From Terriglobales bacterium (lineage in GTDB: Bacteria; Acidobacteriota; Terriglobia; Terriglobales; Acidobacteriaceae): a stretch of DNA of 64,000 nucleotides. Below the pieces are notes generated by a model. It saw nothing but the letters and a program-made list of their open reading frames with translations. It was not told where the DNA came from and ran no database searches. Positions 1-64,000 of the stretch are shown piece by piece. The translations under genes were made by a program, and so were the position numbers. The stretch spans positions 124,001 to 188,000 of the forward strand of contig JAICWP010000004.1 in the NCBI GenBank assembly GCA_025934735.1. Direction: 5' to 3'. Numbering within the stretch: the first letter of the stretch is position 1; each line of letters opens with the position of its first letter.

Positions 1-183
1 GTGTTCGCAGAAAAAAGTCGGTTCGCAGGACGTGTAGTACGGTTTCGTCGCCCGCTGCCTCCCGATCATCTGAAATCTTGAATTCTTATCCTGAGTAAGC
101 GCAAGCCGCGCCTGGCGCGGTGAACGCGACGAAGGACCTGCTATTATCGCTTAGCAATGGCGCGGGGGGTGCTCACAACCACT

Positions 184-226
184 TGTGACAAGGATCACAG
201 TACAAGCGGTCGCGTGGACCTAGAAT
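184..226 (+). promoter_or_regulatory. CRP/FNR-type class II promoter of the cus operon
   Basis: A perfect inverted repeat TGTGA-N6-TCACA lies at 184-199 (centre 191.5). A -10-like TAGAAT sits at 221-226, which predicts a transcription start near 233. That puts the operator centre at -41.5, the classical position for class II activation by CRP-family regulators. The first gene would start 9 nt downstream (GTG at 242). The match is seen directly; the regulator and its signal are unknown. Confidence 0.65.
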
Positions 227-241
227 CACTCTAGTATCGGC

Positions 242-601
242 GTGCAGCGCATATTCCAATCCGCGGCTTTGTTGCTGCTTGCGGCCCTCGTTGGGGCGCC
301 GCTGGCCCAGGCTGCCCGTTCCTGCCGCATGCCTGGCGCGGCTCACTGCTCCAATTGCCCCATGCCGCAGCCGCCCTCCGACTATCAGGCGAAGGCGAAT
401 TCTTCCTGCTGCCGGATTTCCGCTGCCCGGCCCTTCCCCAACCTGACTCCGCAACCGTCTACGGCGTATGTGCTCACCCCTCCGGTGCTGGGATTCAACG
501 CTGGGCAGGCGCCCTCCCCCGTACTTCTGAGCTCGGCAGCAAACAGTTCCGTGCCGCCTCTCTTGTCACCCCAGGCCCTGCTCTGCACCTTCCTCATCTA
601 G
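242..601 (+). CDS. Small exported Cys-rich protein leading the copper efflux operon
   Basis: I do not recognise a named family. The 119-residue product has a clear N-terminal signal peptide (about residues 1-25, Ala/Leu-rich, ending AQA). A short Cys/His/Met patch follows, with C28, H35, C36, C39 and M41, and then a C56-C57 pair. The rest is Pro/Ser-rich and looks unstructured. The start is GTG at 242, 9 nt after the predicted transcription start and without a Shine-Dalgarno. Position as first gene before cusC, with thiol and Met residues, suggests a periplasmic metal-binding or metal-sensing leader protein; this is inference. Confidence 0.6.
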   Translation: MQRIFQSAALLLLAALVGAPLAQAARSCRMPGAAHCSNCPMPQPPSDYQAKANSSCCRISAARPFPNLTPQPSTAYVLTPPVLGFNAGQAPSPVLLSSAANSSVPPLLSPQALLCTFLI

Positions 602-675
602 ACGTGTGTCCTTCTGCCCATTGAGTTCCGGCAGTAATCCGCCGGATAGGGAGTTTTTCATAACGGAAGGATTCC

Positions 676-2013
676 ATGAGCAGGAATGCAATCACTCGCG
701 CGCTTGCCGGGCTCGTTGCCTTGGCGGGATTAGCGGCTCAAAGCCAAACCCAGAACACCATCCAGGCGCACGTCGTCGCGGACAGCGGCCAGTCTTCTCC
801 TGCGCTACGTCTGGACGAGGTGGTGCGAGAAGCGCTGCAGAACAATCCCGCCATCCAGAGCGCGCTCCACAACGCCCAGGCCGAGCGCCGCCGGATTCCT
901 CAGGCGAGCAGTCTTCCCGACCCAAAGGTTTCGGTCAACTGGATGGGCAACATCACTCCGTTCTCAGTGCAGACGAACGACCCATCCAGCTATCGCGGTC
1001 TTGCCGCCATGCAGGAGCTACCCTTCCCTGGCAAGCGCAGCCTGCGGGGCAAAATAGCCGGCAAGGAGGCTGACGCTGCGCAAGTCGGCGTTGAGGCTGT
1101 CCGCCGCCGCCTCGTTGCCGAGATCAAGACCGCTTATTACGACTATTGGTATCTCGACAAGGCCCTGCAGATCACACTACAGAACAAGGACCTGCTGCGG
1201 AAGCTTTCACAAATTACCGAAGCCCGCTACCGCGTCGGCAAAGGCATTCAGCAGGATGTGCTGAAATCGCAGGTCGAACTCTCGCTGCTTCTCCAGAAAA
1301 TCACGGTACTGCAGCAGCAGCGGGCCACGGCGGCGGCGCGGCTGAATGCTCTGCTGGGGCGCCCGCCGGAGCAGGCGCTACCCGCTCCCGCCGATATTCC
1401 CGGCACTACTCCGCTCAACTACAGCCTGGATCAGCTTTACGGGTTGGCGGACCGCACCGATCCCGGCTTGCAACGCGAGCAACGCATGGTGGAGCGCAGC
1501 CAGCTGGCAGCCAACCTGGCCCATAAGGATTACTACCCCGACCTGGCCGTCGGCTACATGTACGAGCAGCGTCCTCTTTTACCCGACATGCACGGTTTTA
1601 CGTTTACCGTAAATATTCCCGTGTTCTACAAAAGCAAACAGCGGCAGGAAGTGGCGGAGGCTGGCGAGCAGGCAGCTGCCGCCGAAAACAACCGCCAGAA
1701 CCGCCAGAATGAGCTGGACTTCCAAGTCAAGCAGCAATACCTGGCGGCCAAGGCTTCGGAGCAGTTGCTGCAGCTCTACTCCCAGGGTGTGGTGCCGCAG
1801 TCTTCCCTGGCCCTGGAGTCTTCCATGGCTGCCTACCAGGTTGGCACGGTGGATTTTCTCAGCGTGCTCGCCAATTTCAGCACGGTTCTCAATTACCAGG
1901 TGGACTACTACCGCGAGCTGGCCAACTACCAATCCTCGCTCGCGCAACTGGAAAGCCTCACTGGCCTGGAGCTGACCACGGCTTCGACAGGGCCTGCGTC
2001 CGGGAAGGAGTGA
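676..2013 (+). CDS. cusC: TolC-family outer membrane efflux protein (CusC/CzcC type)
   Basis: A 445-residue outer membrane factor that would form the exit duct of a tripartite heavy-metal pump. It has a signal peptide (about 1-23) and two homologous TolC-type repeats of coiled-coil alpha hairpins (about 50-230 and 250-435). The first contains DEVVREALQNNPAI and the second LYGLADRTDPGLQREQ. There is no lipobox Cys at the signal cleavage region, unlike E. coli CusC. Only 4 nt separate its stop from the adaptor gene, so the two are co-transcribed. The metal assignment comes from the downstream CusB and CusA. Confidence 0.9.
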   Translation: MSRNAITRALAGLVALAGLAAQSQTQNTIQAHVVADSGQSSPALRLDEVVREALQNNPAIQSALHNAQAERRRIPQASSLPDPKVSVNWMGNITPFSVQTNDPSSYRGLAAMQELPFPGKRSLRGKIAGKEADAAQVGVEAVRRRLVAEIKTAYYDYWYLDKALQITLQNKDLLRKLSQITEARYRVGKGIQQDVLKSQVELSLLLQKITVLQQQRATAAARLNALLGRPPEQALPAPADIPGTTPLNYSLDQLYGLADRTDPGLQREQRMVERSQLAANLAHKDYYPDLAVGYMYEQRPLLPDMHGFTFTVNIPVFYKSKQRQEVAEAGEQAAAAENNRQNRQNELDFQVKQQYLAAKASEQLLQLYSQGVVPQSSLALESSMAAYQVGTVDFLSVLANFSTVLNYQVDYYRELANYQSSLAQLESLTGLELTTASTGPASGKE

Positions 2014-2017
2014 TTTC

Positions 2018-3352
2018 ATGACGACAAAATTCTTACGAATCGGTGCCCTGCTGCTGGCCGGAGCGTCCGTACTGGTGCTCATCTTCTGGCGCAGCGCTTG
2101 GGCGGGTCACGACCAGGTCACGAATCAGAGCTCGCCGGCCTCTCGCTCGCCCGCTGGTCACGAGAGCCTCACCTCTCCACATGCTTCCATGCCCGGCATG
2201 GCCGCTAGTGATCGCAAAATCCTCTACTGGTACGACCCCATGCATCCCGCCTACAAGTCGCAGAAGCCTGGCTTCGCTCCCGATTGCGGCATGCAACTGG
2301 TGCCCAAGTACGCCGATGCAGATTCGGCGCGGTCGCAAATGGCGCCCGGCGAGGTCATGATCTCGCCCGAGAAGCAGCAACTGATGGGTGTGCGCACTAC
2401 CACTGTGCAGCGCGAATCACTGGTGCGCACCATCCGTACCACCGGGCAGGTTACGGCTGATGAAACCCGGATAGCCCACGTCCACGTGAAGGTGAACGGC
2501 TGGATTGACAAGGTGTATGTGGATTTTGTCGGACAACTGGTCAAGAAAGGCCAGCCGCTATTCACGCTTTATAGTCCCGACCTGGTGGCCACCCAGGAGG
2601 AATACCTGATCGCACGCCGCGGCGAAAGCAACCTGAGTTCCTCGCCATTTGCGGAGGTTCGCCAGGGCGCCAATTCCCTGCTGCACGCCGCCCACGACCG
2701 GCTTAAGCTCTGGGACATCAGCGACGCGCAAATCGAAAAGCTGGAACGTACCGGCGAAGTCAGCCGCACCATGACCTTCTACTCGCCGGTCACCGGATTC
2801 GTCAGCGACCGCAAAGCCTTTCCCCAGAGCTCGGTCACTCCTGACATGGAGCTTTACACGGTAGCCAACCTGTCCACCGTATGGGTGATGGCCGATGTGT
2901 ACGAATACGAACTGCCGTACGTGCGGGTGGGCCAGCGAGCGGAGATTCAGCTCAGCTATTACCCCGGCAAAACCTACACCGGCCGCATCCGCTATATCTA
3001 TCCCACCTTCGACCCGCAGACGCGCACCGCCAAGGTGCGGATTGATCTTCCCAATCCCGGGTTCGAGCTGAAGCCGCAGATGTTCGCCGATGTTCAATTG
3101 CAGGTGAATTACGGCAAGCAGGTCGTGGTGCCGCAGGAGGCGGTGCTCGATTCCGGCGAGCGCCAGACGGTATTCATTGCTGCGGGCAACGGCCACTTTG
3201 AGCCGCGACTGATTAAGGCCGGGGCGCAGGTGGACGGCAAGGTCGTGGTGCTCTCCGGCCTCAAGCCGGGCGAGACCATCGTCAGCAGCGGCAATTTCCT
3301 GATTGACTCCGAAAGCCAGCTGAAGAACGCCATGGAAGGCATGCAGCACTGA
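2018..3352 (+). CDS. cusB: RND periplasmic adaptor with heavy-metal-binding domain (CusB-like)
   Basis: A 444-residue membrane-fusion protein linking the inner-membrane RND pump to the TolC-like channel. An N-terminal membrane anchor is followed at about residues 68-95 by the small heavy-metal-binding module (YDPMHP...PDCGMQLVP), typical of CusB/CzcB-type adaptors of copper/silver systems. Barrel-sandwich, alpha-hairpin and beta-barrel regions follow (about 140-430, with VHVKVNGWIDKVYV opening the lipoyl half). The Met-rich stretch at about 55-63 (ASMPGMAAS) fits Cu(I) binding. It sits between cusC and a NosL-like gene. Confidence 0.92.
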   Translation: MTTKFLRIGALLLAGASVLVLIFWRSAWAGHDQVTNQSSPASRSPAGHESLTSPHASMPGMAASDRKILYWYDPMHPAYKSQKPGFAPDCGMQLVPKYADADSARSQMAPGEVMISPEKQQLMGVRTTTVQRESLVRTIRTTGQVTADETRIAHVHVKVNGWIDKVYVDFVGQLVKKGQPLFTLYSPDLVATQEEYLIARRGESNLSSSPFAEVRQGANSLLHAAHDRLKLWDISDAQIEKLERTGEVSRTMTFYSPVTGFVSDRKAFPQSSVTPDMELYTVANLSTVWVMADVYEYELPYVRVGQRAEIQLSYYPGKTYTGRIRYIYPTFDPQTRTAKVRIDLPNPGFELKPQMFADVQLQVNYGKQVVVPQEAVLDSGERQTVFIAAGNGHFEPRLIKAGAQVDGKVVVLSGLKPGETIVSSGNFLIDSESQLKNAMEGMQH

Positions 3353-3359
3353 GGTGAAC

Positions 3360-3854
3360 ATGAAGCGCACAGACAAAATCGGCTACCTGGTGCTGGGAGG
3401 CCTGCTGGTAATGGTGCTGGCGGCGGGCTGGTTCTTCGGCCTGCGGTCGCGGAATAGCAACGTCTGCGATATCTGCCAGCGGCAGATCGATCCTCGCGCC
3501 CGCGTCACTCTGGAAATCGGCGGCAAGCGCAAAGACGCCTGCTGTGCGCGCTGCGCCATTACGGAAGCCCTGCAGGAGCGCCGGCCGGTGCGCCTCATCC
3601 GCGTCACCGACTATGCCACCGGGTCCGCCCTTTCTCCCGACCAGGCCTGGTTCGTGGATGGCAGCCGGAAGGTGCTGTGCTCGCACGACCAGCCCATGTT
3701 CGATGAATCCAAGCATGCCGAGCACCTGGCGTTCGACCGCTGCTCGCCCGGCGCCTATGCGTTTGCGCGGCGGCAGGACGCCGAAGCTTTCGCGCGCGCG
3801 AACGGCGGCGCCGTCGTGCGCCTGAACGAGCTCATGGTAGGGGTGCCGCGATGA
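3360..3854 (+). CDS. Membrane-anchored Cys-rich NosL-like protein inside the cus operon
   Basis: A 164-residue protein with one N-terminal transmembrane segment (about 8-28) and an extracytoplasmic Cys-rich domain: C36-x2-C39, then C61, C62 and C65. It resembles NosL-type metallochaperones in layout (CxxC after a membrane anchor) but I cannot confirm family membership. ATG at 3360 is preferred over GTG at 3354 because GAGGTG at 3351-3356 is a well-spaced ribosome binding site for it. The gene ends with an ATGA overlap with cusA. A role in delivering Cu to the pump, or in reductive handling of metal, is inferred from position and Cys content. Confidence 0.75.
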   Translation: MKRTDKIGYLVLGGLLVMVLAAGWFFGLRSRNSNVCDICQRQIDPRARVTLEIGGKRKDACCARCAITEALQERRPVRLIRVTDYATGSALSPDQAWFVDGSRKVLCSHDQPMFDESKHAEHLAFDRCSPGAYAFARRQDAEAFARANGGAVVRLNELMVGVPR

Positions 3855-6800
3855 TTAACCGCATCATCGAAGTCTGCGCCCGGCACAAGTTTCTGGTGCT
3901 GCTCTTTGTCGCCGTGGCTGCCCTCCTGGGCTGGCGCTCCATGAAAAACACTAAGCTGGACGCCATCCCCGATCTCTCCGAGACGCAGGTGATCGTTTAC
4001 GCCAAGTGGGACCGCAGTCCTGATATTGTCGAAGACCAGCTCACTTATCCCATCACCTCGGCCCTGCTGGGCATGCCGCGCGTCAAGGACGTTCGCGGCT
4101 TCTCCGATTTTGGCTATTCCTATGTCTACGTGATCTTCGAAGAGGGCACCGACCTGTACTGGGCCCGATCCCGCACTTTGGAATATCTGAATTCTGTCAC
4201 GCCGCGGCTGCCTCCGGGCGTGAGCGTGGAATTGGCCAAGGACGCCACTGCAGTGGGCTGGGTATTTCAGTACGCGCTGGTGGACCCGAGCCACCGCTAC
4301 AGCCTCGACCAGATGCGCAGCACGCAGGATTGGTATCTGCGCTACGCCTTGCAATCCGTTCCCGGTGTGGCTGAGGTGGCGCCCGTCGGCGGCTTCGTGC
4401 GCCAGTACCAGGTGAATATTGATCCCAACCGCCTGCTCGCCTACAGGCTGCCCATCAACACGGTGGTTGAGGCGGTACGAAAAAGCAACAACGAGGTTGG
4501 CGCCCGGCTGTTGGAGATGAGCGGCCGGGAATACATGGTGCGCGGCCTCGGCTACATCAAGAGCCTGCAGGACCTGCAAAACGTGGTGGTGGCCGCCAAT
4601 CCCCAGACAGGCACGCCCGTCCTGGTGCGCGACCTGGGCACGGTCACGCTGGGGCCCGATCTGCGCCGCGGCATTGCCGAACTGGACGGCAAGGGCGAGG
4701 TGGTGGGCGGCGTGGTTATCATGCGTTTCGGAGAAAACGCCGAAAAAGTAATCCAGCGGGTCAAGGAAAAACTCCAGGAAATCGAGCCCGGCCTGCCGCC
4801 CGGCATGAAGCTGGTCACCACCTACGACCGCTCGCAGCTCATTGACCGTTCGATTGACAACCTGAAGCACACGCTCATCGAAGAGCTCATTATCGTTAGC
4901 CTGATCATCCTCATCTTCCTCTGGCACTTTCCCAGCGCGGTCATTCCGATCATCACCATTCCACTCACGGTGGTGCTTGCCTTTATTCCCATTCAGCTAA
5001 GCGGCATGACCGCCAACATCATGTCGCTTGGTGGCGTCGCCGTGGCCATCGGCGCCATGGTGGACGCCGCCGTCGTGGTGGTGGAGCAGACGCACAAAAA
5101 GCTGGAGCACTGGGAAGCCGAGGGGCGTCCCGGAGACTACCGCGCTGTGATCATTTCCGCGGTGAAGGAAGTCGGCGGGCCCAGTTTTTTTGCCCTGCTG
5201 GTGATTGCCGTCTCGTTCTTGCCGGTATTCGCTCTGCAAGCGCAAGAAGGCCGCCTGTTCAAACCGCTGGCTTTTACCAAGAACTTTGCCATGGTCATCG
5301 CCGCCCTGCTGGCCATCACGCTTGATCCGGCGTTGCGGCTGCTCTTCACCCGCATGAGGAATTTCAGTTTCCGGCCGGCTTGGCTGGCCCGCGTGGCCAA
5401 TGCGTTGCTGGTGGGAAAGATTCACAGCGAGGAAAACCATCCCATCAGCCGCCCTCTGATGAAGCTTTATCACCCCGTGGTGGAATTTGTGCTGGAGCAT
5501 CGCTGGATGACGCTCTGCGCGGCGCTGCTGGCGATGGCGGCCACTGTGCCCGTGTTCTTCCGCCTGGGCTCGGAATTCATGCCGCCGCTGGATGAAGGTT
5601 CTCTTCTCTACATGCCGACAACCGTGCCTGGCATGTCGGTGACCGAAGCCGCCCGCCTGCTGCAAGTGGAGGATCGAATCCTGCGTTCGTTTCCCGAAGT
5701 GGAGCGCGTGTTCGGCAAGGCTGGCCGGGCCGAAACCGCAACTGATGCCGCTCCCTTCTCCATGACGGAAACCGTGGTTGTGCTCACGCCCCAGGACCAG
5801 TGGCCGAAAAAACCGCGCTGGTATTCATCGTGGGCGCCACGGCCGCTGCAGGCAGCCCTGGGGCGCATCTGGCCTGACCACATCAGCACCCAAGAACTTA
5901 TCTACGGTCCTGGCGGCATGAACGAGGCTCTGGCTCTTCCGGGCGTGGCCAACGCCTGGACCATGCCCATCCGCAATCGGATTGACATGCTCACCACCGG
6001 CATCCGCACCCCGGTAGGCATCAAGGTGCTGGGCCAGGACCTGGCCACCATTCAGCGCCTCGGGCAACAGGTGGAAAGCGCGCTCAAGGACGTTCCCGGC
6101 ACCACCAGCGTATTCGCCGAGCGCACGGCCGGCGGCTACTTCCTCGATTTCGACTTGCACCGCGACCAACTTGCCCGCTACGGGCTCATGGTAGGCGACG
6201 CGCAGGAGGTGCTCATGTCGGCCGTAGGCGGCGATTCCGTCAGCACGACCGTGGAAGGGCGCGAGCGCTATACCATCAGCATCCGCTACCTGCGCGATTA
6301 CCGCAGCGACGTTTCCAGTCTCGAGCGCGTGTTGGTGACAACCCCCTCCGGCGCCCAGGTTCCGATCGGCCAACTGGCCACGCTTCGCCTGCGCACCGGG
6401 CCGGGTATGATTCGCGACGAGAACGGCAGCCTCAGCGGCTACGTTTATGTGGACGTCACCGGCCGCGACATTGGGGGCTATGTTCGCGACGGCAAGTCTG
6501 CGGTGGCTCGCGCCGTGCAGCTTCCTCCCGGCTATCGCCTGGTGTGGTCCGGCCAGTATGAGTACATGCAACGAGTGAAGGAACGGCTGGAACTTATCGT
6601 CCCCATTACTATTTTCGTCGTCTTCCTGCTGCTCTACTTCAACACTGGTTCGGCAGTGAAGACGTGCATCATCCTGCTGGCTGTGCCCTTCTCCGCCATT
6701 GGCGCTATATGGCTTCTCTACCTGCTGCACTACAACTTGAGCATTGCAGTGTGGGTAGGACTGATTGCGTTGCTGGGGGTAGACGCAGAGACCGCGGTTT

Positions 6801-7129
6801 TTATGTTGCTTTACCTCGACCTCGCCTATCACGAGGCGCTGCAGCGCGGGCGTATGCGCAGCTGGGATGACCTCCGCGAAGCCATCGTCAACGGCGCGGT
6901 CAAGCGCCTACGGCCCAAGGTGATGACCGTGTCCTGCATGCTGTTCGGGCTGCTACCCATCATGTGGTCGGCGGGCAGCGGCGCCGATGTGATGCGCCGC
7001 ATTGCCGCTCCCCTCATCGGCGGCATCCTGACCTCGTTCCTCATGGAACTGGTGGTCTATCCGCCTATTTTTGCCATCTGGAAGTCGAGGCATTTGCCGT
7101 TCGAGCCGGTGGTTGGGGGAGGCTCCTGA
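3851..7129 (+). CDS. cusA: Heavy-metal RND efflux permease (CusA type, HME family)
   Basis: A 1092-residue proton-driven inner-membrane pump. The N-terminal TM is followed by the porter loops and the TM2-6 block. TM4 carries the monovalent-cation signature AIGAMVDAAVVVVEQ (about 397-411) with the buried Asp used for proton relay; this form separates CusA-like Cu/Ag pumps from CzcA divalent pumps. The segment PIRNRIDMLTTG in the second porter loop matches the CusA region holding a metal-binding Met. The second TM block near the end contains GVDAETAVFMLLYLD. It overlaps the NosL-like gene by 4 nt and closes the operon. Confidence 0.95.
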   Translation: MINRIIEVCARHKFLVLLFVAVAALLGWRSMKNTKLDAIPDLSETQVIVYAKWDRSPDIVEDQLTYPITSALLGMPRVKDVRGFSDFGYSYVYVIFEEGTDLYWARSRTLEYLNSVTPRLPPGVSVELAKDATAVGWVFQYALVDPSHRYSLDQMRSTQDWYLRYALQSVPGVAEVAPVGGFVRQYQVNIDPNRLLAYRLPINTVVEAVRKSNNEVGARLLEMSGREYMVRGLGYIKSLQDLQNVVVAANPQTGTPVLVRDLGTVTLGPDLRRGIAELDGKGEVVGGVVIMRFGENAEKVIQRVKEKLQEIEPGLPPGMKLVTTYDRSQLIDRSIDNLKHTLIEELIIVSLIILIFLWHFPSAVIPIITIPLTVVLAFIPIQLSGMTANIMSLGGVAVAIGAMVDAAVVVVEQTHKKLEHWEAEGRPGDYRAVIISAVKEVGGPSFFALLVIAVSFLPVFALQAQEGRLFKPLAFTKNFAMVIAALLAITLDPALRLLFTRMRNFSFRPAWLARVANALLVGKIHSEENHPISRPLMKLYHPVVEFVLEHRWMTLCAALLAMAATVPVFFRLGSEFMPPLDEGSLLYMPTTVPGMSVTEAARLLQVEDRILRSFPEVERVFGKAGRAETATDAAPFSMTETVVVLTPQDQWPKKPRWYSSWAPRPLQAALGRIWPDHISTQELIYGPGGMNEALALPGVANAWTMPIRNRIDMLTTGIRTPVGIKVLGQDLATIQRLGQQVESALKDVPGTTSVFAERTAGGYFLDFDLHRDQLARYGLMVGDAQEVLMSAVGGDSVSTTVEGRERYTISIRYLRDYRSDVSSLERVLVTTPSGAQVPIGQLATLRLRTGPGMIRDENGSLSGYVYVDVTGRDIGGYVRDGKSAVARAVQLPPGYRLVWSGQYEYMQRVKERLELIVPITIFVVFLLLYFNTGSAVKTCIILLAVPFSAIGAIWLLYLLHYNLSIAVWVGLIALLGVDAETAVFMLLYLDLAYHEALQRGRMRSWDDLREAIVNGAVKRLRPKVMTVSCMLFGLLPIMWSAGSGADVMRRIAAPLIGGILTSFLMELVVYPPIFAIWKSRHLPFEPVVGGGS

Positions 7130-7198
7130 CCAGCTCTGCTGTTTCGTGTCACAATTTCGCCTTGGCCGGCGTATTAAGGCATAAGGAGCGGAGTCTCT

Positions 7199-7783
7199 GT
7201 GATAGCGGAAACAGCGCAATCCGTCAACGCCCTTGTCCCGGCCCGGAAGTCTCGCCCTATGCAGTGGCCGGAAGCGGAATTCGAAGCGGTATTCGTGCAA
7301 CACTACCCTCGAGTAGTGAGCGTGCTCATGCGCCTTCTGGGCGAGCGTACCCGCGCCGAAGAACTGGCCAACGATGTCTTTTGGAAGCTCTACCGCACGC
7401 CTGCGATAGGAGACGGAGATGGGCGTGTGGGCGGCTGGCTTTACCGCACGGCGACCAACCTGGGCATTGATGCCCTGCGCGCGGGGACACGCCGCCGCAA
7501 GTACGAAGATGCGGCCGCGCGCTCCCAGAAAAACGCAGGGAGCGCCAGCCCGCTTGACGACATGCTGCGTGCGGAACAATGTAGCCGGGTCCGCGCCGTG
7601 CTCGCCGCCATCAAACCAGCGCAGGCGCAGATTCTTATCCTGCGCGCCAGCGGCTTCTCCTACAAGGAGCTGGCCGATGTTCTGGAAGCGGCGCCCGGCG
7701 GGATCGGCACCATGCTGAGCCGCGCCCAGGCGGAATTTCGCAAAGTTTACCTGCAATTGCACGGAGGCGAGGAGGAGTTATGA
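7199..7783 (+). CDS. ECF-type RNA polymerase sigma factor
   Basis: A 194-residue sigma-70 family ECF factor. Region 2 is at about 25-95 (FVQHYPRVVSVLMRLLGE, then WKLYRTPA and the -10 recognition helix area GWLYRTATNLGID). Region 4 with helix-turn-helix is at about 125-185 (LRASGFSYKELADVLEAAPGGIGTMLSRA is the HTH region). GTG at 7199 follows AAGGAGCG at good spacing. It overlaps the next gene, a zinc-finger anti-sigma factor, by 4 nt (ATGA), the classic sigma/anti-sigma pairing. The regulon is unknown; the ABC exporter downstream is a candidate target. Confidence 0.93.
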   Translation: MIAETAQSVNALVPARKSRPMQWPEAEFEAVFVQHYPRVVSVLMRLLGERTRAEELANDVFWKLYRTPAIGDGDGRVGGWLYRTATNLGIDALRAGTRRRKYEDAAARSQKNAGSASPLDDMLRAEQCSRVRAVLAAIKPAQAQILILRASGFSYKELADVLEAAPGGIGTMLSRAQAEFRKVYLQLHGGEEEL

Positions 7784-8976
7784 ATTGTTTGAGCGATGGA
7801 ACCCTGCAGTCTTACCTGGACGGCGAACTAGACAAGATCGAACTGCAGGAAGTAAATCAGCACCTGGCCTCGTGCCCCAACTGCCGCAGCCGCCTGGAGC
7901 TGTTGCAATCGCAGTCTGAGCGCGTGCAGCGCGCTCTGGGCGGACTCGCGTCCGGCAATGAAGCCATTGATCCCGCCCCCGCTCTCGCCCGCTTCCGAGC
8001 TGCCTTGGGTGACGAATTGGAACCGAAGCCGCGATTGTGGGGTCGAGTGTTTGCGCCCCGCCTCCGTCCCGCCTGGGGTGCGCTGGCCCTGGTGGGCACC
8101 GTCGCAGTATTCCTCAGCGTTGCTCCGGCCCGCACCTTCGCGGAAAGATTCCTGGCCATGCTGCGGGTGAAAAGGATTACCGCGGTCTCGGTGTATCCGG
8201 TCAGCACCGAAACCCAGACTGATCAGCGCACGGCGAAGATGCTCAGCCAGCTGATCTCAGACGATACCGTGGTCACCGAGGACGCAGGCAAGCCGCAGCC
8301 TCAGGCTAGCGCTGCCGCCGCCAGCAAGGTCGTTGGTTTCGAGGTGCGCACCATCGGTCAACTGGGTGCACCGCAGAAAATCATGGTCAACGGCGAGGCT
8401 GGTTTCCAGATGACTCTGAACCGTGGCCGCATGCAAGCTATCCTGCAAGAAACCGGAAGGTCAGATATCCAACTGCCGGCCGCGATTGACGGCGCCTTGG
8501 TGGCAGTACACATTCCCCGGACGGTCATGACCGCCTATGGCAATTGCCCGGAACACCGCATGCGCCGCCACGGCCCTGCCTCCCAGCAACAACCGCAAGG
8601 TCCCTCAAAGCAGTCCCAAGCCGAGGACAACTGTATTGTCCTGATACAGGCGCCCAGCCCGACGGTAAGCGTGCCGCCGAATCTCAACATTTCGCAACTG
8701 GCCGAAGCGGCGCTGCAATTCGCCGGCATGAGTCCTTCAGAGGCTCATTCCTTCTGCCAGACAGTGGATTGGTCCTCCACCCTGGTGGTGCCGGTGCCGG
8801 GCAACATTGGTTCTTATCAGACGGTTAACGTGGACGGCGTCTCCGGCACGCTCGTCTCTTTGCCTAAGGAGCAGAGATATAGCCTGTTTTGGGTGAAGAG
8901 TGGCATCATCTACGCCATGAACGGCCATGGCGATCCCAACCAGGCGCTGAACCTGGCAGCCTCGCTGACCGACTAG
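7780..8976 (+). CDS. Membrane anti-sigma factor with zinc finger
   Basis: A 398-residue single-pass protein predicted to hold the upstream ECF sigma factor. The N-terminal cytoplasmic ZAS-type zinc finger shows H28-x3-C32-x2-C35 (NQHLASCPNC), with C3 as a possible further ligand. A transmembrane segment lies at about 98-117, followed by a long extracytoplasmic domain of about 280 residues. That domain has no motif I can name and may sense an envelope signal. Translation is coupled to the sigma gene by ATGA overlap. Confidence 0.87.
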   Translation: MNCLSDGTLQSYLDGELDKIELQEVNQHLASCPNCRSRLELLQSQSERVQRALGGLASGNEAIDPAPALARFRAALGDELEPKPRLWGRVFAPRLRPAWGALALVGTVAVFLSVAPARTFAERFLAMLRVKRITAVSVYPVSTETQTDQRTAKMLSQLISDDTVVTEDAGKPQPQASAAAASKVVGFEVRTIGQLGAPQKIMVNGEAGFQMTLNRGRMQAILQETGRSDIQLPAAIDGALVAVHIPRTVMTAYGNCPEHRMRRHGPASQQQPQGPSKQSQAEDNCIVLIQAPSPTVSVPPNLNISQLAEAALQFAGMSPSEAHSFCQTVDWSSTLVVPVPGNIGSYQTVNVDGVSGTLVSLPKEQRYSLFWVKSGIIYAMNGHGDPNQALNLAASLTD

Positions 8977-8997
8977 CTGAATAGCTGGACAGTTAAC

Positions 8998-9009
8998 TAG
9001 CTGAATGGT
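8998..9009 (+). repeat. Short intergenic repeat TAGCTGAATGGT, copy 1
   Basis: The 12-mer TAGCTGAATGGT occurs here and again at 11072-11083, each time just after a gene end. The surrounding 8975-9030 also holds reiterated TAGCTGAAT and CTAGACAG units (GCTAGACAGCTAGACAG). It may be a small dispersed intergenic repeat; function unknown. Confidence 0.4.
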
Positions 9010-9037
9010 CTAGGCTAGACAGCTAGACAGCTTTCGC

Positions 9038-10012
9038 ATGATGCAGGCCGGCGAATCCGCAAGCACCACTGCAGGCCAGATAGCGGCCCAACCCGCCGCG
9101 GACCTGGCCATCGCCACTCGCGGGCTGCGCAAGGTCTTCGATGGCAAGGTAGCGGTGCGCAGCCTGACCTTGGAAGTGCCGCGGGGCGAAATCTTCGGCT
9201 TCCTGGGTCCGAACGGGGCCGGCAAGAGTACTTCCCTCAAAATGCTTCTTGGCCTGGTCGCGCCCACCCGCGGCCAAGCCACGGTGCTCGGACATCCGGC
9301 CGGTGACGTGGGCACCCGCCGAAAAATTGGCTTCCTACCCGAGCATTTCCGCTTCTACGACTGGCTTACCAGCGCCGAATTGCTGCGGCTTCACGGGCGG
9401 CTCTACGGCATGTCGCACGCCAGCCTGCGGCAGAAGGTTCCAGAACTGCTCGACCTGGTCGGCCTGGCGGAGCATGCGGGCAAGCGCCTGCGCGATTTCT
9501 CCAAGGGCATGCTGCAGCGCATTGGCTTGGCCCAGGCCTTGCTCAACGATCCCGAATTGATTTTTCTGGACGAGCCCACCTCCGGCCTCGACCCTGCCGG
9601 CCGCCGTCTGGTGCGGGACATCATCAAGGCGCAGCGCCAGCGCGGCGCCACCGTGCTGCTGAATTCCCACCTGCTCAGCGAAGTGGAAATCACTTGCGAT
9701 CGCGTGGCCTTTATCAAGCATGGTGAGGTAATCGAAACCCGCGACCTCAACAGCTTGCTGGAGGGACAAACCACTGTGCTGGTGCGCGCCTCGAACCTGA
9801 CCCCGGAAATGGCCGCCGGAGTGGAGAAGTGGGCGTCGTCGGTGGCGCTGCAGGATCACCAACTGACGCTCGCCGTGCCCTCACGCGAAGCCCTGCCCGA
9901 GGTATTGCGTTATCTGATCAGCCGCGGCGCCGAAATTTACGAGTTCACGCCCCAGCGCCTATCGCTTGAAGAACGCTTTCTGCAGATCGTGGGCAGCGAG
10001 GGAGGCCTCTGA
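9038..10012 (+). CDS. ABC transporter ATP-binding protein
   Basis: A 324-residue ABC-2-type exporter ATPase. Walker A GPNGAGKST is at about 57-65. The signature region reads FSKGMLQR (SKGM instead of SGGQ, common in ABC-2 exporters). Walker B with D-loop LFLDEPTSGLDP-like sequence (IFLDEPTSGLDP) is at about 175-186 and the switch His lies in NSHLLSE. The C-terminal 80 residues form a DUF4162-like extension. The stop overlaps the permease start by one base, so the two form one transporter. Substrate is not visible from sequence. Confidence 0.93.
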   Translation: MMQAGESASTTAGQIAAQPAADLAIATRGLRKVFDGKVAVRSLTLEVPRGEIFGFLGPNGAGKSTSLKMLLGLVAPTRGQATVLGHPAGDVGTRRKIGFLPEHFRFYDWLTSAELLRLHGRLYGMSHASLRQKVPELLDLVGLAEHAGKRLRDFSKGMLQRIGLAQALLNDPELIFLDEPTSGLDPAGRRLVRDIIKAQRQRGATVLLNSHLLSEVEITCDRVAFIKHGEVIETRDLNSLLEGQTTVLVRASNLTPEMAAGVEKWASSVALQDHQLTLAVPSREALPEVLRYLISRGAEIYEFTPQRLSLEERFLQIVGSEGGL

Positions 10013-10842
10013 TGGGCACCTGGATCATGGCCGGCGTCACCTTCCGCGAGGCCGCGCGCAAAAAGATCCTATGGATGGCAATCGCCGCCGGTCTGGCGTT
10101 CCTGGCCCTCTTCGGTACCGGCCTGCACTACCAGATGAAGGACCTGGCTGCGCGCGGGATGAATCCCATCCTGCTGAAACAAATTCCCGGCACCATGCTG
10201 ATGGTGGGGCTCTATGCCATTGACCTGCTGACCGTGGTGATGACCGTGCTTGTCTCCGTGGACACGCTTTCCGGCGAGATCGCCTCCGGCACCATCCAGG
10301 CGGTGGCCACCAAGCCGCTGCCCCGCTGGCAGATTGTGCTTGGTAAGTGGCTGGGCTTTGCCGCCATGATGACCGCCTATTTAGCGCTGCTGGTCGGCGG
10401 CATCAACCTCATCACCTACGCCATGGCGCGTGTGACGGCGCACAATGTGCCGCAAGGCTTCGCGCTGATGTGGCTGGAAAGCGTGCTGCTGCTCTCTATT
10501 ACTTTCTTTTTCGGGACGCATTACTCCACTCTAACCAACGGCGTGCTTGCCCTCGGCCTGGTCGGTCTGGCCTTCCTGGGGGGGTGGATCGAGCAGATTG
10601 GCGCCGTCACCAGCACTACGAGCGCGGTGAACGTGGGCATTGTGGCCAGCATCATTATGCCCAGCGAAGCATTGTGGCGGCGCGCCGCTAACTCCATGCA
10701 ATCTCCACTGGCCAGCGTGCTCAATTTCTCTCCCTTCAGTTCCGCTTCCCTGCCCAGTTCCACGATGGTGGTCTATGCCGGGGTATATGCCGCCGTGGCC
10801 TTGTTCTTCGCCATTCGCAGCTTCAGCCGGCGTGATTTGTAA
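10012..10842 (+). CDS. ABC-2-type transporter permease
   Basis: A 276-residue integral membrane protein with six likely helices, beginning FREAARKKILWMAIAAGLAF and ending near AALFFAIRSF. The conserved ABC-2 segment D(T)LSGEIASGTIQAVATKPL follows helix 2. It overlaps the ATPase gene by one base and would form the homodimeric membrane channel of that exporter. The substrate could be a polymer, drug or ion; there is no accessory gene to decide. Confidence 0.87.
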   Translation: MGTWIMAGVTFREAARKKILWMAIAAGLAFLALFGTGLHYQMKDLAARGMNPILLKQIPGTMLMVGLYAIDLLTVVMTVLVSVDTLSGEIASGTIQAVATKPLPRWQIVLGKWLGFAAMMTAYLALLVGGINLITYAMARVTAHNVPQGFALMWLESVLLLSITFFFGTHYSTLTNGVLALGLVGLAFLGGWIEQIGAVTSTTSAVNVGIVASIIMPSEALWRRAANSMQSPLASVLNFSPFSSASLPSSTMVVYAGVYAAVALFFAIRSFSRRDL

Positions 10843-11071
10843 GGAGTTTGTGCTGCAACTCGCTGAGCGGCTGGAGCCGTGAAGCATCTTGCGTGTACTA
10901 CAGAGGTCTTGCTCAAGATAGGCTTGGGGAGCGACCCTGAGCATGACGCCATCCCTACGGCTCGGCGCCCCAGCGCCAACCCCGCGCGATTGCCTCTAGA
11001 TGTCCGTCCTGCAATGGTTTCCAGGGAATGTTCGCATTCACGAAACCTTTTGCAGCAGAGCTGAATCTAAG

Positions 11072-11083
11072 TAGCTGAATGGT
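11072..11083 (+). repeat. Short intergenic repeat TAGCTGAATGGT, copy 2
   Basis: Second exact copy of the 12-mer found at 8998-9009, about 2 kb away in another gap. It lies in the 293-base stretch 10843-11135, in which I see no gene. Confidence 0.4.
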
Positions 11084-11135
11084 TCTGTGGGCCCGGTAAC
11101 TGTGGTTTTTGCGTCCCGGCCAAGGGGGTAGGAAT

Positions 11136-11393
11136 ATGTTCTCAGTTCTGCGGGATCTGTTCTCGGCTCTGTGGGATGTGTTTTTTGGCTGTCGTCACCA
11201 GCATTACAGCTTCCCCATCAGCAGCAAGATTTTGAAACAGCGCTCGGTCGCTCCCGGCGCCACCGGTAATTACGTGGTTTGCCTGGATTGCGGCAAGGAA
11301 TTTGCCTATGACTGGGAGCAGATGAAGGTTGTTTCGGCTCTGCGCCCTGCGACCGCTGCTCTGCGCAGCGCCCATTCGTTTGCTGTGAAATAG
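11136..11393 (+). CDS. Small conserved unknown with Cys pairs
   Basis: An 85-residue protein. ATG at 11136 is chosen because GGGGGTAGG stands just upstream; an in-frame start at 11109 has no ribosome binding site. The amphipathic N-terminus (MFSVLRDLFSALWDVFFGC) is followed by C19-R-H-Q-H and later CLDCGKEFAYDW, a CxxC zinc-ribbon half. Together Cys/His and CxxC could bind zinc or a related metal. Function not recognised. It is a lone plus-strand gene facing eamA. Confidence 0.7.
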   Translation: MFSVLRDLFSALWDVFFGCRHQHYSFPISSKILKQRSVAPGATGNYVVCLDCGKEFAYDWEQMKVVSALRPATAALRSAHSFAVK

Positions 11394-11423
11394 AGTTCTC
11401 TCGCGTCTGCATGGCGGAGCTTG

Positions 11424-12407
11424 CTACTCGATAGGTTCAAAAATAGCGGGCTCCGCCTCCCGTCCGTTGGGCAATTGCACCAGCACCGTAGCCAATAGCA
11501 CCAGGACGATTCCCGCCACCTGAACCGGGCGGACCAGTTCGCCCAACGCCAAGGCCGCGATCAGAATGGAGAACACCGGCTCGAGGCAACTGGTCACGAT
11601 GGCGCGGGTGGCATCCAGATGCTGCAGCCCGGCAAAATAAAACAAGTACGGCACCAGCACGGAAATCACCGCGAACACCAGCAGGAACAGCCACTCCGCC
11701 GCGCTGTAGCCGGCCGCGACAATCTTCCAGGGCGGGTTCACCACCAACCAGAACAGCGCCGAGCCCAACAACACATACACGAGGATGCGCCAGTGGTCGT
11801 GCCGCGTGAGCAGGTCGTGTCCACCGACGTTGTAGAAAGCAAAAGCCAAGGCTGCCACCAGTGCCGCAGCTACCCCGGCGGCATTCAGATTAAAGCGCCC
11901 ACTGCCGACAATGCCGATGGATAAGGCGCAGCCGAGGACAGCCAGGGCCACCGAACTCACGCGCTGCGCGCTGGCCCGCTGGCGCCCGCGCGCCACCATG
12001 TACAGCAACACCCACACCGGCGCGGTGTACTGCAGGATGATGGCTACCGCCACATTGGTCTTCTGGATGGCGAAGTAATAGAAGTAGTTGGAAGCGGCCA
12101 CTCCCAGAACGCCCAGCACCAGGCAGCGGCTGAAATCGCCCCGCGGCAGCGCCATTCCCAGCCATCCGCGGCGCCACCACAAGAATGGCGCCAGCAGCAG
12201 CAGGGAGAACGTGGTGCGTGTCTGCGCCAGGATGAGCGGATCAATGGAGCGCAGCCCCGGCGCCCCGGCCAGCAGGCGCCCGGTAAATGCCGCCCGTCCC
12301 AAAGTAGCGGAGATGCCGAAGCAGAGTGCAGCCGCGGCTATGTACAGGTATCCCCGGAGGGGGTGGGGCTTAGCCGGCAAGAAGGTCGTCGAGGCGCTCC
12401 GGATCAA
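11424..12407 (-). CDS. EamA-family (DMT superfamily) transporter
   Basis: A 327-residue inner-membrane carrier with ten predicted helices arranged as two EamA repeats (about 20-165 and 175-310; YLYIAAAALCFGISATLGRA opens the first). Members export metabolites or amino acids; the substrate is not visible. Start choice is uncertain: TTG at 12407 is in frame, but TTG at 12380, overlapping the stop of the selenoprotein gene, would also leave all helices intact. The overlap with the upstream grx-like gene points to translational coupling. The C-terminus is hydrophilic and acidic (NGREAEPAIFEPIE). Confidence 0.85.
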   Translation of the reverse strand: MIRSASTTFLPAKPHPLRGYLYIAAAALCFGISATLGRAAFTGRLLAGAPGLRSIDPLILAQTRTTFSLLLLAPFLWWRRGWLGMALPRGDFSRCLVLGVLGVAASNYFYYFAIQKTNVAVAIILQYTAPVWVLLYMVARGRQRASAQRVSSVALAVLGCALSIGIVGSGRFNLNAAGVAAALVAALAFAFYNVGGHDLLTRHDHWRILVYVLLGSALFWLVVNPPWKIVAAGYSAAEWLFLLVFAVISVLVPYLFYFAGLQHLDATRAIVTSCLEPVFSILIAALALGELVRPVQVAGIVLVLLATVLVQLPNGREAEPAIFEPIE

Positions 12408-12606
12408 AGCCGATCATCACTTCCTGCCCGATCACCAGCGTGGGCGTGGAGCGGCTTTGGTAGGTCTCAACCAGCTCTCGGACTGCGTTGGCATCGTTGC
12501 TGACGTCGCGCTCTTCGAACTCGATACCTCTCGCCGAGAGGTAGGCCTTTACTGTTCGGCAGGGCGGTCAGCCGGGTTGGGTGAATACGATAATCGGGCT
12601 CTTCAT
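12370..12606 (-). CDS. Glutaredoxin-like selenoprotein (in-frame TGA as Sec13)
   Basis: Reading from ATG at 12606 gives a 78-residue glutaredoxin-fold protein if the TGA at 12568-12570 is decoded as selenocysteine. The start is MKSPIIVFTQPG-U-PPCRTV, so U13 replaces the first Cys of the usual glutaredoxin CPxC site (UPPC). Downstream are a beta-alpha pattern, the cis-Pro motif SRSTPTLVIG and the C-terminal FDPERLDDLL. Codon structure is intact on both sides of the TGA. A perfect hairpin at 12525-12543 fits a bacterial SECIS. No strong Shine-Dalgarno is visible. Neighbours are osmC upstream and eamA downstream on the same strand. The alternative is a recent Cys-to-stop mutation. Confidence 0.8.
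12525..12543 (-). promoter_or_regulatory. Putative bacterial SECIS hairpin
   Basis: On the minus strand TACCTCTC-GGC-GAGAGGTA forms a perfect 8-bp stem with apical loop GGC. The loop starts 32 nt after the TGA. The published bacterial SECIS model expects a G in the first two loop positions, a short upper stem, and about 16-37 nt between UGA and apical loop; all three hold. The stem is inside codons 22-28 of the glutaredoxin-like reading frame. Confidence 0.7.
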
Positions 12607-12651
12607 AGGCACATGAGACGCTCAAGCGTACCAGAACGTCGCCTTTAATTG

Positions 12652-13050
12652 TCAGACGTATTCGATGGTGGCGGTAATCCTAGCTGTTTTCTGCAGCATG
12701 GCTGAAACCGAGCAATATTTCTCCTTGGAGAGGCGCACCGCGTCCTCAAGCGCCTTTTTCGAGACCTGGCCGCCCACACGGTAGGTGAGCTTGATCGAGG
12801 TGTAAACGGTGGGGGGTTCTGCAGCGCGCTCCGCCTCCGCCCGCACTTCCAGAGAGGTGAACGGCTCGCGCTTTTTGCGCAGGATATTGACCACATCCGT
12901 GGCGGTGCAGCCGCACAGTCCGATCAGAACCAGTTCCATGGGACTGGGCGCGGTCTTTTCCTTGGCCGCATCCAGCACCACAGCATGGCCGCTCGTGGCC
13001 TGGCCCAGGAAACGTTCGTTGTCAGTCCACTTCGCAGAGGCAGTGATCAT
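12652..13050 (-). CDS. OsmC/Ohr-family peroxiredoxin-like protein
   Basis: A 132-residue OsmC-fold thiol peroxidase or related protein. The two family Cys are present: one in GLCGCTATDV (with an extra Cys) and one in KYCSVSAML. ATG at 13050 (MITASAKW) is preferred to the in-frame TTG at 13062 that abuts the CDF stop. It is placed between the CDF transporter gene and the glutaredoxin-like selenoprotein gene on the same strand. OsmC proteins reduce organic hydroperoxides using dithiol reductants; a link with the neighbouring redoxin is plausible but inferred. Confidence 0.88.
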   Translation of the reverse strand: MITASAKWTDNERFLGQATSGHAVVLDAAKEKTAPSPMELVLIGLCGCTATDVVNILRKKREPFTSLEVRAEAERAAEPPTVYTSIKLTYRVGGQVSKKALEDAVRLSKEKYCSVSAMLQKTARITATIEYV

Positions 13051-13062
13051 AGTCGTCTTCAA

Positions 13063-14490
13063 TTACCGTGTATTATCCGTTTGCGGCTCAGGATGAATGA
13101 GCACTCGAAACAGCTGGGGCGCCGCCTGCTTAAAGCGGATTTCCAGTTCGGTGATGACATCATGTACGCGCGACAGCGGCAGGTTGTCGGACATGGTGAC
13201 ATGGCAAGACAGATACAGGCGCCCTCGTACGCGCTTAATTTGAACGTCATGCAAATCAAGTACCTCCTTGAAATCCCTCACATTTCGCTTTAATTTCCGC
13301 TCCAGCTCGCGGTTCTCCCCTATCTGGTCGCCGGTCTCGATGGTGGAGGGTTCGCTCTCAATGTGCGTCAGGATGGAGGAAATCTCCGGGATCTCGTCGC
13401 GAATCTCCGATTCCAGCGTGCTGACGCGGTCGTGCGCCTGCAGCAGGCTGAGCTGTTCATCCAGTTCCAGATGCTGTTCCACATGCAGGCGCCCACCCAG
13501 GTCCTGAACGCTCACGTCATGGACGTTCAGGTTATTGCGCATGGCTACCGCGCGAATGCGGTCGAAAATGTTCTCCCCACGACCCGCCTGGGGAATGGAA
13601 TGCACCATCACGTCGGCATCGGGTAAAACGCGGTGCACCGCCGCGGTCACAGAATGCGCCATCTGCTCCGAGCGCTGGAAGGTGAGGTTTCGCCCCAGGC
13701 CCACGGAAACATCGGCGAAGTAGTGGTTCCCTGCCCGCCGAATCCGTACCCGGTCCAGTTCCAGCACGCCCTCCAGCTTGGAAATTTCATCAATGATGCG
13801 GGCGCGTATCCCGGTGGGGGCGGCATCCAGCAGCGCGTCTACCGTCTTGCGCGCCAGCCGCGAGCTCACGTACATGATCACGCAGGCTACGAACAGGGCT
13901 GCGATGGGATCGGCGTCGCGCAGCCAGTCCACGTGGAAGATCCGCCCCAGCGCAACCAGCAACAGGCCCAGCACCACCACCGCGCTCGACCATATGTCGG
14001 TGCTGAAGTGCAGCGCGTCTGCTTCCAGGGCCTGGCTATCGTATTTGACGGCGATCCGCCCCAGCGCCCGCGATCGCCAGAAGTCCACTCCCATGGACAG
14101 GAACATCACCAGGAAGGCCGCTATGCTGGGCTCAATCTCAATATGCCGGTAAAACAGCCGGACAACGGCTTCATAGATGATCCACACGCAGGTGAGCAGC
14201 AGCAGCCCCGTCTCCAGGAAGGCGGAGAAACTTTCTACTTTGCCGTGGCCATACTGGTGGTCGGCGTCGGCCGGCTTGTCGGATACGCGAACGGAAAATA
14301 ACGTGATCAAGGCGGCGATCAGGTCCAACCCCGAATGTGCCGCCTCCGAGAGGATACCCAGGCTCCCGGTGGAGACCCCTACAACAATTTTGAGCGCGGT
14401 AATGCCAATAGCGGCTACAACCGAATTGCCGGCCACAGCGCGCTTCTCCGCGCGCATCGAATCGGGGGTCAGGATCGCCGGATCGGCCAT
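13063..14490 (-). CDS. Cation diffusion facilitator (CDF) metal exporter with long C-terminal region
   Basis: A 475-residue proton/divalent-metal antiporter of the inner membrane. Six TM helices span about 15-215. The metal site is supported by HSGLD in TM2 and HFSTD in TM5, and HQYGHGKVE follows TM2. The cytoplasmic part is unusually long (about 220-475) and looks like two or more dimerisation/metal-sensing ZT-dimer-type repeats (DRVRIRRAGNHYFADVSVGL; LDLHDVQIKRVRGRLYLSCH). ATG at 14490 is chosen because GATAAT-N7 precedes it. The gene heads a run with osmC, the Sec-glutaredoxin and eamA. Confidence 0.9.
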   Translation of the reverse strand: MADPAILTPDSMRAEKRAVAGNSVVAAIGITALKIVVGVSTGSLGILSEAAHSGLDLIAALITLFSVRVSDKPADADHQYGHGKVESFSAFLETGLLLLTCVWIIYEAVVRLFYRHIEIEPSIAAFLVMFLSMGVDFWRSRALGRIAVKYDSQALEADALHFSTDIWSSAVVVLGLLLVALGRIFHVDWLRDADPIAALFVACVIMYVSSRLARKTVDALLDAAPTGIRARIIDEISKLEGVLELDRVRIRRAGNHYFADVSVGLGRNLTFQRSEQMAHSVTAAVHRVLPDADVMVHSIPQAGRGENIFDRIRAVAMRNNLNVHDVSVQDLGGRLHVEQHLELDEQLSLLQAHDRVSTLESEIRDEIPEISSILTHIESEPSTIETGDQIGENRELERKLKRNVRDFKEVLDLHDVQIKRVRGRLYLSCHVTMSDNLPLSRVHDVITELEIRFKQAAPQLFRVLIHPEPQTDNTR

Positions 14491-14497
14491 CTGCAGA

Positions 14498-14503
14498 ATT
14501 ATC
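14498..14503 (-). promoter_or_regulatory. -10-like element for a leaderless start of the CDF gene
   Basis: GATAAT on the minus strand is separated by 7 nt from ATG at 14490, with no Shine-Dalgarno between. It fits a leaderless transcript, though no convincing -35 was seen. Confidence 0.35.
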
Positions 14504-14556
14504 GCTTTTTCCCGCCAGTGCGCCAAAGCTTCTGGCGAGGTAGTTGAGCCCGCCGT

Positions 14557-15459
14557 CTATTTCTCTTTTGCCGCAAAGTCCACGATCTGCTTCAACATCT
14601 CATAAGGAATTCCCAAGTTAGTGCCGCGCCCGTTGATGAATAACGCAGGTGTTCCGGTCACGCCCACCTCTTTGCCTAAATTGACCGCCTGCTCCACATG
14701 TCCCCGGGTGGCGGGTTGGTCGGCGCAGGTGGCCGTCGCTTTCCCGTTTGCACCGGCAGCGGTGGCCAGTTCCGTCAGCTTGTCCGTGGCGTTGGACTCT
14801 GTAATGTTCTGCTGCTGGCTGTAAACGCTGTCCACAAATTTCCAGTAAGCGGCGTTGTTCTCCCGGCCCACGCAGTCGGCGAAAGACGCCGCCTTGAACG
14901 CCCAGTTGTGCGAGGCCAAGGGAAAGTTCTCCGAGATGAAGCGCACGTTGGGTTCGTCCGCCAGCAGTTTCTCGATGGTGGGCTGCGCCTCCTTACAGTG
15001 CGGACACTGCAGGTCGCTGAATTCCACCAGCGTTACCGTGGCATTGGCTGGGCCACGGGAAGGCCCCTTCGCTCCCTGAATCAGTTTCTCCGCCGTTTCG
15101 GCGAAGGGATGGGCTCCGAATGGCACCATGTTGCCCGAGATCGCGTACTGGTTGTCGGGGCTGACGTAAAACGTTACCTTTTCCGATCCCTGCTTGCCGC
15201 TCATGATCACGTTCACCTCGGACAGGGCGGGATCCTTGGCCGGCTTGATCGAGTCCACCTTCCAGGTAAGCGAGGCATCGTAGCCGAACATATGCTTCAG
15301 GAAATCATTGACGGTAGCTTCCGTCGGCAGATGCGCGGCACTAGCAGCGGGCGCGGCGGGATGGGGCTTGGCCGGCGCCGTTTTCTGCTTCGCCGCGAAG
15401 CTGGTCGCGGCACACCCGATCAGCAACAGCACAACTAATTTGCGGAGGCTCTGGGACAT
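14557..15459 (-). CDS. Exported DsbA-like thioredoxin-domain protein
   Basis: A 300-residue periplasmic thiol oxidoreductase. ATG at 15459 follows AAGGAA and begins a signal peptide (about 1-22, KLVVLLLIGCAATSFA; the Cys is not in a good lipobox). An N-terminal domain (about 40-125) of DsbC/G-N or DUF-like type precedes a thioredoxin fold with the active site CPHC (FSDLQCPHCKEAQP). The cis-Pro region is GVTGTPALFINGR. It is upstream of the CDF gene on the same strand, so oxidative folding, metal and redox genes are grouped. Confidence 0.88.
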   Translation of the reverse strand: MSQSLRKLVVLLLIGCAATSFAAKQKTAPAKPHPAAPAASAAHLPTEATVNDFLKHMFGYDASLTWKVDSIKPAKDPALSEVNVIMSGKQGSEKVTFYVSPDNQYAISGNMVPFGAHPFAETAEKLIQGAKGPSRGPANATVTLVEFSDLQCPHCKEAQPTIEKLLADEPNVRFISENFPLASHNWAFKAASFADCVGRENNAAYWKFVDSVYSQQQNITESNATDKLTELATAAGANGKATATCADQPATRGHVEQAVNLGKEVGVTGTPALFINGRGTNLGIPYEMLKQIVDFAAKEK

Positions 15460-15545
15460 TGATTGTTCCTTTTGTTTGGGCAATTTTGATTCTTGCTGCA
15501 CGTTCGAACCGTTGGATTCGGAAGTCGGTGGCTCTTTTACTTTGT

Positions 15546-15575
15546 GACTCAGTGCCTCGGTGTCTCTGTGGCTGA
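15546..15575. repeat. Degenerate CTC-N-GTGTCTCTGTGG-type intergenic repeat
   Basis: The gap between two minus-strand genes contains CTCAGTGCCTCGGTGTCTC followed by TGTGGCTGA. The wording resembles the short GTCTCTGTGG-type intergenic repeats seen in many environmental genomes. A related element is at 20512-20549. Function unknown. Confidence 0.35.
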
Positions 15576-15579
15576 TTTT

Positions 15580-17217
15580 TTATTCATACTTTGCCGCGAT
15601 GGGAAACCGCCGCCCCAAGCCGAACGCCTTTTCCGTGATCTTCAGCCCGGGCGCCGCCTGCTGGCGCTTGTATTCGGCACGGTCAACCATGCACACCACC
15701 CGCCGAACCAGGGCCGGGTCGAAGCCACGCTCCTGTGCAATCTGCTCGGGCGTCTTCAAGTCCTCGATATAGTCTTCCAGCACCCGGTCCAGGATTTCGT
15801 AGGCCGGCAGCGTGTCCGTATCCTTCTGGTCGGGCCGCAACTCGGCCGAAGGCGGCTTCTGGATGGTAGCCTGCGGAATTCGCGGCGCTTGAGAATTCAC
15901 ATAATCCGCCAGCCGGTAAACCATCGTCTTGGGTACGTCGGAGATTACCGCCAATCCGCCCGCCATGTCACCATAGAGGGTGCAGTAGCCCACCGCCAGT
16001 TCCGACTTGTTACCAGTCGAGAGTACGATCCCTCCAAATTTATTGGAATGGGCCATGAGCAGCGTGCCCCGGATGCGCGATTGGATATTCTCCTCGGTCA
16101 CGTCTTCCGGCATATCCTTGAAGGCCGGCCGCAGCGTGTTGCCGTAGGCCTCAAACAGCTCTCCGATCGGCAGCACCTCGAAGCGGATGCCCAGGTTGGC
16201 AGCCAGCGCGCGCGAATCTTCAATGCTGCCTTGCGAGGAATACTGGCTGGGCATGCTGACCCCCAACACATTTTCCGCTCCCAGCGCGTCCACCGCGATG
16301 CAGGCCGTGAGCGCCGAATCAATGCCTCCGCTCAGCCCCATGGTCACCTGGGTAAACCCGCATTTGCGGCAGTAGTCGCGCGTGCCCAGCACGAGGGCGG
16401 AATAGGCGCTGGCATCCTCGCCTTCCACCTGTTCGTGCAGGTCGCCGGCCAGCGCGTCGGGATCGAAAAAAATCAGGTCCTCTTCGAAGCTCTTCCCCTG
16501 CGCCACCACCCGCCCATCCGGGGCAAGCACGAAACTGGAGCCATCAAATACCAGGCTGTCATTGCCTCCCACCAGGTTCACCATCACCACCGGCACTTTG
16601 TCGTTGTGGGCCACGGTGCCTAGCATTTTCTGGCGGAACTCGCGCTTGCCCACCCAAAACGGCGAAGCGGAAATGTTGAGCAAGAAGTTGCCGCCGGCTC
16701 GCAGCAACTCCTCCACTGGATCGAGACCGTAAAGGCGCCGCGGCCAGAAGTGCTTATCGTTCCACGCGTCTTCGCAAATGGTGAGCGCCATCCTCTTGCC
16801 GCAAAAGGAAAACAGTTCCTGCTTCTGGGCGGGGGCGAAGTTACGCATTTCATCGAACACGTCGTAGGTGGGCAGCAGCATTTTCGACTGCACCAGTGCC
16901 ACCTGCCCATCCCGCAGCAAGGCCGCCGAGTTCATCACCCGCTTGCCGGTTTCCGCCTCCGCCGGGGTGACCACGCCGCAGATCACAGCGATGCCCCGCG
17001 TTTCCCGCGCAATCCGCTCCAGAGCCTCCTGGTTATGTGCGACAAACGACGGGCGCTCCACCAGGTCGCGGGGCGGATAGCCGCAAATGGCCAGTTCGGG
17101 GAAAAGAATCAGCCCGGCGCCCGCGGCACGCGCCCGCTGTGCGAAGGCGATAATCTTGCCTGCGTTGCCGCTGAAATCCCCGATGGTTGTGTTGATCTGG
17201 CCCAGCGCGATCTTCAC
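15580..17217 (-). CDS. nadE: Glutamine-dependent NAD+ synthetase
   Basis: A 545-residue two-domain enzyme that makes NAD+ from nicotinate adenine dinucleotide, ATP and glutamine. The N-terminal nitrilase-fold amidase (about 1-260) shows the Glu-Lys-Cys triad in ELAICGYPP, SKMLLPTYDVFDE and ICEDAWND (Cys about 147). The C-terminal synthetase has the PP-loop GLSGGIDSALTA at about 293-304, then GNKSELAVGYCTLYGDMAGG. Length is standard for the glutamine-dependent form. GTG at 17217 has no Shine-Dalgarno; a -10-like TACACT lies 6 nt upstream. The gene is divergent from the GAF phosphatase. Confidence 0.95.
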   Translation of the reverse strand: MKIALGQINTTIGDFSGNAGKIIAFAQRARAAGAGLILFPELAICGYPPRDLVERPSFVAHNQEALERIARETRGIAVICGVVTPAEAETGKRVMNSAALLRDGQVALVQSKMLLPTYDVFDEMRNFAPAQKQELFSFCGKRMALTICEDAWNDKHFWPRRLYGLDPVEELLRAGGNFLLNISASPFWVGKREFRQKMLGTVAHNDKVPVVMVNLVGGNDSLVFDGSSFVLAPDGRVVAQGKSFEEDLIFFDPDALAGDLHEQVEGEDASAYSALVLGTRDYCRKCGFTQVTMGLSGGIDSALTACIAVDALGAENVLGVSMPSQYSSQGSIEDSRALAANLGIRFEVLPIGELFEAYGNTLRPAFKDMPEDVTEENIQSRIRGTLLMAHSNKFGGIVLSTGNKSELAVGYCTLYGDMAGGLAVISDVPKTMVYRLADYVNSQAPRIPQATIQKPPSAELRPDQKDTDTLPAYEILDRVLEDYIEDLKTPEQIAQERGFDPALVRRVVCMVDRAEYKRQQAAPGLKITEKAFGLGRRFPIAAKYE

Positions 17218-17223
17218 GATTCA

Positions 17224-17229
17224 AGTGTA
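17224..17229 (-). promoter_or_regulatory. -10-like element, probable leaderless start of nadE
   Basis: TACACT is followed by 6 nt and then GTG (17217) on the minus strand; no ribosome binding site is possible in between. Confidence 0.4.
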
Positions 17230-17305
17230 ATGGCTGCGCTCGCCGGGTTGCCAGTCCCAGCTGCGGCCCCGCCCTTGCCAGCCATGCCGCCCAACGCGCG
17301 GCTGC

Positions 17306-17311
17306 TATCAT
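17306..17311 (+). promoter_or_regulatory. -10-like element, probable leaderless start of the GAF phosphatase
   Basis: TATCAT is followed by 7 nt (AAGCACA) and GTG at 17319. It lies opposite the nadE element in a gap of about 100 nt, giving two divergent leaderless-type starts. Confidence 0.45.
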
Positions 17312-17318
17312 AAGCACA

Positions 17319-19064
17319 GTGGAGACTACGCAAGCGCAAACCGTTTCGCCGGCACGGATCGAGTCGTTTCTGTTGGAAGTGGCCGACGCGGTGAATACCT
17401 CGCTCGACCTCGACACCACGCTCAACCGCGTGGCCGAACTGGTGCGCCGCATCATTGATTATGAGATTTTCGCCATCCTGCTGCTCAATGAGAAAACACA
17501 GGAGATGCGCATCCGTTTCCAGATAGGCCACCCCCCGGAAGTAGCCGAGCGCATCCGCATCAAGGTGGGCGAGGGCGTCACCGGGTTGGCCGCCCAGCGC
17601 CGCGAGGCCGTGCTGGTCAACGATGTAGCTGAGGAGCCTGCCTACATCAACGCCATTCCCCGCGTGCGCTCGGAGCTGGCCGTTCCCCTGATCGTGAAGA
17701 ACCGCGTCATCGGCGTGATTGACATCGAGGCGCCCTACCGCAACTACTTTACCGAGGAGCACCGGCGCGTTCTGGCCTTGATTGCCTCGCGTGTGGCTAT
17801 CGGCATCGAAAATGCCCGCCTGTACACCCGCACCAATCGCCAGGCGCGCACGCTCACTCTGCTCAACGAGATCAGCCGCGAGCTCACCTCTATTCTGAAT
17901 CTCGACCAACTGCTGAAGCGCGTGGGCGAGCTCATCAACCGCCTGATTGACTATCAGATGTTCAGCGTGCTCCTGCTCGACCCCACGGGTTCCAAGCTGC
18001 AGCATCGCTTTTCCCTGCGCTTCAAGACCAGCGTGCACATCAAGCATGACATTCCTCTCGATCGCGGGCTGGTGGGTTGGGCGACCCGTCACAAGCAGGC
18101 GGTGCTGGTCCGCGACGTCAGCAAGGACCCGCGCTACATCGAGCTCAATCCGGAAACCGGCTCGGAACTCTGCGTGCCGCTGATTTACAAAGACAAGGCC
18201 ATCGGCGTGCTCGACATTGAGCACACGCGGGTAGGCTATTTCAACGAGGACCACCAGCGAACTATTACCACCCTGGCCGGACAGATCGCCATCGCTATCG
18301 AAAACGCTCGCCTCTACGAGCAAGTAGCGCGCCAGGAGAAGCGTCTGGAGCGCGACCTGATGCTGGCCCGTGAACTGCAACTGCGTCTCCTGCCGCAGGC
18401 CCAGCCCAAGATGAAGAATCTGGACATCGCCGCGCGCTTCGTACCTGCCCGCGCCATCGGCGGCGACCTCTATGATTTTCTTGACTACTCGCTGGATCGT
18501 CACGCAATCGCCATAGGTGATGTCAGCGGCAAGGGTGCCCCGGCCGCTATCTACGCCGCCTTGGTCAGCGGGATTTTGCGCTCCCATTGCGCGGTTGAGC
18601 CCTCGCCCGCGGAGATGCTCTCCGCCGTCAATCTATCTTTGGGCGAGCGCCCCATCGAGGCTCAGTTTGTTTCCATCATCTATGCCGTCTGGGATGATGA
18701 CGAGCGCCACCTGCGCATCGCTAATTCCGGGCTGCCCCGCCCCATTTATTGGCACAACGGGAAGGTGGAGATCATAGAGGCCACCGGTCTTCCTCTCGGC
18801 CTGTTCGAAAATGCCGACTACGACGAATTCGGGTTTGAAACCCACCCCGGCGACCTGTTCGTATTTTTCAGCGACGGCATTCTCGACGCTCGCAGCCACA
18901 CCGGCGCACTGTTTGGCCGCGAGCGCCTGGAGAAGGTGGTGGCGCGTGCTGGCGAAGGCTCCACCAACGACGTGGTCGCTGAGATCTTTGCCGCCGTCAA
19001 TGAGCACGCCTCCGGGGTAGAAGCTTTCGACGACCAGACCGTGGTCGCGTTGAAGGTCAAATAG
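17319..19064 (+). CDS. GAF-GAF-SpoIIE (PP2C) serine phosphatase
   Basis: A 581-residue cytosolic signalling protein. Two tandem GAF sensor domains are at about 15-170 and 185-335 (both contain LAVPLIVKNRVIGVIDIE-type strands and RRVLALIASRVAIGIENARLY-type helices). A coiled linker with ARELQLRLLPQ is followed by a PP2C phosphatase domain (about 360-580), with metal-binding Asp in GGDLYDF, GDVSGKGAPAA and FFSDGI. Such proteins usually dephosphorylate anti-sigma-factor antagonists in partner-switching systems; no such partner is nearby. Its stop abuts the GTG of lysA. Confidence 0.92.
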   Translation: METTQAQTVSPARIESFLLEVADAVNTSLDLDTTLNRVAELVRRIIDYEIFAILLLNEKTQEMRIRFQIGHPPEVAERIRIKVGEGVTGLAAQRREAVLVNDVAEEPAYINAIPRVRSELAVPLIVKNRVIGVIDIEAPYRNYFTEEHRRVLALIASRVAIGIENARLYTRTNRQARTLTLLNEISRELTSILNLDQLLKRVGELINRLIDYQMFSVLLLDPTGSKLQHRFSLRFKTSVHIKHDIPLDRGLVGWATRHKQAVLVRDVSKDPRYIELNPETGSELCVPLIYKDKAIGVLDIEHTRVGYFNEDHQRTITTLAGQIAIAIENARLYEQVARQEKRLERDLMLARELQLRLLPQAQPKMKNLDIAARFVPARAIGGDLYDFLDYSLDRHAIAIGDVSGKGAPAAIYAALVSGILRSHCAVEPSPAEMLSAVNLSLGERPIEAQFVSIIYAVWDDDERHLRIANSGLPRPIYWHNGKVEIIEATGLPLGLFENADYDEFGFETHPGDLFVFFSDGILDARSHTGALFGRERLEKVVARAGEGSTNDVVAEIFAAVNEHASGVEAFDDQTVVALKVK

Positions 19065-20408
19065 GTGGGCAAGCCCAAATCTAGAAAACGCGCCAGCCGC
19101 GCTGGTGAAATTTCGCTGCGCTCACCCGGGTTGAGCTATCGCCCCGCGCCTAAAGCGGCGGTGCTCCTGCTGCATTGCGAGCGCCTGCCTCTCCCCGAGT
19201 TGGCCGAGAAGTTTGGCACGCCCCTTTACATCTATTCCGGCAACGCTATCCGTCATCGTTACCGCGAGTTCGACCGCGCCTTCCACGGTTTGCCGCATAC
19301 CGTCTGTTATTCCGTAAAGGCCAACTCCAATCTTGGCATTCTGCGTTTGCTGAGCGTGATGGGATGCGGCTTCGATGTGGTCTCCGGAGGCGAACTGGAA
19401 CGCGTTCTGCAGGTTGACCGGAAGGCAGCCCGGAAGGTCGTTTTCTCCGGCGTGGGCAAAACCGCTGCCGAGATGGATGCCGCTCTCAAAGCCGGCATTC
19501 TGCTTTTCAATATCGAAAGCGAGAGCGAACTGGAGTTGCTGGCCGAACGGGCCGAACGTCGCCGCATCACTGCCCGTATTGCTCTGCGTGTGAATCCGGA
19601 CGTCCCGGCGGAAACTCATCCTTATATCTCCACCGGACTGCATCGCCACAAGTTCGGCGTTCCTATTCACGACGCATCTCGCCTCTACGCCCGTGCGGCC
19701 GATAGCCTGTTCCTGGAAGTTGTCGGGGTTAGCGTGCACATCGGCTCCCAGATCACCAATCTGGCGCCGTTTACCTCGGCCATGGAGCGGGTGGCTGACC
19801 TGGTGCGGGGCTTGCGCGAAGATGGGCACACCATTCGCTACGTGGACGCTGGCGGTGGCCTGGGCATTGCCTACACCCAGATCGGCCTGCCGGAGTTTGC
19901 GGATTTTGTCGGCCATTACGCCGCCGCAATCAGCACTCCTCTGCAAGGACTCAAGCTGCATCTGCTGCTGGAGCCGGGGCGGTCCATCATCGGGCCCGCG
20001 GGCGCGCTGCTCACCCGCGTGCTCTACCACAAGAACAACAACAGCAAGAAATTTCTGGTGGTGGATGCCGCCATGAACGACCTGGTGCGGCCGGCTCTTT
20101 ACGACGCCTACCACGAAATCGTGTCCGTGGTGCGCGATGCCGCGGCCGGCGAGCACCAGGTGTTCGATGTGGTGGGCCCAGTTTGCGAAACCGGCGACTT
20201 CTTTGCCCGCGAGCGTGAAATGCCGCCGGTTAAGGATGGCGATCTGCTGGCCATCCTCGACGTCGGCGCTTATGGCATGGTGCTGGCCTCCAACTACAAC
20301 ACCCGCCCGCGCCCGGCAGAAGTCCTGGTGGACGGCAAGAAAGCGCGCCTCATCCGCCGCCGCGAAAAACTTTCCGACTTATTCCGTCTGGAAAAGGCAA
20401 AGGCTTAA
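19065..20408 (+). CDS. lysA: Diaminopimelate decarboxylase
   Basis: A 447-residue PLP enzyme of fold type III that converts meso-diaminopimelate to L-lysine. The PLP Lys is K85 in CYSVKANSN. VVSGGELER, GVGKTAAEMD, the phosphate-binding stretch DAGGGLGIAY and LLLEPGRSIIG are all present. GPVCETGDFFA carries the Cys of the dimer-interface active site. A basic N-terminal extension of about 30 residues is unusual and may mean the true start is downstream. GTG at 19065 directly follows the phosphatase stop, so it may be translationally coupled. Confidence 0.94.
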   Translation: MGKPKSRKRASRAGEISLRSPGLSYRPAPKAAVLLLHCERLPLPELAEKFGTPLYIYSGNAIRHRYREFDRAFHGLPHTVCYSVKANSNLGILRLLSVMGCGFDVVSGGELERVLQVDRKAARKVVFSGVGKTAAEMDAALKAGILLFNIESESELELLAERAERRRITARIALRVNPDVPAETHPYISTGLHRHKFGVPIHDASRLYARAADSLFLEVVGVSVHIGSQITNLAPFTSAMERVADLVRGLREDGHTIRYVDAGGGLGIAYTQIGLPEFADFVGHYAAAISTPLQGLKLHLLLEPGRSIIGPAGALLTRVLYHKNNNSKKFLVVDAAMNDLVRPALYDAYHEIVSVVRDAAAGEHQVFDVVGPVCETGDFFAREREMPPVKDGDLLAILDVGAYGMVLASNYNTRPRPAEVLVDGKKARLIRRREKLSDLFRLEKAKA

Positions 20409-20511
20409 TCCAGAGATCGCAAGAAATTCAGCAGGAGTTGCTGAGTCGTGTTGCGCCGTTGACCGCGAGAGTTGCAATCCCGGAAGATGCTTGCTGACTT
20501 CGCTTTGCGTA

Positions 20512-20549
20512 CTCGGCGTTAAGGTTCTGCTCTGCGCCCTCGGCGTTAA
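20512..20549. repeat. Direct repeat CTCGGCGTTAA in a convergent gap
   Basis: CTCGGCGTTAA occurs at 20512-20522 and 20539-20549, spaced 27 nt start to start, in the 157-nt gap between lysA and the amidohydrolase. The unit TCTGCGCCCTCGGCGTTAAAG resembles widely dispersed environmental intergenic repeats and is related in wording to 15546-15575. Confidence 0.35.
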
Positions 20550-20565
20550 AGGTGAGGTACGGGTG

Positions 20566-22290
20566 CTACTGCGTGGTCCGCTGCCATACGATTTTGCCGC
20601 CCAGGATCGTGGTCTCCACCTGCACATTGTGGATCAGCTTGGGGTCAATGCTGAAGATATCGTCGCTCAGAATCACCAGATCGGCCAGCTTGCCGGGGGT
20701 GATCGAACCTTTTTCCTTGTCCTGAAATTCCGCGTAAGCCGAGCCCAGGGTATAGGCTTCCACCGCCTGCGGCACGCTCACTTTCTGCTCCGGCATCCAG
20801 CCGTTGGGATTCTTGCCGTCCAGCGTGGCCCTGGTCACCGCCGCATAGATCGTCAGCAGCGGATTGAGCGGCGCCACGTTCCAGTCGGTGCCCAAGGCCA
20901 GGCGTGCTCCGTGGTCCAATAATGAGCGGTAGGCATAGCTGGTCTTGATCCGCTCCGGGCCTATGCGCCTCTCGGCCCAGCGGCCGTCGTCAATGGCGTG
21001 GTAGGGCTGCACCGAAGCGATCACCCCCAGCTTGGCAAAGCGATCGAAATCCTTGGGCGCGATGTGCTGCGCGTGCTCGATGCGCAAACGCCGGTCCTTC
21101 TCTCCGTTGGCCTTCACCACATCCTGAAACAAATCCAGAGTCAGCGAGATCGCTTCATCGCCAATCGCATGCACACAGAGCTGCAGCCCGGCCTTATCCG
21201 CGCCAATCATGCGCTCCCGCATTTTCGAGAGCGGCTGCATTTCATCGGTCAGCAGGCCCCGGGTGTGCGGATTATCAGTATAAGGCTCGAAGAAATACGC
21301 CGTGCTGGAGCCCAGGGAGCCGTCGGCGAAAGCCTTGATGGCGCCCGTACGCAGCAGGTTCGAGCCAAACGCGTGCCGCAGCCCAACTTTTGCATAGTTC
21401 TGCCAGTCCTCAATCATGGGCGCCACGTAGACGCGCGTCGTCAGCTCTCCTTCTTCCTCCAGTTCTTTGTAGGCCTCCAGGTTGCGCGAGAGGTCCTCGC
21501 CGGGATTGCCCATCTCCTGCACGCTGGTCACGCCCAGGCTGCGGGCGTAGTCCAAGGCGCGGTGTGCCGCCTCCAGCCTTAGCTTGTGGCTGAGCGGCGG
21601 GATGACCGCGTCAATCAGCTTCTGTGCTGCGTCTTTCAGGATGCCGGTAGGATTCCCGTGCGCGTCGCGGCCAATCTCGCCGCCCGGCGGATCAGGCGTG
21701 CTGGCCGTGATATGGGCCAACTTCAGCGCCATCGAATTGGCCAGGTACATGTGCCCGTCGTAGCGGTTCACCGCCACGGGATTGTCGGGCGTGAGCCCGT
21801 CAATCAACTGTTTGGTAGGCAACTGCGGCGGAGTCCATCGCTGCTCGTCCCAATTCCCGCCCAGAATCCACTGGCCCTTCGGCTGCTTCCCCGCAAACTG
21901 CGCCAGACGCTCGGCAAGTTCCTGCGGGCTGGACGCTTCCTTCAGTTGCACGCTGGCCAGACTTAGGCCGCTGTCCACGAAGTGAACATGGGCGTCGTTG
22001 AAGCCGGGCAGCACCAGCTTGCCACCGGCATCAATCACCCGCGTGCCGGGCCCGCGCCAGGCATCAATGACGGAGGCGCTGCCCACCGCCACGATGCGCT
22101 CACCCAGCACTGCCACGGCTTCCGCCCGCGGCTGCTGCTTATCCACCGTGTACACCTTGGCGTTGGTGATGATCAGGTCCGCGGCGGGACGGCTCTGGTC
22201 CTGGTCTTGCGCCCACATGGCGCCCGCCGCGACCAGCAACAGGGCGAAAGCAAGCTGAACTCGAAGAAGGTTACCGCGTTCTGTGCGCAT
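20566..22290 (-). CDS. Exported amidohydrolase, YtcJ-like
   Basis: A 574-residue metal-dependent hydrolase of the amidohydrolase superfamily. A signal peptide (about 1-27, LAFALLLVAAGAMWAQ) precedes an N-terminal beta-sandwich, the metal motif NDAHVHFVD (about 98-106), the TIM barrel with QLCVHAIGDEAI and RIEHAQHI, then ALGTDWNVAPLNP and a C-terminal sandwich (GSITPGKLADLVIL). The layout matches the YtcJ/AepA-like imidazolonepropionase-type branch. Natural substrate is not predictable. The gene is monocistronic and convergent with lysA. Confidence 0.9.
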   Translation of the reverse strand: MRTERGNLLRVQLAFALLLVAAGAMWAQDQDQSRPAADLIITNAKVYTVDKQQPRAEAVAVLGERIVAVGSASVIDAWRGPGTRVIDAGGKLVLPGFNDAHVHFVDSGLSLASVQLKEASSPQELAERLAQFAGKQPKGQWILGGNWDEQRWTPPQLPTKQLIDGLTPDNPVAVNRYDGHMYLANSMALKLAHITASTPDPPGGEIGRDAHGNPTGILKDAAQKLIDAVIPPLSHKLRLEAAHRALDYARSLGVTSVQEMGNPGEDLSRNLEAYKELEEEGELTTRVYVAPMIEDWQNYAKVGLRHAFGSNLLRTGAIKAFADGSLGSSTAYFFEPYTDNPHTRGLLTDEMQPLSKMRERMIGADKAGLQLCVHAIGDEAISLTLDLFQDVVKANGEKDRRLRIEHAQHIAPKDFDRFAKLGVIASVQPYHAIDDGRWAERRIGPERIKTSYAYRSLLDHGARLALGTDWNVAPLNPLLTIYAAVTRATLDGKNPNGWMPEQKVSVPQAVEAYTLGSAYAEFQDKEKGSITPGKLADLVILSDDIFSIDPKLIHNVQVETTILGGKIVWQRTTQ

Positions 22291-22369
22291 CGAGATGACC
22301 AGCGAAGCAAGAACTTCGCGCTGCAGCAGCCATCAACTGACCACTGACAGCCCACCTGTGCTACTAGTT

Positions 22370-23224
22370 TTATCTTTGTCCCCACTTCAGCTTGGTACGC
22401 AGCACATCGAAGAACGTTTTCTTCATGCGCAAGAGCTGCACCTGATGCTTGGATTTCCGGCAGGTCACCCGATCACCATCGTTTAACGGCATCCCCACCT
22501 GTCCGTCCACGCTGAGGAAAGCATGCTCCTCCGCGGCCTTCACCACGATGGAAATCTCCACTGAGTCGCGCACCACCAGCGGGCGGTGGGTGAGCGCGTG
22601 TGGCGACACCGGCGTGATCACAAAACCTTCCACCGAAGGCATCAGGATGGGCCCGCCCGCGGCCAGAGAATAGGCGGTCGAGCCCGTGGGCGTAGCCACA
22701 ATCAGCCCGTCAGCTTTGTAGTTGGAGACAAAATCCTGGTTGATGTACAGGTCGAAATCGGCCAATCGCGCAATCGAACTCTTATTCACCACTACGTCAT
22801 TCAGGGCGTGATACTGGGCCACGCATTTGCCGTCGCGCAGCAAATGGCACGACAGCATGGACCGCGGTTCCGTGCCGCATTTTCTCTGGTCCACCGCTTC
22901 CAGTGTGGCGTACAGGTCAGCGAGCGGCACCTCGGTCAGGAAGCCCAGCGAGCCCAGATTCACTCCCAGCACCGGTATGCCTGCCTTGGCCACGGCGCGG
23001 GCGGCGGCGAGCAGCGTTCCATCTCCGCCCAGCACTACTACAAACTTGGGTTCGCGAGCGGCCACCGCCACCCGTTCCACCACCTCCGGCACGGAGGCGT
23101 AGGCGGCCGTCTCCTGGTCCACCACCACCTGGTACCCGTGCTCGCTCAGCCAGCGCAGCAGTTCCGGCACAATTTGTGCCAGCTCCGGTTTGGCAGGCTT
23201 GGAAAAGATGGCGGCGGATTTCAT
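22370..23224 (-). CDS. nadK: NAD kinase
   Basis: A 284-residue enzyme that phosphorylates NAD+ to NADP+. The diagnostic GGDG motif is in VVLGGDGTLLAAAR. Conserved NDVVVNKSSIARL and the substrate loop TPTGSTAYSLAAGGP follow, with SPHALTHRPLV near the C-terminal part. ATG at 23224 is chosen over the in-frame GTG at 23233 because GGAG lies about 11 nt upstream; a -10-like TACAAT at 23255-23260 would give a short leader. It lies downstream of tlyA on the same strand, a frequent arrangement. Confidence 0.95.
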   Translation of the reverse strand: MKSAAIFSKPAKPELAQIVPELLRWLSEHGYQVVVDQETAAYASVPEVVERVAVAAREPKFVVVLGGDGTLLAAARAVAKAGIPVLGVNLGSLGFLTEVPLADLYATLEAVDQRKCGTEPRSMLSCHLLRDGKCVAQYHALNDVVVNKSSIARLADFDLYINQDFVSNYKADGLIVATPTGSTAYSLAAGGPILMPSVEGFVITPVSPHALTHRPLVVRDSVEISIVVKAAEEHAFLSVDGQVGMPLNDGDRVTCRKSKHQVQLLRMKKTFFDVLRTKLKWGQR

Positions 23225-23294
23225 GCGCAGCACGTCTCCAAATCAGAATCGCTGATTGTACAGCCTGGGCCGCGAAATCGGTCAGGGGAAGGCC

Positions 23295-24038
23295 CTAGAA
23301 CACGCCCAACAACAGGAACTCCCGGTTTCCTTCCGCTCCCAAAATGGGCGACTCGATGACGTCCGTATGGCGGCAGTCCAGTTCCAGCAGTTTCGCCCGC
23401 ACCTTCTCCACCGCATCATCCTGTGCCGCGCGGTCGCGCACAACCCCGCCTTTGCCCACCCTTTCCCTGCCAACCTCAAATTGTGGCTTTACCAGCACGA
23501 CGATCTTCTTGCCCGCGCGCTCCGCACCAAGAAAGGCGGCAGCTAGCACCGCCGGCAGCACCAGGGTAGCCGAGATGAACGATACATCCATCACGACGAG
23601 GTCGACCCCTTCTGCAATGTCCCCAGCCTTCAGATAGCGAGCGTTCGTCTTTTCCAGCAGGCGCACCCGCGCATCCTGGCGCAGGCGCAGGTCAATCTGT
23701 CCGTAGCCCGTATCCACGGCAATCACTCGTGCCGCCCCGTGCTGCAGCAGGCAATCGGTGAATCCTCCGGTGGAGGCTCCCACATCCAGGCAGGCTTTCC
23801 CGCCAACATCAATGCTCCAGTTCTGCAGCGCCGCTTCCAGCTTCAGACCGCCGCGGCTGACATACTTCAGGTCTGTTCCCAGAAGCCGAATTTCCGCATC
23901 CGACTCCACCCCAGTTCCGGATTTTTCAACCTTTTGGCCATTGACCAGCACACGTCCAGCCAGCACCAGCGACTGGGCTCGCTCCCGCGACGGCGTCAGC
24001 TTCCGGTCTACCAGCAGCTTGTCAATCCGCACCTTCAT
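23295..24038 (-). CDS. tlyA: TlyA-family rRNA 2'-O-methyltransferase (hemolysin A-like)
   Basis: A 247-residue protein with an N-terminal S4 RNA-binding domain (KVRIDKLLVDRKLTPSRERAQ, about 1-60) and an FtsJ-type SAM methyltransferase domain (DVGASTGGFTDCLLQHGA at about 80-97, then DVSFISATL and LVKPQFEVGRE). Family members 2'-O-methylate cytidines in 16S and 23S rRNA; the hemolysin name is historical. ATG at 24038 is preferred to an upstream in-frame GTG at 24074. It precedes nadK on the same strand. Confidence 0.92.
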   Translation of the reverse strand: MKVRIDKLLVDRKLTPSRERAQSLVLAGRVLVNGQKVEKSGTGVESDAEIRLLGTDLKYVSRGGLKLEAALQNWSIDVGGKACLDVGASTGGFTDCLLQHGAARVIAVDTGYGQIDLRLRQDARVRLLEKTNARYLKAGDIAEGVDLVVMDVSFISATLVLPAVLAAAFLGAERAGKKIVVLVKPQFEVGRERVGKGGVVRDRAAQDDAVEKVRAKLLELDCRHTDVIESPILGAEGNREFLLLGVF

Positions 24039-24393
24039 CCTGCCGCCTGTGATTATCTTTTTCCTGTTGCGCACTTTAACAGGTGCAAGTCGTAGAAGTG
24101 ACGTGAGTTGTTGGGTTTACCGGGATATCGGCCTAGTTTTCCACATAATTTTCCACAACCATGTTGAAAATCTCCGGGTGGTTGCGGCCCCTGGATTGCC
24201 CTGTTGCATTTCTCATCAGCCTACCGAGAAACTATGCTCTAGCCAGTTACATCGTGTCCCGAACCTTCGGAGAAACAGCAACTTAGTGCGCTTCGGGCCA
24301 CGAAAACCTTTAAGCAGTTTAGAATAACCCGCTGGTAAGGCCACTCTGAGATTGATAAGCCAACCACCGGCCGCCAGCTACCAATAGGACAAA
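24039..24393. other. 355-base intergenic region between tlyA and pdhB
   Basis: No reading frame or RNA gene was recognised. It holds the two TTTTCCACA boxes at 24137-24157, an isolated -10-like TAGAAT at 24320-24325 facing pdhB without a clear -35, and AGGA just before the pdhB ATG. It serves as the divergent promoter region for tlyA and pdhB. Confidence 0.6.
24137..24157 (+). promoter_or_regulatory. Tandem DnaA-box-like sequences
   Basis: TTTTCCACA occurs twice, at 24137-24145 and 24149-24157, 3 nt apart. Both match the relaxed DnaA box TTWTNCACA. A degraded inverted copy (TGTTGAAAA) follows at about 24163. No dnaA, dnaN or gidA gene is near, so this is not obviously an origin; DnaA-dependent control of a flanking gene is possible. 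Confidence 0.35.
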
Positions 24394-25368
24394 ATGGTCC
24401 TCGCAACGTACATTGACGCGATCAACACGGCGCTGGCGGAAGAAATGCGCCGCGACGAGCGGGTGTACGTCATCGGCGAGGATGTGGGCGTGATGGGCGG
24501 CGTCTTCAAGGCCACCCAGGGCTTGTACGACGAGTTCGGCCCCGAGCGCGTGATTGACTCGCCTTTGGCCGAGGGCATCATCATCAGCTCATCCATCGGT
24601 GCCGCTCTCGCCGGTATGCGTCCGGTGCCGGAAATCCAGTTTGCCGATTTCATCACCCCGGCCATGGATGCTCTTACCCAAGAGGCGGCTAAGCTGCGCT
24701 ACCGCAGCGCCGCCAGCCAGACCTGCCCCATTACCGTGCGCGTGTGCTACGGGGGTGGGGTGGGAGGCGGCCTCTGCCATTCCCAGACGAACACGACCTG
24801 GTTTGCCCATGAACCCGGATTGATCGTGGTTGCGCCCTCCACGCCCTACGATGCCAAGGGCCTGCTTAAAGCCTCTATTCGCGATGACAACCCCGTGGTC
24901 TTTTTCGAGCACAAAAAGCTCTACCCGTTGAAGGAAGAAGTTCCGAAAGAGGATTACCTGGTTCCCTTGCTGAAAGCTGCCATTCGCCGCCAAGGCAAGC
25001 ACGTCACTGCCATTTCCTACGGCTACACTCTGCAGCTGACGTTACAGGCCGCGGAGCGTATGAAGCAGGAGCACCAGTTCGAGGTGGAGGTCCTGGACCT
25101 GCGCACTCTATCGCCCTTGGACAAGGAAACGATTCTGGAATCGGTGGCCAAGACCAACCGAGTGGTCATCATCCACGAAGACCACCGCACCCTGGGCATC
25201 GGCGCCGAGGTTTCCGCCGTCATCGCCGAAGAAGGTTTCGATTGCTTGGACGCCCCGATCATGCGGGTTACCGCACCCGATGTGCCTGCAGTTCCCTTCT
25301 CCGCCCCGCTCCATATGCCATCGGTGGAGAAGATCGTGGCCGCGCTGAAGCGCACCGCCGAGTACTGA
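24394..25368 (+). CDS. Alpha-ketoacid dehydrogenase E1 component, beta subunit
   Basis: A 324-residue transketolase-like subunit of a pyruvate or branched-chain 2-oxoacid dehydrogenase. Typical blocks are ALAEEMRRDERVYVIGEDVG near the N-terminus, GPERVIDSPLAEGIIISSSIG, QTNTTWFAHEPGLIVVAPSTPYDAKGL split across the middle, and HEDHRTLGIGAEVSAVIAEE near the C-terminus. Length is normal. The alpha subunit, E2 and E3 genes are not adjacent, which is unusual since alpha and beta are normally paired. Pyruvate is the likeliest substrate but not proven. Confidence 0.92.
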   Translation: MVLATYIDAINTALAEEMRRDERVYVIGEDVGVMGGVFKATQGLYDEFGPERVIDSPLAEGIIISSSIGAALAGMRPVPEIQFADFITPAMDALTQEAAKLRYRSAASQTCPITVRVCYGGGVGGGLCHSQTNTTWFAHEPGLIVVAPSTPYDAKGLLKASIRDDNPVVFFEHKKLYPLKEEVPKEDYLVPLLKAAIRRQGKHVTAISYGYTLQLTLQAAERMKQEHQFEVEVLDLRTLSPLDKETILESVAKTNRVVIIHEDHRTLGIGAEVSAVIAEEGFDCLDAPIMRVTAPDVPAVPFSAPLHMPSVEKIVAALKRTAEY

Positions 25369-25405
25369 GTAAATACGACCTGCTGTTTGCTTCCAACAGC
25401 GCTCC

Positions 25406-26146
25406 TCACTCCAGACCCAGCCCCCCATCCACGGCCAGCACCTGCCCGGTTATGAAATGGGGCGCTGTGGCGAAGAACATCACCGCGCGCACCACCTCTT
25501 CGGCGCTGCCATTGCGCTTCATCGGCGTCTTCCCCGCTATTCGTCGCAGGAAGCCTGCATCCCGGCCCTCGCCCAAATCAATCATCCCCGGGGCCACGCA
25601 ATTGACTGCAATCTCCGGGGCCAGAGCTTTGGCCATTACCTGGGTCAGCATGGACAAGGCAGCTTTGGAACCGCAGTAGTGGGCGTGAGTTGCCCACGGC
25701 CGGAGCCCGCCCAGCGAGCCCAGGTGAATAATTCGGCCTTTTCGCTGCCTCAGCGGCTTCACTGCGGCTTGCGACATCAGGAAAGGCCCACGAGCGTTGG
25801 TGGCAAACATTTCATCCCACTGCCGCACCGTGATCTTTTCGAACTCCACGGTTTCATAAATGGCGGCATTGTTGACCAGCAGGTCCAGGCCGCCGAATTC
25901 GCTTACGGCATTCTTGATCGCCTTGCGGACGCTTTTTTCATCGCGCACATCGCAGCTCAGGGCCAATGCGCGCGCTCCATGCCGGCGGATTTCCTCTGCC
26001 GTCCGCCCCGCTTCGCGCTGCGACCGCAGGTAGGTTATGGCTACATTGGCGCCTGCTGCGGCCAGGGCCAGGGCAATCTCCCGCCCGATCCGCCGCCCCC
26101 CTCCGGTCACCAGCGCCGTTTTGCCTTTCAGTTCCCCGCTTGCCAT
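25406..26146 (-). CDS. SDR-family oxidoreductase
   Basis: A 246-residue classical short-chain dehydrogenase. The NAD(P)-binding TGGGRRIG (Rossmann Gly motif with Arg-Arg, favouring NADPH, about 14-21) is followed by NNAA, the Ser of LGSLGGLRPW and the YxxxK catalytic pair in HYCGSKAAL. Pteridine-reductase/FolM or FabG-like functions are possible given the GGGRRIGREIA motif. ATG at 26146 is supported by TACAAT-N7 upstream. It is divergent from the small membrane protein at 26220. Confidence 0.92.
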   Translation of the reverse strand: MASGELKGKTALVTGGGRRIGREIALALAAAGANVAITYLRSQREAGRTAEEIRRHGARALALSCDVRDEKSVRKAIKNAVSEFGGLDLLVNNAAIYETVEFEKITVRQWDEMFATNARGPFLMSQAAVKPLRQRKGRIIHLGSLGGLRPWATHAHYCGSKAALSMLTQVMAKALAPEIAVNCVAPGMIDLGEGRDAGFLRRIAGKTPMKRNGSAEEVVRAVMFFATAPHFITGQVLAVDGGLGLE

Positions 26147-26153
26147 GGCCGCG

Positions 26154-26159
26154 ATTGTA
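26154..26159 (-). promoter_or_regulatory. -10-like element, probable leaderless start of the SDR gene
   Basis: TACAAT is separated by 7 nt (CGCGGCC) from ATG at 26146 on the minus strand; no Shine-Dalgarno fits in between. Confidence 0.45.
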
Positions 26160-26206
26160 CCCTGTGGATTAGTCCTCCGGTCACTTGACCCTGCCAGCGG
26201 TTGGGC

Positions 26207-26212
26207 TACCGT
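26207..26212 (+). promoter_or_regulatory. -10-like element before the 26220 gene
   Basis: TACCGT is followed by 7 nt (AGGCAGG) and ATG at 26220. The AGG could also act as a weak ribosome binding site, so this case is less clear than its divergent partner. Confidence 0.3.
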
Positions 26213-26219
26213 AGGCAGG

Positions 26220-26840
26220 ATGGAGCAGATCAAGAAAATCTACCGCGTCGTGCGCTGGATCACCTTTGCCGGGCTCGTCATCACCACGTTTCTGCTCCTG
26301 AAGAGCCCTGACCCCATCGCTCAGGCGGTTAATCCCGCTTTGGCGAAGCAGAACGCCGAATCGTTTCAGCAAAAGCTCACGCAACTGGCCAACGCGCAAT
26401 CGTTGGGCGAGGAGGGAACGGAAGTGCACTTCACCGCCCCTGAGGTCAATGCGGCCATCGCCCAAGCCACCGCTGCGCCTCCCGCTCCCGTGCGTACCAC
26501 TCCGGCTTCGCAGCCTGCGCCGCAGCCCACAGCCGAGCAGGTCCCCATCAAGTCCACCCTGGTGGGTTTTGAAGACAATGTCGTAAAAGGCCAATTTCTC
26601 ACCGAGGTGTATGGCAAGGACGTGTATATCACCGTGGCTGGGCGCCTGGGCAGCCGTGACGGCTACATTACTTTCGATCCCACGGAATTCAAGGTGGGCC
26701 ACCTGAGCGTGCCCGTCTCCATGGTCAATCCCGTCCTGCAGCGGAAGCTGGCCGACCCGGAGAACCGCGACAAACTGAAGTTGCCGGCATTCGTGAAGGA
26801 TTTGCGGGTGGAAAACAGCGAATTGGTAATTGCTGAGTAG
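26220..26840 (+). CDS. Membrane-anchored protein of unknown function
   Basis: A 206-residue product with one N-terminal membrane helix (about 13-30, WITFAGLVITTFLLL) and an extracytoplasmic part. The central Ala/Pro/Gln linker (about 83-108) separates two halves; the second (STLVGFEDNVVKGQFLTEVYGKD onward in two blocks, about 112-206) has beta-rich character with VYITVAGRLGSRDGYITFDP. I recognise no family. It faces the PilZ coiled-coil gene with only 3 nt between stops. Confidence 0.75.
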   Translation: MEQIKKIYRVVRWITFAGLVITTFLLLKSPDPIAQAVNPALAKQNAESFQQKLTQLANAQSLGEEGTEVHFTAPEVNAAIAQATAAPPAPVRTTPASQPAPQPTAEQVPIKSTLVGFEDNVVKGQFLTEVYGKDVYITVAGRLGSRDGYITFDPTEFKVGHLSVPVSMVNPVLQRKLADPENRDKLKLPAFVKDLRVENSELVIAE

Positions 26841-26843
26841 CGC

Positions 26844-29732
26844 CTACTTCGATTTGCTGTCGCGCTTGCCGCGCACCAGGTGCAGCATGGAATCGAGGGT
26901 TTCCGCCAGATCGTCCTGGCACCGCTGAGCCGACTTCTGGGCCACTTCCTCTGTATCTCTCTGGAATTTTCCCATGACTTCCGCCAGGTGCGTTTGCAGC
27001 CGCGGCGCCATTGCCTTTTCGAATTCGGCCAGACGGTCGGTCATCTCGCGGGATTTGCGTTCCGCCTGTTCCTCTACCTGGCGCTGCGCTTCCCGGCTGC
27101 GCTGCTCGATGGGTTCGCGCGCCATCTCCACTGCCATGTGGATGCGGCCCTTGATTTCTCCGCTGGTCTCCACCACCGCGTCGTGTACCGCTTGCCGCAG
27201 CCGCTCCATTTGCTTTTCCATCCAGCCCTGGGCTTCGTCACGCTGCTGCTGGAAGGCGCCGTTCTGAGCTTCCGCGCGCTGCCTTTCCTGCTGCACGGAT
27301 TTCAGCAGTTCTTCCAAGCCGCGGTTGCTGCCCTCCGCGCGCGCCAGCAGCGGCTCCAGTGACCCGCTCAGGCGTTTCTCCACCTGTTCCATTTGCTCCC
27401 GGATAATCTCGGTGGCCGCCTTCTCCACGTCGGTGCGCAGCTTATTCACCGCATCACCGGTGGCGCGCTCAATGTAGCCCTGCAGCCGCGCCTCCCAGCG
27501 CCCCGCCAGTTCATTAGCCCGCGTCTCCACCCAGGCTTTTTCCGCCTGGCTGGCCTCGCGCTGCTTTTCCCAGACGTGGCGCTGGCTGGCGAATTCCTCT
27601 TTCAGGTGGTGGTTGAGCGACCCACGCAGTTCCTCGCTCACCTTGCGCAGCATGCTTTCCGAAGAGCTGCGCAGCGTCGCCATGTGGGCGTCCAGAGAAG
27701 TTTGCAATTCCTGCTGCCGTTGTGCGGTCAGCTCGTCCATCTTCTTCTGCTGCGCGTTCACCTGCTCTTCCAAATGCTTCAGTTGCTCCTCGGAACGGTT
27801 GCCCACCTGCTGCAGAATGCCCGCAGCGGTGCTTTCCACCTTCTGCTCGGCTGCGGCAATGGCAGCCTCCAGCCTGGCCTGCCGGGACTCGCGGGTGCGG
27901 TCGCCTGCTTCCAGGCGGGCGGAAAATTCGTCCGCCTGCGCCGCCAGCTTTGCGAGTTGTTCCTGCGCAGCCGTTCCCACGCCCTGGGCCTCGGCCACCT
28001 TCTCCGAAAATTCTTTTTCCCGCCGCTCTGCTTCTTGCCGCGCTTCGTCGGAAATCCTGCTCAGCCCCGCCGCAACGTCCTCCTTGATCTGCTGACTGGC
28101 AGCCTGAGTTAGCGAGGCCACCACCGATTCCAGCGATTCGCGGGCGAGGCGCGCTTCCTCGGTGCTGGTGGTCAGTTCGGTGATCTGGGCCTGCAGGCGG
28201 CTGGATTTCTCCTCCACCGACGCGGTCGCCTGCTGGACCCTTTCCGTTTGCGCTTGCAGTTCCGCCTGCAGCGTAGCGCGAAGTTCAGCGCGCAGCTGTT
28301 CGCCGAGTACATGCACGGTGCTTCCCGCCGCTTTGAGCTGCTCGGCGTGCTGGCCAGCTTCAGCGGAGCGCTGGCTTGCCAGGGCGGCTGTTTCTTCCTG
28401 TAATTTGCGCAGACGCTCGGCTTCTTCTTGCGCCGCCCGTTGCGCCTGTTTGAATTCCTGCTGCAGCTTTTCCGATTCCTCGCGCAAGGATTCCTGCAGT
28501 GATTGTCTGATCTCCTCGCCTGCCGCGCGCAACGCGTCGTCCGAAACCTTGCGTTTGTCCTCCTCGGCCGCGCCTGCGTCTGCCGTTTGTGCGGCCGCTG
28601 CTGTCTCCAGGCGTTGCTGTAACTCGGCCAGCTGCTTACGTAAGCCTTCAAACTGCTCCTCGGACTGCGCGTGCAGGCGCTGCTCCGCAGCCCCTACGGC
28701 CTCCGTAGCGTGCTGCTCCACCGCCTGCGGAAGCAGATGAATCAGCGACTGCATCCATTGCTGCAGTTGCCGGATCTCTTCCACCTGCGAGGCCGTGGCG
28801 GCTGCACTCTCCGTAGCGGCTGCATCCGGCTTGCCTTCCGCGCTGGTCGTGGGATGCGAGGTCCCCAACGATGCGCCAGGTTCCGCATCCGGCTTGACCT
28901 TCTCCTTAACGATCTCACTGAGTACCGTGATGTGCGCCTGTAGCCTGTCCTGCAACTGGCACAGCGACTCCAGCCGCGCCTCGGCGTCCACCATCTGCTC
29001 TTTCCAGTGTTCCAGCTTGGCTTCCACCTGGTCGTCCACCTGCCACATCAAATCCTGCAGGTGTTCTTCCATCTGCTTGCGTAAGTCCACCCAATCGCGG
29101 TCGCGGATAACGTGACCGGCACTTCGTTGCGAGTTGTCGGTTCGTCCCGCCTCAGTGGCTCGCTGTTCGGAATTGCCGTTGTTGTTGGGGGCAGGCTTGA
29201 GTGCCTCCACGTTGGGTGCTTCGGATAGCGCGACGCTCTGCATGGCAACCGGGCTTTTAGCCGGCGGGGCCGGACTCACGAGGGAAAACTCCGGAGCTGC
29301 CAAAGTGGCGGTGGAAACCGCGGTCCCCGCCGAGCCTGCACCTGCAGCCGCGCCGGCCGCTAGCGGAGCAGGCGCTGCCTTGCCCTCTGGTTCGGCGCTG
29401 TCTGTTTGCCAGTCGTGGGGTGGATTGCGAACGCCCCACACATTGGCACACACATCCAGTTGCACTCCCAGCAGCCAGGTGCGCCCGTCATCGCCCAGCT
29501 TGACCACGTCGGCAATGTGCGCCATCACTTCTCGGTTGTCGGGCAGCAATCCCAGCTTGACAGGTGTGCCCTTCTCCAGGGCGACATGGCAGATGACGCC
29601 GCAGCCGTGCGCATTGACCGCGACGGTTTCAGAAGTCTCATCAAACGGACGGTTTGGATCAACACTCGTGATCTGGATCGGGATTTGCCACCGAATCCGT
29701 GTCGAGCGCCGCATTATGGTGTGCTGGGACAA
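26844..29732 (-). CDS. PilZ-domain protein with very long coiled coil
   Basis: A 962-residue protein. The N-terminal 105 residues look like a PilZ domain (RRSTRIRW, then NAHGCGVI and WLLGVQLDV), a fold that often binds cyclic-di-GMP. The D/NxSxxG half of the usual c-di-GMP motif is altered (VNAHGCG). An Ala/Pro-rich linker (about 115-215) follows. The remaining 740 residues are heptad-rich, Glu/Gln/Ala/Arg-dominated coiled coil. No membrane segment is seen. TTG at 29732 has GAGGG just upstream; ATG at 29714 is an alternative. It may be a scaffold or filament-like structural protein; function not known. Confidence 0.82.
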   Translation of the reverse strand: MSQHTIMRRSTRIRWQIPIQITSVDPNRPFDETSETVAVNAHGCGVICHVALEKGTPVKLGLLPDNREVMAHIADVVKLGDDGRTWLLGVQLDVCANVWGVRNPPHDWQTDSAEPEGKAAPAPLAAGAAAGAGSAGTAVSTATLAAPEFSLVSPAPPAKSPVAMQSVALSEAPNVEALKPAPNNNGNSEQRATEAGRTDNSQRSAGHVIRDRDWVDLRKQMEEHLQDLMWQVDDQVEAKLEHWKEQMVDAEARLESLCQLQDRLQAHITVLSEIVKEKVKPDAEPGASLGTSHPTTSAEGKPDAAATESAAATASQVEEIRQLQQWMQSLIHLLPQAVEQHATEAVGAAEQRLHAQSEEQFEGLRKQLAELQQRLETAAAAQTADAGAAEEDKRKVSDDALRAAGEEIRQSLQESLREESEKLQQEFKQAQRAAQEEAERLRKLQEETAALASQRSAEAGQHAEQLKAAGSTVHVLGEQLRAELRATLQAELQAQTERVQQATASVEEKSSRLQAQITELTTSTEEARLARESLESVVASLTQAASQQIKEDVAAGLSRISDEARQEAERREKEFSEKVAEAQGVGTAAQEQLAKLAAQADEFSARLEAGDRTRESRQARLEAAIAAAEQKVESTAAGILQQVGNRSEEQLKHLEEQVNAQQKKMDELTAQRQQELQTSLDAHMATLRSSSESMLRKVSEELRGSLNHHLKEEFASQRHVWEKQREASQAEKAWVETRANELAGRWEARLQGYIERATGDAVNKLRTDVEKAATEIIREQMEQVEKRLSGSLEPLLARAEGSNRGLEELLKSVQQERQRAEAQNGAFQQQRDEAQGWMEKQMERLRQAVHDAVVETSGEIKGRIHMAVEMAREPIEQRSREAQRQVEEQAERKSREMTDRLAEFEKAMAPRLQTHLAEVMGKFQRDTEEVAQKSAQRCQDDLAETLDSMLHLVRGKRDSKSK

Positions 29733-30107
29733 TCACCCTCATCCACGTGAAAAGCAAGTGTTTGGCACGAGACACATAAGCGCCTACGGCCAAGCATCTT
29801 CAGTGTGAATTGTATTTTTGCTGCTGAAATCGGCGAAAGTAACTGAAGTAATCGGCAGCTTTGACGGCAGGCTCGGCCTGACGCCGCAGTTTGCCCGCAA
29901 CTCCTCCATTCGTAAGACCATAGAGCCAATTTCGTGGGTTCGAACTGAGGCCGGACTGGGGCGCTCACCCCGCACTTTAGTTACGGGACGCAGCCCTTGC
30001 GGGTAACCGCACCTGGTTTTCCTGACGGCTCCGAAAGTTGTGCCGCAAGCTCCGGATAGCCGCGGCGGACTCGTTTCCGTATGCTGGTGGAAACACTGGA
30101 GCAAAAC
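29733..30107. other. 375-base divergent intergenic region
   Basis: No gene recognised. It separates the PilZ coiled-coil gene (minus) from the DksA-finger phosphatase (plus) and must hold both promoters. A small hairpin TGCGG-GTAA-CCGCA with a GNRA-type loop is at 29998-30011. A resemblance to the c-di-GMP riboswitch core was considered and not supported. Confidence 0.5.
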
Positions 30108-31088
30108 ATGGCCACCACCCTCGACCCCATCTTCCGTGAGCAATTGCTGCATCGGCGGAACACTCTGCAAAAGGCGCTCACCAGTTTGCCTCCGGGTGCG
30201 GAACTAGTTGAGTTGCTGCAGCAGGTGGACCAGGCGTTAAAGCGAATGGACTGCGGCACCTATGGGTTATGCGAGGTGTGCCACGATTCCATTGAACCGG
30301 AGCGGCTGGCGGCAGACCCGCTCACTTGCTTCTGCCTGGACCACCTGAGCCCCGCGGATCAGCGGGCTTTGGAGCATGATCTGCGGCTGGCTCGTCAGAT
30401 CCAGAGCGGGCTATTGCCCAAACCGGACCTTAGCGTCAGCGGGTGGCGGATTTCCTATCAGTACCAGCCAGCCGGCCTTGTTAGCGGCGATTATTGCGAC
30501 GTGGTGGATGCAGGGGCGCGCGGCCTCTATTTCATGCTTGGAGATGTGTCGGGCAAAGGCATCGCCGCGGCCATGCTGATGGCCAATCTGCACGCCCTGT
30601 TCCGCGCCCTCATTTCCGCGGGCCTGCCCTTGAGCGAACTCGTGAGGCAGGCCAGCCGGGCCTTCTGCGAAACCACCCTGGCCGCCCACTATGCCACTCT
30701 GGTCTGCGGTCACGCCTTCCCTTCCGGCGAGGTGGAGCTCTGCAACGCCGGCCACCTCCCGTCCTTGCACCTCCACGCGGGCCAGGTGGCGGAACTCCCT
30801 TCGACCGGGCTGCCTTTGGGTATGTTCTGCAACCAGGAATTTGCGCTGGGCCGGGTACATCTGAGGTCGGGCGATGCTCTGCTGCTCTACACGGACGGGC
30901 TGACGGAGGCCGAAGATGCTTCTGGGTCGCCTTACGGGGCGGAACGCTTGTCGCGCCTTGCTGCTGGAGCTTGCGTATCCGAGCCCGGGCAACTGCTGGC
31001 CTTATGTCGCAAGGATCTGGACGCTTTTTGCGCCCGAGCCACCCTCCGCGACGATCTCACTCTGATGGCGGTGAGCCGCGCCTCTTGA
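30108..31088 (+). CDS. DksA-type zinc finger fused to SpoIIE/PP2C phosphatase
   Basis: A 326-residue two-domain protein. Residues about 1-85 form a helical hairpin plus a TraR/DksA-like zinc finger with ligand spacing C55-x2-C58-x17-C76-x2-H79; the fourth ligand is His rather than Cys. Residues about 92-325 form a PP2C/SpoIIE phosphatase: ARQIQSGLLPKP, GGD-equivalent VSGDYCDVV, LGDVSGKGIAAAMLMA and LYTDGLTEAED supply the metal Asp residues. ATG at 30108 has GGAG 6 nt upstream; an in-frame ATG at 30081 has none. It likely acts in sigma-factor or anti-sigma partner switching, with the finger as a possible RNA-polymerase contact (inference). Confidence 0.88.
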   Translation: MATTLDPIFREQLLHRRNTLQKALTSLPPGAELVELLQQVDQALKRMDCGTYGLCEVCHDSIEPERLAADPLTCFCLDHLSPADQRALEHDLRLARQIQSGLLPKPDLSVSGWRISYQYQPAGLVSGDYCDVVDAGARGLYFMLGDVSGKGIAAAMLMANLHALFRALISAGLPLSELVRQASRAFCETTLAAHYATLVCGHAFPSGEVELCNAGHLPSLHLHAGQVAELPSTGLPLGMFCNQEFALGRVHLRSGDALLLYTDGLTEAEDASGSPYGAERLSRLAAGACVSEPGQLLALCRKDLDAFCARATLRDDLTLMAVSRAS

Positions 31089-31210
31089 TCATTCCCGCAG
31101 CAGCTCGCGGTAATGCTCTTCCAGGATTTTGGTGATTCATTCGTGGTCTTCGGGCGGGAATCTTACATCCGCGGCTTTCTCCTCCACCCGCCGTCGAGGC
31201 ACTAGTCTCG
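31089..31210 (-). pseudogene. Possible remnant of a small gene interrupted by TGA
   Basis: On the minus strand a frame reads VEEKAADVRFPPEDHE, a TGA at 31137-31139, then ITKILEEHYRELLRE and a stop at 31089-31091. Both sides look protein-like (helical, charged, natural codon use). The simplest reading is a Trp-to-stop decay (TGG to TGA) of a short gene. It lacks a clear start and SECIS-like hairpin, so a selenoprotein is not suggested. Confidence 0.3.
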
Positions 31211-31247
31211 CTGCAAGCTACGGAGTAGCCCCCGGCCGCTCACCCGC

Positions 31248-31451
31248 TTACAGGAAGCCGCCGGTCTGGATGGTCAGCGCGCTTAGGGCGAGCTCTATCT
31301 TCGTGATCGCCTCGTCGAGTTGTGCGTGGTGCTCGGCATTTTCCAGGGTTTCGCGCAGGCTCTTCAGCACCTGCCGAGCGCGGCTGAGGTGTTCGACGGC
31401 TTGCGTGGAATCAGGACTCTGCGGCGGTTTCGATGCCGGATTCGCGGGCAT
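31248..31451 (-). CDS. Small helical protein of unknown function
   Basis: A 67-residue product with an excellent ribosome binding site (AAAGGAGTTGAGG) before ATG at 31451. After a Pro-rich start it is one amphipathic helix pair (AVEHLSRARQVLKSLRETLEN; then LDEAITKIELALSALTIQ). No Cys, no TM. Family not recognised. It is grouped with other small stress-type genes on the minus strand. Confidence 0.65.
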   Translation of the reverse strand: MPANPASKPPQSPDSTQAVEHLSRARQVLKSLRETLENAEHHAQLDEAITKIELALSALTIQTGGFL

Positions 31452-31602
31452 TCCTCAACTCCTTTCACTCTCAGCTTATGCCCGATCGGGCGTTCCAGAG
31501 CAGAAAACTGATGATCAACCGGCCCTGCCCACCAACTGGCGCCACCGTGGCAGCGCTCCAGAAAGATCCCGCACGAGTAGTAGTGTGGCCCCGTTCGCGG
31601 CG

Positions 31603-31863
31603 TCAGCGCTTCCGCAGGCCAAACAACAACCACCCGACCAGCACTCCGGCGGTGAAGGACACGATGGTAGTCGCGCCTATGGCCTGCAGGGGATGGCGCT
31701 TCACCTCATGCGCCGCATCGTCCATGATGTCTTCGGCCACATCCAGGCCGTGTTTCATAGCGCGGCGGGCGGCATGCACTCCATCCTCCAGGGCGTCGGC
31801 AACCGCGGTTTTCAGACGCACGGTTTCGGCTTCTGCAGCACTAGCGAAAGCGGCTTGTGCCAT
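31603..31863 (-). CDS. DUF883/ElaB-like small membrane protein
   Basis: An 86-residue protein with a long amphipathic N-terminal helix (about 1-60, ending ADDIM-like acidic EDIMDDAAHEVKRHP) and a C-terminal transmembrane helix (about 62-82) followed by the tail GLRKR. This matches the layout of ElaB/YqjD-type proteins, tail-anchored inner-membrane proteins that can bind ribosomes in stationary phase. GAAAGGAAACG precedes ATG at 31863. Confidence 0.75.
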   Translation of the reverse strand: MAQAAFASAAEAETVRLKTAVADALEDGVHAARRAMKHGLDVAEDIMDDAAHEVKRHPLQAIGATTIVSFTAGVLVGWLLFGLRKR

Positions 31864-32078
31864 GTTCGTTTCCTTTCAGAGCGGTGCTGGGCGCGGCTCA
31901 CGGACCGTCGGTTCGTCCGAACCGCGGGTAGAGCAGGTTCGCTCATCCTCGTCATTCAGCGCGTGCGTCGCGCCCGGCTCACCCTTATGATCGCTCTGCC
32001 GAGTGGCCGCGGCGGTGATGCGCGACACAGCGGATGGTGAGCAGCCGCGTGCAAATCGCCTGCTCGGTTGCGCTCTGG

Positions 32079-32300
32079 TTAGCGCACGGTCGCTGGCACG
32101 TCCACCGTGCTTGCCCACACCAGGGCTATGATCCAGCCGATAAGCGTCCACCCCAGAAACAAGTTCAACAGGAAGATGGAAAGGGTATTCCGCTTGTGCC
32201 GCACCAAGCCAACCAGAGTGGGCGCGAAGTACACCAGGAAGCCGAAGCCAAAGAACGGCCCGAACAGGAAGGGAAAGAAAAACAAAGCGACAAGGTGCAT
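32079..32300 (-). CDS. Superinfection-immunity-family small membrane protein
   Basis: A 73-residue protein with two transmembrane helices (about 3-32 and 42-64) separated by the basic loop RHKRNT. The second helix carries the family-like GWTLIGWIIALVWA. The name comes from a phage T4 Imm relation; in chromosomes the role is unknown. GGAGG stands upstream of ATG at 32300. No phage genes are nearby. Confidence 0.8.
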   Translation of the reverse strand: MHLVALFFFPFLFGPFFGFGFLVYFAPTLVGLVRHKRNTLSIFLLNLFLGWTLIGWIIALVWASTVDVPATVR

Positions 32301-32435
32301 GCTGGGGCGCCTCCGCTTGACGCCAGTCTAGCACCAGATACGAGTGGTTAGCCGCGCCGGTTCCAGCGGCGCCGCTCCTGCGTGAGGGCACTTTTCCGCG
32401 CATGGCGGCAGTGGTACTCTAGCTAAGCCGACTGG

Positions 32436-32510
32436 GCGGGAGTAGTTCAGCGGTAGAACGCCAGCTTCCCAAGCTGGATGTCACGGGTTCGATCCCCGTC
32501 TCCCGCTCCA
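32436..32510 (+). tRNA. tRNA-Gly (anticodon CCC)
   Basis: A complete cloverleaf: acceptor GCGGGAG pairs with CTCCCGC, D-arm GTTCAGCGGTAGAAC, anticodon stem CCAGC/GCTGG around loop TTCCCAA (anticodon CCC), T-arm with GTTCGATCC, discriminator T and an encoded CCA at 32508-32510. Confidence 0.97.
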
Positions 32511-32662
32511 TTAATCAATGACTTAGCGGTAGCAGGGTCCGGGTCTTCCCTCTCATCCATAAAGTTGCTGGCATGGCCAGCATCTCTTCCGCTTGTTCAG
32601 GGCGAATGCATCCAGCGTGGCAGAGGTGGAATACCGTTCAGAAAGCCACGCGCAAGATTGCT

Positions 32663-32691
32663 TTGAACGAAAGCTAATCAGGGGGTAGAAT
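32663..32691 (+). promoter_or_regulatory. Sigma70-type promoter of the secreted protein gene
   Basis: TTGAAC (32663-32668) and TAGAAT (32686-32691) are separated by exactly 17 nt. The start codon at 32737 follows with GAAGGAG at suitable distance. Confidence 0.6.
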
Positions 32692-32736
32692 CCCTGCGAA
32701 AAACTGGGCTCCATAATCCAACCGAAGGAGAACAAC

Positions 32737-33135
32737 ATGAACAGAGGGATCTCGATACCAGGTGGTTTCTCAGTGTTGGTGTTGGCGGTGGCATTGCTTG
32801 CCATCCCGGTGATCGCCCAGGAAAGTGGCGAACAAGGCAATGCTGCTCCGCAGGGCGCTACTGCTAAACAACAGAAGCAAGATCGCTGGGAAGGCATTAT
32901 CACCAGGAGCGACAAGGCCAAGAAGACGTTGACCGTGCGACAGAGAAGTTCAGGCTTGGAGAAGTACGTTGCTTATGATGACTCGACCGAATGGATGAGC
33001 CAGGAACACCATGGCAAGCCGACTCCGATTGATGCCAGCCAGGTGCAGGACAATGACCGCATTATCTGCCTGGGCAAATACGACAAAAAGGGAGTGCTGC
33101 ACGCGACCATGATCTCGAAGCGTCTGAGCCACTAG
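32737..33135 (+). CDS. Secreted protein of unknown function (OB-like)
   Basis: A 132-residue product with a signal peptide (about 1-28, VLVLAVALLAIPVIAQ) and a small Gln/Gly/Ala-rich linker. The rest is a beta-rich domain (WEGIITRSDKAKKTLTVRQ through DNDRIICLGKYDKKGVLHATMIS, as separate strands), in the style of DUF5666-like OB folds. Family assignment is tentative. It has its own promoter; AAGGAG precedes the ATG. Confidence 0.75.
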   Translation: MNRGISIPGGFSVLVLAVALLAIPVIAQESGEQGNAAPQGATAKQQKQDRWEGIITRSDKAKKTLTVRQRSSGLEKYVAYDDSTEWMSQEHHGKPTPIDASQVQDNDRIICLGKYDKKGVLHATMISKRLSH

Positions 33136-33647
33136 CTCGTTCGGCTTCGTGATTGCCAACCTCTCGCGCGCCGTTTCGCGTGGAGGATTCGCCGACTGCG
33201 ACGATTCTGACAGATAGGGGCGTCGGTCGCTACGGTTCTGGGTGTCCCCTGCAAGCACCAGGGCGGCTGAACGGTTCGTCCGCTGCCAACCTGGATTCTA
33301 GGAAGTGCCTGCGCACGGGCCGCTGCATCCTCCTGTCAAACTCGACATTTGCGGAGGCATGTCCTCGTAATCTCTCCTCCGTTTTCAATTTTGTTTCGGC
33401 GTGACCTCACCCAAGGCGCGCCATACAGATGCGCGTCCGACTCGAGGCGACCCGTGCTGGATTCCGGCAGCACTGTAATCCAGGGAAGTCCAGCATGTCT
33501 CCACAAAGAAACTCAGTTTGCGGCAACGCCTAGCTTCTGCGAAGGAGCCGGACTTCCCCACCAGTGCTGGCGTTTGTGAAAGGCTGAACCGGCGTATGAC
33601 AAGTTTCAGTTGTTTCAATTATCGTTATACATATATCATACAGGTGA
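33136..33647. other. 512-base intergenic region before chrB
   Basis: No convincing gene on either strand; short frames lack ribosome binding sites and protein-like composition. A hairpin GTGCTG...CAGCAC is at 33454-33473. The last 45 bases are markedly AT-rich (TTATCGTTATACATATATCA near 33618), a probable promoter/operator for chrB and the pump genes. Confidence 0.5.
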
Positions 33648-34676
33648 ATGAGTGTGGCAACGCAGGCCAAACGCACACCCTGGCTCTTGCTGATCTTCAG
33701 CCTGCCGGTGAAGCGCGCCAGTGAGCGCGTCCAGGTGTGGCGCAAGCTGAAGCGGCACGGCGCACTGCCACTCCGCAGTTCCGGTTATGTTCTGCCCAAT
33801 GACGCCATCAACCGGGAGCGGTTTGAATGGCTGGCGGCGGCCATCCGCAAATATAAGGGGGAGGCTTCCGTGGTCCAAGTGCATGCTATCGACGATCTTC
33901 CTTCCGAAGCTCTCGCCCAGCGTTTTGTCGAAGCCAGGTCTCCCGATTACGAGTTGTTAATCCGAGAGCTTCAAAAAATCCGACCCACATCAAAGACCTC
34001 ATTTAGCCAAGTTGCGCGACTGCGCAACCGTTTTGAGGAAATCGCAGCGGTTGATTTCTTCACCAGCCCGCTTCGAGTTCGGGTCGAAGCACTACTGGAC
34101 CGATTGGACTCTCAGAGCCGATCAGCTGTGGAACAATCGCCTCCAGCCCGGATCAAAAAGGAGTACCTGGACCGCACCTGGATAACCCGGCCTCAGCCCG
34201 GCATTGACAGAGTTTCGTCCGCATGGCTGATCCGAAGGTTTATTGATGGTAAAGCCAAGTTCCTATGTGGCTCTGATCCGCGGCAACATCCGCGAGCCAT
34301 TCCCTTCGATATGTTTCAGCAGGCGGGTGGATTTGGCCACCGGGGTGAGGACTGCACCTTCGAGACGCTTCGAAAAGAGTTTCGGATTCGCGACCGCCGT
34401 GTAGCAACCATCGCTCAGATTATTCACGATGCTGATTTAATAGATGAGAAGTTCGGTCGTGTGGAAGGAATTGGTTTAGATCGGGTGCTGATCGGGTGGG
34501 CACAGCAGGGCGTTTCTGACGAAGAACTGTTCCGCCGGGGCATGGAGATGGTTGAGGGCCTATACAACTCGTTGCTGGAAGGAGGGCAGAATGAGCCCAC
34601 CTCACCGGCGGCATTAACGCGTAAGGGGCGTCGTAACCGCGACAACTTTCCGAGAGTCTCACGGAGGCGAGCTTGA
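33648..34676 (+). CDS. chrB: ChrB-family chromate resistance protein
   Basis: A 342-residue protein with both ChrB modules: an N-terminal region (about 10-170, WLLLIFSLPVKRASERVQVWRK in two pieces, then GYVLPN) and the C-terminal ChrB domain (about 185-325, WITRPQPGIDRVSSAWLIRRF, FDMFQQAGGFGHRGEDCTFE split, and IIHDADLIDEKF). ChrB proteins act as chromate-responsive regulators or accessory proteins for ChrA. No chrA is present; instead an RND pump follows, with the next gene overlapping by 4 nt. Confidence 0.9.
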   Translation: MSVATQAKRTPWLLLIFSLPVKRASERVQVWRKLKRHGALPLRSSGYVLPNDAINRERFEWLAAAIRKYKGEASVVQVHAIDDLPSEALAQRFVEARSPDYELLIRELQKIRPTSKTSFSQVARLRNRFEEIAAVDFFTSPLRVRVEALLDRLDSQSRSAVEQSPPARIKKEYLDRTWITRPQPGIDRVSSAWLIRRFIDGKAKFLCGSDPRQHPRAIPFDMFQQAGGFGHRGEDCTFETLRKEFRIRDRRVATIAQIIHDADLIDEKFGRVEGIGLDRVLIGWAQQGVSDEELFRRGMEMVEGLYNSLLEGGQNEPTSPAALTRKGRRNRDNFPRVSRRRA

Positions 34677-36082
34677 AACTGGCGTGGACAATTCCGGCCT
34701 TGCTGTTGCCGGGAATACTGGCGATTGCCGCGGTCGGCCAACAAAGCGTGCCCATGACGTGCCCCCTGACTTTGGAAGCGGCGGTGGATTATGCTCTGTC
34801 GCACTACCCCGCGGTGCGTTCTGCGCTGGAGCGAAGAACGGCTGCGCAGGCCCGCATCGGGCTTGCGCGCACTGCCTATTTGCCAACCGCCAACGCGCTT
34901 TGGCAGGGCAACCGCGCTACCCGCAACAACATTTTCGGGCTGCTTCTGCCACAGTCCGTGGTGCCCTCCATCTCCGGTCCAGTGCTCACCTCCACATCGG
35001 ATCGGGGTACCTGGGGCAGCGCCGCCGGCCTGCTGCTGTCCTGGGAGCCGTTTGACTCCGGCTACCGTCGCGCAGAAGTGGATGTGGCCCGGGCGGATGA
35101 GCGGCTTGCTTCTGCCGGTGTGGATATCAATCGGCTGACCGTCGGAGCCGCGGCGGCAAATGCGTTTCTCGCCGTGGTTGCCGCTCAGCAACAAGCGCGG
35201 GCCGCTCAGGCGGATATGGACCGGCGACAAGTATTCAGCCGCGTCGTCCACACCTTGGTGAATAACCAGTTGCGACCGGGAGCGGATGCATCCCGTTCAG
35301 ACGCGGAGTTGGCGGCTGCCCGCATTTCCCTCATTCAGGCGCAGGTCAGCGAACGGGTGGCACGGGCTGAACTGGCGGATCTGCTGGGGATGCCCACGAC
35401 GGAGCTGGCTCTCGATATCGGTCCGCTGCTGCAGATTCCTTCAGGCGGCATGCCGGGGCGGACCGTTACTTCTAATCCCGTAGCCACCGCGCAAAATGCC
35501 CGCACACAAGAAGCGGCGGCCCAGGTGCGGGTCGCCGATCGATCCTATTATCCGCATTTCAACTTGCAGGGCTCCATCAGCGGCCGAGGCACCGGCGCAA
35601 ATCTCGATGGCAGTTTTGCCGGAGGGGCGACGGGACTCGATTTGCAGCGAGAGAATTGGGCAGCCGGCTTGACCGCGTCGTTTCCGGTGCTCGACATTTT
35701 CGCTACCCGGGAGCGCAAGCAGATCGCGAAAGCCGACCAGCGGGCTGAATCCGCACGTTACCAGCAGACGTTGCAGGACCTCTCGGCGCAGGTCGCCGAG
35801 GCACAAGCACGGCTCGAAGGCGCCGTGGCCATTGCCCAAGCCACGCCGGCGGAGTTGCAGTCGGCGCGCGACAGCGAATCGCAGGCTCGTGCCCGCTACC
35901 AGGCGGGCTTGGCCAATGTAGTGGAGGTAACAGAAGCACAAAGTCTGCTGGTGCGCGCGGAGAGCGATGATGCTGTCGCTAAGCTGAATGCCTGGCGCTC
36001 GCTGGCCGCTCTCGCCGTGGCGCAGGGCGATATCAACCCGTTTCTGGAAATCGTTCGATCCATGTCAAAGGGAGGCCATTAG
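34673..36082 (+). CDS. TolC-family outer membrane factor of the second RND pump
   Basis: A 469-residue outer membrane efflux protein. It has a signal peptide (about 1-22) and two TolC-type repeats (about 35-225 and 250-460; the first begins [17 protein letters not shown]). TTG at 34673 overlaps the chrB stop (TTGA) and is preceded by GGAGGCGAGC, so translation is coupled to chrB. It differs clearly from the cusC product at 676, having longer periplasmic hairpins and no metal-binding motif. Confidence 0.88.
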
Positions 36083-36083
36083 T

Positions 36084-39000
36084 ATGTGGCTCATCCGTGC
36101 CGCGCTACGCAGGCCGATCAGCGTCGTTGTCCTGGTGATTGCTGTAGCCCTGTGTTCCATACTTGCCATTTTGCGGATGCGAATGGACATCTTCCCTAAT
36201 CTGAATTTGCCGGTTATTTACGTCGCGCAGCCGTACGGAGGAATGAGCCCGGCACAGATGGAGGGTTATCTCACCTACTACTACGAATATCACTTCCTCT
36301 ACATCAATGGCATTCAAACGGTGGACTCGAAATCCATTCAGGGCGCGGCGCTGCTGAAGCTGACGTTTCATCCCGGTACCAACATGAGCGAGGCCCTGGC
36401 GCAGACGATTTCCTACGTGAATCGGGCCCACGCCTTCATGCCGTTTGGCACGGTTCCACCGTTCATTATTCGCTTCGACGCCGGCACCGTGCCGGTGGGG
36501 TACCTGGTATTTTCCAGCAAAACCCGGGATCTGGGACAGATTCAGGATTTGGCGCTGAACCGGGTGCGGCCGGTCTTCGCGACTTTGCCGGGGGTTTCCG
36601 CGCCACCTCCCTTCGGCGGCAACCAGCGGACCATCGTAATCAGCGTTGATCCTGAGCGGTTACGCGCCTACGGCATGTCGCCCCAGGAAGTTGTCAAAGC
36701 GGTCAGCACCGGTAACATCATCATGCCGGCGGGAGCGATGCAGATGGGCAGCCTGCAGCGCATGGTGCCGATGAACGACGTCGTCCGCAAGCCTTCGGAG
36801 CTGCTTGAGTTACCCATTCGGGCCGGCTCCGGCCCTACGGTTTTCATCCGCGATGTGGCCACCGTGCAGGACAGCACCGACATTCTGGCCGGCTACGCTC
36901 TGGTGAACGGGCGCCGCGCTGTGTACATCCCGGTGACCAAGCGGCCGGACGCTTCCACACTGACCGTGGTAAATGAAGTCAAAGCCAGCCTGCCTCGTTT
37001 TCGCTCGCTGATCCCCGAGGACATCAACGTCAGCTATGATTTCGATCAGTCAACGTATGTAAAGGCAGCTTTATCGTCAGTGACACGGGAAGGGCTGTTG
37101 GGCGCGCTGCTCACCGGCTTGATGGTGTTGTTGTTTGTGGGAGACTGGCGCAGTTCGGCCATCGTGGTGGTCACCATTCCCTTTGCCTTGCTCGCAGCCC
37201 TAGTGGCGCTTTGGGCAGCTGGCCAGACGATCAACATCATGACCCTGGGTGGGCTGGCTTTAGCGGTAGGCATTCTGGTGGATGAGGGCACCGTCGTAAT
37301 CGAGAACATTCACACCCACCTGGCGCAGGGCACGAGACGTGGGCGTGCCATTGTGGACGCCAGCCGGGAAGTAGCCGTGCCGCGCCTATTGGCCATGTTG
37401 TGCGTGCTCTCGGTGTTCGTGCCCTCGTTCTTCATGACCGGTGTGGCACATGCCCTGTTCGTACCGCTGGCGTTGGCCGTAGGCTTCGCCATGGCCGCTT
37501 CATATCTGCTATCCAGCTCGCTGGTGCCGCTGATATCTACCTGGATTTTCCGGGAACCGGAGCACCGAGCCGCCGAGACGGGTAGGTTCGAGCGCTTTCG
37601 GGAGAGATATGAGCACGTGTTGCGGCGCCTGCTGCCCCGGCGCCGGGCGTTGATGACCGGCTACTTTGTGGCAGCAATCTTGATCATTGTGTTTTTGGGT
37701 CCGGTGATGGGCAGAGAGTTATTTCCTGCCTCCGGAGCCGACCAGTTTCAATTCCGTTTCCAGGCTCCAACTGGTACTCGTGTCGTGGATACGGAACGCA
37801 TGGCTCGCGAGGTACTGGACCATATCGCGCGGGTCGCAGGACCCGGTAACGTGCAGATCACGCTCGGCTATGTTGGGGCTCAGGCCTCCAGCTATCCCAT
37901 TAATACAGTTTTCCTGTGGACGAGCGGACCCCAGGAAGCGGCCATGCGTGTGGCCCTGCGCCCAGGAGCACACATTGACATGGACCGCCTGAAAGAGCGG
38001 CTGCGCCAGGAACTGCCCAGGCAATTCCCAGGTTCTGATTTCTCCTTTCAGGCCGGCGACATCGTCAGCCAGATTATGAACTTTGGCTCGCCCACGCCGG
38101 TTGAGGTAGCGATCCGCGGCCCCAATCTGGCGCAGAACCGCGCATTTGCCGATAAAGTGCGGCAGGAGCTAAGCCGTATCTCTTCCCTGCGCGACTTGCA
38201 ATTTGAGCAGCCGCTCGACTATCCCAGCGTGGACGTCAACGTGGACCGGGAGCTCGCCGGCCAAATGGGGGTAACCGTCGAGCAGGTCGGACGATCCCTG
38301 GTGGCCGCCACCTCCTCCAGCCGTTTCGTTACCCCCAACTACTGGCGCGACCCTAATTCCGGCATTGGATATCAGGTGCAGGTCGAAATTCCCCAACCGC
38401 GCATGATTACCCTGCAGGATGTGGAGCGCGTGCCGGTCTCGACCGACGGCAGCGTCCATCCCATGCTCGGCGATGTGGCTTCCGTGAACACGGGAACGGT
38501 GGTGGGGGAATACGACCGGGAAAACGGACAGCGCATGCTCACCTTGTCCGCCAATGTGCAAGGAGAGGACCTGGGCCGGGTCGCCGCGCACATCCAGAAA
38601 GCCATTCAGCGCGCGGGTACGCCGCCGCGCGGTGTCACCGTCAGCATCGGCGGGCAGGTGGCGCCCATGCAGCAGACCTTGGAGAACCTGGGCATCGGCT
38701 TGGGCTTGGCCGTTGTGGTTATATTCCTGCTGCTGGCGGCGAATTTCGAGTCAATGCGGCTATCACTGGTCGTGATCTCAAGCGTGCCCGCGGTGATATG
38801 CGGCGTCATTTTCGCCCTGCTGATCACGGGCACAACCTTGAACGTTCAGTCGTTCATGGGCGCGATCATGGCCATTGGTGTGGCGGTGGCCAACGCGATT
38901 CTGCTGGTCACGTTTGCCGAACACAACCGGCGCGCGGGAATGCCGGCGGAGGAAGCAGCCGTGGTGAGCGCCCGCGCCCGCATTCGCCCGGTGCTAATGA

Positions 39001-39242
39001 CCAGCATGGCCATGATCGCCGGCATGATTCCCATGGCCCTCGCTTTAGGCAGCGGAGCGGAGGAGACGGCGCCGCTGGGACGCGCTGTGGTTGGCGGCTT
39101 GCTGTTTGCCACGTTGGCTACACTGGTAATCCTGCCATCCGTATTTGCCTCCGTGCAGGGCGGGGCGAGCACGGCTTCGGTATCGCTTGATCCCGACGAT
39201 CCCGCCAGCCGTTACGCCGAAGGAACGGAGGGCAGAGCGTGA
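36084..39242 (+). CDS. RND efflux permease (HAE1/hydrophobe-type)
   Basis: A 1052-residue inner-membrane pump with 12 helices. ATG at 36084 is chosen over an in-frame start at 35988 because GGGAGG precedes it and the protein then opens correctly with [21 protein letters not shown]4 carries [20 protein letters not shown], the proton-relay Asp motif of the AcrB/MdtB-like branch rather than the CusA form. The second half holds [20 protein letters not shown]. Substrate is not fixed by sequence; coupling to chrB is suggestive. The stop overlaps the adaptor start (GTGA). Confidence 0.92.
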
Positions 39243-40405
39243 GGCTTTCCCGTTTAATTATTCTTCTGAGTTGTACCTGCGCCCTGGTGGGGTGTAACTC
39301 ATCGCAACCCTCGACCGCCTCGGCGGCAACCCAGGCCGGTCCAGCTACGGTTGAGGTTACGCGCGTGGTTGCCAAGAAGCTGGACCTCACCGTCAATCTG
39401 CCGGGCGAACTTCAACCTTACGAAGTGGTCGCCATCTACCCCAAGGTCGTGGGATTCGTGCAATGGATCGGCGTGGACCGAGGCTCGCATGTGCGCTCCG
39501 GACAACTGATTGCCCGATTGGTGGCGCCGGAACTGGTTTCCCAACGCGCTGAGGCGCAGTCCAAGGCCGAGAGCGTGCAATCGCAACTGGCGGCCGGACA
39601 GGCTAAGCTGGCAGGCGACGAAGGCACTTACGCCAAGCTTGAGGCGGCAGCACGTACCCCCGGAGTAGTCGCCGGCAACGACCTACTGCTGGCGCAAAAA
39701 GCCGTGGAGGCCGACCAGGCGCAAGTTAAAGCTCTCTCTGGCAATGTGGAAGCCGCTCGAGAAGCCCTGCGTGGTGTATCTGAAACCGAGCAGTACCTGC
39801 GCATCACCGCCCCCTTCAACGGCGTAATCACCGAACGCAACATCCATCCCGGAGCGCTGGTGGGCCCAAACCAGTCTCTCCCCATGCTGCGAGTGGAAAC
39901 CCTGCGACACCTGCGGCTGATCGTGCCAGTACCGGAGACCTACATTGCTGCCGTTGCTGAGGGCGGCGAAGTCGAATTTACGATTCCGGCATTTCCGCGA
40001 CAGAAGTTCAGGGGCAGAATCGCAAGGATTTCGCACGCCGTGGACGCCAAGACTCGCACCATGCCGGTGGAACTCGATGTCAACAACCGCGGTGGCAAAC
40101 TCACGCCTGGCAGTTTCTCGGAAGTGATGTGGCCGGTGCGCCGCCCGGGAGCCAGCCTGTTAATACCAAGTTCGGCCATCAGCACTAATCTGGAGCGCAC
40201 GTTCGTAGTCCGCGTGCGCGATGGCAAAGCCGAGTGGGTGGACGTGAAGCCAGGCGTCAGCAGTGGCAGCAACACGGAAGTTTTTGGCGATCTTCAGGCC
40301 GGCGACCAGATCGCCGTGCGTGGCAGTGATGAACTGGCGCCGGGCACGCAGGTAAAGGCACAACCAGCGGGAAGCGTGACTCCGGAGGGCTCGCATAAGC
40401 CGTGA
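39239..40405 (+). CDS. RND periplasmic adaptor lipoprotein
   Basis: A 388-residue membrane-fusion protein. The signal peptide ends in a lipobox (ALVGC, Cys about 20), so it is membrane-tethered by lipid. The barrel-sandwich and hairpin region follows ([21 protein letters not shown], about 59-80, and [20 protein letters not shown] in two pieces), then the beta barrel and membrane-proximal domain to about 375. GTG at 39239 overlaps the permease stop. It lacks the heavy-metal module present in CusB. Confidence 0.9.
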
Positions 40406-40481
40406 TAGCTACCACCAGCGCCGAGGAGCAGCAAGCCGCCAAAAGCGCGTGTTTCGTCCCTGATTAGAAACCACCTCAATT

Positions 40482-41135
40482 TCACAGCCCTCCGTTGCCC
40501 ACTGCATCGGTTCGAATCCTTCCCTGCCAGCGCGTCCAGATGAACACTACGATCCCGATAAGAATGACGGCCAGGATCACCGCGTCAAAGCGGTGGAACC
40601 AGATGCGCAGCCGAGGATCGGTCTCCCACCGCTGGCCCAGTTTCATGCCGACGTAAGCCAATCCCAGACACCAGGGCCAGGAGCCGATAAAGGTATAGAA
40701 ATGGAACTTCGCCTGGTTCATGCGGGCCACGCCCGCGGGCAGCGCGATGAAGGTGCGCACTACCGGCAGCAGCCGGCTGACGAACACGGTGACGTTGCCG
40801 TAGCGGCCAAAAAAGCGGTCCGCCCAATCCAGTTCGTGGCGGCTGAGCAGGATGTAGGAGCCGTATTTCTCCACCAGCGGACGCCCGCCGTAATACCCGA
40901 CCGCGTAGGCCACAGCCGATCCCAGGTTGCAGCCCAGAGCGCCCACTGTCGCCACCCACAACAGCTTGAAGCGGCCCATGTACACCAGGTAGCCGGAGAA
41001 CGGCATAATGATTTCCGAGGGCAGTGGAATGCAGGCCGACTCGATGGCCATCAGCACGGCAATGCCGAGATATCCCCCGGCAGAAATGACAGAAATAATG
41101 AAGGCGCTCAGCGCCGCGATGATTTTGGCAGTCAT
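40482..41135 (-). CDS. DedA-family membrane protein
   Basis: A 217-residue inner-membrane protein with five to six hydrophobic segments. The family block is visible: ESACIPLPSEIIMPFSGYLV early, then GALGCNLGSAVAYAVGYYGG, and FISRLLPVVRTFIALPAGVARM-like sequence (VSRLLPVVRTFIALPAG) after. DedA proteins are proton-dependent phospholipid (C55-P or PE) flippases or are needed for membrane homeostasis; the exact substrate is not clear here. Confidence 0.92.
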   Translation of the reverse strand: MTAKIIAALSAFIISVISAGGYLGIAVLMAIESACIPLPSEIIMPFSGYLVYMGRFKLLWVATVGALGCNLGSAVAYAVGYYGGRPLVEKYGSYILLSRHELDWADRFFGRYGNVTVFVSRLLPVVRTFIALPAGVARMNQAKFHFYTFIGSWPWCLGLAYVGMKLGQRWETDPRLRIWFHRFDAVILAVILIGIVVFIWTRWQGRIRTDAVGNGGL

Positions 41136-41306
41136 GGTTAGAAGGGCAGGACCACAGATTCAGCCGTTCGTGCGAGGAATTAGACGAACTCGATTATACG
41201 GTGTAGGTGAACGCCGGTCGACGGTGGTGCCGGGCCCAAGGCAATCAGGTCCGGCTTCTCGGTCCTATAACCAACTTGGATTTGCGGTTGACTCCCGATT
41301 CCCGCT

Positions 41307-41531
41307 CTAAAACTGGCCTTCCTGGGTAAAGGTGTAACCGGGAAGGCTCTGCCCCTGCGGGCTACGTAGCACTTTGACCCGAATGGTATCGGTGGTAGTA
41401 GCACCGGAATCGGCTTGGCGCAGCATGGCGAACTGGGCAAAAACCTCGTTATAGAGCTTAGTCACCAGATAATTCTGGCCACTTTGGTCGTTACGCCACA
41501 CTTGCCCGAGCTGGATGATTTTGACTGCCAT
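41307..41531 (-). CDS. Small unknown protein
   Basis: A 74-residue protein starting MAVKIIQLGQVWRNDQSGQ. ATG at 41531 has GGGGAG upstream; an in-frame extension to 41582 has no support. The composition is soluble, beta-like (YLVTKLYNEVF, then TIRVKVLRS, YTFTQEGQF). No family recognised. It is transcribed away from the HemQ-like gene. Confidence 0.65.
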   Translation of the reverse strand: MAVKIIQLGQVWRNDQSGQNYLVTKLYNEVFAQFAMLRQADSGATTTDTIRVKVLRSPQGQSLPGYTFTQEGQF

Positions 41532-41704
41532 TGGTCGCATCTCCCCAAGCCAAGAGTAGCCAGCGTCAAGTAGCAGAGTCAATGACGCGGGGGGTTACGA
41601 AAGTCAGTTGCCGGTACCGTGGTGGAGTCACCAGCATCCCACCCAAATCCCGCTTCGTCCGTCCACGCGGCGAGCCGCGATTTCCCGTTCCCGGCGGCCC
41701 GTTT

Positions 41705-41710
41705 TACAAT
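41705..41710 (+). promoter_or_regulatory. -10-like element, probable leaderless start of the HemQ-like gene
   Basis: TACAAT is followed by 8 nt (ACAAGCCC) and ATG at 41719. It supports that ATG over the longer frame from 41608. Confidence 0.4.
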
Positions 41711-41718
41711 ACAAGCCC

Positions 41719-42459
41719 ATGCCCCCGGTCACGCGCACCGAATCCGAAAGCAATTCGCCCTACAACCAGGAACTGCGCCGCCAGCTAATCAGCTTTTCGT
41801 TTTACAAGGTCATGCCGGAATGGCGGCGACTACCGCGCGCGGAGCGCGACGACCACCGCCGCGAAGCCGCGGAGGTCTTCCGCCGCTGGTCGAACTACAG
41901 CGAACTGCGCCTGATTACCTACTCCACGGTCGGCCTGCGTTCCGACTCCGACTTGGCGCTGTGGCGCATCTGTTACTCCCTGGAGTGCCTGCAGACCATG
42001 ACCTCCGAGCTGCTGTCCACCCGCCTGGGCGGCTACTTGCAGACTTCCTATTCCTACCTCTCCATGACCAAGCGTTCCCAGTATCAGATCGGGCCGGAGC
42101 ACGAGAGCTACGACCTGCGCGGCACCATCAAGCCAGGCACGTTCAAGTACCTGTTCCTGTTTCCCATGGAGAAAACCAAGGCCTGGTACGCGCTGCCCTT
42201 CGAGGAGCGGCAACGCATGGTGCACGATTTCATCCGCATCATGGACGACTTCCCCCGCGTCCGCCTGAACGTGATGTACTCCTTCGGGCTCGACGACCAG
42301 GACTTTATTGTGGCGATAGGCAGCGATTATCCCGAGGACGTTCTGGATATGGTGCAGCAGATGCGCGAAGCTGAATCCACCGGCTACAACCAGCGCGACA
42401 CGCCGGTGTTCACCTGCCAGCGCACCACCATCGAAGAGATGCTGGAGCGTCTGGGCTGA
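41719..42459 (+). CDS. Chlorite dismutase-family heme protein (HemQ/coproheme decarboxylase-like)
   Basis: A 246-residue protein of the Cld superfamily. Blocks that fit are FYKVMPEWRRLPRAERD, YSTVGLRSDSDLALWRI, KYLFLFPMEKTKAWYALPFE and ERQRMVHDFIRIMDDFP with the probable proximal heme His. In this branch the typical job is coproheme decarboxylation, the last step of coproporphyrin-dependent heme synthesis; I see no hemG or hemH nearby to confirm. The start is ATG at 41719, giving the family's usual length. It overlaps nth by one base. Confidence 0.87.
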   Translation: MPPVTRTESESNSPYNQELRRQLISFSFYKVMPEWRRLPRAERDDHRREAAEVFRRWSNYSELRLITYSTVGLRSDSDLALWRICYSLECLQTMTSELLSTRLGGYLQTSYSYLSMTKRSQYQIGPEHESYDLRGTIKPGTFKYLFLFPMEKTKAWYALPFEERQRMVHDFIRIMDDFPRVRLNVMYSFGLDDQDFIVAIGSDYPEDVLDMVQQMREAESTGYNQRDTPVFTCQRTTIEEMLERLG

Positions 42460-43313
42460 TGGTGCGCGGCATCACTCCCCGACAGCCGGCCAAGAGCGGC
42501 CGCCACGAAGGACGCGCCACCGCCGCCCGCGCCGCCCAGTCCAGGGGCACGTCCCGGCAGCTGCGGGAAGGCGCGCGCAAACCCACAGCTCCCTTCCCGA
42601 AATCGGCAGCCAAAGCCGTGGGAGCGCCCAAGGGATACCAGCCAACTTCGCCACAGCGAGTCAGCGAAATGCTGAAGCGCCTGGACCAGACCTACCCTGG
42701 CGCCACCTGCGCGCTGCATCATGGCAATGCCTGGGAGCTGTTGGTGGCAACCATTCTTTCGGCGCAATGCACCGATGTGCGCGTCAACATGGTCACGCCG
42801 GAGCTATTCCGCAAGTACCCCACGCCCCAAGCCTTTGCCGCGCTCAGGCCGGAACAACTGGAGCCCGATATCCGCTCCACCGGCTTCTTCCGCAACAAGT
42901 CAAAATCCCTGGTGGGCGCGGCAAGAAAGCTCGTAGATGAGTTCGACAGCCAGGTGCCCGAGGACATGGAAAAGCTGCTCTCCTTGCCGGGCGTGGCGCG
43001 CAAGACCGCCAACGTGGTGCTGGGAACGTGGTTTGGAAAAGCCGATGGCGTGGTGGTGGACACGCACGTGCACCGCGTCAGCCGCCGGCTGGAGCTCACC
43101 ACCAACACCGACCCGCAGAAGATTGAGCAGGACCTGATGCGCCTGATCCCTCGCGAGAAGTGGATTATCTTTTCCCACCAGGTCATCTGGCATGGGCGCA
43201 AGCTGTGCATCGCGCGCCGTCCTAAGTGCGCCGAGTGTCCCCTGGAAACTCTGTGTCATGCCGCCGACAAAACCTGGAGCACGGTGGAAATCCACAAGTC
43301 GGCTAAACCGTAG
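42459..43313 (+). CDS. nth: Endonuclease III
   Basis: A 284-residue base-excision-repair glycosylase/AP lyase for oxidised pyrimidines. The helix-hairpin-helix LPGVARKTANVVLG carries the catalytic Lys; the catalytic Asp is in VVDTHVHRVSRRL. The 4Fe-4S loop at about 250-266 reads C-x6-C-x2-C-x5-C (CIARRPKCAECPLETLC). A basic, Pro/Ser-rich N-terminal extension of about 65 residues is extra compared with E. coli Nth. The start overlaps the HemQ-like stop by one base. Confidence 0.94.
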   Translation: MVRGITPRQPAKSGRHEGRATAARAAQSRGTSRQLREGARKPTAPFPKSAAKAVGAPKGYQPTSPQRVSEMLKRLDQTYPGATCALHHGNAWELLVATILSAQCTDVRVNMVTPELFRKYPTPQAFAALRPEQLEPDIRSTGFFRNKSKSLVGAARKLVDEFDSQVPEDMEKLLSLPGVARKTANVVLGTWFGKADGVVVDTHVHRVSRRLELTTNTDPQKIEQDLMRLIPREKWIIFSHQVIWHGRKLCIARRPKCAECPLETLCHAADKTWSTVEIHKSAKP

Positions 43314-43388
43314 CGGCCGGTAATGAGAGGAGCTTCTGCAGCGCCGGCCTCTCGCCCTCGCTGTAGCCCCGTTTCGACTACCCAACCT

Positions 43389-43643
43389 CTATAGGCTGTC
43401 AGCTTTCCGGTTTGGCGCCGGAATGGGTGGCTCTCCCAACAGGATGGCAGGAGCGCACTGCAGTGCCTTGGGCGCCGGCGGAGCAAACATCTGCCCGGAG
43501 CGCGGGTGCGTGGATGTAGGCCAGGGATTCTCCTGGTTCCAGGCCAGGTAAGTCAGAAAACCCACCAGCATCAGGCTGGCCAGCAAGAGCAGGATGATGA
43601 AGATGCCGGCAATGCCGAAATTCTTTGCGCTCAGGTCAGGCAT
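43389..43643 (-). CDS. Small single-pass membrane protein
   Basis: An 84-residue product with one strong transmembrane helix (about 10-33, IAGIFIILLLLASLMLVGFL). A Pro-rich extracytoplasmic or cytoplasmic tail follows. No clear Shine-Dalgarno before ATG at 43643, and family is not recognised. The hydrophobic helix and codon use support it moderately. Confidence 0.5.
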   Translation of the reverse strand: MPDLSAKNFGIAGIFIILLLLASLMLVGFLTYLAWNQENPWPTSTHPRSGQMFAPPAPKALQCAPAILLGEPPIPAPNRKADSL

Positions 43644-43703
43644 ATCTGTTCATGCGATGCCTGACCTCAAGCTGCAGATGGCCCATTCCAGCAGCAGCCC
43701 GGG

Positions 43704-45110
43704 TTAGCGGTTCGCCGGTTCACTTACCGGCAGCTCGGCCCGCCGGCGGATGTCTTCCAATGTCTGTTCGCGCCGGATCTCGCCATTCAGGAACACGGTC
43801 TGCAGCAGCCCGCCCGGCACGCTCTTCCCCGCCTCGATGGTAATGGTCTTGAAGTGATGGTCGCGGCGCACCAGCGCCAAGCGCCCGCGTTTCTGGCCTT
43901 TGCCGCGGTCTGTGACCGGCTCCTTGTACACTTCGCGGTCCTCGCCGGAAATAGTCACTTCGGAGCACTTGAAGGCGAACTTCTGCGTGTCCCGGTTGAG
44001 CTGCTGCAGCAGCGCCCCTCCCATGCCGAACGCGATATTGTCCGCCGCCCAGCCCGCGCGCGTGGCCGCCGTGAGCACATCCTGGATGGTCCAGTAGTTC
44101 ACCCCATCGCCCTGGATGATGCGCACCTTGGGATTGAGCACCTTGTACCCCTTGGCGTTGGTTTCAAAGCCGAACTTGCGCCCCAGGATCTCCAGCACGC
44201 TCACCACGATGGTTTTGGGATCCCCTGAATCTGGCCGAATCACCAGCACCCCATCCCGGCTCAGCACCTGGCTGCGCAGTTCCTCACCCCATATGTGCTC
44301 GCAGGCGTTGAACACATCGTAAGAATCGCTAACGCAGGCCAGCGTCCCCTGTGGGAACTGCTGCAGCATGTTGGCGTAGGCATCACGCTCGTGCTCCCGG
44401 CCCCAGGCGGTTATGGTGGAATGTTCCGCCGCGGGAACGCTGAACCCAGGCATGCCCTTTACTCCGTAGTATTCCTGGAGCAGGCGAATGCCCGCCACCG
44501 TGTCTGTACCCTGGAAGTTCACCAGGTGGGCGGCTGCGCCTACCGCCGCGGTTTCCTCGCTGGAAACGCCGCGGTAGCCGAAATCGTGCAGCTTGAATCC
44601 GATGAGCGTGGGATCGCCTGTTCTCTCCAGGTGGGACAAGAATACCTTTTTGATCTCGCGCGAAAGCGTGGCCACGGTAATCGGGTACCACACCTTCAGC
44701 AGCAGGGTTTCCAGGTAGTTGGTGAGCCAGGGAAAGCGCGGATCGGTGTTCTCCACCGTCATCATCACGTTGGAGACAGGCACCACCGTACCCTCGGGCA
44801 CCGCCTTGATCTCCAGCGGCAACTTCCCTTCCCAGCTTCGGTGCAGTTCCAGCCAGCCCTCACGGTTGAAATACCCTTCAAAGCCGAAGTGTTGGCGGCA
44901 GAACTGGTCCGCTTCCTCCACGTCCTCCACGGTGAAAACCGACCCCGCCACGTAGCGCTTCAGGTAGTACTGCAGCCCGAAGAAAACCAGGTCCTCGAAC
45001 ATGCCGCCCCGCGACTCGATGTAGCTGTAAACCTTCTGCGTGCCCGGCGGATACTGCCGCCAGTGGGTGAATTTGTAGCTGTCGGTCATCAGGACCAGGT
45101 TTTGTCGCAT
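43704..45110 (-). CDS. nadV: Nicotinamide phosphoribosyltransferase (NAMPT)
   Basis: A 468-residue enzyme converting nicotinamide and PRPP to NMN. It matches the NAMPT subclass rather than NAPRTase: DSYKFTHWRQYPPGTQKVYS at the N-terminus, KLHDFGYRGVSSEETAAVGA, AHLVNFQGTDTVAGI, SVPAAEHSTITAWGREHE and NIAFGMGGALLQQLNRD. ATG at 45110 has GGAGAG upstream; a GTG at 45128 is less likely. GATAAT lies upstream as a possible -10. With nadE and nadK in the same window it gives a salvage entry to NAD, though the three are not an operon. Confidence 0.95.
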   Translation of the reverse strand: MRQNLVLMTDSYKFTHWRQYPPGTQKVYSYIESRGGMFEDLVFFGLQYYLKRYVAGSVFTVEDVEEADQFCRQHFGFEGYFNREGWLELHRSWEGKLPLEIKAVPEGTVVPVSNVMMTVENTDPRFPWLTNYLETLLLKVWYPITVATLSREIKKVFLSHLERTGDPTLIGFKLHDFGYRGVSSEETAAVGAAAHLVNFQGTDTVAGIRLLQEYYGVKGMPGFSVPAAEHSTITAWGREHERDAYANMLQQFPQGTLACVSDSYDVFNACEHIWGEELRSQVLSRDGVLVIRPDSGDPKTIVVSVLEILGRKFGFETNAKGYKVLNPKVRIIQGDGVNYWTIQDVLTAATRAGWAADNIAFGMGGALLQQLNRDTQKFAFKCSEVTISGEDREVYKEPVTDRGKGQKRGRLALVRRDHHFKTITIEAGKSVPGGLLQTVFLNGEIRREQTLEDIRRRAELPVSEPANR

Positions 45111-45262
45111 CTTTGCGGAACTCTCCACCCGTAATTATCGTGCCTACCACGCACCCCGCACAACTTTCGACGTGAGTGTACGCTTTCGCACCGATTATCT
45201 ATCGGAAACACGAACGGTCGTAACTTGGGCCGCTCGCTCACGCCGCCTTAGTATGAAGGGCG

Positions 45263-45652
45263 ATGAGGGCGAAGCAATGGGGCTTTCTCGTTCTAGGTGT
45301 CTTGGTTATGTTGTCTCTCTGGTCGTTGTACCTCCGTGGAACACGTCAACTTTGCAACGGCTATCGGCTCGCGTGGATGAACGGCGCGGAGGCTGTTATA
45401 GCAGACCCAGGTAACAATGTAGTCACAAGTGGAACGGTGACTCGATACTCGACAAAGTGCCCCTTCATAACCGGCTACACAAGCAAGCAGGGGTTTCCCC
45501 CGGATACAGATCCTACGGAAGGTTTTTTCCTGATCAACACGGACACCGGATTTCAACAGCTGGGCTTGACCGAATCTGAGTGGCACAAGGAATTACTGGG
45601 GATGCACTGGGACACACCCACCATGCACGAAACACACCCGACTTCACATTAA
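45263..45652 (+). CDS. Membrane-anchored unknown protein
   Basis: A 129-residue product with an N-terminal hydrophobic segment (about 7-24) and a soluble extracytoplasmic part containing two Cys (RQLCNGYR and STKCPFITGY), which may form a disulfide. No family recognised. AAGGG sits very close to the ATG. Composition is slightly less GC-rich than the neighbours. Confidence 0.55.
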   Translation: MRAKQWGFLVLGVLVMLSLWSLYLRGTRQLCNGYRLAWMNGAEAVIADPGNNVVTSGTVTRYSTKCPFITGYTSKQGFPPDTDPTEGFFLINTDTGFQQLGLTESEWHKELLGMHWDTPTMHETHPTSH

Positions 45653-45758
45653 GAGGTGAAACCTGGTCGATTCCGTGTGCCCCACATTGGCCCGCACGCG
45701 TCTAACGCTCGCGTCATGACCACGTTGGGCGCGGGCAAATGTGGCGGTTTCCCTCGTA

Positions 45759-45764
45759 TATAAT
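45759..45764 (+). promoter_or_regulatory. -10 element, probable leaderless start of the M20 hydrolase
   Basis: A perfect TATAAT is followed by 7 nt (CCGCGGC) and GTG at 45772. This places transcription start at or next to the start codon. A clear -35 was not found. Confidence 0.5.
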
Positions 45765-45771
45765 CCGCGGC

Positions 45772-47082
45772 GTGCTTACCCGCCGTGAACTGCTCTCTGG
45801 ACTCATCGCCGCCAGTGCCGCCGCTTCCCTCGCTGACCTCTCTTTTGCCCAAGACGCCCCGGCAGTTCGCATCAACGCCGCCCGCCTGCGGCAGAGCCTG
45901 GAAGGACTCAGCGTGTACGGCCGTCCTGCCGGCGGCAGCTTCGCCGACGGCGTCAGCCGCGTGGCTTACTCCGACGCCGATGTCGCCGGCCGCAAGTACG
46001 CCATGGACCTGATGCGCGCCGCTGGACTCGACCCGCGCATTGACACCGCCGGCAACATCACTGCTGTCCGCCAAGGCAGCCCCTCGCTTAAGCCCATTCT
46101 GTTCGGCTCCCACATTGATTCCGTTCCCAGCGGCGGCAACTTTGACGGCGATCTCGGTTCCCTGGCCGCCATCGAAATCATGCATACGCTAAAGGACCAC
46201 AACCTGACCACGCGCCATCCGTTGCAGGTTGTCATCTGGGAAAACGAAGAGGGCGGCCTGGTAGGTAGCCGCATCGCCGCGGGCGAGTCTCCGGACCCCG
46301 CGCGTCAGTACAACGGCATCCGGCTCGCCGATGGGCTGCGGAAAATTGGCGGGGACCCGGGCAAGCTCGACCAGGCGCGCATCGCGCCCGGCTCGTTTCG
46401 ATGCTATCTCGAGCTGCACATCGAACAGGGTGGCAATCTCGACAAAGCCGGCATCCCCATTGGCGTGGTCGAGGGCATCGTCAGCATTGACGAGTACGCC
46501 GTTGAGATTCGCGGGTTCGCTAATCACGCCGGCACCACGCCCATGCCCGAGCGCCACAATGCGCTGCTGGCCGCAGCCAAGCTCATCGAAGCCGTGCAGC
46601 AGGTGGTCACGCGGGAGCCCGGACGCCAGGTCGGCACAGTAGGCCATCTCGAGGTTTATCCCAACGCGACCAACGTTGTGCCTGGCCTGGTGAAGCACTC
46701 TCTCGAACTGCGCGATCTTTCGCCCGAGAAGCTCGCCCGCCTGGCCGAGCAAATTCGCCGGCAAGCCCAGCAGATTGCCCGCGAAACCAAAACGGAGATT
46801 ACGATCCGGCACCTGGAAAACGATCCGCCGGCCATGGCCAATCCGCAAATTCAAGCTCAGATCGAAGCGGCCGCCGCGGGCTTGGGCCTGAAAACCATGC
46901 GCCTGCCCAGCGGCGCCGGCCATGACGCGCAGATGATGGCCAAACTTGGCCCCATGGGGATGATCTTTGTGCCCAGCGTGGGCGGCATCAGCCATTCGCC
47001 CAAGGAATTCACCCGCTGGCCCGACTGCGCCAACGGCGCCAACGTGCTGCTACACACCATCCTCAGAATGGACAAAGCCTGA
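45772..47082 (+). CDS. Exported M20-type amidohydrolase (allantoate/N-carbamoyl-amino-acid hydrolase-like)
   Basis: A 436-residue zinc amidase. A Tat-like signal (TRRELLSGLIAASAAASL, about 3-20) precedes the catalytic domain. Metal-binding residues are in GSHIDSVPSGGNFDGDLG and WENEEGG; the lid/dimerisation domain contains ELHIEQGGNLDKAGIPIGVV in pieces and GFANHAGTTPMPERHN. The C-terminal metal ligand is in GGISHSPKE. Family members open N-carbamoyl or ureido bonds; substrate is not settled. An in-frame GTG-less ATG at 45739 is rejected because TATAAT would then be inside the gene. Confidence 0.9.
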   Translation: MLTRRELLSGLIAASAAASLADLSFAQDAPAVRINAARLRQSLEGLSVYGRPAGGSFADGVSRVAYSDADVAGRKYAMDLMRAAGLDPRIDTAGNITAVRQGSPSLKPILFGSHIDSVPSGGNFDGDLGSLAAIEIMHTLKDHNLTTRHPLQVVIWENEEGGLVGSRIAAGESPDPARQYNGIRLADGLRKIGGDPGKLDQARIAPGSFRCYLELHIEQGGNLDKAGIPIGVVEGIVSIDEYAVEIRGFANHAGTTPMPERHNALLAAAKLIEAVQQVVTREPGRQVGTVGHLEVYPNATNVVPGLVKHSLELRDLSPEKLARLAEQIRRQAQQIARETKTEITIRHLENDPPAMANPQIQAQIEAAAAGLGLKTMRLPSGAGHDAQMMAKLGPMGMIFVPSVGGISHSPKEFTRWPDCANGANVLLHTILRMDKA

Positions 47083-47177
47083 AACTCCCGAGGCTCCAGT
47101 CATCGTCCGCGGCGATATTTCCGGCGTTTGGGAGACAATTCCGGGTTCGCGGCGGCTAAAATCCTTGCAAGCCGCCG

Positions 47178-48188
47178 ATGACTGAGCGAAATACTTGTGC
47201 GGTTCAGATGGTCGTTTCAAGAACGGCTCTGCTGCTGGCGACCACCACAATTCTGCTTGCCACGGGTGTGTGGATTGCCATCGCCCGTCGTTCAACGCAA
47301 CAAGAGACGCAGCGAATCACTTGCATAACGTTAAGCGCCACGGGCAGGTTTTTGGCAGCCGGAACTTCCGCCGGCCAGGTCTACATCTGGGACAGAGAAC
47401 ACGCTCAACTACTTCGCAGGCTCAAGAGTCATGGAATTCTGAATGATCTGCGATTCAGTCCGGACGAGCGGGACTTGGCCATTGCCGATATTAATCTGAG
47501 CGTCGTACCAATTCAGGGATCGGATGGCTCTCAGCTTCTCCGCGAGGATGGAGCTAACTACGGCACCGCCCGATTCACCAGGGATGGACAGAAAATTCTG
47601 GTCGTCACCGGAAAAGGAGTCATCGAGGTTGTGGACGTTGCCACTCGAAGGACCACCTTCCGCGCATGTTGTTCAACCATTTATGGGGAGGTTGCGTTCA
47701 GTCCAGATGACGCATTGATCTTCAACGCTGGTCACCGCCCTGCTATTTGGGACATGCGCTCTGGGCATGTGGTTTCGCGGCTGACACAGGATCGGGAGTT
47801 CTATACCTTCGGCCCAGTGGTGCTCGATCCCTCACGCCGCTTGGTTTATATGGGTTCGCAGGACGGACGGGTATACGCATGGGATTTGGATACCAGCCAG
47901 TTACGCGCCAGATCCCCCACTCAACCCGGAGTGGGCGCGTACGTCAATACGATCGCACTCTTGCCCAACACCGGATGGGTGGCGCACGCAGCTTTCGGAG
48001 GTGGGGTTTGGCTGTGGAATCCGGATACTGGCGAAAGCCGAGAAATGTGGACCCCCCGGCCCACCAGCAACCTGCTATTCGACGCTTCCAGTAATTCCCT
48101 TGTCCTTGGCGCAAATGAGGGGACGGTCGAGTCTTGGAATGCGGTTGCGGGCACGCTGCGACAATCCTTGCGTTTGCCGAATCCATAG
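47178..48188 (+). CDS. Membrane-anchored WD40-like repeat protein
   Basis: A 336-residue protein with an N-terminal anchor (about 14-34) and a beta-propeller-like remainder. WD-type strand endings recur: VYIWDREHAQ, VYAWDLDTSQ and VWLWNPDTGE, with GH/D-type turns. At least five repeats are visible by eye, six to seven expected. It is probably an extracytoplasmic or periplasmic interaction platform. Partner unknown. Confidence 0.75.
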   Translation: MTERNTCAVQMVVSRTALLLATTTILLATGVWIAIARRSTQQETQRITCITLSATGRFLAAGTSAGQVYIWDREHAQLLRRLKSHGILNDLRFSPDERDLAIADINLSVVPIQGSDGSQLLREDGANYGTARFTRDGQKILVVTGKGVIEVVDVATRRTTFRACCSTIYGEVAFSPDDALIFNAGHRPAIWDMRSGHVVSRLTQDREFYTFGPVVLDPSRRLVYMGSQDGRVYAWDLDTSQLRARSPTQPGVGAYVNTIALLPNTGWVAHAAFGGGVWLWNPDTGESREMWTPRPTSNLLFDASSNSLVLGANEGTVESWNAVAGTLRQSLRLPNP

Positions 48189-48351
48189 GCCAATGTTGAA
48201 GGCTGCTCCACATGCGCCGCGTACGCATGGAGAAACGGCTTCCCAAGCTACTCGCCGCTGCTCCTCCCTGGGCAGTCACTGTCGTAACTTGGTGCGCTCC
48301 GCAGCCGCCCGCTAACATTCGCCTAAGCCACTGCAGGGGAGGTTTGTCGCT

Positions 48352-49068
48352 TTGGGGCGTCGCCGTCAGCCGCGCACGGAAGTTGCGCTTCGCGTGGAGC
48401 TTTGGGGTACGGACACGCAGGGCCATCCTTTCCTGGAAGTCGTCTGCACCGAAAATTTGAGTGACGCCGGGGCTCACCTCAAAGGCATTTGCATGCCGCT
48501 TCGTCCCGGCGACCTCGTCGGACTCAAATATAACGGGCGGCAATCCATGTTTCGGGTGGCGTGGGTGGGCGAGGAAGGCACCCCCTATGCCAGCCACGCG
48601 GGGCTGCGCGGCGCCACCACCGGCGCCTCCCTGTGGGACGTCAATTTGGCCTCTGCCGGACCCGATGGCTACACCGCTCCCTTGGCCGGAGACCGCCGTC
48701 ACCACCCGCGTTTTAGGTGCTTTATCAGTGCCCTGGTGCGAGTGCAGGGCTCACAGTTGCCGCTGTGGGGGCAAATTACCGATATCAGCCAGGGCGGTTG
48801 TTACGTGCAGCTTGCCGAGCCGCTCAAGGTGGGCACCAGAATCAGCCTGGAATTGCTGATGAAGCTGGCTAATCTGCGTGGCGAGGGTGTGGTTTGCAGT
48901 TCCCACGCCGGCCGTGGCATGGGAATCAAATTCGTGGAAATGACCAACGAATATCGTGATCAGGTACGGCAGTTCGTGAAGTGGTTCGCCGGCGCTGAAC
49001 CGGTTGCCAGCTCGGCTGAACCAGACAGCAAGGCCGCTCCCAGTTCCCCGCGCGGTGGTCCAAAGTGA
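48352..49068 (+). CDS. Two-PilZ-domain protein
   Basis: A 238-residue protein with two PilZ-like domains. The first (about 5-105) starts GRRRQPRTEVALRVELWG and has NLSDAGAHL. The second (about 112-215) starts RRHHPRFRCFI and has the D-x-S-x-x-G form (DISQGGCYV). RxxxR plus DxSxxG is the cyclic-di-GMP-binding signature, best matched in the second. TTG at 48352 is chosen from GGGGAGG 9 nt upstream. The stop overlaps the next PilZ gene (GTGA). Confidence 0.85.
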   Translation: MGRRRQPRTEVALRVELWGTDTQGHPFLEVVCTENLSDAGAHLKGICMPLRPGDLVGLKYNGRQSMFRVAWVGEEGTPYASHAGLRGATTGASLWDVNLASAGPDGYTAPLAGDRRHHPRFRCFISALVRVQGSQLPLWGQITDISQGGCYVQLAEPLKVGTRISLELLMKLANLRGEGVVCSSHAGRGMGIKFVEMTNEYRDQVRQFVKWFAGAEPVASSAEPDSKAAPSSPRGGPK

Positions 49069-49424
49069 CCTTCCGCTCTTCCGCCCGGGAAACTGCCGGG
49101 CCCACGCGCCAGCATAAGCTGCGGCGATACCGTCGATTCCCCATTGACGCCCGGGTGGCCGTATTCCGCTCCGGTCAGCCCCGGCCCTATCAGGGCCGCA
49201 GTCTGGGAATCAGCGAGGCCGGCATTTCTGCCCTGCTGGCGCTCGAGTTGGAAGTAGGCGAGTGCGTCAGCCTGAAGCTCACCCTGCCCGGCAGCGCTCA
49301 TCGCCTGGAGGTGCGGGCCTTGGTCCGCAACCGCAGCGGCGCCCGTTACGGGTTCGAATTCCTTACCCTCAGCGAACAGCAGCGTTCCGCGATTACGGAG
49401 TTTTGCGACGCCCAGGCCGAGTAA
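49065..49424 (+). CDS. Single PilZ-domain protein
   Basis: A 119-residue PilZ protein. The conserved LRRYRRFPIDARVAV and GRSLGISEAGISALL give the RxxxR region and a variant S-x-x-G motif (the D is replaced by L-G-I). The barrel ends RSGARYGFEFL. GTG at 49065 overlaps the two-PilZ gene by 4 nt, so they are made together. Possible c-di-GMP response at low stringency. Confidence 0.85.
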   Translation: MTFRSSARETAGPTRQHKLRRYRRFPIDARVAVFRSGQPRPYQGRSLGISEAGISALLALELEVGECVSLKLTLPGSAHRLEVRALVRNRSGARYGFEFLTLSEQQRSAITEFCDAQAE

Positions 49425-49538
49425 GGCCCGGTTTAGGTCACATTTGCACCCTGGTACCCCACCGCCAGCCAAAGATCCTGGAGTGAGTTGTTCCGCATAG
49501 CCCACAGGCGGGAGAGGGCAAAAACAGCCAATTTTACA

Positions 49539-49567
49539 TTGACTTATGACGAAACAGGGACTATTAT
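49539..49567 (+). promoter_or_regulatory. Sigma70-type promoter with long 5' leader
   Basis: TTGACT (49539-49544), 17-nt spacer, TATTAT (49562-49567). The start would be near 49574, leaving about 140 nt before ATG at 49715. The leader ends with the perfect palindrome CTTACGTAAG (49691-49700) just before the ribosome binding site. Confidence 0.65.
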
Positions 49568-49714
49568 GCTTGGTTCGTTGACAGGCTAAACAGTCCTCTG
49601 TAGGGGCCCAAAGCCTCGGGCAAAAAGTCTTTGTTTGTGATGTGAATCCTTCAACCGGCCCGGCGAATCCAAGTGTAGTACACAACTAATCTTACGTAAG
49701 AGGCGGGACTTATC

Positions 49715-49942
49715 ATGGCTAAGCGACGCGGAAATCCGAACTGGGGTAAGCCCGAGCCGATTGGGCCGATTACCCCGACCATCACCGAGTTCGAACAGGT
49801 GGTGAAGGAGTATAAACTCCAACCCGATCAGTACTTGCGCTCTACCCGGCTGCGTGAGTGGGCGCGCCGCAACAAGAATTCCAAGTACATCCCCGAACCG
49901 TTGCTGGAAGCCTGGGGGTTTGAGATCGAGTCCACGCTGTAA
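49715..49942 (+). CDS. Small conserved-looking basic protein, function unknown
   Basis: A 75-residue protein opening MAKRRGNPNWGKPEPIGPI, then a helical and basic body (YLRSTRLREWARRNKNSKY) ending with WGFEIESTL. It has a clear promoter and terminator and a GAGGCGGG ribosome binding site, so it is well expressed. The composition suits a nucleic-acid-binding protein. I do not know the family. Confidence 0.8.
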   Translation: MAKRRGNPNWGKPEPIGPITPTITEFEQVVKEYKLQPDQYLRSTRLREWARRNKNSKYIPEPLLEAWGFEIESTL

Positions 49943-49968
49943 GCCGTTCCCAGTTCTCTCAGCTTTAG

Positions 49969-49994
49969 AAAGGGTCGCGCAGGCGGCCCTTTTT
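49969..49994 (+). terminator. Rho-independent terminator
   Basis: AAAGGGTCGC, loop GCAG, GCGGCCCTTT and a short T run form a 10-bp hairpin with one G-U pair, 26 nt after the stop at 49942. Confidence 0.8.
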
Positions 49995-50045
49995 CATTTG
50001 GCGGCTCCAATTCCCAAAACCACGGCTCGGCTGCATTTCTGGCTG

Positions 50046-50051
50046 TATATT
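50046..50051 (+). promoter_or_regulatory. -10-like element, probable leaderless start of the Nudix gene
   Basis: TATATT is followed by 7 nt (GTTCGGC) and ATG at 50059; no Shine-Dalgarno. Confidence 0.4.
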
Positions 50052-50058
50052 GTTCGGC

Positions 50059-50631
50059 ATGGCTCAGAAAACAAGCAAGATAAAGCGGGGGCGGGTCCTG
50101 AGCTCCCGCGTGGTGTTTCGGGGGCCGGTATTTTATGTCAGCTCCGATCGGGTCAAGGAACCAGGCGGCATCGTCGCCCGGCGAGACATCATTCGCCACC
50201 CCGGCTCAGTGGTTATCCTGGCCGTGGACAATTCCGGTCCCCAGCTCCGGGTTCTGCTTGCACGCCAATACCGCTACGCCGCCGGCCAACGGCTCTGGGA
50301 GCTGCCGGCGGGCCGTATTGACCCCGGCGAGAAGCCTCTGGCTGCGGCCAAGCGGGAACTCCTGGAGGAGACTGGGTACAGCGCCGGCCATTGGAAAAAG
50401 GCGCTTTTCTATTACGCCAGCCCCGGCTTTCTCGATGAAACCATGGCCATCTACATGGCTTCCGGCTTGCGGGAGGGCCAAGCACAGCCGGAGGAGGATG
50501 AACTCATCCAAATCCGTCTCTTCAGTTTGCCGGCAGCGGTGCGCATGGTGATGAATGGGAGCATTCAGGATGGAAAAACGATCGCGGGTGTGCTCTGGCT
50601 TAAACAGTCCAGGAGTGGCCGGCGCTCCTGA
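50059..50631 (+). CDS. Nudix hydrolase (ADP-ribose pyrophosphatase-like)
   Basis: A 190-residue Nudix enzyme. The Nudix box is complete (G-x5-E-x7-REL-x-EE-x-G, GRIDPGEKPLAAAKRELLEE at about 84-103). The upstream LLARQYRYAAGQRLWELPAG is typical of the ADP-ribose/ADP-sugar pyrophosphatase branch. Loop YYASPGFLDETMAIYMA fits NudF-like members. ATG at 50059 is preferred over the TTG at 50050. Confidence 0.92.
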   Translation: MAQKTSKIKRGRVLSSRVVFRGPVFYVSSDRVKEPGGIVARRDIIRHPGSVVILAVDNSGPQLRVLLARQYRYAAGQRLWELPAGRIDPGEKPLAAAKRELLEETGYSAGHWKKALFYYASPGFLDETMAIYMASGLREGQAQPEEDELIQIRLFSLPAAVRMVMNGSIQDGKTIAGVLWLKQSRSGRRS

Positions 50632-50649
50632 TCTTGCCTGTGTACTAAG

Positions 50650-50678
50650 TTGACAATGAAGCGGCAAAGTCTCAAAAT
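50650..50678 (+). promoter_or_regulatory. Promoter of the cold-shock gene with long leader
   Basis: Perfect TTGACA (50650-50655), 17-nt spacer, CAAAAT (50673-50678). It predicts a leader of nearly 150 nt, the size usual for cspA-type mRNAs, which control cold induction through structured leaders. Confidence 0.5.
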
Positions 50679-50832
50679 GGGAATAGCTTCTAACCAGGAT
50701 CACGTTCCAGTCGGCAAGGCGGGGAGTTCGACTTCCTCTTACTCTTACATCTGGGCGGGTAGGCCTGGGTTGAGGTAGATTTGTGTCCTGCGTGCTCGGG
50801 CACGCAGACGCCTAGTTCGGAGGAAGACGTAA

Positions 50833-51039
50833 GTGTCTCGTATTAAAGGAACAGTCAAGTGGTTTAACAATGCCAAGGGCTTCGGATTCATCGGCCGCGA
50901 CGATGGACCGGATGTCTTCGTTCACTACAGCGCCATCACTTCCGAGGGCTACAAGAGCCTGCAGGAAGGTGATCAAGTGGAGTTTGAAATCGTCCAAGGC
51001 CAGAAGGGTCCACAGGCCGGTGAAGTTGTCAAAGTGTAA
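50833..51039 (+). CDS. cspA: Cold-shock-domain protein
   Basis: A 68-residue CSD protein, single-stranded nucleic acid chaperone. Both RNP motifs are present: KGFGFIGRD (RNP1) and VFVHYSAI (RNP2). GTG at 50833 follows GGAGGAAGACGTAA. It has its own promoter with a long leader and a strong terminator, so it is monocistronic. Confidence 0.97.
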
Positions 51040-51063
51040 ACCGTTAACTGCAGCTGCATCTCT

Positions 51064-51093
51064 AAAACCCAGCCATTCCAGGCTGGGTTTCTT
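51064..51093 (+). terminator. Rho-independent terminator of the cold-shock gene
   Basis: AAACCCAGCC, loop ATTCCA, GGCTGGGTTT, then TTCTT-type tail: a perfect 10-bp stem 26 nt after the stop at 51039. Confidence 0.85.
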
Positions 51094-51162
51094 CTTGCCC
51101 AAAAAACCGTGTTCTTGCCGGAGGGCTACAATCTGGTTTGACCGAGTGTTGCTGATGGCAAC

Positions 51163-52935
51163 ATGGACAACAAAGCCATAGCCGGAATTCTCTACGAAAC
51201 CGCCGATTTGATGGAAATCAACGGCGATGACTCCTTCCGCATTCGCTCCTATCGCAATGCAGCTGAAGCTATCGAAGGCCTGCCGCAAGCTGTAGAACAG
51301 CTCATCTGCGAGCCCAAAAAACTGCTGGAAGTGCCCGGAATCGGCAAAAGCATGGCGGAGAAGCTGCAGGAAATCTGCAAAGAAGGCAAGCTCTCCCTGC
51401 ATAGCCAACTCCTGGAGAAGTACCGTCCTTCCATGCTGGAGTTGCTGAAAATCCAGGGCTTAGGACCGAAAACCATTTCCCTGATCTGGAGCGCCTACAA
51501 AGTTTCTGACCTGCAAGGGGTGGAGAAGTTGGCGCGAGAAGGCAAACTGCACGAGTTGCCGCGCTTGGGCGAAAAGCAGGAACAGAAAATCCTGAAATCC
51601 ATTGAGGATTACCGCCGCATTGCCGGGCGCTTCTGCCTGGATGACGCGGACAAAATCGCCCAGAAACTGACCGAACACCTCACCGGCTTGGCAGGAGTGG
51701 ACAAGGTGACGCCCGCCGGTTCCCTGCGCCGCGGACGAGACACCGTGGGCGACCTCGACATCCTGGTCACCGGAAATTGCTGCAGCAACCAGCAGCAGCG
51801 CGACGCGGTGATTGAGAAGATTGTCAACTTTCCCGGCATCCGGGACGTGATCGGGCGGGGCGAGAATAAGGTCAGCTTCCGGATGCGCAGTGGCATGCAA
51901 GTGGACGTGCGGCTGCTGCCGCCTGAGTCCTTCGGGGCCGCCATGCAGTACTTTACCGGCTCCAAATCGCACAATGTGGCCCTGCGCCAGCGCGCCCTGA
52001 AGATGGGGTACACCCTCAGTGAGTACGGGCTCGATGAACTTCCGCCCAAAGCCGGGTCTGATGGAGAGCCCGGGCCAGGCGGCAAGCGCGTTGCCGGCAG
52101 AACGGAAGAGGAAATCTACGCCCAGCTCAAGCTGGACTACATTCCACCTGAATTGCGCGAGAACTGCGGCGAAATCGAGGCCGCTGCCGAGCACCGGCTT
52201 CCCCAGTTGGTCACAGTGGAAGACCTGCAAGGCGACGTGCACATGCACACGGTCGAAACCGATGGGAGATGCACCATCGAGGAAATGGCGGAAGCCGCTC
52301 GCGAGCGCGGCTACAAATACATGGCCATCACCGACCACTCCAAGAACCTGGCCTTCGCCAACGGGCTGGACGACGCGCGCGCCCTCAAGCACATCGAGAA
52401 AATCCGCAAGGCTGACGATGAGATGAAAGGCATTAAGGTCTTCGCCGGCATTGAGGTGGATATCCTTGCGGATGGCGAACTGGACCTTTCCGACGCGGTG
52501 CTGAAAGAGATGGATTTGGTGATCGCCAGCGTGCACTCCGCCTTCAACCAAGAGGCGTCCAAAATGACGGAGCGCCTGCTGCGGGCGGTGAATAATCCGC
52601 ACGTTTCCTTAATTGGGCACCCCACCGGCCGCATCCTGCTGCGGCGTGACGCCTACCTTTTTGATATGGAAGCGGTGCTCAATGCGGCCGCCCAGAACCG
52701 AGTGGCGATGGAGCTGAACGCCTATCCCGACCGCCTCGACTTATGCGACCGCCATCTGCGCATGGCCAAAGAGCGCGGTGTAAAAATAGTGATCAATACG
52801 GACTCCCACCACGCATCGCATATGGAAAAAGTCCGTTACGGGGTGTTGCAGGCGCGCCGGGCATGGCTGACGCCGGGGGACGTGCTCAACACTCTGCCGG
52901 TGGAGGAATTTGCCCGGGCCATGAAGCGGGCCTGA
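51163..52935 (+). CDS. polX: DNA polymerase/3'-5' exonuclease PolX
   Basis: A 590-residue family X polymerase fused to a PHP exonuclease. The N-terminal HhH part (about 5-100; VPGIGKSMAEKLQEI) precedes the fingers/palm with GDLDILVTG (catalytic Asp pair, about 195) and MQVDVRLLP (third Asp). The C-terminal PHP domain starts GDVHMHTVETDGRCT (about 362) and has MAITDHSKNL, GIEVDILADG and NTDSHHASHM. It suits base-excision repair gap filling. A -10-like TACAAT lies at 51127-51132; no Shine-Dalgarno is evident before ATG at 51163. Confidence 0.94.
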   Translation: MDNKAIAGILYETADLMEINGDDSFRIRSYRNAAEAIEGLPQAVEQLICEPKKLLEVPGIGKSMAEKLQEICKEGKLSLHSQLLEKYRPSMLELLKIQGLGPKTISLIWSAYKVSDLQGVEKLAREGKLHELPRLGEKQEQKILKSIEDYRRIAGRFCLDDADKIAQKLTEHLTGLAGVDKVTPAGSLRRGRDTVGDLDILVTGNCCSNQQQRDAVIEKIVNFPGIRDVIGRGENKVSFRMRSGMQVDVRLLPPESFGAAMQYFTGSKSHNVALRQRALKMGYTLSEYGLDELPPKAGSDGEPGPGGKRVAGRTEEEIYAQLKLDYIPPELRENCGEIEAAAEHRLPQLVTVEDLQGDVHMHTVETDGRCTIEEMAEAARERGYKYMAITDHSKNLAFANGLDDARALKHIEKIRKADDEMKGIKVFAGIEVDILADGELDLSDAVLKEMDLVIASVHSAFNQEASKMTERLLRAVNNPHVSLIGHPTGRILLRRDAYLFDMEAVLNAAAQNRVAMELNAYPDRLDLCDRHLRMAKERGVKIVINTDSHHASHMEKVRYGVLQARRAWLTPGDVLNTLPVEEFARAMKRA

Positions 52936-52970
52936 ACCACGGGGCAAGAATCGGCATCTCAGGAGGAGTT

Positions 52971-53654
52971 ATGGACGACCCGAAAGCCAGTCCGACACCA
53001 CCGCCACAGCCCTCGCGTCAACCGGGTGCCGCACCGCCTCGCCCTTCCGGGCAGCCGGGCACGGTGCCCACTCCGCGTCCGCCGGCTGCGCCTGCCGCCC
53101 GCCAGCCCTACGACATTCCAACTTTGGGTGAGGAGTTCGACCGCCCCAAGCGGACCCTCCCCCCGGCACAGATCGTCGCTATTGCCCTGGCCGGGGTGGC
53201 TATTGTGGTGGCTATTGTGATGTACGTGGAGCGTTACAAGCCGGTTTCCGCCGGCAGCCTGGGGGACGTGGCCTCGGTGGAACTGGCCGACCACAATAGC
53301 GTGCTCGTAGCGATCAATGTAACGGTGCGTAACATCGGGCAAAAGCCGCTGTGGATTCATGAGATTCAGGCGGGAGTGGATACTGACAAGGGCAAATTCA
53401 CCGACCACGCCGCCAGCGCGGTGGACTTCGAGCGCTATTACCAGGCCTATCCCACGCTCAAGCAGCACGCGCTACCCGCGCTGATGCCGGAAATGAAAAT
53501 TGCTCCGGGCGGCGAGCAGCAAGGGACGGTCATCGTCAGCTTCCCGGTCAATGAAGACACGTTCAACAAACGCAAGTCTCTGAGCGTAACGGTTGAGCCC
53601 TACGACCAGCGCACGCTAGTGCTGACCAGCGGCAATGCCGCCGAAGGAAAGTGA
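52971..53654 (+). CDS. Membrane protein with Pro-rich N-terminus, unknown
   Basis: A 227-residue product. The first 60 residues are Pro/Ala/Ser/Gln-rich (PPPQPSRQPGAAPPRPSG and the like), then one transmembrane helix (about 66-86) and a C-terminal beta-sandwich-like domain (NVTVRNIGQKPLWIHEIQAG; GTVIVSFPVNEDTF). It is probably a DUF2393-like or similar extracytoplasmic domain, but the family call is not secure. AGGAGGAG precedes the ATG; it follows polX by 35 nt and may be co-transcribed. Confidence 0.78.
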   Translation: MDDPKASPTPPPQPSRQPGAAPPRPSGQPGTVPTPRPPAAPAARQPYDIPTLGEEFDRPKRTLPPAQIVAIALAGVAIVVAIVMYVERYKPVSAGSLGDVASVELADHNSVLVAINVTVRNIGQKPLWIHEIQAGVDTDKGKFTDHAASAVDFERYYQAYPTLKQHALPALMPEMKIAPGGEQQGTVIVSFPVNEDTFNKRKSLSVTVEPYDQRTLVLTSGNAAEGK

Positions 53655-53701
53655 ATGGACGAATCGTTGCGCGGGGCTGCTTCTCGCTTGGGACTCTGCA
53701 G

Positions 53702-54835
53702 CTAAGTTCCTGTATTTACGCTGGCGAGCTGGGTTAGCAGCCGCACGAGCTGGCTTTGTCGCACCGTTCCTGTTTTGCGATAAATATTAGCCAGCTGAGT
53801 CTTGATAGTGTTCGCAGTTACTCCGATCAGCTCCCCAATCGCCAGTGGCGTATGGCCATCAGCCAACAGAAGCGCCACTCTACATTCGGCGGCTGTCATG
53901 CCGAACAGTGCCTGCAGGATCTCGGATGCGGGCCGGATGCGTCGCGAAGGATCGGCCACGAAAACTATGGCCGAAACGTCCTTGGTGGAGTCGAAATTGA
54001 TACCGCGGGCAGGCGTGACCAGCACCTGCAGAGGCGCGCCCCCAGAGCGCGAGACCAGCATGCCTCCGGCTGGCCGAAAGCCTTTTCCCGCGGTCAGCAC
54101 ACCGGCCAGGGTGATTAATGTTTCCAGCTGGCCGTGGTCCGCCGGCAATTTTGCGCAAAGCCTGCCTCCGGCCCTTGTCAGGCCATCGTTCCTCTCTAGT
54201 AAGTGTTCAGCAGCCCGGTTGCACGAGAGAATCCGCCCGTTCGCGCCGATCAAAATAATAGCAACCGCCACAGCATCCAGGGCAGCCGCCAGGCTCTCGC
54301 TCCGGCTTTTCAGGTCGGCGAGTTGGAGGTGAATTTTGAAGGCTTGCTTAAGATGGGGCGTAAGAAATCGCAGCAGCTCGCGGCTTGCATTATCGAACGG
54401 GTTCGCGTTCGTTCCCCGATACACACCGAGATTGGTTATGCGAGAAGTCGATTGTTCGACGACGCTCCACAGCGCATGTCCCATGTCATGATGGCGCAGG
54501 AAATCGCTGTAAAACTCGCTGCACCGCAGTTCTTGCACCGGGCAGATTTGTTCCGACGTGCCCAGCCACCCAGAATATGTAACGGCATGTGCCCGCTGAT
54601 ACCACAGGTCGCGCGCACCGTAGTATTCGGCATACAGCCGGCTCATGTCCTCGCTGACTCCAAATTGCATGGAGACGGAGTGCTGCTCGCAATGCATATC
54701 GTGCATCAGGATTGCGGCTTGGTTGCCGCCTGTGGCAGAGACGATCTCCTGCAGGAAAACTGACCACAAAGCAGGATCGGCGGCAGCGTCATAGATGCTG
54801 GCCAGGAGATTGGAAAGCGCCTTAGCGGATGGCAT
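53702..54835 (-). CDS. LuxR-family transcriptional regulator with PAS-like domain
   Basis: A 377-residue regulator. The N-terminal part (about 1-170) has no clear family, rich in His and Cys (MHDMHCEQHSVSM). A PAS-like segment is at about 185-290 (AVAIILIGANGRILSCNRAA). The C-terminal HTH (about 312-372) shows GMTAAECRVALLLADGHT, then IGVTANTIKTQLANIYRKTG, the LuxR recognition helix. The gene is divergent from the secreted protein at 55045, a possible target. Confidence 0.85.
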   Translation of the reverse strand: MPSAKALSNLLASIYDAAADPALWSVFLQEIVSATGGNQAAILMHDMHCEQHSVSMQFGVSEDMSRLYAEYYGARDLWYQRAHAVTYSGWLGTSEQICPVQELRCSEFYSDFLRHHDMGHALWSVVEQSTSRITNLGVYRGTNANPFDNASRELLRFLTPHLKQAFKIHLQLADLKSRSESLAAALDAVAVAIILIGANGRILSCNRAAEHLLERNDGLTRAGGRLCAKLPADHGQLETLITLAGVLTAGKGFRPAGGMLVSRSGGAPLQVLVTPARGINFDSTKDVSAIVFVADPSRRIRPASEILQALFGMTAAECRVALLLADGHTPLAIGELIGVTANTIKTQLANIYRKTGTVRQSQLVRLLTQLASVNTGT

Positions 54836-55044
54836 GAGGGTACCTGCACTTACTGGGTGCCCTACTCGTGGTGAGGGATATTACCCTTCCCTTCCCATGA
54901 CCGCAACCACAATCTCACCCGTTTGGGTGATGACATCCAGGATATTCGGCTGCATACTCTTCCGCGGTCGGAAACTCACGCCGGAAAACAGTGGTAAAGG
55001 GCGGATTTGGCCTGCAAGTGCACGTTTCGACGGAGAGATTAACT

Positions 55045-55791
55045 ATGCGCTTCCGCAGCTTCGCGATTGCTTTTGTGAGCACGCTTGCCCTCGCTGCCGC
55101 TCCGGGCAGCGGCAACATTCCGGTTACCTCCTATGTGGCTGACGCCAATGCCAACGCAGTGGCTTACTACGTTCAAAGCGATGGCCTGGCTGGCCCGATA
55201 TCCGGAGTGATCGGCGAGTACGACAACGGCTACCAGGGTGTTACCTCAATCCTGAACGCAAACACGTACAACCACGAACCTCCCGGCGATTGGCAACTGG
55301 ACCTGCTCAGCTCCACTGTGCGCACCATGCGGTTGACACTTAGCTCTACAAACGCGATTCCGGTGGGACAGCCCGGCTATACGGTGGCTCCAACGCCTCC
55401 ATTTCAAGGAACAGATTATGTGGTGTCGAAATTCGAGGAAAAATGTACAGCCATTTCTCTCGACGTGGGCACCATGAACCAGGTTGGGCAGACCATTACC
55501 TGTCCCGCCATCTTCCGCTTCAACCTGGGCAGCACCGGCTACCGTGTGTACATGACTGGCTCATGGGGCGGGTTTGCACCGGAAAGTACGCAGGTGCAAA
55601 TTCAATGCAACAGCCTGGGGGCGAACGGCTACTGTAAAGACTGGTTCGTTGATCCCATTCCGGTGGTGAACGCGGATGGAACCACCAGCCCCGGAACGGC
55701 GATCGGCAGGCTTACCACGATCACCAAGCGATCCGACGTTAATGACGGTGGTTTCTACATGACATTCCACGTGCATATCACGCGGCCATAA
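55045..55791 (+). CDS. Secreted protein of unknown function
   Basis: A 248-residue exported protein. ATG at 55045 has GGAGAG upstream and opens a signal peptide (about 1-22, SFAIAFVSTLALAAAPGSG). The mature part is Asn/Thr/Ser-rich and beta-like, with two Cys pairs (KFEEKCTAIS...QTITCPAI and QIQCNSLGANGYCKDWF). No family recognised. It ends VHITRP. Possible surface or fibre-like protein; placed beside a divergent LuxR gene. Confidence 0.75.
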   Translation: MRFRSFAIAFVSTLALAAAPGSGNIPVTSYVADANANAVAYYVQSDGLAGPISGVIGEYDNGYQGVTSILNANTYNHEPPGDWQLDLLSSTVRTMRLTLSSTNAIPVGQPGYTVAPTPPFQGTDYVVSKFEEKCTAISLDVGTMNQVGQTITCPAIFRFNLGSTGYRVYMTGSWGGFAPESTQVQIQCNSLGANGYCKDWFVDPIPVVNADGTTSPGTAIGRLTTITKRSDVNDGGFYMTFHVHITRP

Positions 55792-55826
55792 GCGAACGGA
55801 CGGTCAGGAGAACAGCGGGACATCGC

Positions 55827-56213
55827 TCATGTGCCGTCGTTTTCTCGGAACTGGATAATTCTTCGCCGGTCGCGTTTGGAGGGACGGCCCTGGGGCGCTG
55901 GGTTGAACATCTTCCCCGTCCTGCGCTCCTGTACCATCTTCATCCGCAGTTCGCGGCTCGCCTCGGTTTCGCGGTAGAGCGTCTGAGCTACAGCGGCGGG
56001 ACCGCGCACTTCGCTGAGCAGCAGAACCTCCACTTCAAAATCGCCGCCCTCAGTCTTGATCTGCAGGAGGTCGCCGACTCGAACCTCGCGGGCAGGCTTG
56101 ACCGCCTGCCGGTTGGATTGAATCCTGCCCAGTTCGCAGGCCCGCGTCGCCAGGCTGCGTGTCTTGAAAAACCTGGCAGCCCACAACCACTTATCCATGC
56201 GAACACCAGCCAT
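55827..56213 (-). CDS. hslR: S4-domain RNA-binding heat-shock protein (Hsp15-like)
   Basis: A 128-residue S4-fold protein. The S4 motif VRMDKWLWAARFFKTRSLA is at the N-terminus, followed by RVGDLLQIKTEGGDFEVEVL, and a basic C-terminal tail (GRPSKRDRRRIIQF). Hsp15 binds free 50S subunits carrying nascent peptide and recycles them. ATG at 56213 is preceded by TAAGAT-N6, without a Shine-Dalgarno. Confidence 0.88.
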   Translation of the reverse strand: MAGVRMDKWLWAARFFKTRSLATRACELGRIQSNRQAVKPAREVRVGDLLQIKTEGGDFEVEVLLLSEVRGPAAVAQTLYRETEASRELRMKMVQERRTGKMFNPAPQGRPSKRDRRRIIQFRENDGT

Positions 56214-56219
56214 TGGTCT

Positions 56220-56225
56220 ATCTTA
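56220..56225 (-). promoter_or_regulatory. -10-like element, probable leaderless start of hslR
   Basis: TAAGAT, then 6 nt (AGACCA) and ATG at 56213 on the minus strand; no space for a ribosome binding site. Confidence 0.4.
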
Positions 56226-56268
56226 ATAGCGCGACCGAGGTGCGGTTGCAACCTACGCGCCGCCGAAT

Positions 56269-57168
56269 ATGCCGGAACTGCCGGACATTGCCGCCTACAT
56301 CAGCGCTCTGGAAGCGCGGATTCTGGCACAGCCGATCCAGCAAATACGTCTGGCCAGCCCGTTCCTGCTGCGCACCGTGGAACCGCCTCTGACGGATGTG
56401 GAAGGCCGGCTTGTGCGCGAGCTGCGGCGAATTGGGAAACGAATTGCCATTGGAGTGGAAGGCGACCTTTGGCTGGTGCTGCACCTGATGATAGCCGGGC
56501 GCCTCCACTGGCGCGCGCCCGGAGCGAAGCTGGCGGGACGGCAGAGCCTGGCGGCTTTCGATTTTCCCAATGGCTCGCTGGTGCTCACGGAAGCCGGCAG
56601 CAAGCATCGCGCTTCCCTGCACATCTTCCATGGGGAGGAGGCATTAGAGGATGTGAATCCCGGTGGAATCGACGTTTTCGCCAGCAGTTTGGGTTCGTTT
56701 CGCGAGGCGCTGACGGCTGAAAACCGGAGCCTGAAGAGGGCTCTCACCGACCCGCGCATCCTAAGCGGCATCGGCAACGCGTATTCGGATGAGATCCTGC
56801 ACGCTGCCCAGTTGTCCCCCATTGCTTTGGTGCAAAAATTAAAAACAGACGAGTGGGAGCGGTTGTTCGCGGCCACACGCGATACGCTCAGGTCGTGGGT
56901 GGAGCGGTTGCGCGTGGAAGCGGAGGCTGGCTTTCCAGAAAAGGTGACCGCATTCCGCGAGGGCATGGCGGTTCACGGGCGCTATGGGCAACCGTGCCCC
57001 AGATGTGGAGAGAAAATTCAGCGGATCCGCTATGCCGACAACGAAACCAACTACTGCGCTCACTGCCAGACCGGCGGGAAAGTACTGGCGGATCGAAGCC
57101 TGTCCCGGCTGTTGGGAGCGGATTGGCCTCGAACGCTGGAGGAACTGGAAGCGCTTAAGCGTCGCTAA
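56269..57168 (+). CDS. Fpg/Nei-family DNA glycosylase
   Basis: A 299-residue bifunctional glycosylase/AP lyase. The catalytic N-terminal P-E (MPELPD) is present; the H2TH motif is in DPRILSGIGNAYSDEILHAAQ (read as two blocks); the C-terminal zinc finger has C-x2-C (CPRCGEKIQRI) and C-x2-C (YCAHCQTGG). The finger lacks the usual RGT before Cys3 (NETNYC), so Fpg versus Nei specificity is open. It is divergent from hslR. Confidence 0.9.
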   Translation: MPELPDIAAYISALEARILAQPIQQIRLASPFLLRTVEPPLTDVEGRLVRELRRIGKRIAIGVEGDLWLVLHLMIAGRLHWRAPGAKLAGRQSLAAFDFPNGSLVLTEAGSKHRASLHIFHGEEALEDVNPGGIDVFASSLGSFREALTAENRSLKRALTDPRILSGIGNAYSDEILHAAQLSPIALVQKLKTDEWERLFAATRDTLRSWVERLRVEAEAGFPEKVTAFREGMAVHGRYGQPCPRCGEKIQRIRYADNETNYCAHCQTGGKVLADRSLSRLLGADWPRTLEELEALKRR

Positions 57169-57240
57169 ACATGCAATCGCCTACTTGGCTTCTACGGCAA
57201 ACTAATAAGCTTGAGTTTTCATACTGCCCTGCCAGGCTGC

Positions 57241-57246
57241 TACCAT
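57241..57246 (+). promoter_or_regulatory. -10-like element before a possible leaderless small gene
   Basis: TACCAT is followed by 6 nt (AGAGAT) and GTG at 57253. Confidence 0.3.
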
Positions 57247-57252
57247 AGAGAT

Positions 57253-57624
57253 GTGGCTCACCGCTCTAGCTGCCGAGCTCTTGCTGTACGGGTCGGCGCT
57301 ATTGCACTCCTCTGCGGCCTCTATTCGCAACTCGGAATCTCCAGCACGATTCCGCTTACCGTTGAGCACGGCAGTTCAGAACCCATAGTCCAGCAGGGCT
57401 GCGGTTTTGCAAACCCCGCGCTCGTATCCAGCCACCAAACCACACTCAGCAGCAAAGCGCGGCGAGCTCCCAGGCTGTTTGCCATGCTGAGCGAAATCGG
57501 CACCCATCCGCTCGACCTTCGGCGCACCCTGGCACAGCCGGCGCTGGTTTTGCGGCGAGATTCTGCTTGCCGCTCTGTCCCGTCCGGCCGTTCTCCTCCG
57601 CCAGCTTCCATCCCAGCTCACTAA
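57253..57624 (+). CDS. Possible small exported protein, unknown
   Basis: If started at GTG 57253 (6 nt after TACCAT) this frame gives a 123-residue product with a signal-like stretch (RALAVRVGAIALLCGLYSQ, about 9-27) and a Ser/Pro/Arg-rich body with two Cys pairs. There is no Shine-Dalgarno and no family. The composition is less natural than in neighbours, so it is uncertain whether it is translated. Confidence 0.4.
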   Translation: MAHRSSCRALAVRVGAIALLCGLYSQLGISSTIPLTVEHGSSEPIVQQGCGFANPALVSSHQTTLSSKARRAPRLFAMLSEIGTHPLDLRRTLAQPALVLRRDSACRSVPSGRSPPPASIPAH

Positions 57625-57702
57625 ACAAGCTCGTATCAATTCACGGCGCGCGACGGGCTTCGTCCCGGGGGCGCACTTTTCCATTGCGATGAGGTGACGA
57701 AC

Positions 57703-57885
57703 ATGGATGCTGGACACGTAATAGTCTTTGTACTGATGGCAGGCGTCATAATTTTTCTGGTACTGATAGAAATCAACTCGCGCCGTAATGAGGCCCGGCT
57801 CAAAGCCGAGTCCACCGGTAAGCCTGGCGCTTCAACTAACAGTTCCGCCCGGGCACAACCGCAAGCCAGCCGCCGAGTTGGCTAG
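57703..57885 (+). CDS. Small single-pass membrane protein
   Basis: A 60-residue product with one strong transmembrane helix (about 5-25, HVIVFVLMAGVIIFLVLI) and a Ser/Ala/Gln-rich tail with RRNEARLK. ATG at 57703 has GAGGTGA upstream; an in-frame GTG at 57694 is inside that site. No family. Confidence 0.6.
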   Translation: MDAGHVIVFVLMAGVIIFLVLIEINSRRNEARLKAESTGKPGASTNSSARAQPQASRRVG

Positions 57886-57911
57886 TTATCGTTTGTTAGT
57901 GGTGATGTAGG

Positions 57912-57952
57912 GAGGTCTTGAGGGAACCGAATCCGCTGTTCCTCGAGACCTC
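57912..57952. terminator. Intergenic hairpin between convergent genes
   Basis: GAGGTCTTGAGGGAAC at 57912-57927 pairs with GTTCCTCGAGACCTC at 57938-57952, a long near-perfect stem (about 14 bp) around the loop CGAATCCGCT. It lies between convergent genes (stops at 57885 and 58037) and probably acts as a bidirectional terminator, though no T-run follows immediately. Confidence 0.5.
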
Positions 57953-58036
57953 GCCTACCTGTTCTCTTTACGGCATGGCACTCGGCCAGGTTAACTCTCG
58001 AACCATTGCTGCTGGCGGGTGAGTGAGGATGGTGCC

Positions 58037-58996
58037 TCACCAGCTCCCCCCTGATGTCTCCACGAACTTGCCGGGGGCAGTGTCGAATTCCTGCTTGTGC
58101 GCCTGGGAGCAGAAATAATAGCTCTTGCCTCGATAAACGGATTTGGGTGCGGTGGAGCGATCCACTGCCATGCGGCACACCGGACAGCTGAGATGTTCGT
58201 CGTCTTGAGCAAATGCCCGGGCATAAACTTCATTTGAGTTTGGATTCTTCCACCCTTCTCCCTGGTATTCCATATCGTAAGCGGTCTGGCTCGCAACCTG
58301 GCGCCCGAAGTAGCGCTCCACCACGCGGAGGGCGAGATCAATGCCGGAACTAAGCCCACCCGAAGTGGCGAGGTTGCCGGCCTCCACAAAACGGGCTCCG
58401 CGCTTCACCTGGATATCCGGAAATTGTTCGGCCAGGCGCACATAAGCGCTGTGGTGCGTGGTGGCAGCTTTCCCCGAGAGCAAGCCGGTATCCGCCAGCA
58501 CAAAGGCGCCGGTGCAAACCGACATCACCACGTCGGCATTTTTCGCCACCTTGCGAATCCACTCTTTGGTGGCTGCGCTCGGGTCGCTCTGCGCCGGAAT
58601 CACCAGGATCTTGGGAGCGGGAGCGTTGGCGAAAGTATAGTCGGGAACAATTCTCATTCCGCCGCTGGTCCGGATGGGCTTGCTTGTGGCTGCGACTGTG
58701 TAAAGGCTGAAGGCAGCGTCCGAACGGCTCGGGAGATTGACATCCTGGAACACCTCCCACGGCCCGCTGAAGTCAATCATCACTGCTCCGTCGGAGAGAA
58801 GGAACGCCACGGGAATGCTGCCGCGGGCGGGAGGTTTGAGCGGGTTGGCGATGGTCTCCGGCTTATCTTCGGCGACAGCATTGGCCACGCTTGCCGCGCT
58901 TTTGCGTCCAGAAAGCTTACGGAAGCCGAAGGCCAGAAGACCCGCCACGATTACCAAGGCCGCTGCTGCCTCGAACAATCTCTTCCTGTTCCTCAT
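58037..58996 (-). CDS. Membrane-anchored DJ-1/PfpI protein fused to a YHS domain
   Basis: A 319-residue protein. It has an N-terminal helix (about 8-28), a DJ-1/PfpI domain (about 60-245; FLLSDGAVMIDFSGPWEVF, then VMSVCTGAFVLADTGLLSG with the nucleophile-elbow Cys and ATTHHSAYV) and a C-terminal YHS metal-binding domain (about 272-312; CPVCRMAVDRSTAP, then YRGKSYYFCSQAHKQEFD). The start is ATG at 58996, from AAGGAG upstream. The YHS Cys suggest metal or heavy-metal binding. It sits next to the AraC-DJ-1 gene. Confidence 0.87.
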   Translation of the reverse strand: MRNRKRLFEAAAALVIVAGLLAFGFRKLSGRKSAASVANAVAEDKPETIANPLKPPARGSIPVAFLLSDGAVMIDFSGPWEVFQDVNLPSRSDAAFSLYTVAATSKPIRTSGGMRIVPDYTFANAPAPKILVIPAQSDPSAATKEWIRKVAKNADVVMSVCTGAFVLADTGLLSGKAATTHHSAYVRLAEQFPDIQVKRGARFVEAGNLATSGGLSSGIDLALRVVERYFGRQVASQTAYDMEYQGEGWKNPNSNEVYARAFAQDDEHLSCPVCRMAVDRSTAPKSVYRGKSYYFCSQAHKQEFDTAPGKFVETSGGSW

Positions 58997-59047
58997 GTGC
59001 TGACTCCTTTTCAAAATATGCTGGAACTGCAGATCCGCCGTCGTGAA

Positions 59048-60073
59048 TCAATTGGGCCGCAAGCCTGTAAAGCGACTCCGGTAGTCCGCGGGAGGAACAT
59101 GAAGCACCCGCAAGAACGAGCGGCGCAGGCTGGAAAGCGAGCCGAAGCCACAGTCGGCCGCGATCTTCTCTAATTTGTCGTGCGACTCCTCCAGTCGCCG
59201 GCGGGCGGCCTCCACGCGCAGGCGCTCGACGAATCGAGCCGGGGTGATGGCTGTCTCTTTTAGGAAGACACGAGCAAAGTGTCGCGGGCTCATGCCGGCC
59301 TTGCCTGCCAGTTTTTCCACGGTGAGGTCCTCCTCCAAATGGTCAAAAGCCCAGGAGCGGACCTCCTCAATCTGCTTGCGATCGGAAGCCTGCACTGCCA
59401 AAGCGGCGCTGAACTGGGACTGGCCTCCCGGCCGGCGCAGGTACAGAACCATCTCGCGCGCTACGCGCAGGGCCAGCGAGGAACCCAGGTCCTCTTCCAC
59501 CAGGGCCAGAGCAAGATCCATGCCGGCGGTAATGCCAGCGCTGGTGTAAGTATTTCCATCGCGTATGTAGATGGGGTCGGGATCCACGGTGGCGCGCTGG
59601 CAGCGGCTGGCCAGGTCCGCCGCCCATTTCCAGTGCGTGGTGACGCGCTTGCCGTCCAGGAGTCCGGCGGAGGCAAGCAGGAAAGCGCCGGTGCAGATGG
59701 ACCCGATGCGCCTGACCCGCCGCGCGGCTGCGCGCAACCAGGCCAGCAGTTCCTGATCGCGGGCTGCCTTCTCCAAGCCGCTGCCACCCGCAACCAGAAG
59801 CGTATCCACAGGTCCGCGGAGATTGCGGAAGGTTGCGGTGCCGGTCAGCACCAGGCCGCAGTTGGTCAGCACCGGCTTTTTGCGGGTGGTACTGGCCAGC
59901 ACTACGTTGTAGGGCGATTTTTGCGAGGGATGCTCGCGGAGGAACAATTCCGCCGCCCGTACGAAGATTTGAAAGGGACCGGCCACGTCGAGGATTTGCG
60001 CGCCGGGAGCGGCCAGGAAGACGATGGTTTTGGGATGGCGCCCGGCCGGAGCGATCACTTTCGAGTTCGGCAT
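59048..60073 (-). CDS. GlxA-type regulator: DJ-1/PfpI domain plus AraC DNA-binding domain
   Basis: A 341-residue regulator. The N-terminal DJ-1-like sensor (about 14-195) has the elbow SICTGAFLLASAGLLDGKR and VTTHWKWAADL. The C-terminal AraC HTH pair (about 235-335) reads KLAGKAGMSPRHFARVFLKE and DCGFGSLSSLRRSFLRVL. The DJ-1 part resembles that of the neighbouring YHS protein, suggesting a paired sensor/effector. ATG at 60073 follows TAGCAT-N6 with no Shine-Dalgarno. Confidence 0.9.
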   Translation of the reverse strand: MPNSKVIAPAGRHPKTIVFLAAPGAQILDVAGPFQIFVRAAELFLREHPSQKSPYNVVLASTTRKKPVLTNCGLVLTGTATFRNLRGPVDTLLVAGGSGLEKAARDQELLAWLRAAARRVRRIGSICTGAFLLASAGLLDGKRVTTHWKWAADLASRCQRATVDPDPIYIRDGNTYTSAGITAGMDLALALVEEDLGSSLALRVAREMVLYLRRPGGQSQFSAALAVQASDRKQIEEVRSWAFDHLEEDLTVEKLAGKAGMSPRHFARVFLKETAITPARFVERLRVEAARRRLEESHDKLEKIAADCGFGSLSSLRRSFLRVLHVPPADYRSRFTGLRPN

Positions 60074-60079
60074 GAAAGG

Positions 60080-60085
60080 ATGCTA
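60080..60085 (-). promoter_or_regulatory. -10-like element, probable leaderless start of the GlxA-type gene
   Basis: TAGCAT is followed by 6 nt (CCTTTC) and ATG at 60073 on the minus strand. Confidence 0.4.
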
Positions 60086-60152
60086 GCCGCCGGTGGGCAT
60101 GGCAGCTATGACAAAAATCGGTCACTTTCTGCCATGCTCACAGCAGGCCGCC

Positions 60153-60674
60153 TCACTGATGCTTTTGCAGGAAGCGCAGGCGAGGGTGTGGCTGCACCTT
60201 GGCGTCAATATCGTCATACTTAAGTGCACTAATGGAGCCGTCCACCTCTAGCACGGCTAGGGCGACATCTTTCACGCCGCCAATGCCATGCTCACGCAGG
60301 GCGCGTTGCAGTTCGTCCATGGTGACGTGCTCGCGCGCCATGTGACTCTCCATTACGCTGCCGTTGTGCACCAGTAGAGTGGGCTGGCCCTGCACCAGCT
60401 TGCGAAAGCGGCGGTTCAGGCCCGAGGCTTCGGCCACGCCGTAGTTCATGAGCAGCAAGGTGGCGGCCGCGAACACGCCTCCGGCGAGCGAGTTGTCGGG
60501 GCCGGTCATGGCGTTCTGCACCGCATTGCTGAGCAGCAGAAGCAGGGTTAGGTCAAAGGGCGTCATCTGACCTACCTCGCGTTTGCCGCTCAGGCGCACG
60601 CCCAGCAGCACAAACAGGTAAATGGTGGCTGTGCGCAGCACAATCTCAATCAACACCCGTCCGCCTGGGTACAT
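60153..60674 (-). CDS. DUF421 (YetF-like) membrane protein
   Basis: A 173-residue membrane protein with three helices near the N-terminus (about 8-80, IEIVLRTATIYLFVLLGVRL, then DLTLLLLLSNAVQNAM) and the cytoplasmic DUF421 domain (about 90-165; LVQGQPTLLVHNGSV, ELQRALREHGI, VALAVLEVDGSISAL). GGAGAGG precedes the ATG. Function is unknown. YetF homologues form multimeric inner-membrane proteins. Confidence 0.88.
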   Translation of the reverse strand: MYPGGRVLIEIVLRTATIYLFVLLGVRLSGKREVGQMTPFDLTLLLLLSNAVQNAMTGPDNSLAGGVFAAATLLLMNYGVAEASGLNRRFRKLVQGQPTLLVHNGSVMESHMAREHVTMDELQRALREHGIGGVKDVALAVLEVDGSISALKYDDIDAKVQPHPRLRFLQKHQ

Positions 60675-60802
60675 GGTTGCCTCTCCTGTGTGGGAACTGT
60701 CTGGAATGTGAGGGGAAGGCGGCGGACTGTCAATAACGTTGCGGAGGCAGGCAGGCCCCGGCGACTGCGGGAACCCGCCTGCACCGTTTTCCGGCTGCGG
60801 CC

Positions 60803-61630
60803 TTATGCTGCTTCTGCTGCTTTCGTGGGTACTTGTTGAATGGATAAGGGAAGATGCGCGTCCATCAGCGAAGCGCCACCATCCACGTCAATCAGCTGGC
60901 CGGTAATCCATTCCGCTTCTTCGGAGCAAAGCAGGGCCACGGCGTTGCCGATATCGCCGGGAGTGCCCAGCCGGCCCATGGGCGTCCACCCGTCCTGGTG
61001 CCAGGAGCGAATGGTCTGCTGCATCGCCTCCGGCAGGCTGTTAAGGACGCTATCCTCGATCCAGCCGGGGCTGAGCGCATTGACGGTGATGCCGCGCGGC
61101 GCCAGGGCCACGGCGAAGTAGCGGCACAGCACTTCCATGGCGGCTTTGCCGGCGCCCATGGCGACCCAGGGCTGCCAACTGCCAAAGCGGCCGCCGGGAG
61201 CATAGGTGATGGCGATAATTCTTCCGCCGTCGCGCATCAGGGCGGCGGCCTCGCGCGCGCCCACGAGAAAGGCTTTAGCCTGGGAATCCACAGCGGTGTC
61301 CCACTTATCGAGAGTGATGTCCATCAGAGGCTGATAAAACGTGGGTGCCTCGGTGCGGGCATTGCTGACGAATATGTCCAGCGTGCCGAACTCTTCTTTC
61401 ACACGCTGAAAAATACGCTGGACCTCCTCCATGCGGCACACATCGGCCTGAACCAGAAAACCGTCCGCTCCCAACTCGCGGATCTTGGCCAGAGTCGCCT
61501 TGGCGGCGGCTTCGTTCTGATAATAGTGGACGGCCACCCGAGCCCCTTGTTGAGCCAGCTTCAACGCGATGCCCCGGCCAATCCCGCGGGAACTGCCGGT
61601 AATGAGCGCGTTCTTCCCCTTGAGCGACAT
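60803..61630 (-). CDS. SDR-family oxidoreductase
   Basis: A 275-residue classical SDR, probably acting as a 3-oxoacyl-ACP- or enoyl-reductase-like enzyme. It has TGSSRGIGRGIA (about 10-21) and an NNA-equivalent SNAR. A loop with YxxxK is not standard here: near the position I see WVAMGAGKAAMEVL, where Tyr is replaced, so catalytic competence is uncertain and the enoyl-ACP reductase (FabL-like) branch is possible. ATG at 61630 follows GGAGG; the in-frame extension to 61729 is disfavoured. DVDGGASLMD ends the cofactor region. Confidence 0.87.
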   Translation of the reverse strand: MSLKGKNALITGSSRGIGRGIALKLAQQGARVAVHYYQNEAAAKATLAKIRELGADGFLVQADVCRMEEVQRIFQRVKEEFGTLDIFVSNARTEAPTFYQPLMDITLDKWDTAVDSQAKAFLVGAREAAALMRDGGRIIAITYAPGGRFGSWQPWVAMGAGKAAMEVLCRYFAVALAPRGITVNALSPGWIEDSVLNSLPEAMQQTIRSWHQDGWTPMGRLGTPGDIGNAVALLCSEEAEWITGQLIDVDGGASLMDAHLPLSIQQVPTKAAEAA

Positions 61631-61738
61631 ACACACCTCCACATGGGGGCGCATCTTAGCCCACCCCGCGGAAGTGTCAATGAGAAAAGAGGCAGCAAAC
61701 AAGGGCGGGCCTGGAGCCGGCCCTGGCACACAGAGGGG

Positions 61739-62722
61739 TTAATTCGCGCCCGCGGTCACCGGCATGGGGGCCGCTTTGGGCGTGCTCAGATAGCCGCTGA
61801 TCTTGTTCTTCTCCACCGTCCACACCACGATCTCATACAGATAGTGCTGGCGTCCGGTATAGAACTGGATGGGCTCATCCACGTTGCGGTTCTTCTTCTC
61901 GATGACGCGATCATCGGAACGCACGTTCAGGGTGAAGCGGCCGTGCTTGCGGTCCGCTTTCTTGAGCTGCAGGCTTACCGTGGAAACCGGCGTGAACTCC
62001 TTGTTCTTGATTAGAGTGAACTCAAAATAGTTGCGGTCACCCGAATGCTTTAGGGTATCCAGGTCGCCGCGGGTACGAGCGATCAAGCCGCTCTGCACGC
62101 CCAAGTCCCCGATGGCGCGCTCCAGCTTGGCCTTGGTGGCTTCCAGGTCGCTGCGGGCGGAGGCGACGTCGGTCTTCACGCCGCCCACTTCCGTCTTCAC
62201 CCCCGCCACTTCCCCGCTGACGGCGCTGATCTGCTGCTTCTGCTGCTCCGCCAGACGCTCCTCGGCGGCGCGCTGCTGCCGCTGCAGGTCAGAGGTGCGG
62301 CGGGCCAGCTCTTTCTTGGTAATGCCCAGTTGGGAAGCAAGAGTGTCGGTATCGGCCTGGGCATCGCCCAATTTCCGGTTCAGCTCGTGCACGTCCCCGT
62401 GCAGCGATTCTGAGGAATGCTCCACCTTCTGCAGACGCCCGCGGAGATCCACGATGAAGTAAATTGACCCCGCCACGTAAAGCACAGCCATCGCCAACAC
62501 AATCCATTTCCAGATGGCGTTCTCTCGACGTGCTCGTTCCAGCTTCGGGGAGACATACTGCTCCGGGCTAGGCGCTTGTTCGTAATACTGCGGCTCCGGA
62601 GCCGGCTGCTGCTCGTACGGCTGCTCCTGGTAGGCTTGCTGCTGCTGATATTCCTGCTCCTGCTGCTGCCGTCGCCGCTCCTCATCAGGGATTTCAGGGG
62701 TGGGAGCTGGAGTGATGGACAT
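61739..62722 (-). CDS. Coiled-coil membrane protein, unknown
   Basis: A 327-residue protein. The N-terminal about 75 residues are Gln/Glu/Pro/Tyr-rich, cytosolic. One transmembrane helix is at about 71-90 (WIVLAMAVLYVAGSIYFIV), then a long coiled coil (about 95-215), then a beta-rich C-terminal domain (about 225-320; YFEFTLIKNKEFTPVSTVSL in blocks, HGRFTLNVRSDDRVIEKKN). No family recognised. AGGTGAGG precedes ATG at 62722. It may be an envelope or cell-surface bridging protein. Confidence 0.78.
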   Translation of the reverse strand: MSITPAPTPEIPDEERRRQQQEQEYQQQQAYQEQPYEQQPAPEPQYYEQAPSPEQYVSPKLERARRENAIWKWIVLAMAVLYVAGSIYFIVDLRGRLQKVEHSSESLHGDVHELNRKLGDAQADTDTLASQLGITKKELARRTSDLQRQQRAAEERLAEQQKQQISAVSGEVAGVKTEVGGVKTDVASARSDLEATKAKLERAIGDLGVQSGLIARTRGDLDTLKHSGDRNYFEFTLIKNKEFTPVSTVSLQLKKADRKHGRFTLNVRSDDRVIEKKNRNVDEPIQFYTGRQHYLYEIVVWTVEKNKISGYLSTPKAAPMPVTAGAN

Positions 62723-63022
62723 GATTACCTCACCTGCACTGGTGTCGGGGATAGAAGCATTGTGACAGAAAAGAAGGCCCTGTCAAACGCAGGACCGCAG
62801 AGGAGGCGGAGTTTGGCCTTTGACTTGCCCTAACGTAACCAGAGATTGTTGCCCCTGGAGCAGGCTGCTGGCCCTAAGGAGCTCTGATTAGGACTCTTGG
62901 CGGGCAGATACGCATGCTGAGGTGAGTTGGCGCCTCGGCAGGCTATATCCGAAATTTGGCAATCGGGTGCTCACACTTGGTTCAGAAGGTAACGGTCGCT
63001 CGATGATAGAAGACGCTGGAAA

Positions 63023-63337
63023 ATGAAGCGATACTGGCAATTCGCGGTGGTGGGTCTTATCTGCCTCCTGGCGGCACTACTATGGGCTCAGCCGGTACAC
63101 AACCGCGCGGAAAGCGCGGATTCTACGTCCCAAAATGCCCTGGTGCAGGCAGCGGTCTCCAATCCCCAGGCTGCCCCAGCCTCTTCCCACACAACCAAGG
63201 CCGGCGACAAGGATGATAAAGAGAGCGACAACGATGACCAGCCTCTGCCAGGCTCCAGCAGCTCGCTTCCCGTGCTTGCGGTAATCGGATTTGGCGTGCT
63301 GGCGGGCGGAATCACTTCCGCCATGCGCACCCGCTGA
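63023..63337 (+). CDS. Small exported protein with sortase-substrate-like C-terminus
   Basis: A 104-residue protein. It has an N-terminal signal peptide (about 1-23, FAVVGLICLLAALLWAQ), a Ser/Ala/Asn spacer and an acidic/Lys patch (KAGDKDDKESDNDDQ, about 60-74). The C-terminus has the tripartite form of a sorting signal: SSSLP, a hydrophobic stretch (VLAVIGFGVLAGGI) and a basic end (MRTR). It lies 106 nt upstream of a class D sortase gene and is its likely substrate or partner. Confidence 0.7.
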   Translation: MKRYWQFAVVGLICLLAALLWAQPVHNRAESADSTSQNALVQAAVSNPQAAPASSHTTKAGDKDDKESDNDDQPLPGSSSSLPVLAVIGFGVLAGGITSAMRTR

Positions 63338-63443
63338 TCGGGGCTGAGTAGCAGGTCTGGCCAGCCACAGCTAAGATTGCGGTACCCTGGATTTGCGCAT
63401 CTTAATGCTTGCTCTTGCCCTCAGGGAGCCAGGAAAGCCGCCT

Positions 63444-64000
63444 ATGAGAATAGTTCCGGACCGGCTGAAGCGAATCTGGCCGTCGTTGCTGATCGTGGCG
63501 GGAGTGGCGCTGTTGATTTATGTGGGCTCCCAGTATGCCACCATGTACGCTGCCCAGCGCCGCCTTACGCAGCAGTGGCAGCAGCAAAACCTGCAGTTGC
63601 CGGTTCAACCCGCCGGCCTGGTAACTACGCTCACTCGCCTGACGATTCCCGCCATCAAGCTGGACGCCGTGGTAGTGGAGGGGGTGAACCGCAAGGACCT
63701 GCTGATGGGCCCAGGGCATCTGCCAGAGACGCCCGAGCCCGGGCAAACCGGCAACGCTGTAATTTCCGCGCACCGCGACACCTTCTTCCGCCACATTCAC
63801 GAGCTCAAGAAGGGCGACTACATCGTGGTGCAGCGCGCCGGCCGGCAGTTCCGCTACGAAGTTACAGGCAAGAAGATACTGCAGCCCGATGACGTATGGG
63901 TTACGAAGCCTACTCCGGACAGCCAGTTGACCCTGCTGACGTGCTATCCCACGTATTACATCGGCCCGGCACCGGAGCGCCTGGCGGTATTCTCCAAGCT
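63444..64000 (+). CDS. Class D sortase (incomplete at window end)
   Basis: The first 185 residues of a sortase. An N-terminal anchor (about 13-33, LLIVAGVALLIYVGS) is followed by the sortase fold: LTRLTIPAIKLDAVVVEGV, then the catalytic His in NAVISAHRDTFF (about 109) and the catalytic Cys in LTLLTCYPTYY (about 166), with the Arg expected in the following APERL. Sortases cleave LPxTG-like signals and join proteins to the envelope; in Gram-negative-type bacteria the role is unclear. ATG at 63444 has AGGAAAG upstream. The 3' end lies beyond the window. Confidence 0.9.
   Translation, partial: MRIVPDRLKRIWPSLLIVAGVALLIYVGSQYATMYAAQRRLTQQWQQQNLQLPVQPAGLVTTLTRLTIPAIKLDAVVVEGVNRKDLLMGPGHLPETPEPGQTGNAVISAHRDTFFRHIHELKKGDYIVVQRAGRQFRYEVTGKKILQPDDVWVTKPTPDSQLTLLTCYPTYYIGPAPERLAVFSK

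Follow-up and report, generated by a model that had tools for sequence, protein, structure and literature searches.

In bacteria, selenocysteine (Sec) is inserted when SelB binds an mRNA hairpin just 3' of a UGA codon and delivers Sec-tRNA to the ribosome. Sec-containing glutaredoxins with a UxxC site are, in the literature as available to us, an established class, and several small redoxins have been characterized that bear on the locus described here. The native selenoprotein cGrx1 has a U(or C)PXC site and has been proposed to reduce the methionine sulfoxide reductase MsrA (PMC7642778, in part). BC3987 is described in the available text of PMC3720550 as closer to the peroxiredoxin-reducing redoxins than to NrdH, and as able to reduce class Ib ribonucleotide reductase (RNR); the same source has Cp9 passing electrons from thioredoxin reductase to a peroxiredoxin. 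For the Acidobacteria, four selenoproteins of three families have been listed (PMC1794560, in part), and three known selenoproteins have been counted for Occallatibacter riparius, an acidobacterium, with no names given in the portion of the paper available (PMC12013277).

Here we describe a gene in a 64,000-nt stretch of a Terriglobales genome (hereafter the window) which at first sight is cut short by a stop codon. The gene is almost certainly whole, its TGA being decoded as Sec, and its product belongs to a branch of acidobacterial selenoproteins that annotation treating every TGA as a stop would miss or truncate.

A redoxin frame with a single TGA

The gene occupies 12606–12370 on the minus strand and comprises 78 codons followed by TAA. 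Translated with TGA as U, it yields an unbroken 78 residues beginning MKSPIIVFTQPGUPPC, in which U13 is the single odd codon; a script check placed the ATG at 12606–12604, the TGA at 12570–12568 and the TAA at 12372–12370. Translation therefore confirms the initial annotation, which had claimed a full glutaredoxin-fold frame of 78 residues with one TGA where the first active-site Cys (UPPC) is expected. By eye, no clear ribosome-binding site lies 5' of the ATG at 12606, and a GTG at 12612 offers an alternative start. From the alignment of homologues and the distribution of SelB described below, the TGA is predicted to be read as Sec, and we hold that prediction, taken together with the assignment to the redoxin class and leaving the partner of the protein aside, with very high confidence.

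Homologues and selection beyond codon 13

Homologues were gathered from a scan of genome contigs (13 loci), from 61 relatives (E ≤ 1e-8; matches in 21 genomes) and from 399 genomes of the class (E ≤ 1e-13; matches in 42 genomes). Among the 57 members compared, window gene included, codon 13 is TGA in 38, which come from several families, and Cys (TGC or TGT) in 19; aligned as the initial annotation had proposed, U13 of the window gene thus faces Cys in 19 homologues and TGA in 37 others. These counts refer to fetched loci, 12 of the 42 matches listed from the class sample having no locus there (two of them, in G031 and G055, had already been fetched from the 61 relatives as L052 and L053), and they leave out L024, a duplicate of L040, the decayed copy L056, and L033, whose match misses codon 13. 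In a sample of the phylum, 13 of 396 genomes match at E ≤ 1e-10, so the branch is patchy; loci inspected from this sample, which stand outside the counts, carry either TGA (L083, L084, L087) or Cys (L082, L085, L086).

Downstream of the TGA, uncorrected pN/pS ranges from 0.19 to 0.65 against 25 TGA relatives (approximately 59% identity or more), and third codon positions vary most in each of these 25 comparisons. The rows for L050, L051 and L074 were excluded because the fixed-frame comparison ignores a one-residue gap; L076 was not screened for such a gap. The pattern indicates that purifying selection extends beyond the TGA. Homologues ending at this codon had been named as grounds against the Sec reading, and it was found instead that the TGA homologues stay constrained past it.

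An in-frame TGA is also what one would see in a pseudogene, or in a gene for a short peptide truly ending at the TGA with a relic frame downstream, and a relative does hold a truly decayed copy (L056 in G013). Against this stand the recurrence of the TGA at codon 13 in 38 members of several families with constrained codons beyond it, and the hairpin described below, which covaries and which the majority of Cys members do not have. We regard this reading as highly improbable.

The decayed copy itself (match at ~1507–1671) lies behind genes for a cation-efflux (CDF) protein and OsmC; it carries three TGA codons according to the search and has lost the second active-site Cys. Its genome retains another U-x-x-C relative, L054, as well as SelA and SelB.

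A recoding hairpin in the window gene

Downstream of the TGA, at 12543–12525 on the minus strand, the arms TACCTCTC (12543–12536) and GAGAGGTA (12532–12525) pair perfectly over 8 bp around a GGC loop (12535–12533), with an energy of -9.9 kcal/mol for the hairpin alone. The initial annotation had described an 8-bp hairpin with a GGC loop starting 32 nt downstream; stem length and loop stand, while the distance is that of the loop, the stem beginning at 24 nt. The bacterial SECIS limits given in the available part of PMC13188914 are a loop of 3–9 nt, an upper stem of 4–16 bp, a G at loop position 1 or 2, a loop 16–37 nt after the UGA, and an energy of -7.5 kcal/mol or below. The window hairpin, with its 3-nt GGC loop, 8 bp, 32-nt distance and -9.9 kcal/mol, falls within them, which bears out the SECIS assignment suggested earlier.

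None of 500 synonymous-codon versions of the peptide reached the score of this hairpin. Over the full 61 nt of this stretch the fold energy was not unusual (z = -0.34), so that energy by itself would have missed it, and an Rfam scan of 12300–12750 returned nothing meaningful, its four snoRNA/sRNA matches lying far under their gathering scores.

Two hairpin positions in one redoxin family

For each member, the best hairpin near the published limits (PMC13188914; our script allowed loops of 3–14 nt) was set against 500 shuffles in which the peptide was recoded with synonymous codons. For every species the shuffles followed the codon usage found in eight genes of the window. The hairpin beats these shuffles (p ≤ 0.05) in 27 of the 38 TGA members and in none of the 19 Cys members, with median scores of 19 and 8.5, respectively (Mann–Whitney p = 3e-9), although the members are related and the shuffle counts are not strict probabilities. 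At this threshold the hairpin did no better than the shuffles in the remaining 11 TGA members (L022, L025, L037, L041, L064, L065, L067, L068, L070, L077, L079), one of which, L067, has a mismatch in the stem core.

The best loop positions of the TGA members fall into two groups, one with the loop 31–32 nt past the UGA (26 members, to which alignment adds L067) and one at 23 nt (11 members). The 27 members of the first, hereafter the 32-nt group, belong to families f1 and f2, while the 23-nt group draws on f7, f10 and f15 and also includes a Bacillota member and, from one f1 genome, a second copy. Around codons U+9 to U+11 the sequence that forms the 5' arm in one group forms the 3' arm in the other (alignments A1 and A2; columns 18–46 from the UGA).

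Covariation was assessed within each group. For the 32-nt group the score was 0.229 against 0.111 in shuffled alignments (0 of 500 as high) with 94.0% of cells paired, and sliding the partner by 1–3 columns lowered it to at most 0.068; weaker measures gave both-side changes in four of eight pairs, a number that 22 of 500 shuffles also reached, and an unremarkable count of additional pair types (131 of 500). The 23-nt group, on its own structure, showed both-side changes in four of nine pairs and a score of 0.295 against 0.121 (0 of 500), with 89.9% of cells paired. Exchanging the structures gave poorer fits: the 23-nt structure applied to the 32-nt group paired 50.6% of cells with a score that 376 of 500 shuffles equalled or exceeded, and the 32-nt structure applied to the 23-nt group paired 65.9% (36 of 500), which is much worse than that group's own structure, though not nothing.

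Codons within the stem are unusual for the genome. Where the 32-nt group has Arg at U+13, the codon is AGA in 18 of 22 cases, whereas eight genes of the window use AGA for 1.2% of their 168 Arg codons; in the 23-nt group, whose stem stops short of this codon, Arg is CGN in seven of seven. All 27 members of the 32-nt group encode Leu at U+10 by CTC or CTT, while CTG accounts for 61% of window Leu codons.

Taken with the recurrence of the TGA, these hairpins speak to a further explanation, namely a sequencing error in which the true codon is TGT or TGC. The source genome is a draft (4.94 Mb, 50 contigs, 99.83% complete), which leaves some room for such an error, yet many other genomes have TGA in this place too, accompanied by a hairpin that is missing from most Cys members, and we give the possibility negligible weight.

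One Cys member, L044 (CAPC; G028, 1639–1695 on the minus strand), retains an 8-bp stem in almost the same position (p = 0.098). Its genome contains selA and gave no selB match at 1e-60. The stem looks like a SECIS relic and the locus like a recent Sec-to-Cys change.

The family tree is built on few columns and has many unresolved forks, and for this reason we do not call either hairpin position the older one. The two positions nonetheless provide a comparative set on the spacing and loop needs of SelB.

Selenocysteine machinery in the source genome and its relatives

A genome-wide profile search of the source genome recovered selB (351.5 bits), selA (554 bits) and selD (366 bits), along with a tRNA-Sec of anticodon TCA (Rfam 70.6 bits, with ARAGORN in agreement), so that every component for which a search had been suggested at the outset is present. 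The window itself holds neither SelB nor tRNA-Sec, as had been claimed: the only tRNA found in it is a tRNA-Gly, and the selB match over the cut-off is on another contig. The selD gene (L010 1480–2541, G000:C5) itself carries one in-frame TGA, in AGUASK.

Across the sampled genomes, a SelB match occurs in 42 of 42 with a TGA member against nine of 18 with a stop-free member (Fisher p = 3e-6, a value that ignores the relatedness of members and is not a strict probability, as holds for the second p value below). The 42 comprise all 17 TGA genomes of the first set, all 23 further ones of the class sample, and the genomes of L022 and L025; in one of them, G233, the SelB is a fragment and scores under the curated cut-off. 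Stop-free genomes with SelB are G031, G335, G284, G427, G293, G349 and those of L023, L026 and L028; SelB was not found in G028, G016, G034, G254, G133, G329, G403, G381 and G367, the last two being only 71–72% complete. Four genomes (G229, G259, G089, G099) were counted as TGA by the search's '1 TGA' flag alone, and six (G427, G284, G293, G381, G367, G349) as stop-free by its 'none' flag. G013 and G014, with two matches each, entered once, as TGA genomes; the genome of L024 is G004 (identical selB place) and was likewise counted once; and the search left out seven loci of the contig scan (L027, L029–L034). Without the four uninspected TGA genomes and the two incomplete stop-free ones, the comparison becomes 38 of 38 against nine of 16 (p = 6e-5). 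Since nine SelB genomes carry a stop-free member, SelB does not force the use of Sec. In Bacillaceae, the genomes of L026 and L028 (Pseudoneobacillus and Neobacillus) combine a CPPC relative with SelB matches of ~358 bits.

The UGA might also be read through as another residue, with a Trp, Cys or other suppressor at work and the hairpin there by chance; Cys at codon 13 in 19 homologues would suit this. The neighbouring osmC, on the other hand, ends in TGA, and TGA is thus an ordinary stop in the adjacent gene, while the Sec machinery in the genome, SelB in all 42 TGA genomes, and a hairpin that beats shuffles in TGA members only all argue for Sec. Readthrough as another residue seems to us very unlikely, marginally more so than decay.

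Fold, family and electron supply

With C substituted for U, the protein passes the glutaredoxin profile PF00462 (58.7 bits; gathering score 22.9) and narrowly misses that of the YruB-family redoxins, TIGR02196 (86.3 bits; cut-off 88.55). Every one of the 55 aligned members matches TIGR02196 at E ≤ 0.001, with a best value of 7.3e-26. An AlphaFold2 model on the 55-member alignment has a mean pLDDT of 95.0 and a pTM of 0.85, and the best solved matches by sequence and fold are BC3987 (3zij, 3zit) and cGrx1 of Clostridium oremlandii (7c10, 7c12). The 'glutaredoxin-like' label of the initial annotation therefore holds for the fold, with the refinement that small redoxins of the BC3987/cGrx1 type are its closest relatives of known structure. 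With the same very high confidence as given above for Sec decoding, we predict the product to be a Sec-containing redoxin of the YruB/BC3987/cGrx1 type.

Other assignments fitted less well. The protein lies below the cut-offs of the matched NCBIfam UXX-star (seleno)protein families NF041212 (60.1 bits against 66), NF041211 (100) and NF041114 (72), misses that of NrdH-redoxin TIGR02194 (44.4 bits against 85.75), whose site, C-[VIM]-Q-C (PMC3720550, in part), differs from UPPC, and misses that of glutaredoxin 3.

In the proposed mechanism, SelB on the downstream hairpin would bring Sec-tRNA to the ribosome at the UGA. In the finished protein, U13 would serve as the attacking selenolate of the U-P-P-C site, directed at a substrate disulfide or an oxidized cysteine; C16 would then resolve the mixed selenide-sulfide, and the U–C bond would be reduced again, most likely by a flavoenzyme of the thioredoxin reductase type rather than by glutathione. 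Two families of glutathione synthesis, PF04107 and TIGR01380, were not found in the genome (the search was for these two, with other gamma-glutamylcysteine ligase families and bifunctional enzymes outside it), which makes a glutathione-dependent glutaredoxin less likely and a thioredoxin reductase the probable electron source. The redoxin is thus probably fed by a thioredoxin reductase, and perhaps reduces OsmC.

Gene neighbourhood and candidate partners

The window gene sits in a row of genes on the minus strand. An osmC-family gene (12652–13062; PF02566, 1.5e-19), the candidate partner, lies 45 nt upstream, preceded by a CDF gene (13063–14526), and an eamA transporter frame (11424–12407; PF00892, 1.1e-37) follows downstream, given here as the longest frame from a TTG, the true start being unsure. 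Neighbours were sought in the relatives at E ≤ 1e-8, in flanks of ~1.5 kb for most loci. Of the 27 members of the 32-nt group, 22 have osmC and 22 have CDF upstream in the same orientation (both in 18, at least one in 26), and 25 have eamA downstream. In the 23-nt group, osmC, CDF and eamA are all absent from the fetched flanks of the 11 members. Among the 19 Cys members, one (L044) has all three neighbours, the only one with osmC in its fetched flanks, and L023 and L076 have eamA downstream; because they keep neighbours, all three appear to have changed from Sec to Cys at the same locus. L023 and L076 belong to genomes having SelB, and the replacement of Sec by Cys there seemingly came without loss of the Sec machinery.

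The conserved row CDF–osmC–redoxin–eamA suggests concrete partners. Since relatives keep it, the likeliest job of the protein would be electron donation to OsmC, or the repair of thiols during peroxide or metal stress. The link to OsmC is one of gene position, and we put the chance that OsmC is the direct partner at somewhat less than half.

An even chance goes to the protein being a selenoprotein that serves as a general thiol reductant, an NrdH-like donor to ribonucleotide reductase, or a helper of CDF or EamA, with no special tie to OsmC and with shared regulation accounting for the row. In its favour, the related families include NrdH (TIGR02194, 1.4e-11), and class Ib RNR is a substrate that BC3987 can reduce (PMC3720550, in part). 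Members keep eamA no less often than osmC (25 against 22 of 27), three loci (L038, L062, L063) lie directly behind CDF where osmC was not found, and the 23-nt group lacks all three neighbours in the fetched flanks. Yet osmC is upstream in 22 of the 27 members of the 32-nt group, and BC3987 is placed nearer the peroxiredoxin-reducing redoxins than NrdH (PMC3720550, in part).

Joining the OsmC reading to the two hairpin positions gives a broader proposition, that the recoding hairpin was relocated within one redoxin family while fold and site stayed unchanged, and that the f1 redoxin is a dedicated selenium-dependent OsmC reductase; we advance this tentatively, with rather less than even confidence. 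If true, the family would be a natural experiment in SECIS relocation inside a coding sequence.

Comparison with known systems

By titles and the beginnings of abstracts, which set the scope of our literature search, we did not meet the acidobacterial UPPC branch, its gene row or the two hairpin positions; branch and neighbourhood thus look unreported. With supplements outside that scope, an earlier listing of the acidobacterial redoxin in a supplementary table is possible.

The window protein shares its UxxC motif with the selenoprotein glutaredoxins (PF00462) of Geobacter, Clostridia and the Sargasso Sea, whereas the acidobacterial branch and its gene row go unmentioned in the parts of those reports available to us (PMC13188914, PMC1794560, PMC1088965). 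The UXX-star families (NF041212, NF041211, NF041114) are, like it, glutaredoxin-like with Sec first, by their names, but for two of them the accessible text of PMC13188914 gives UxxT and GxGU motifs in place of UPPC. BC3987 of Bacillus cereus is close in sequence and fold (phmmer 1.4e-16, TM ~0.9, 48–50% identity) and has a -PPC- site; it differs, as do redoxins of the Cp9/YruB type, in having Cys where the window protein has Sec. With cGrx1, which comes from Clostridium, the middle residues are PH rather than PP, and the proposed partner is a selenoprotein MsrA and not OsmC (PMC7642778, in part). In other respects cGrx1 is much like the window protein, being a small redoxin of the thioredoxin fold with Sec first in its U(or C)PXC site (PMC7642778, in part) and matching it in Foldseek at a TM of 0.86–0.93 and 38–39% identity.
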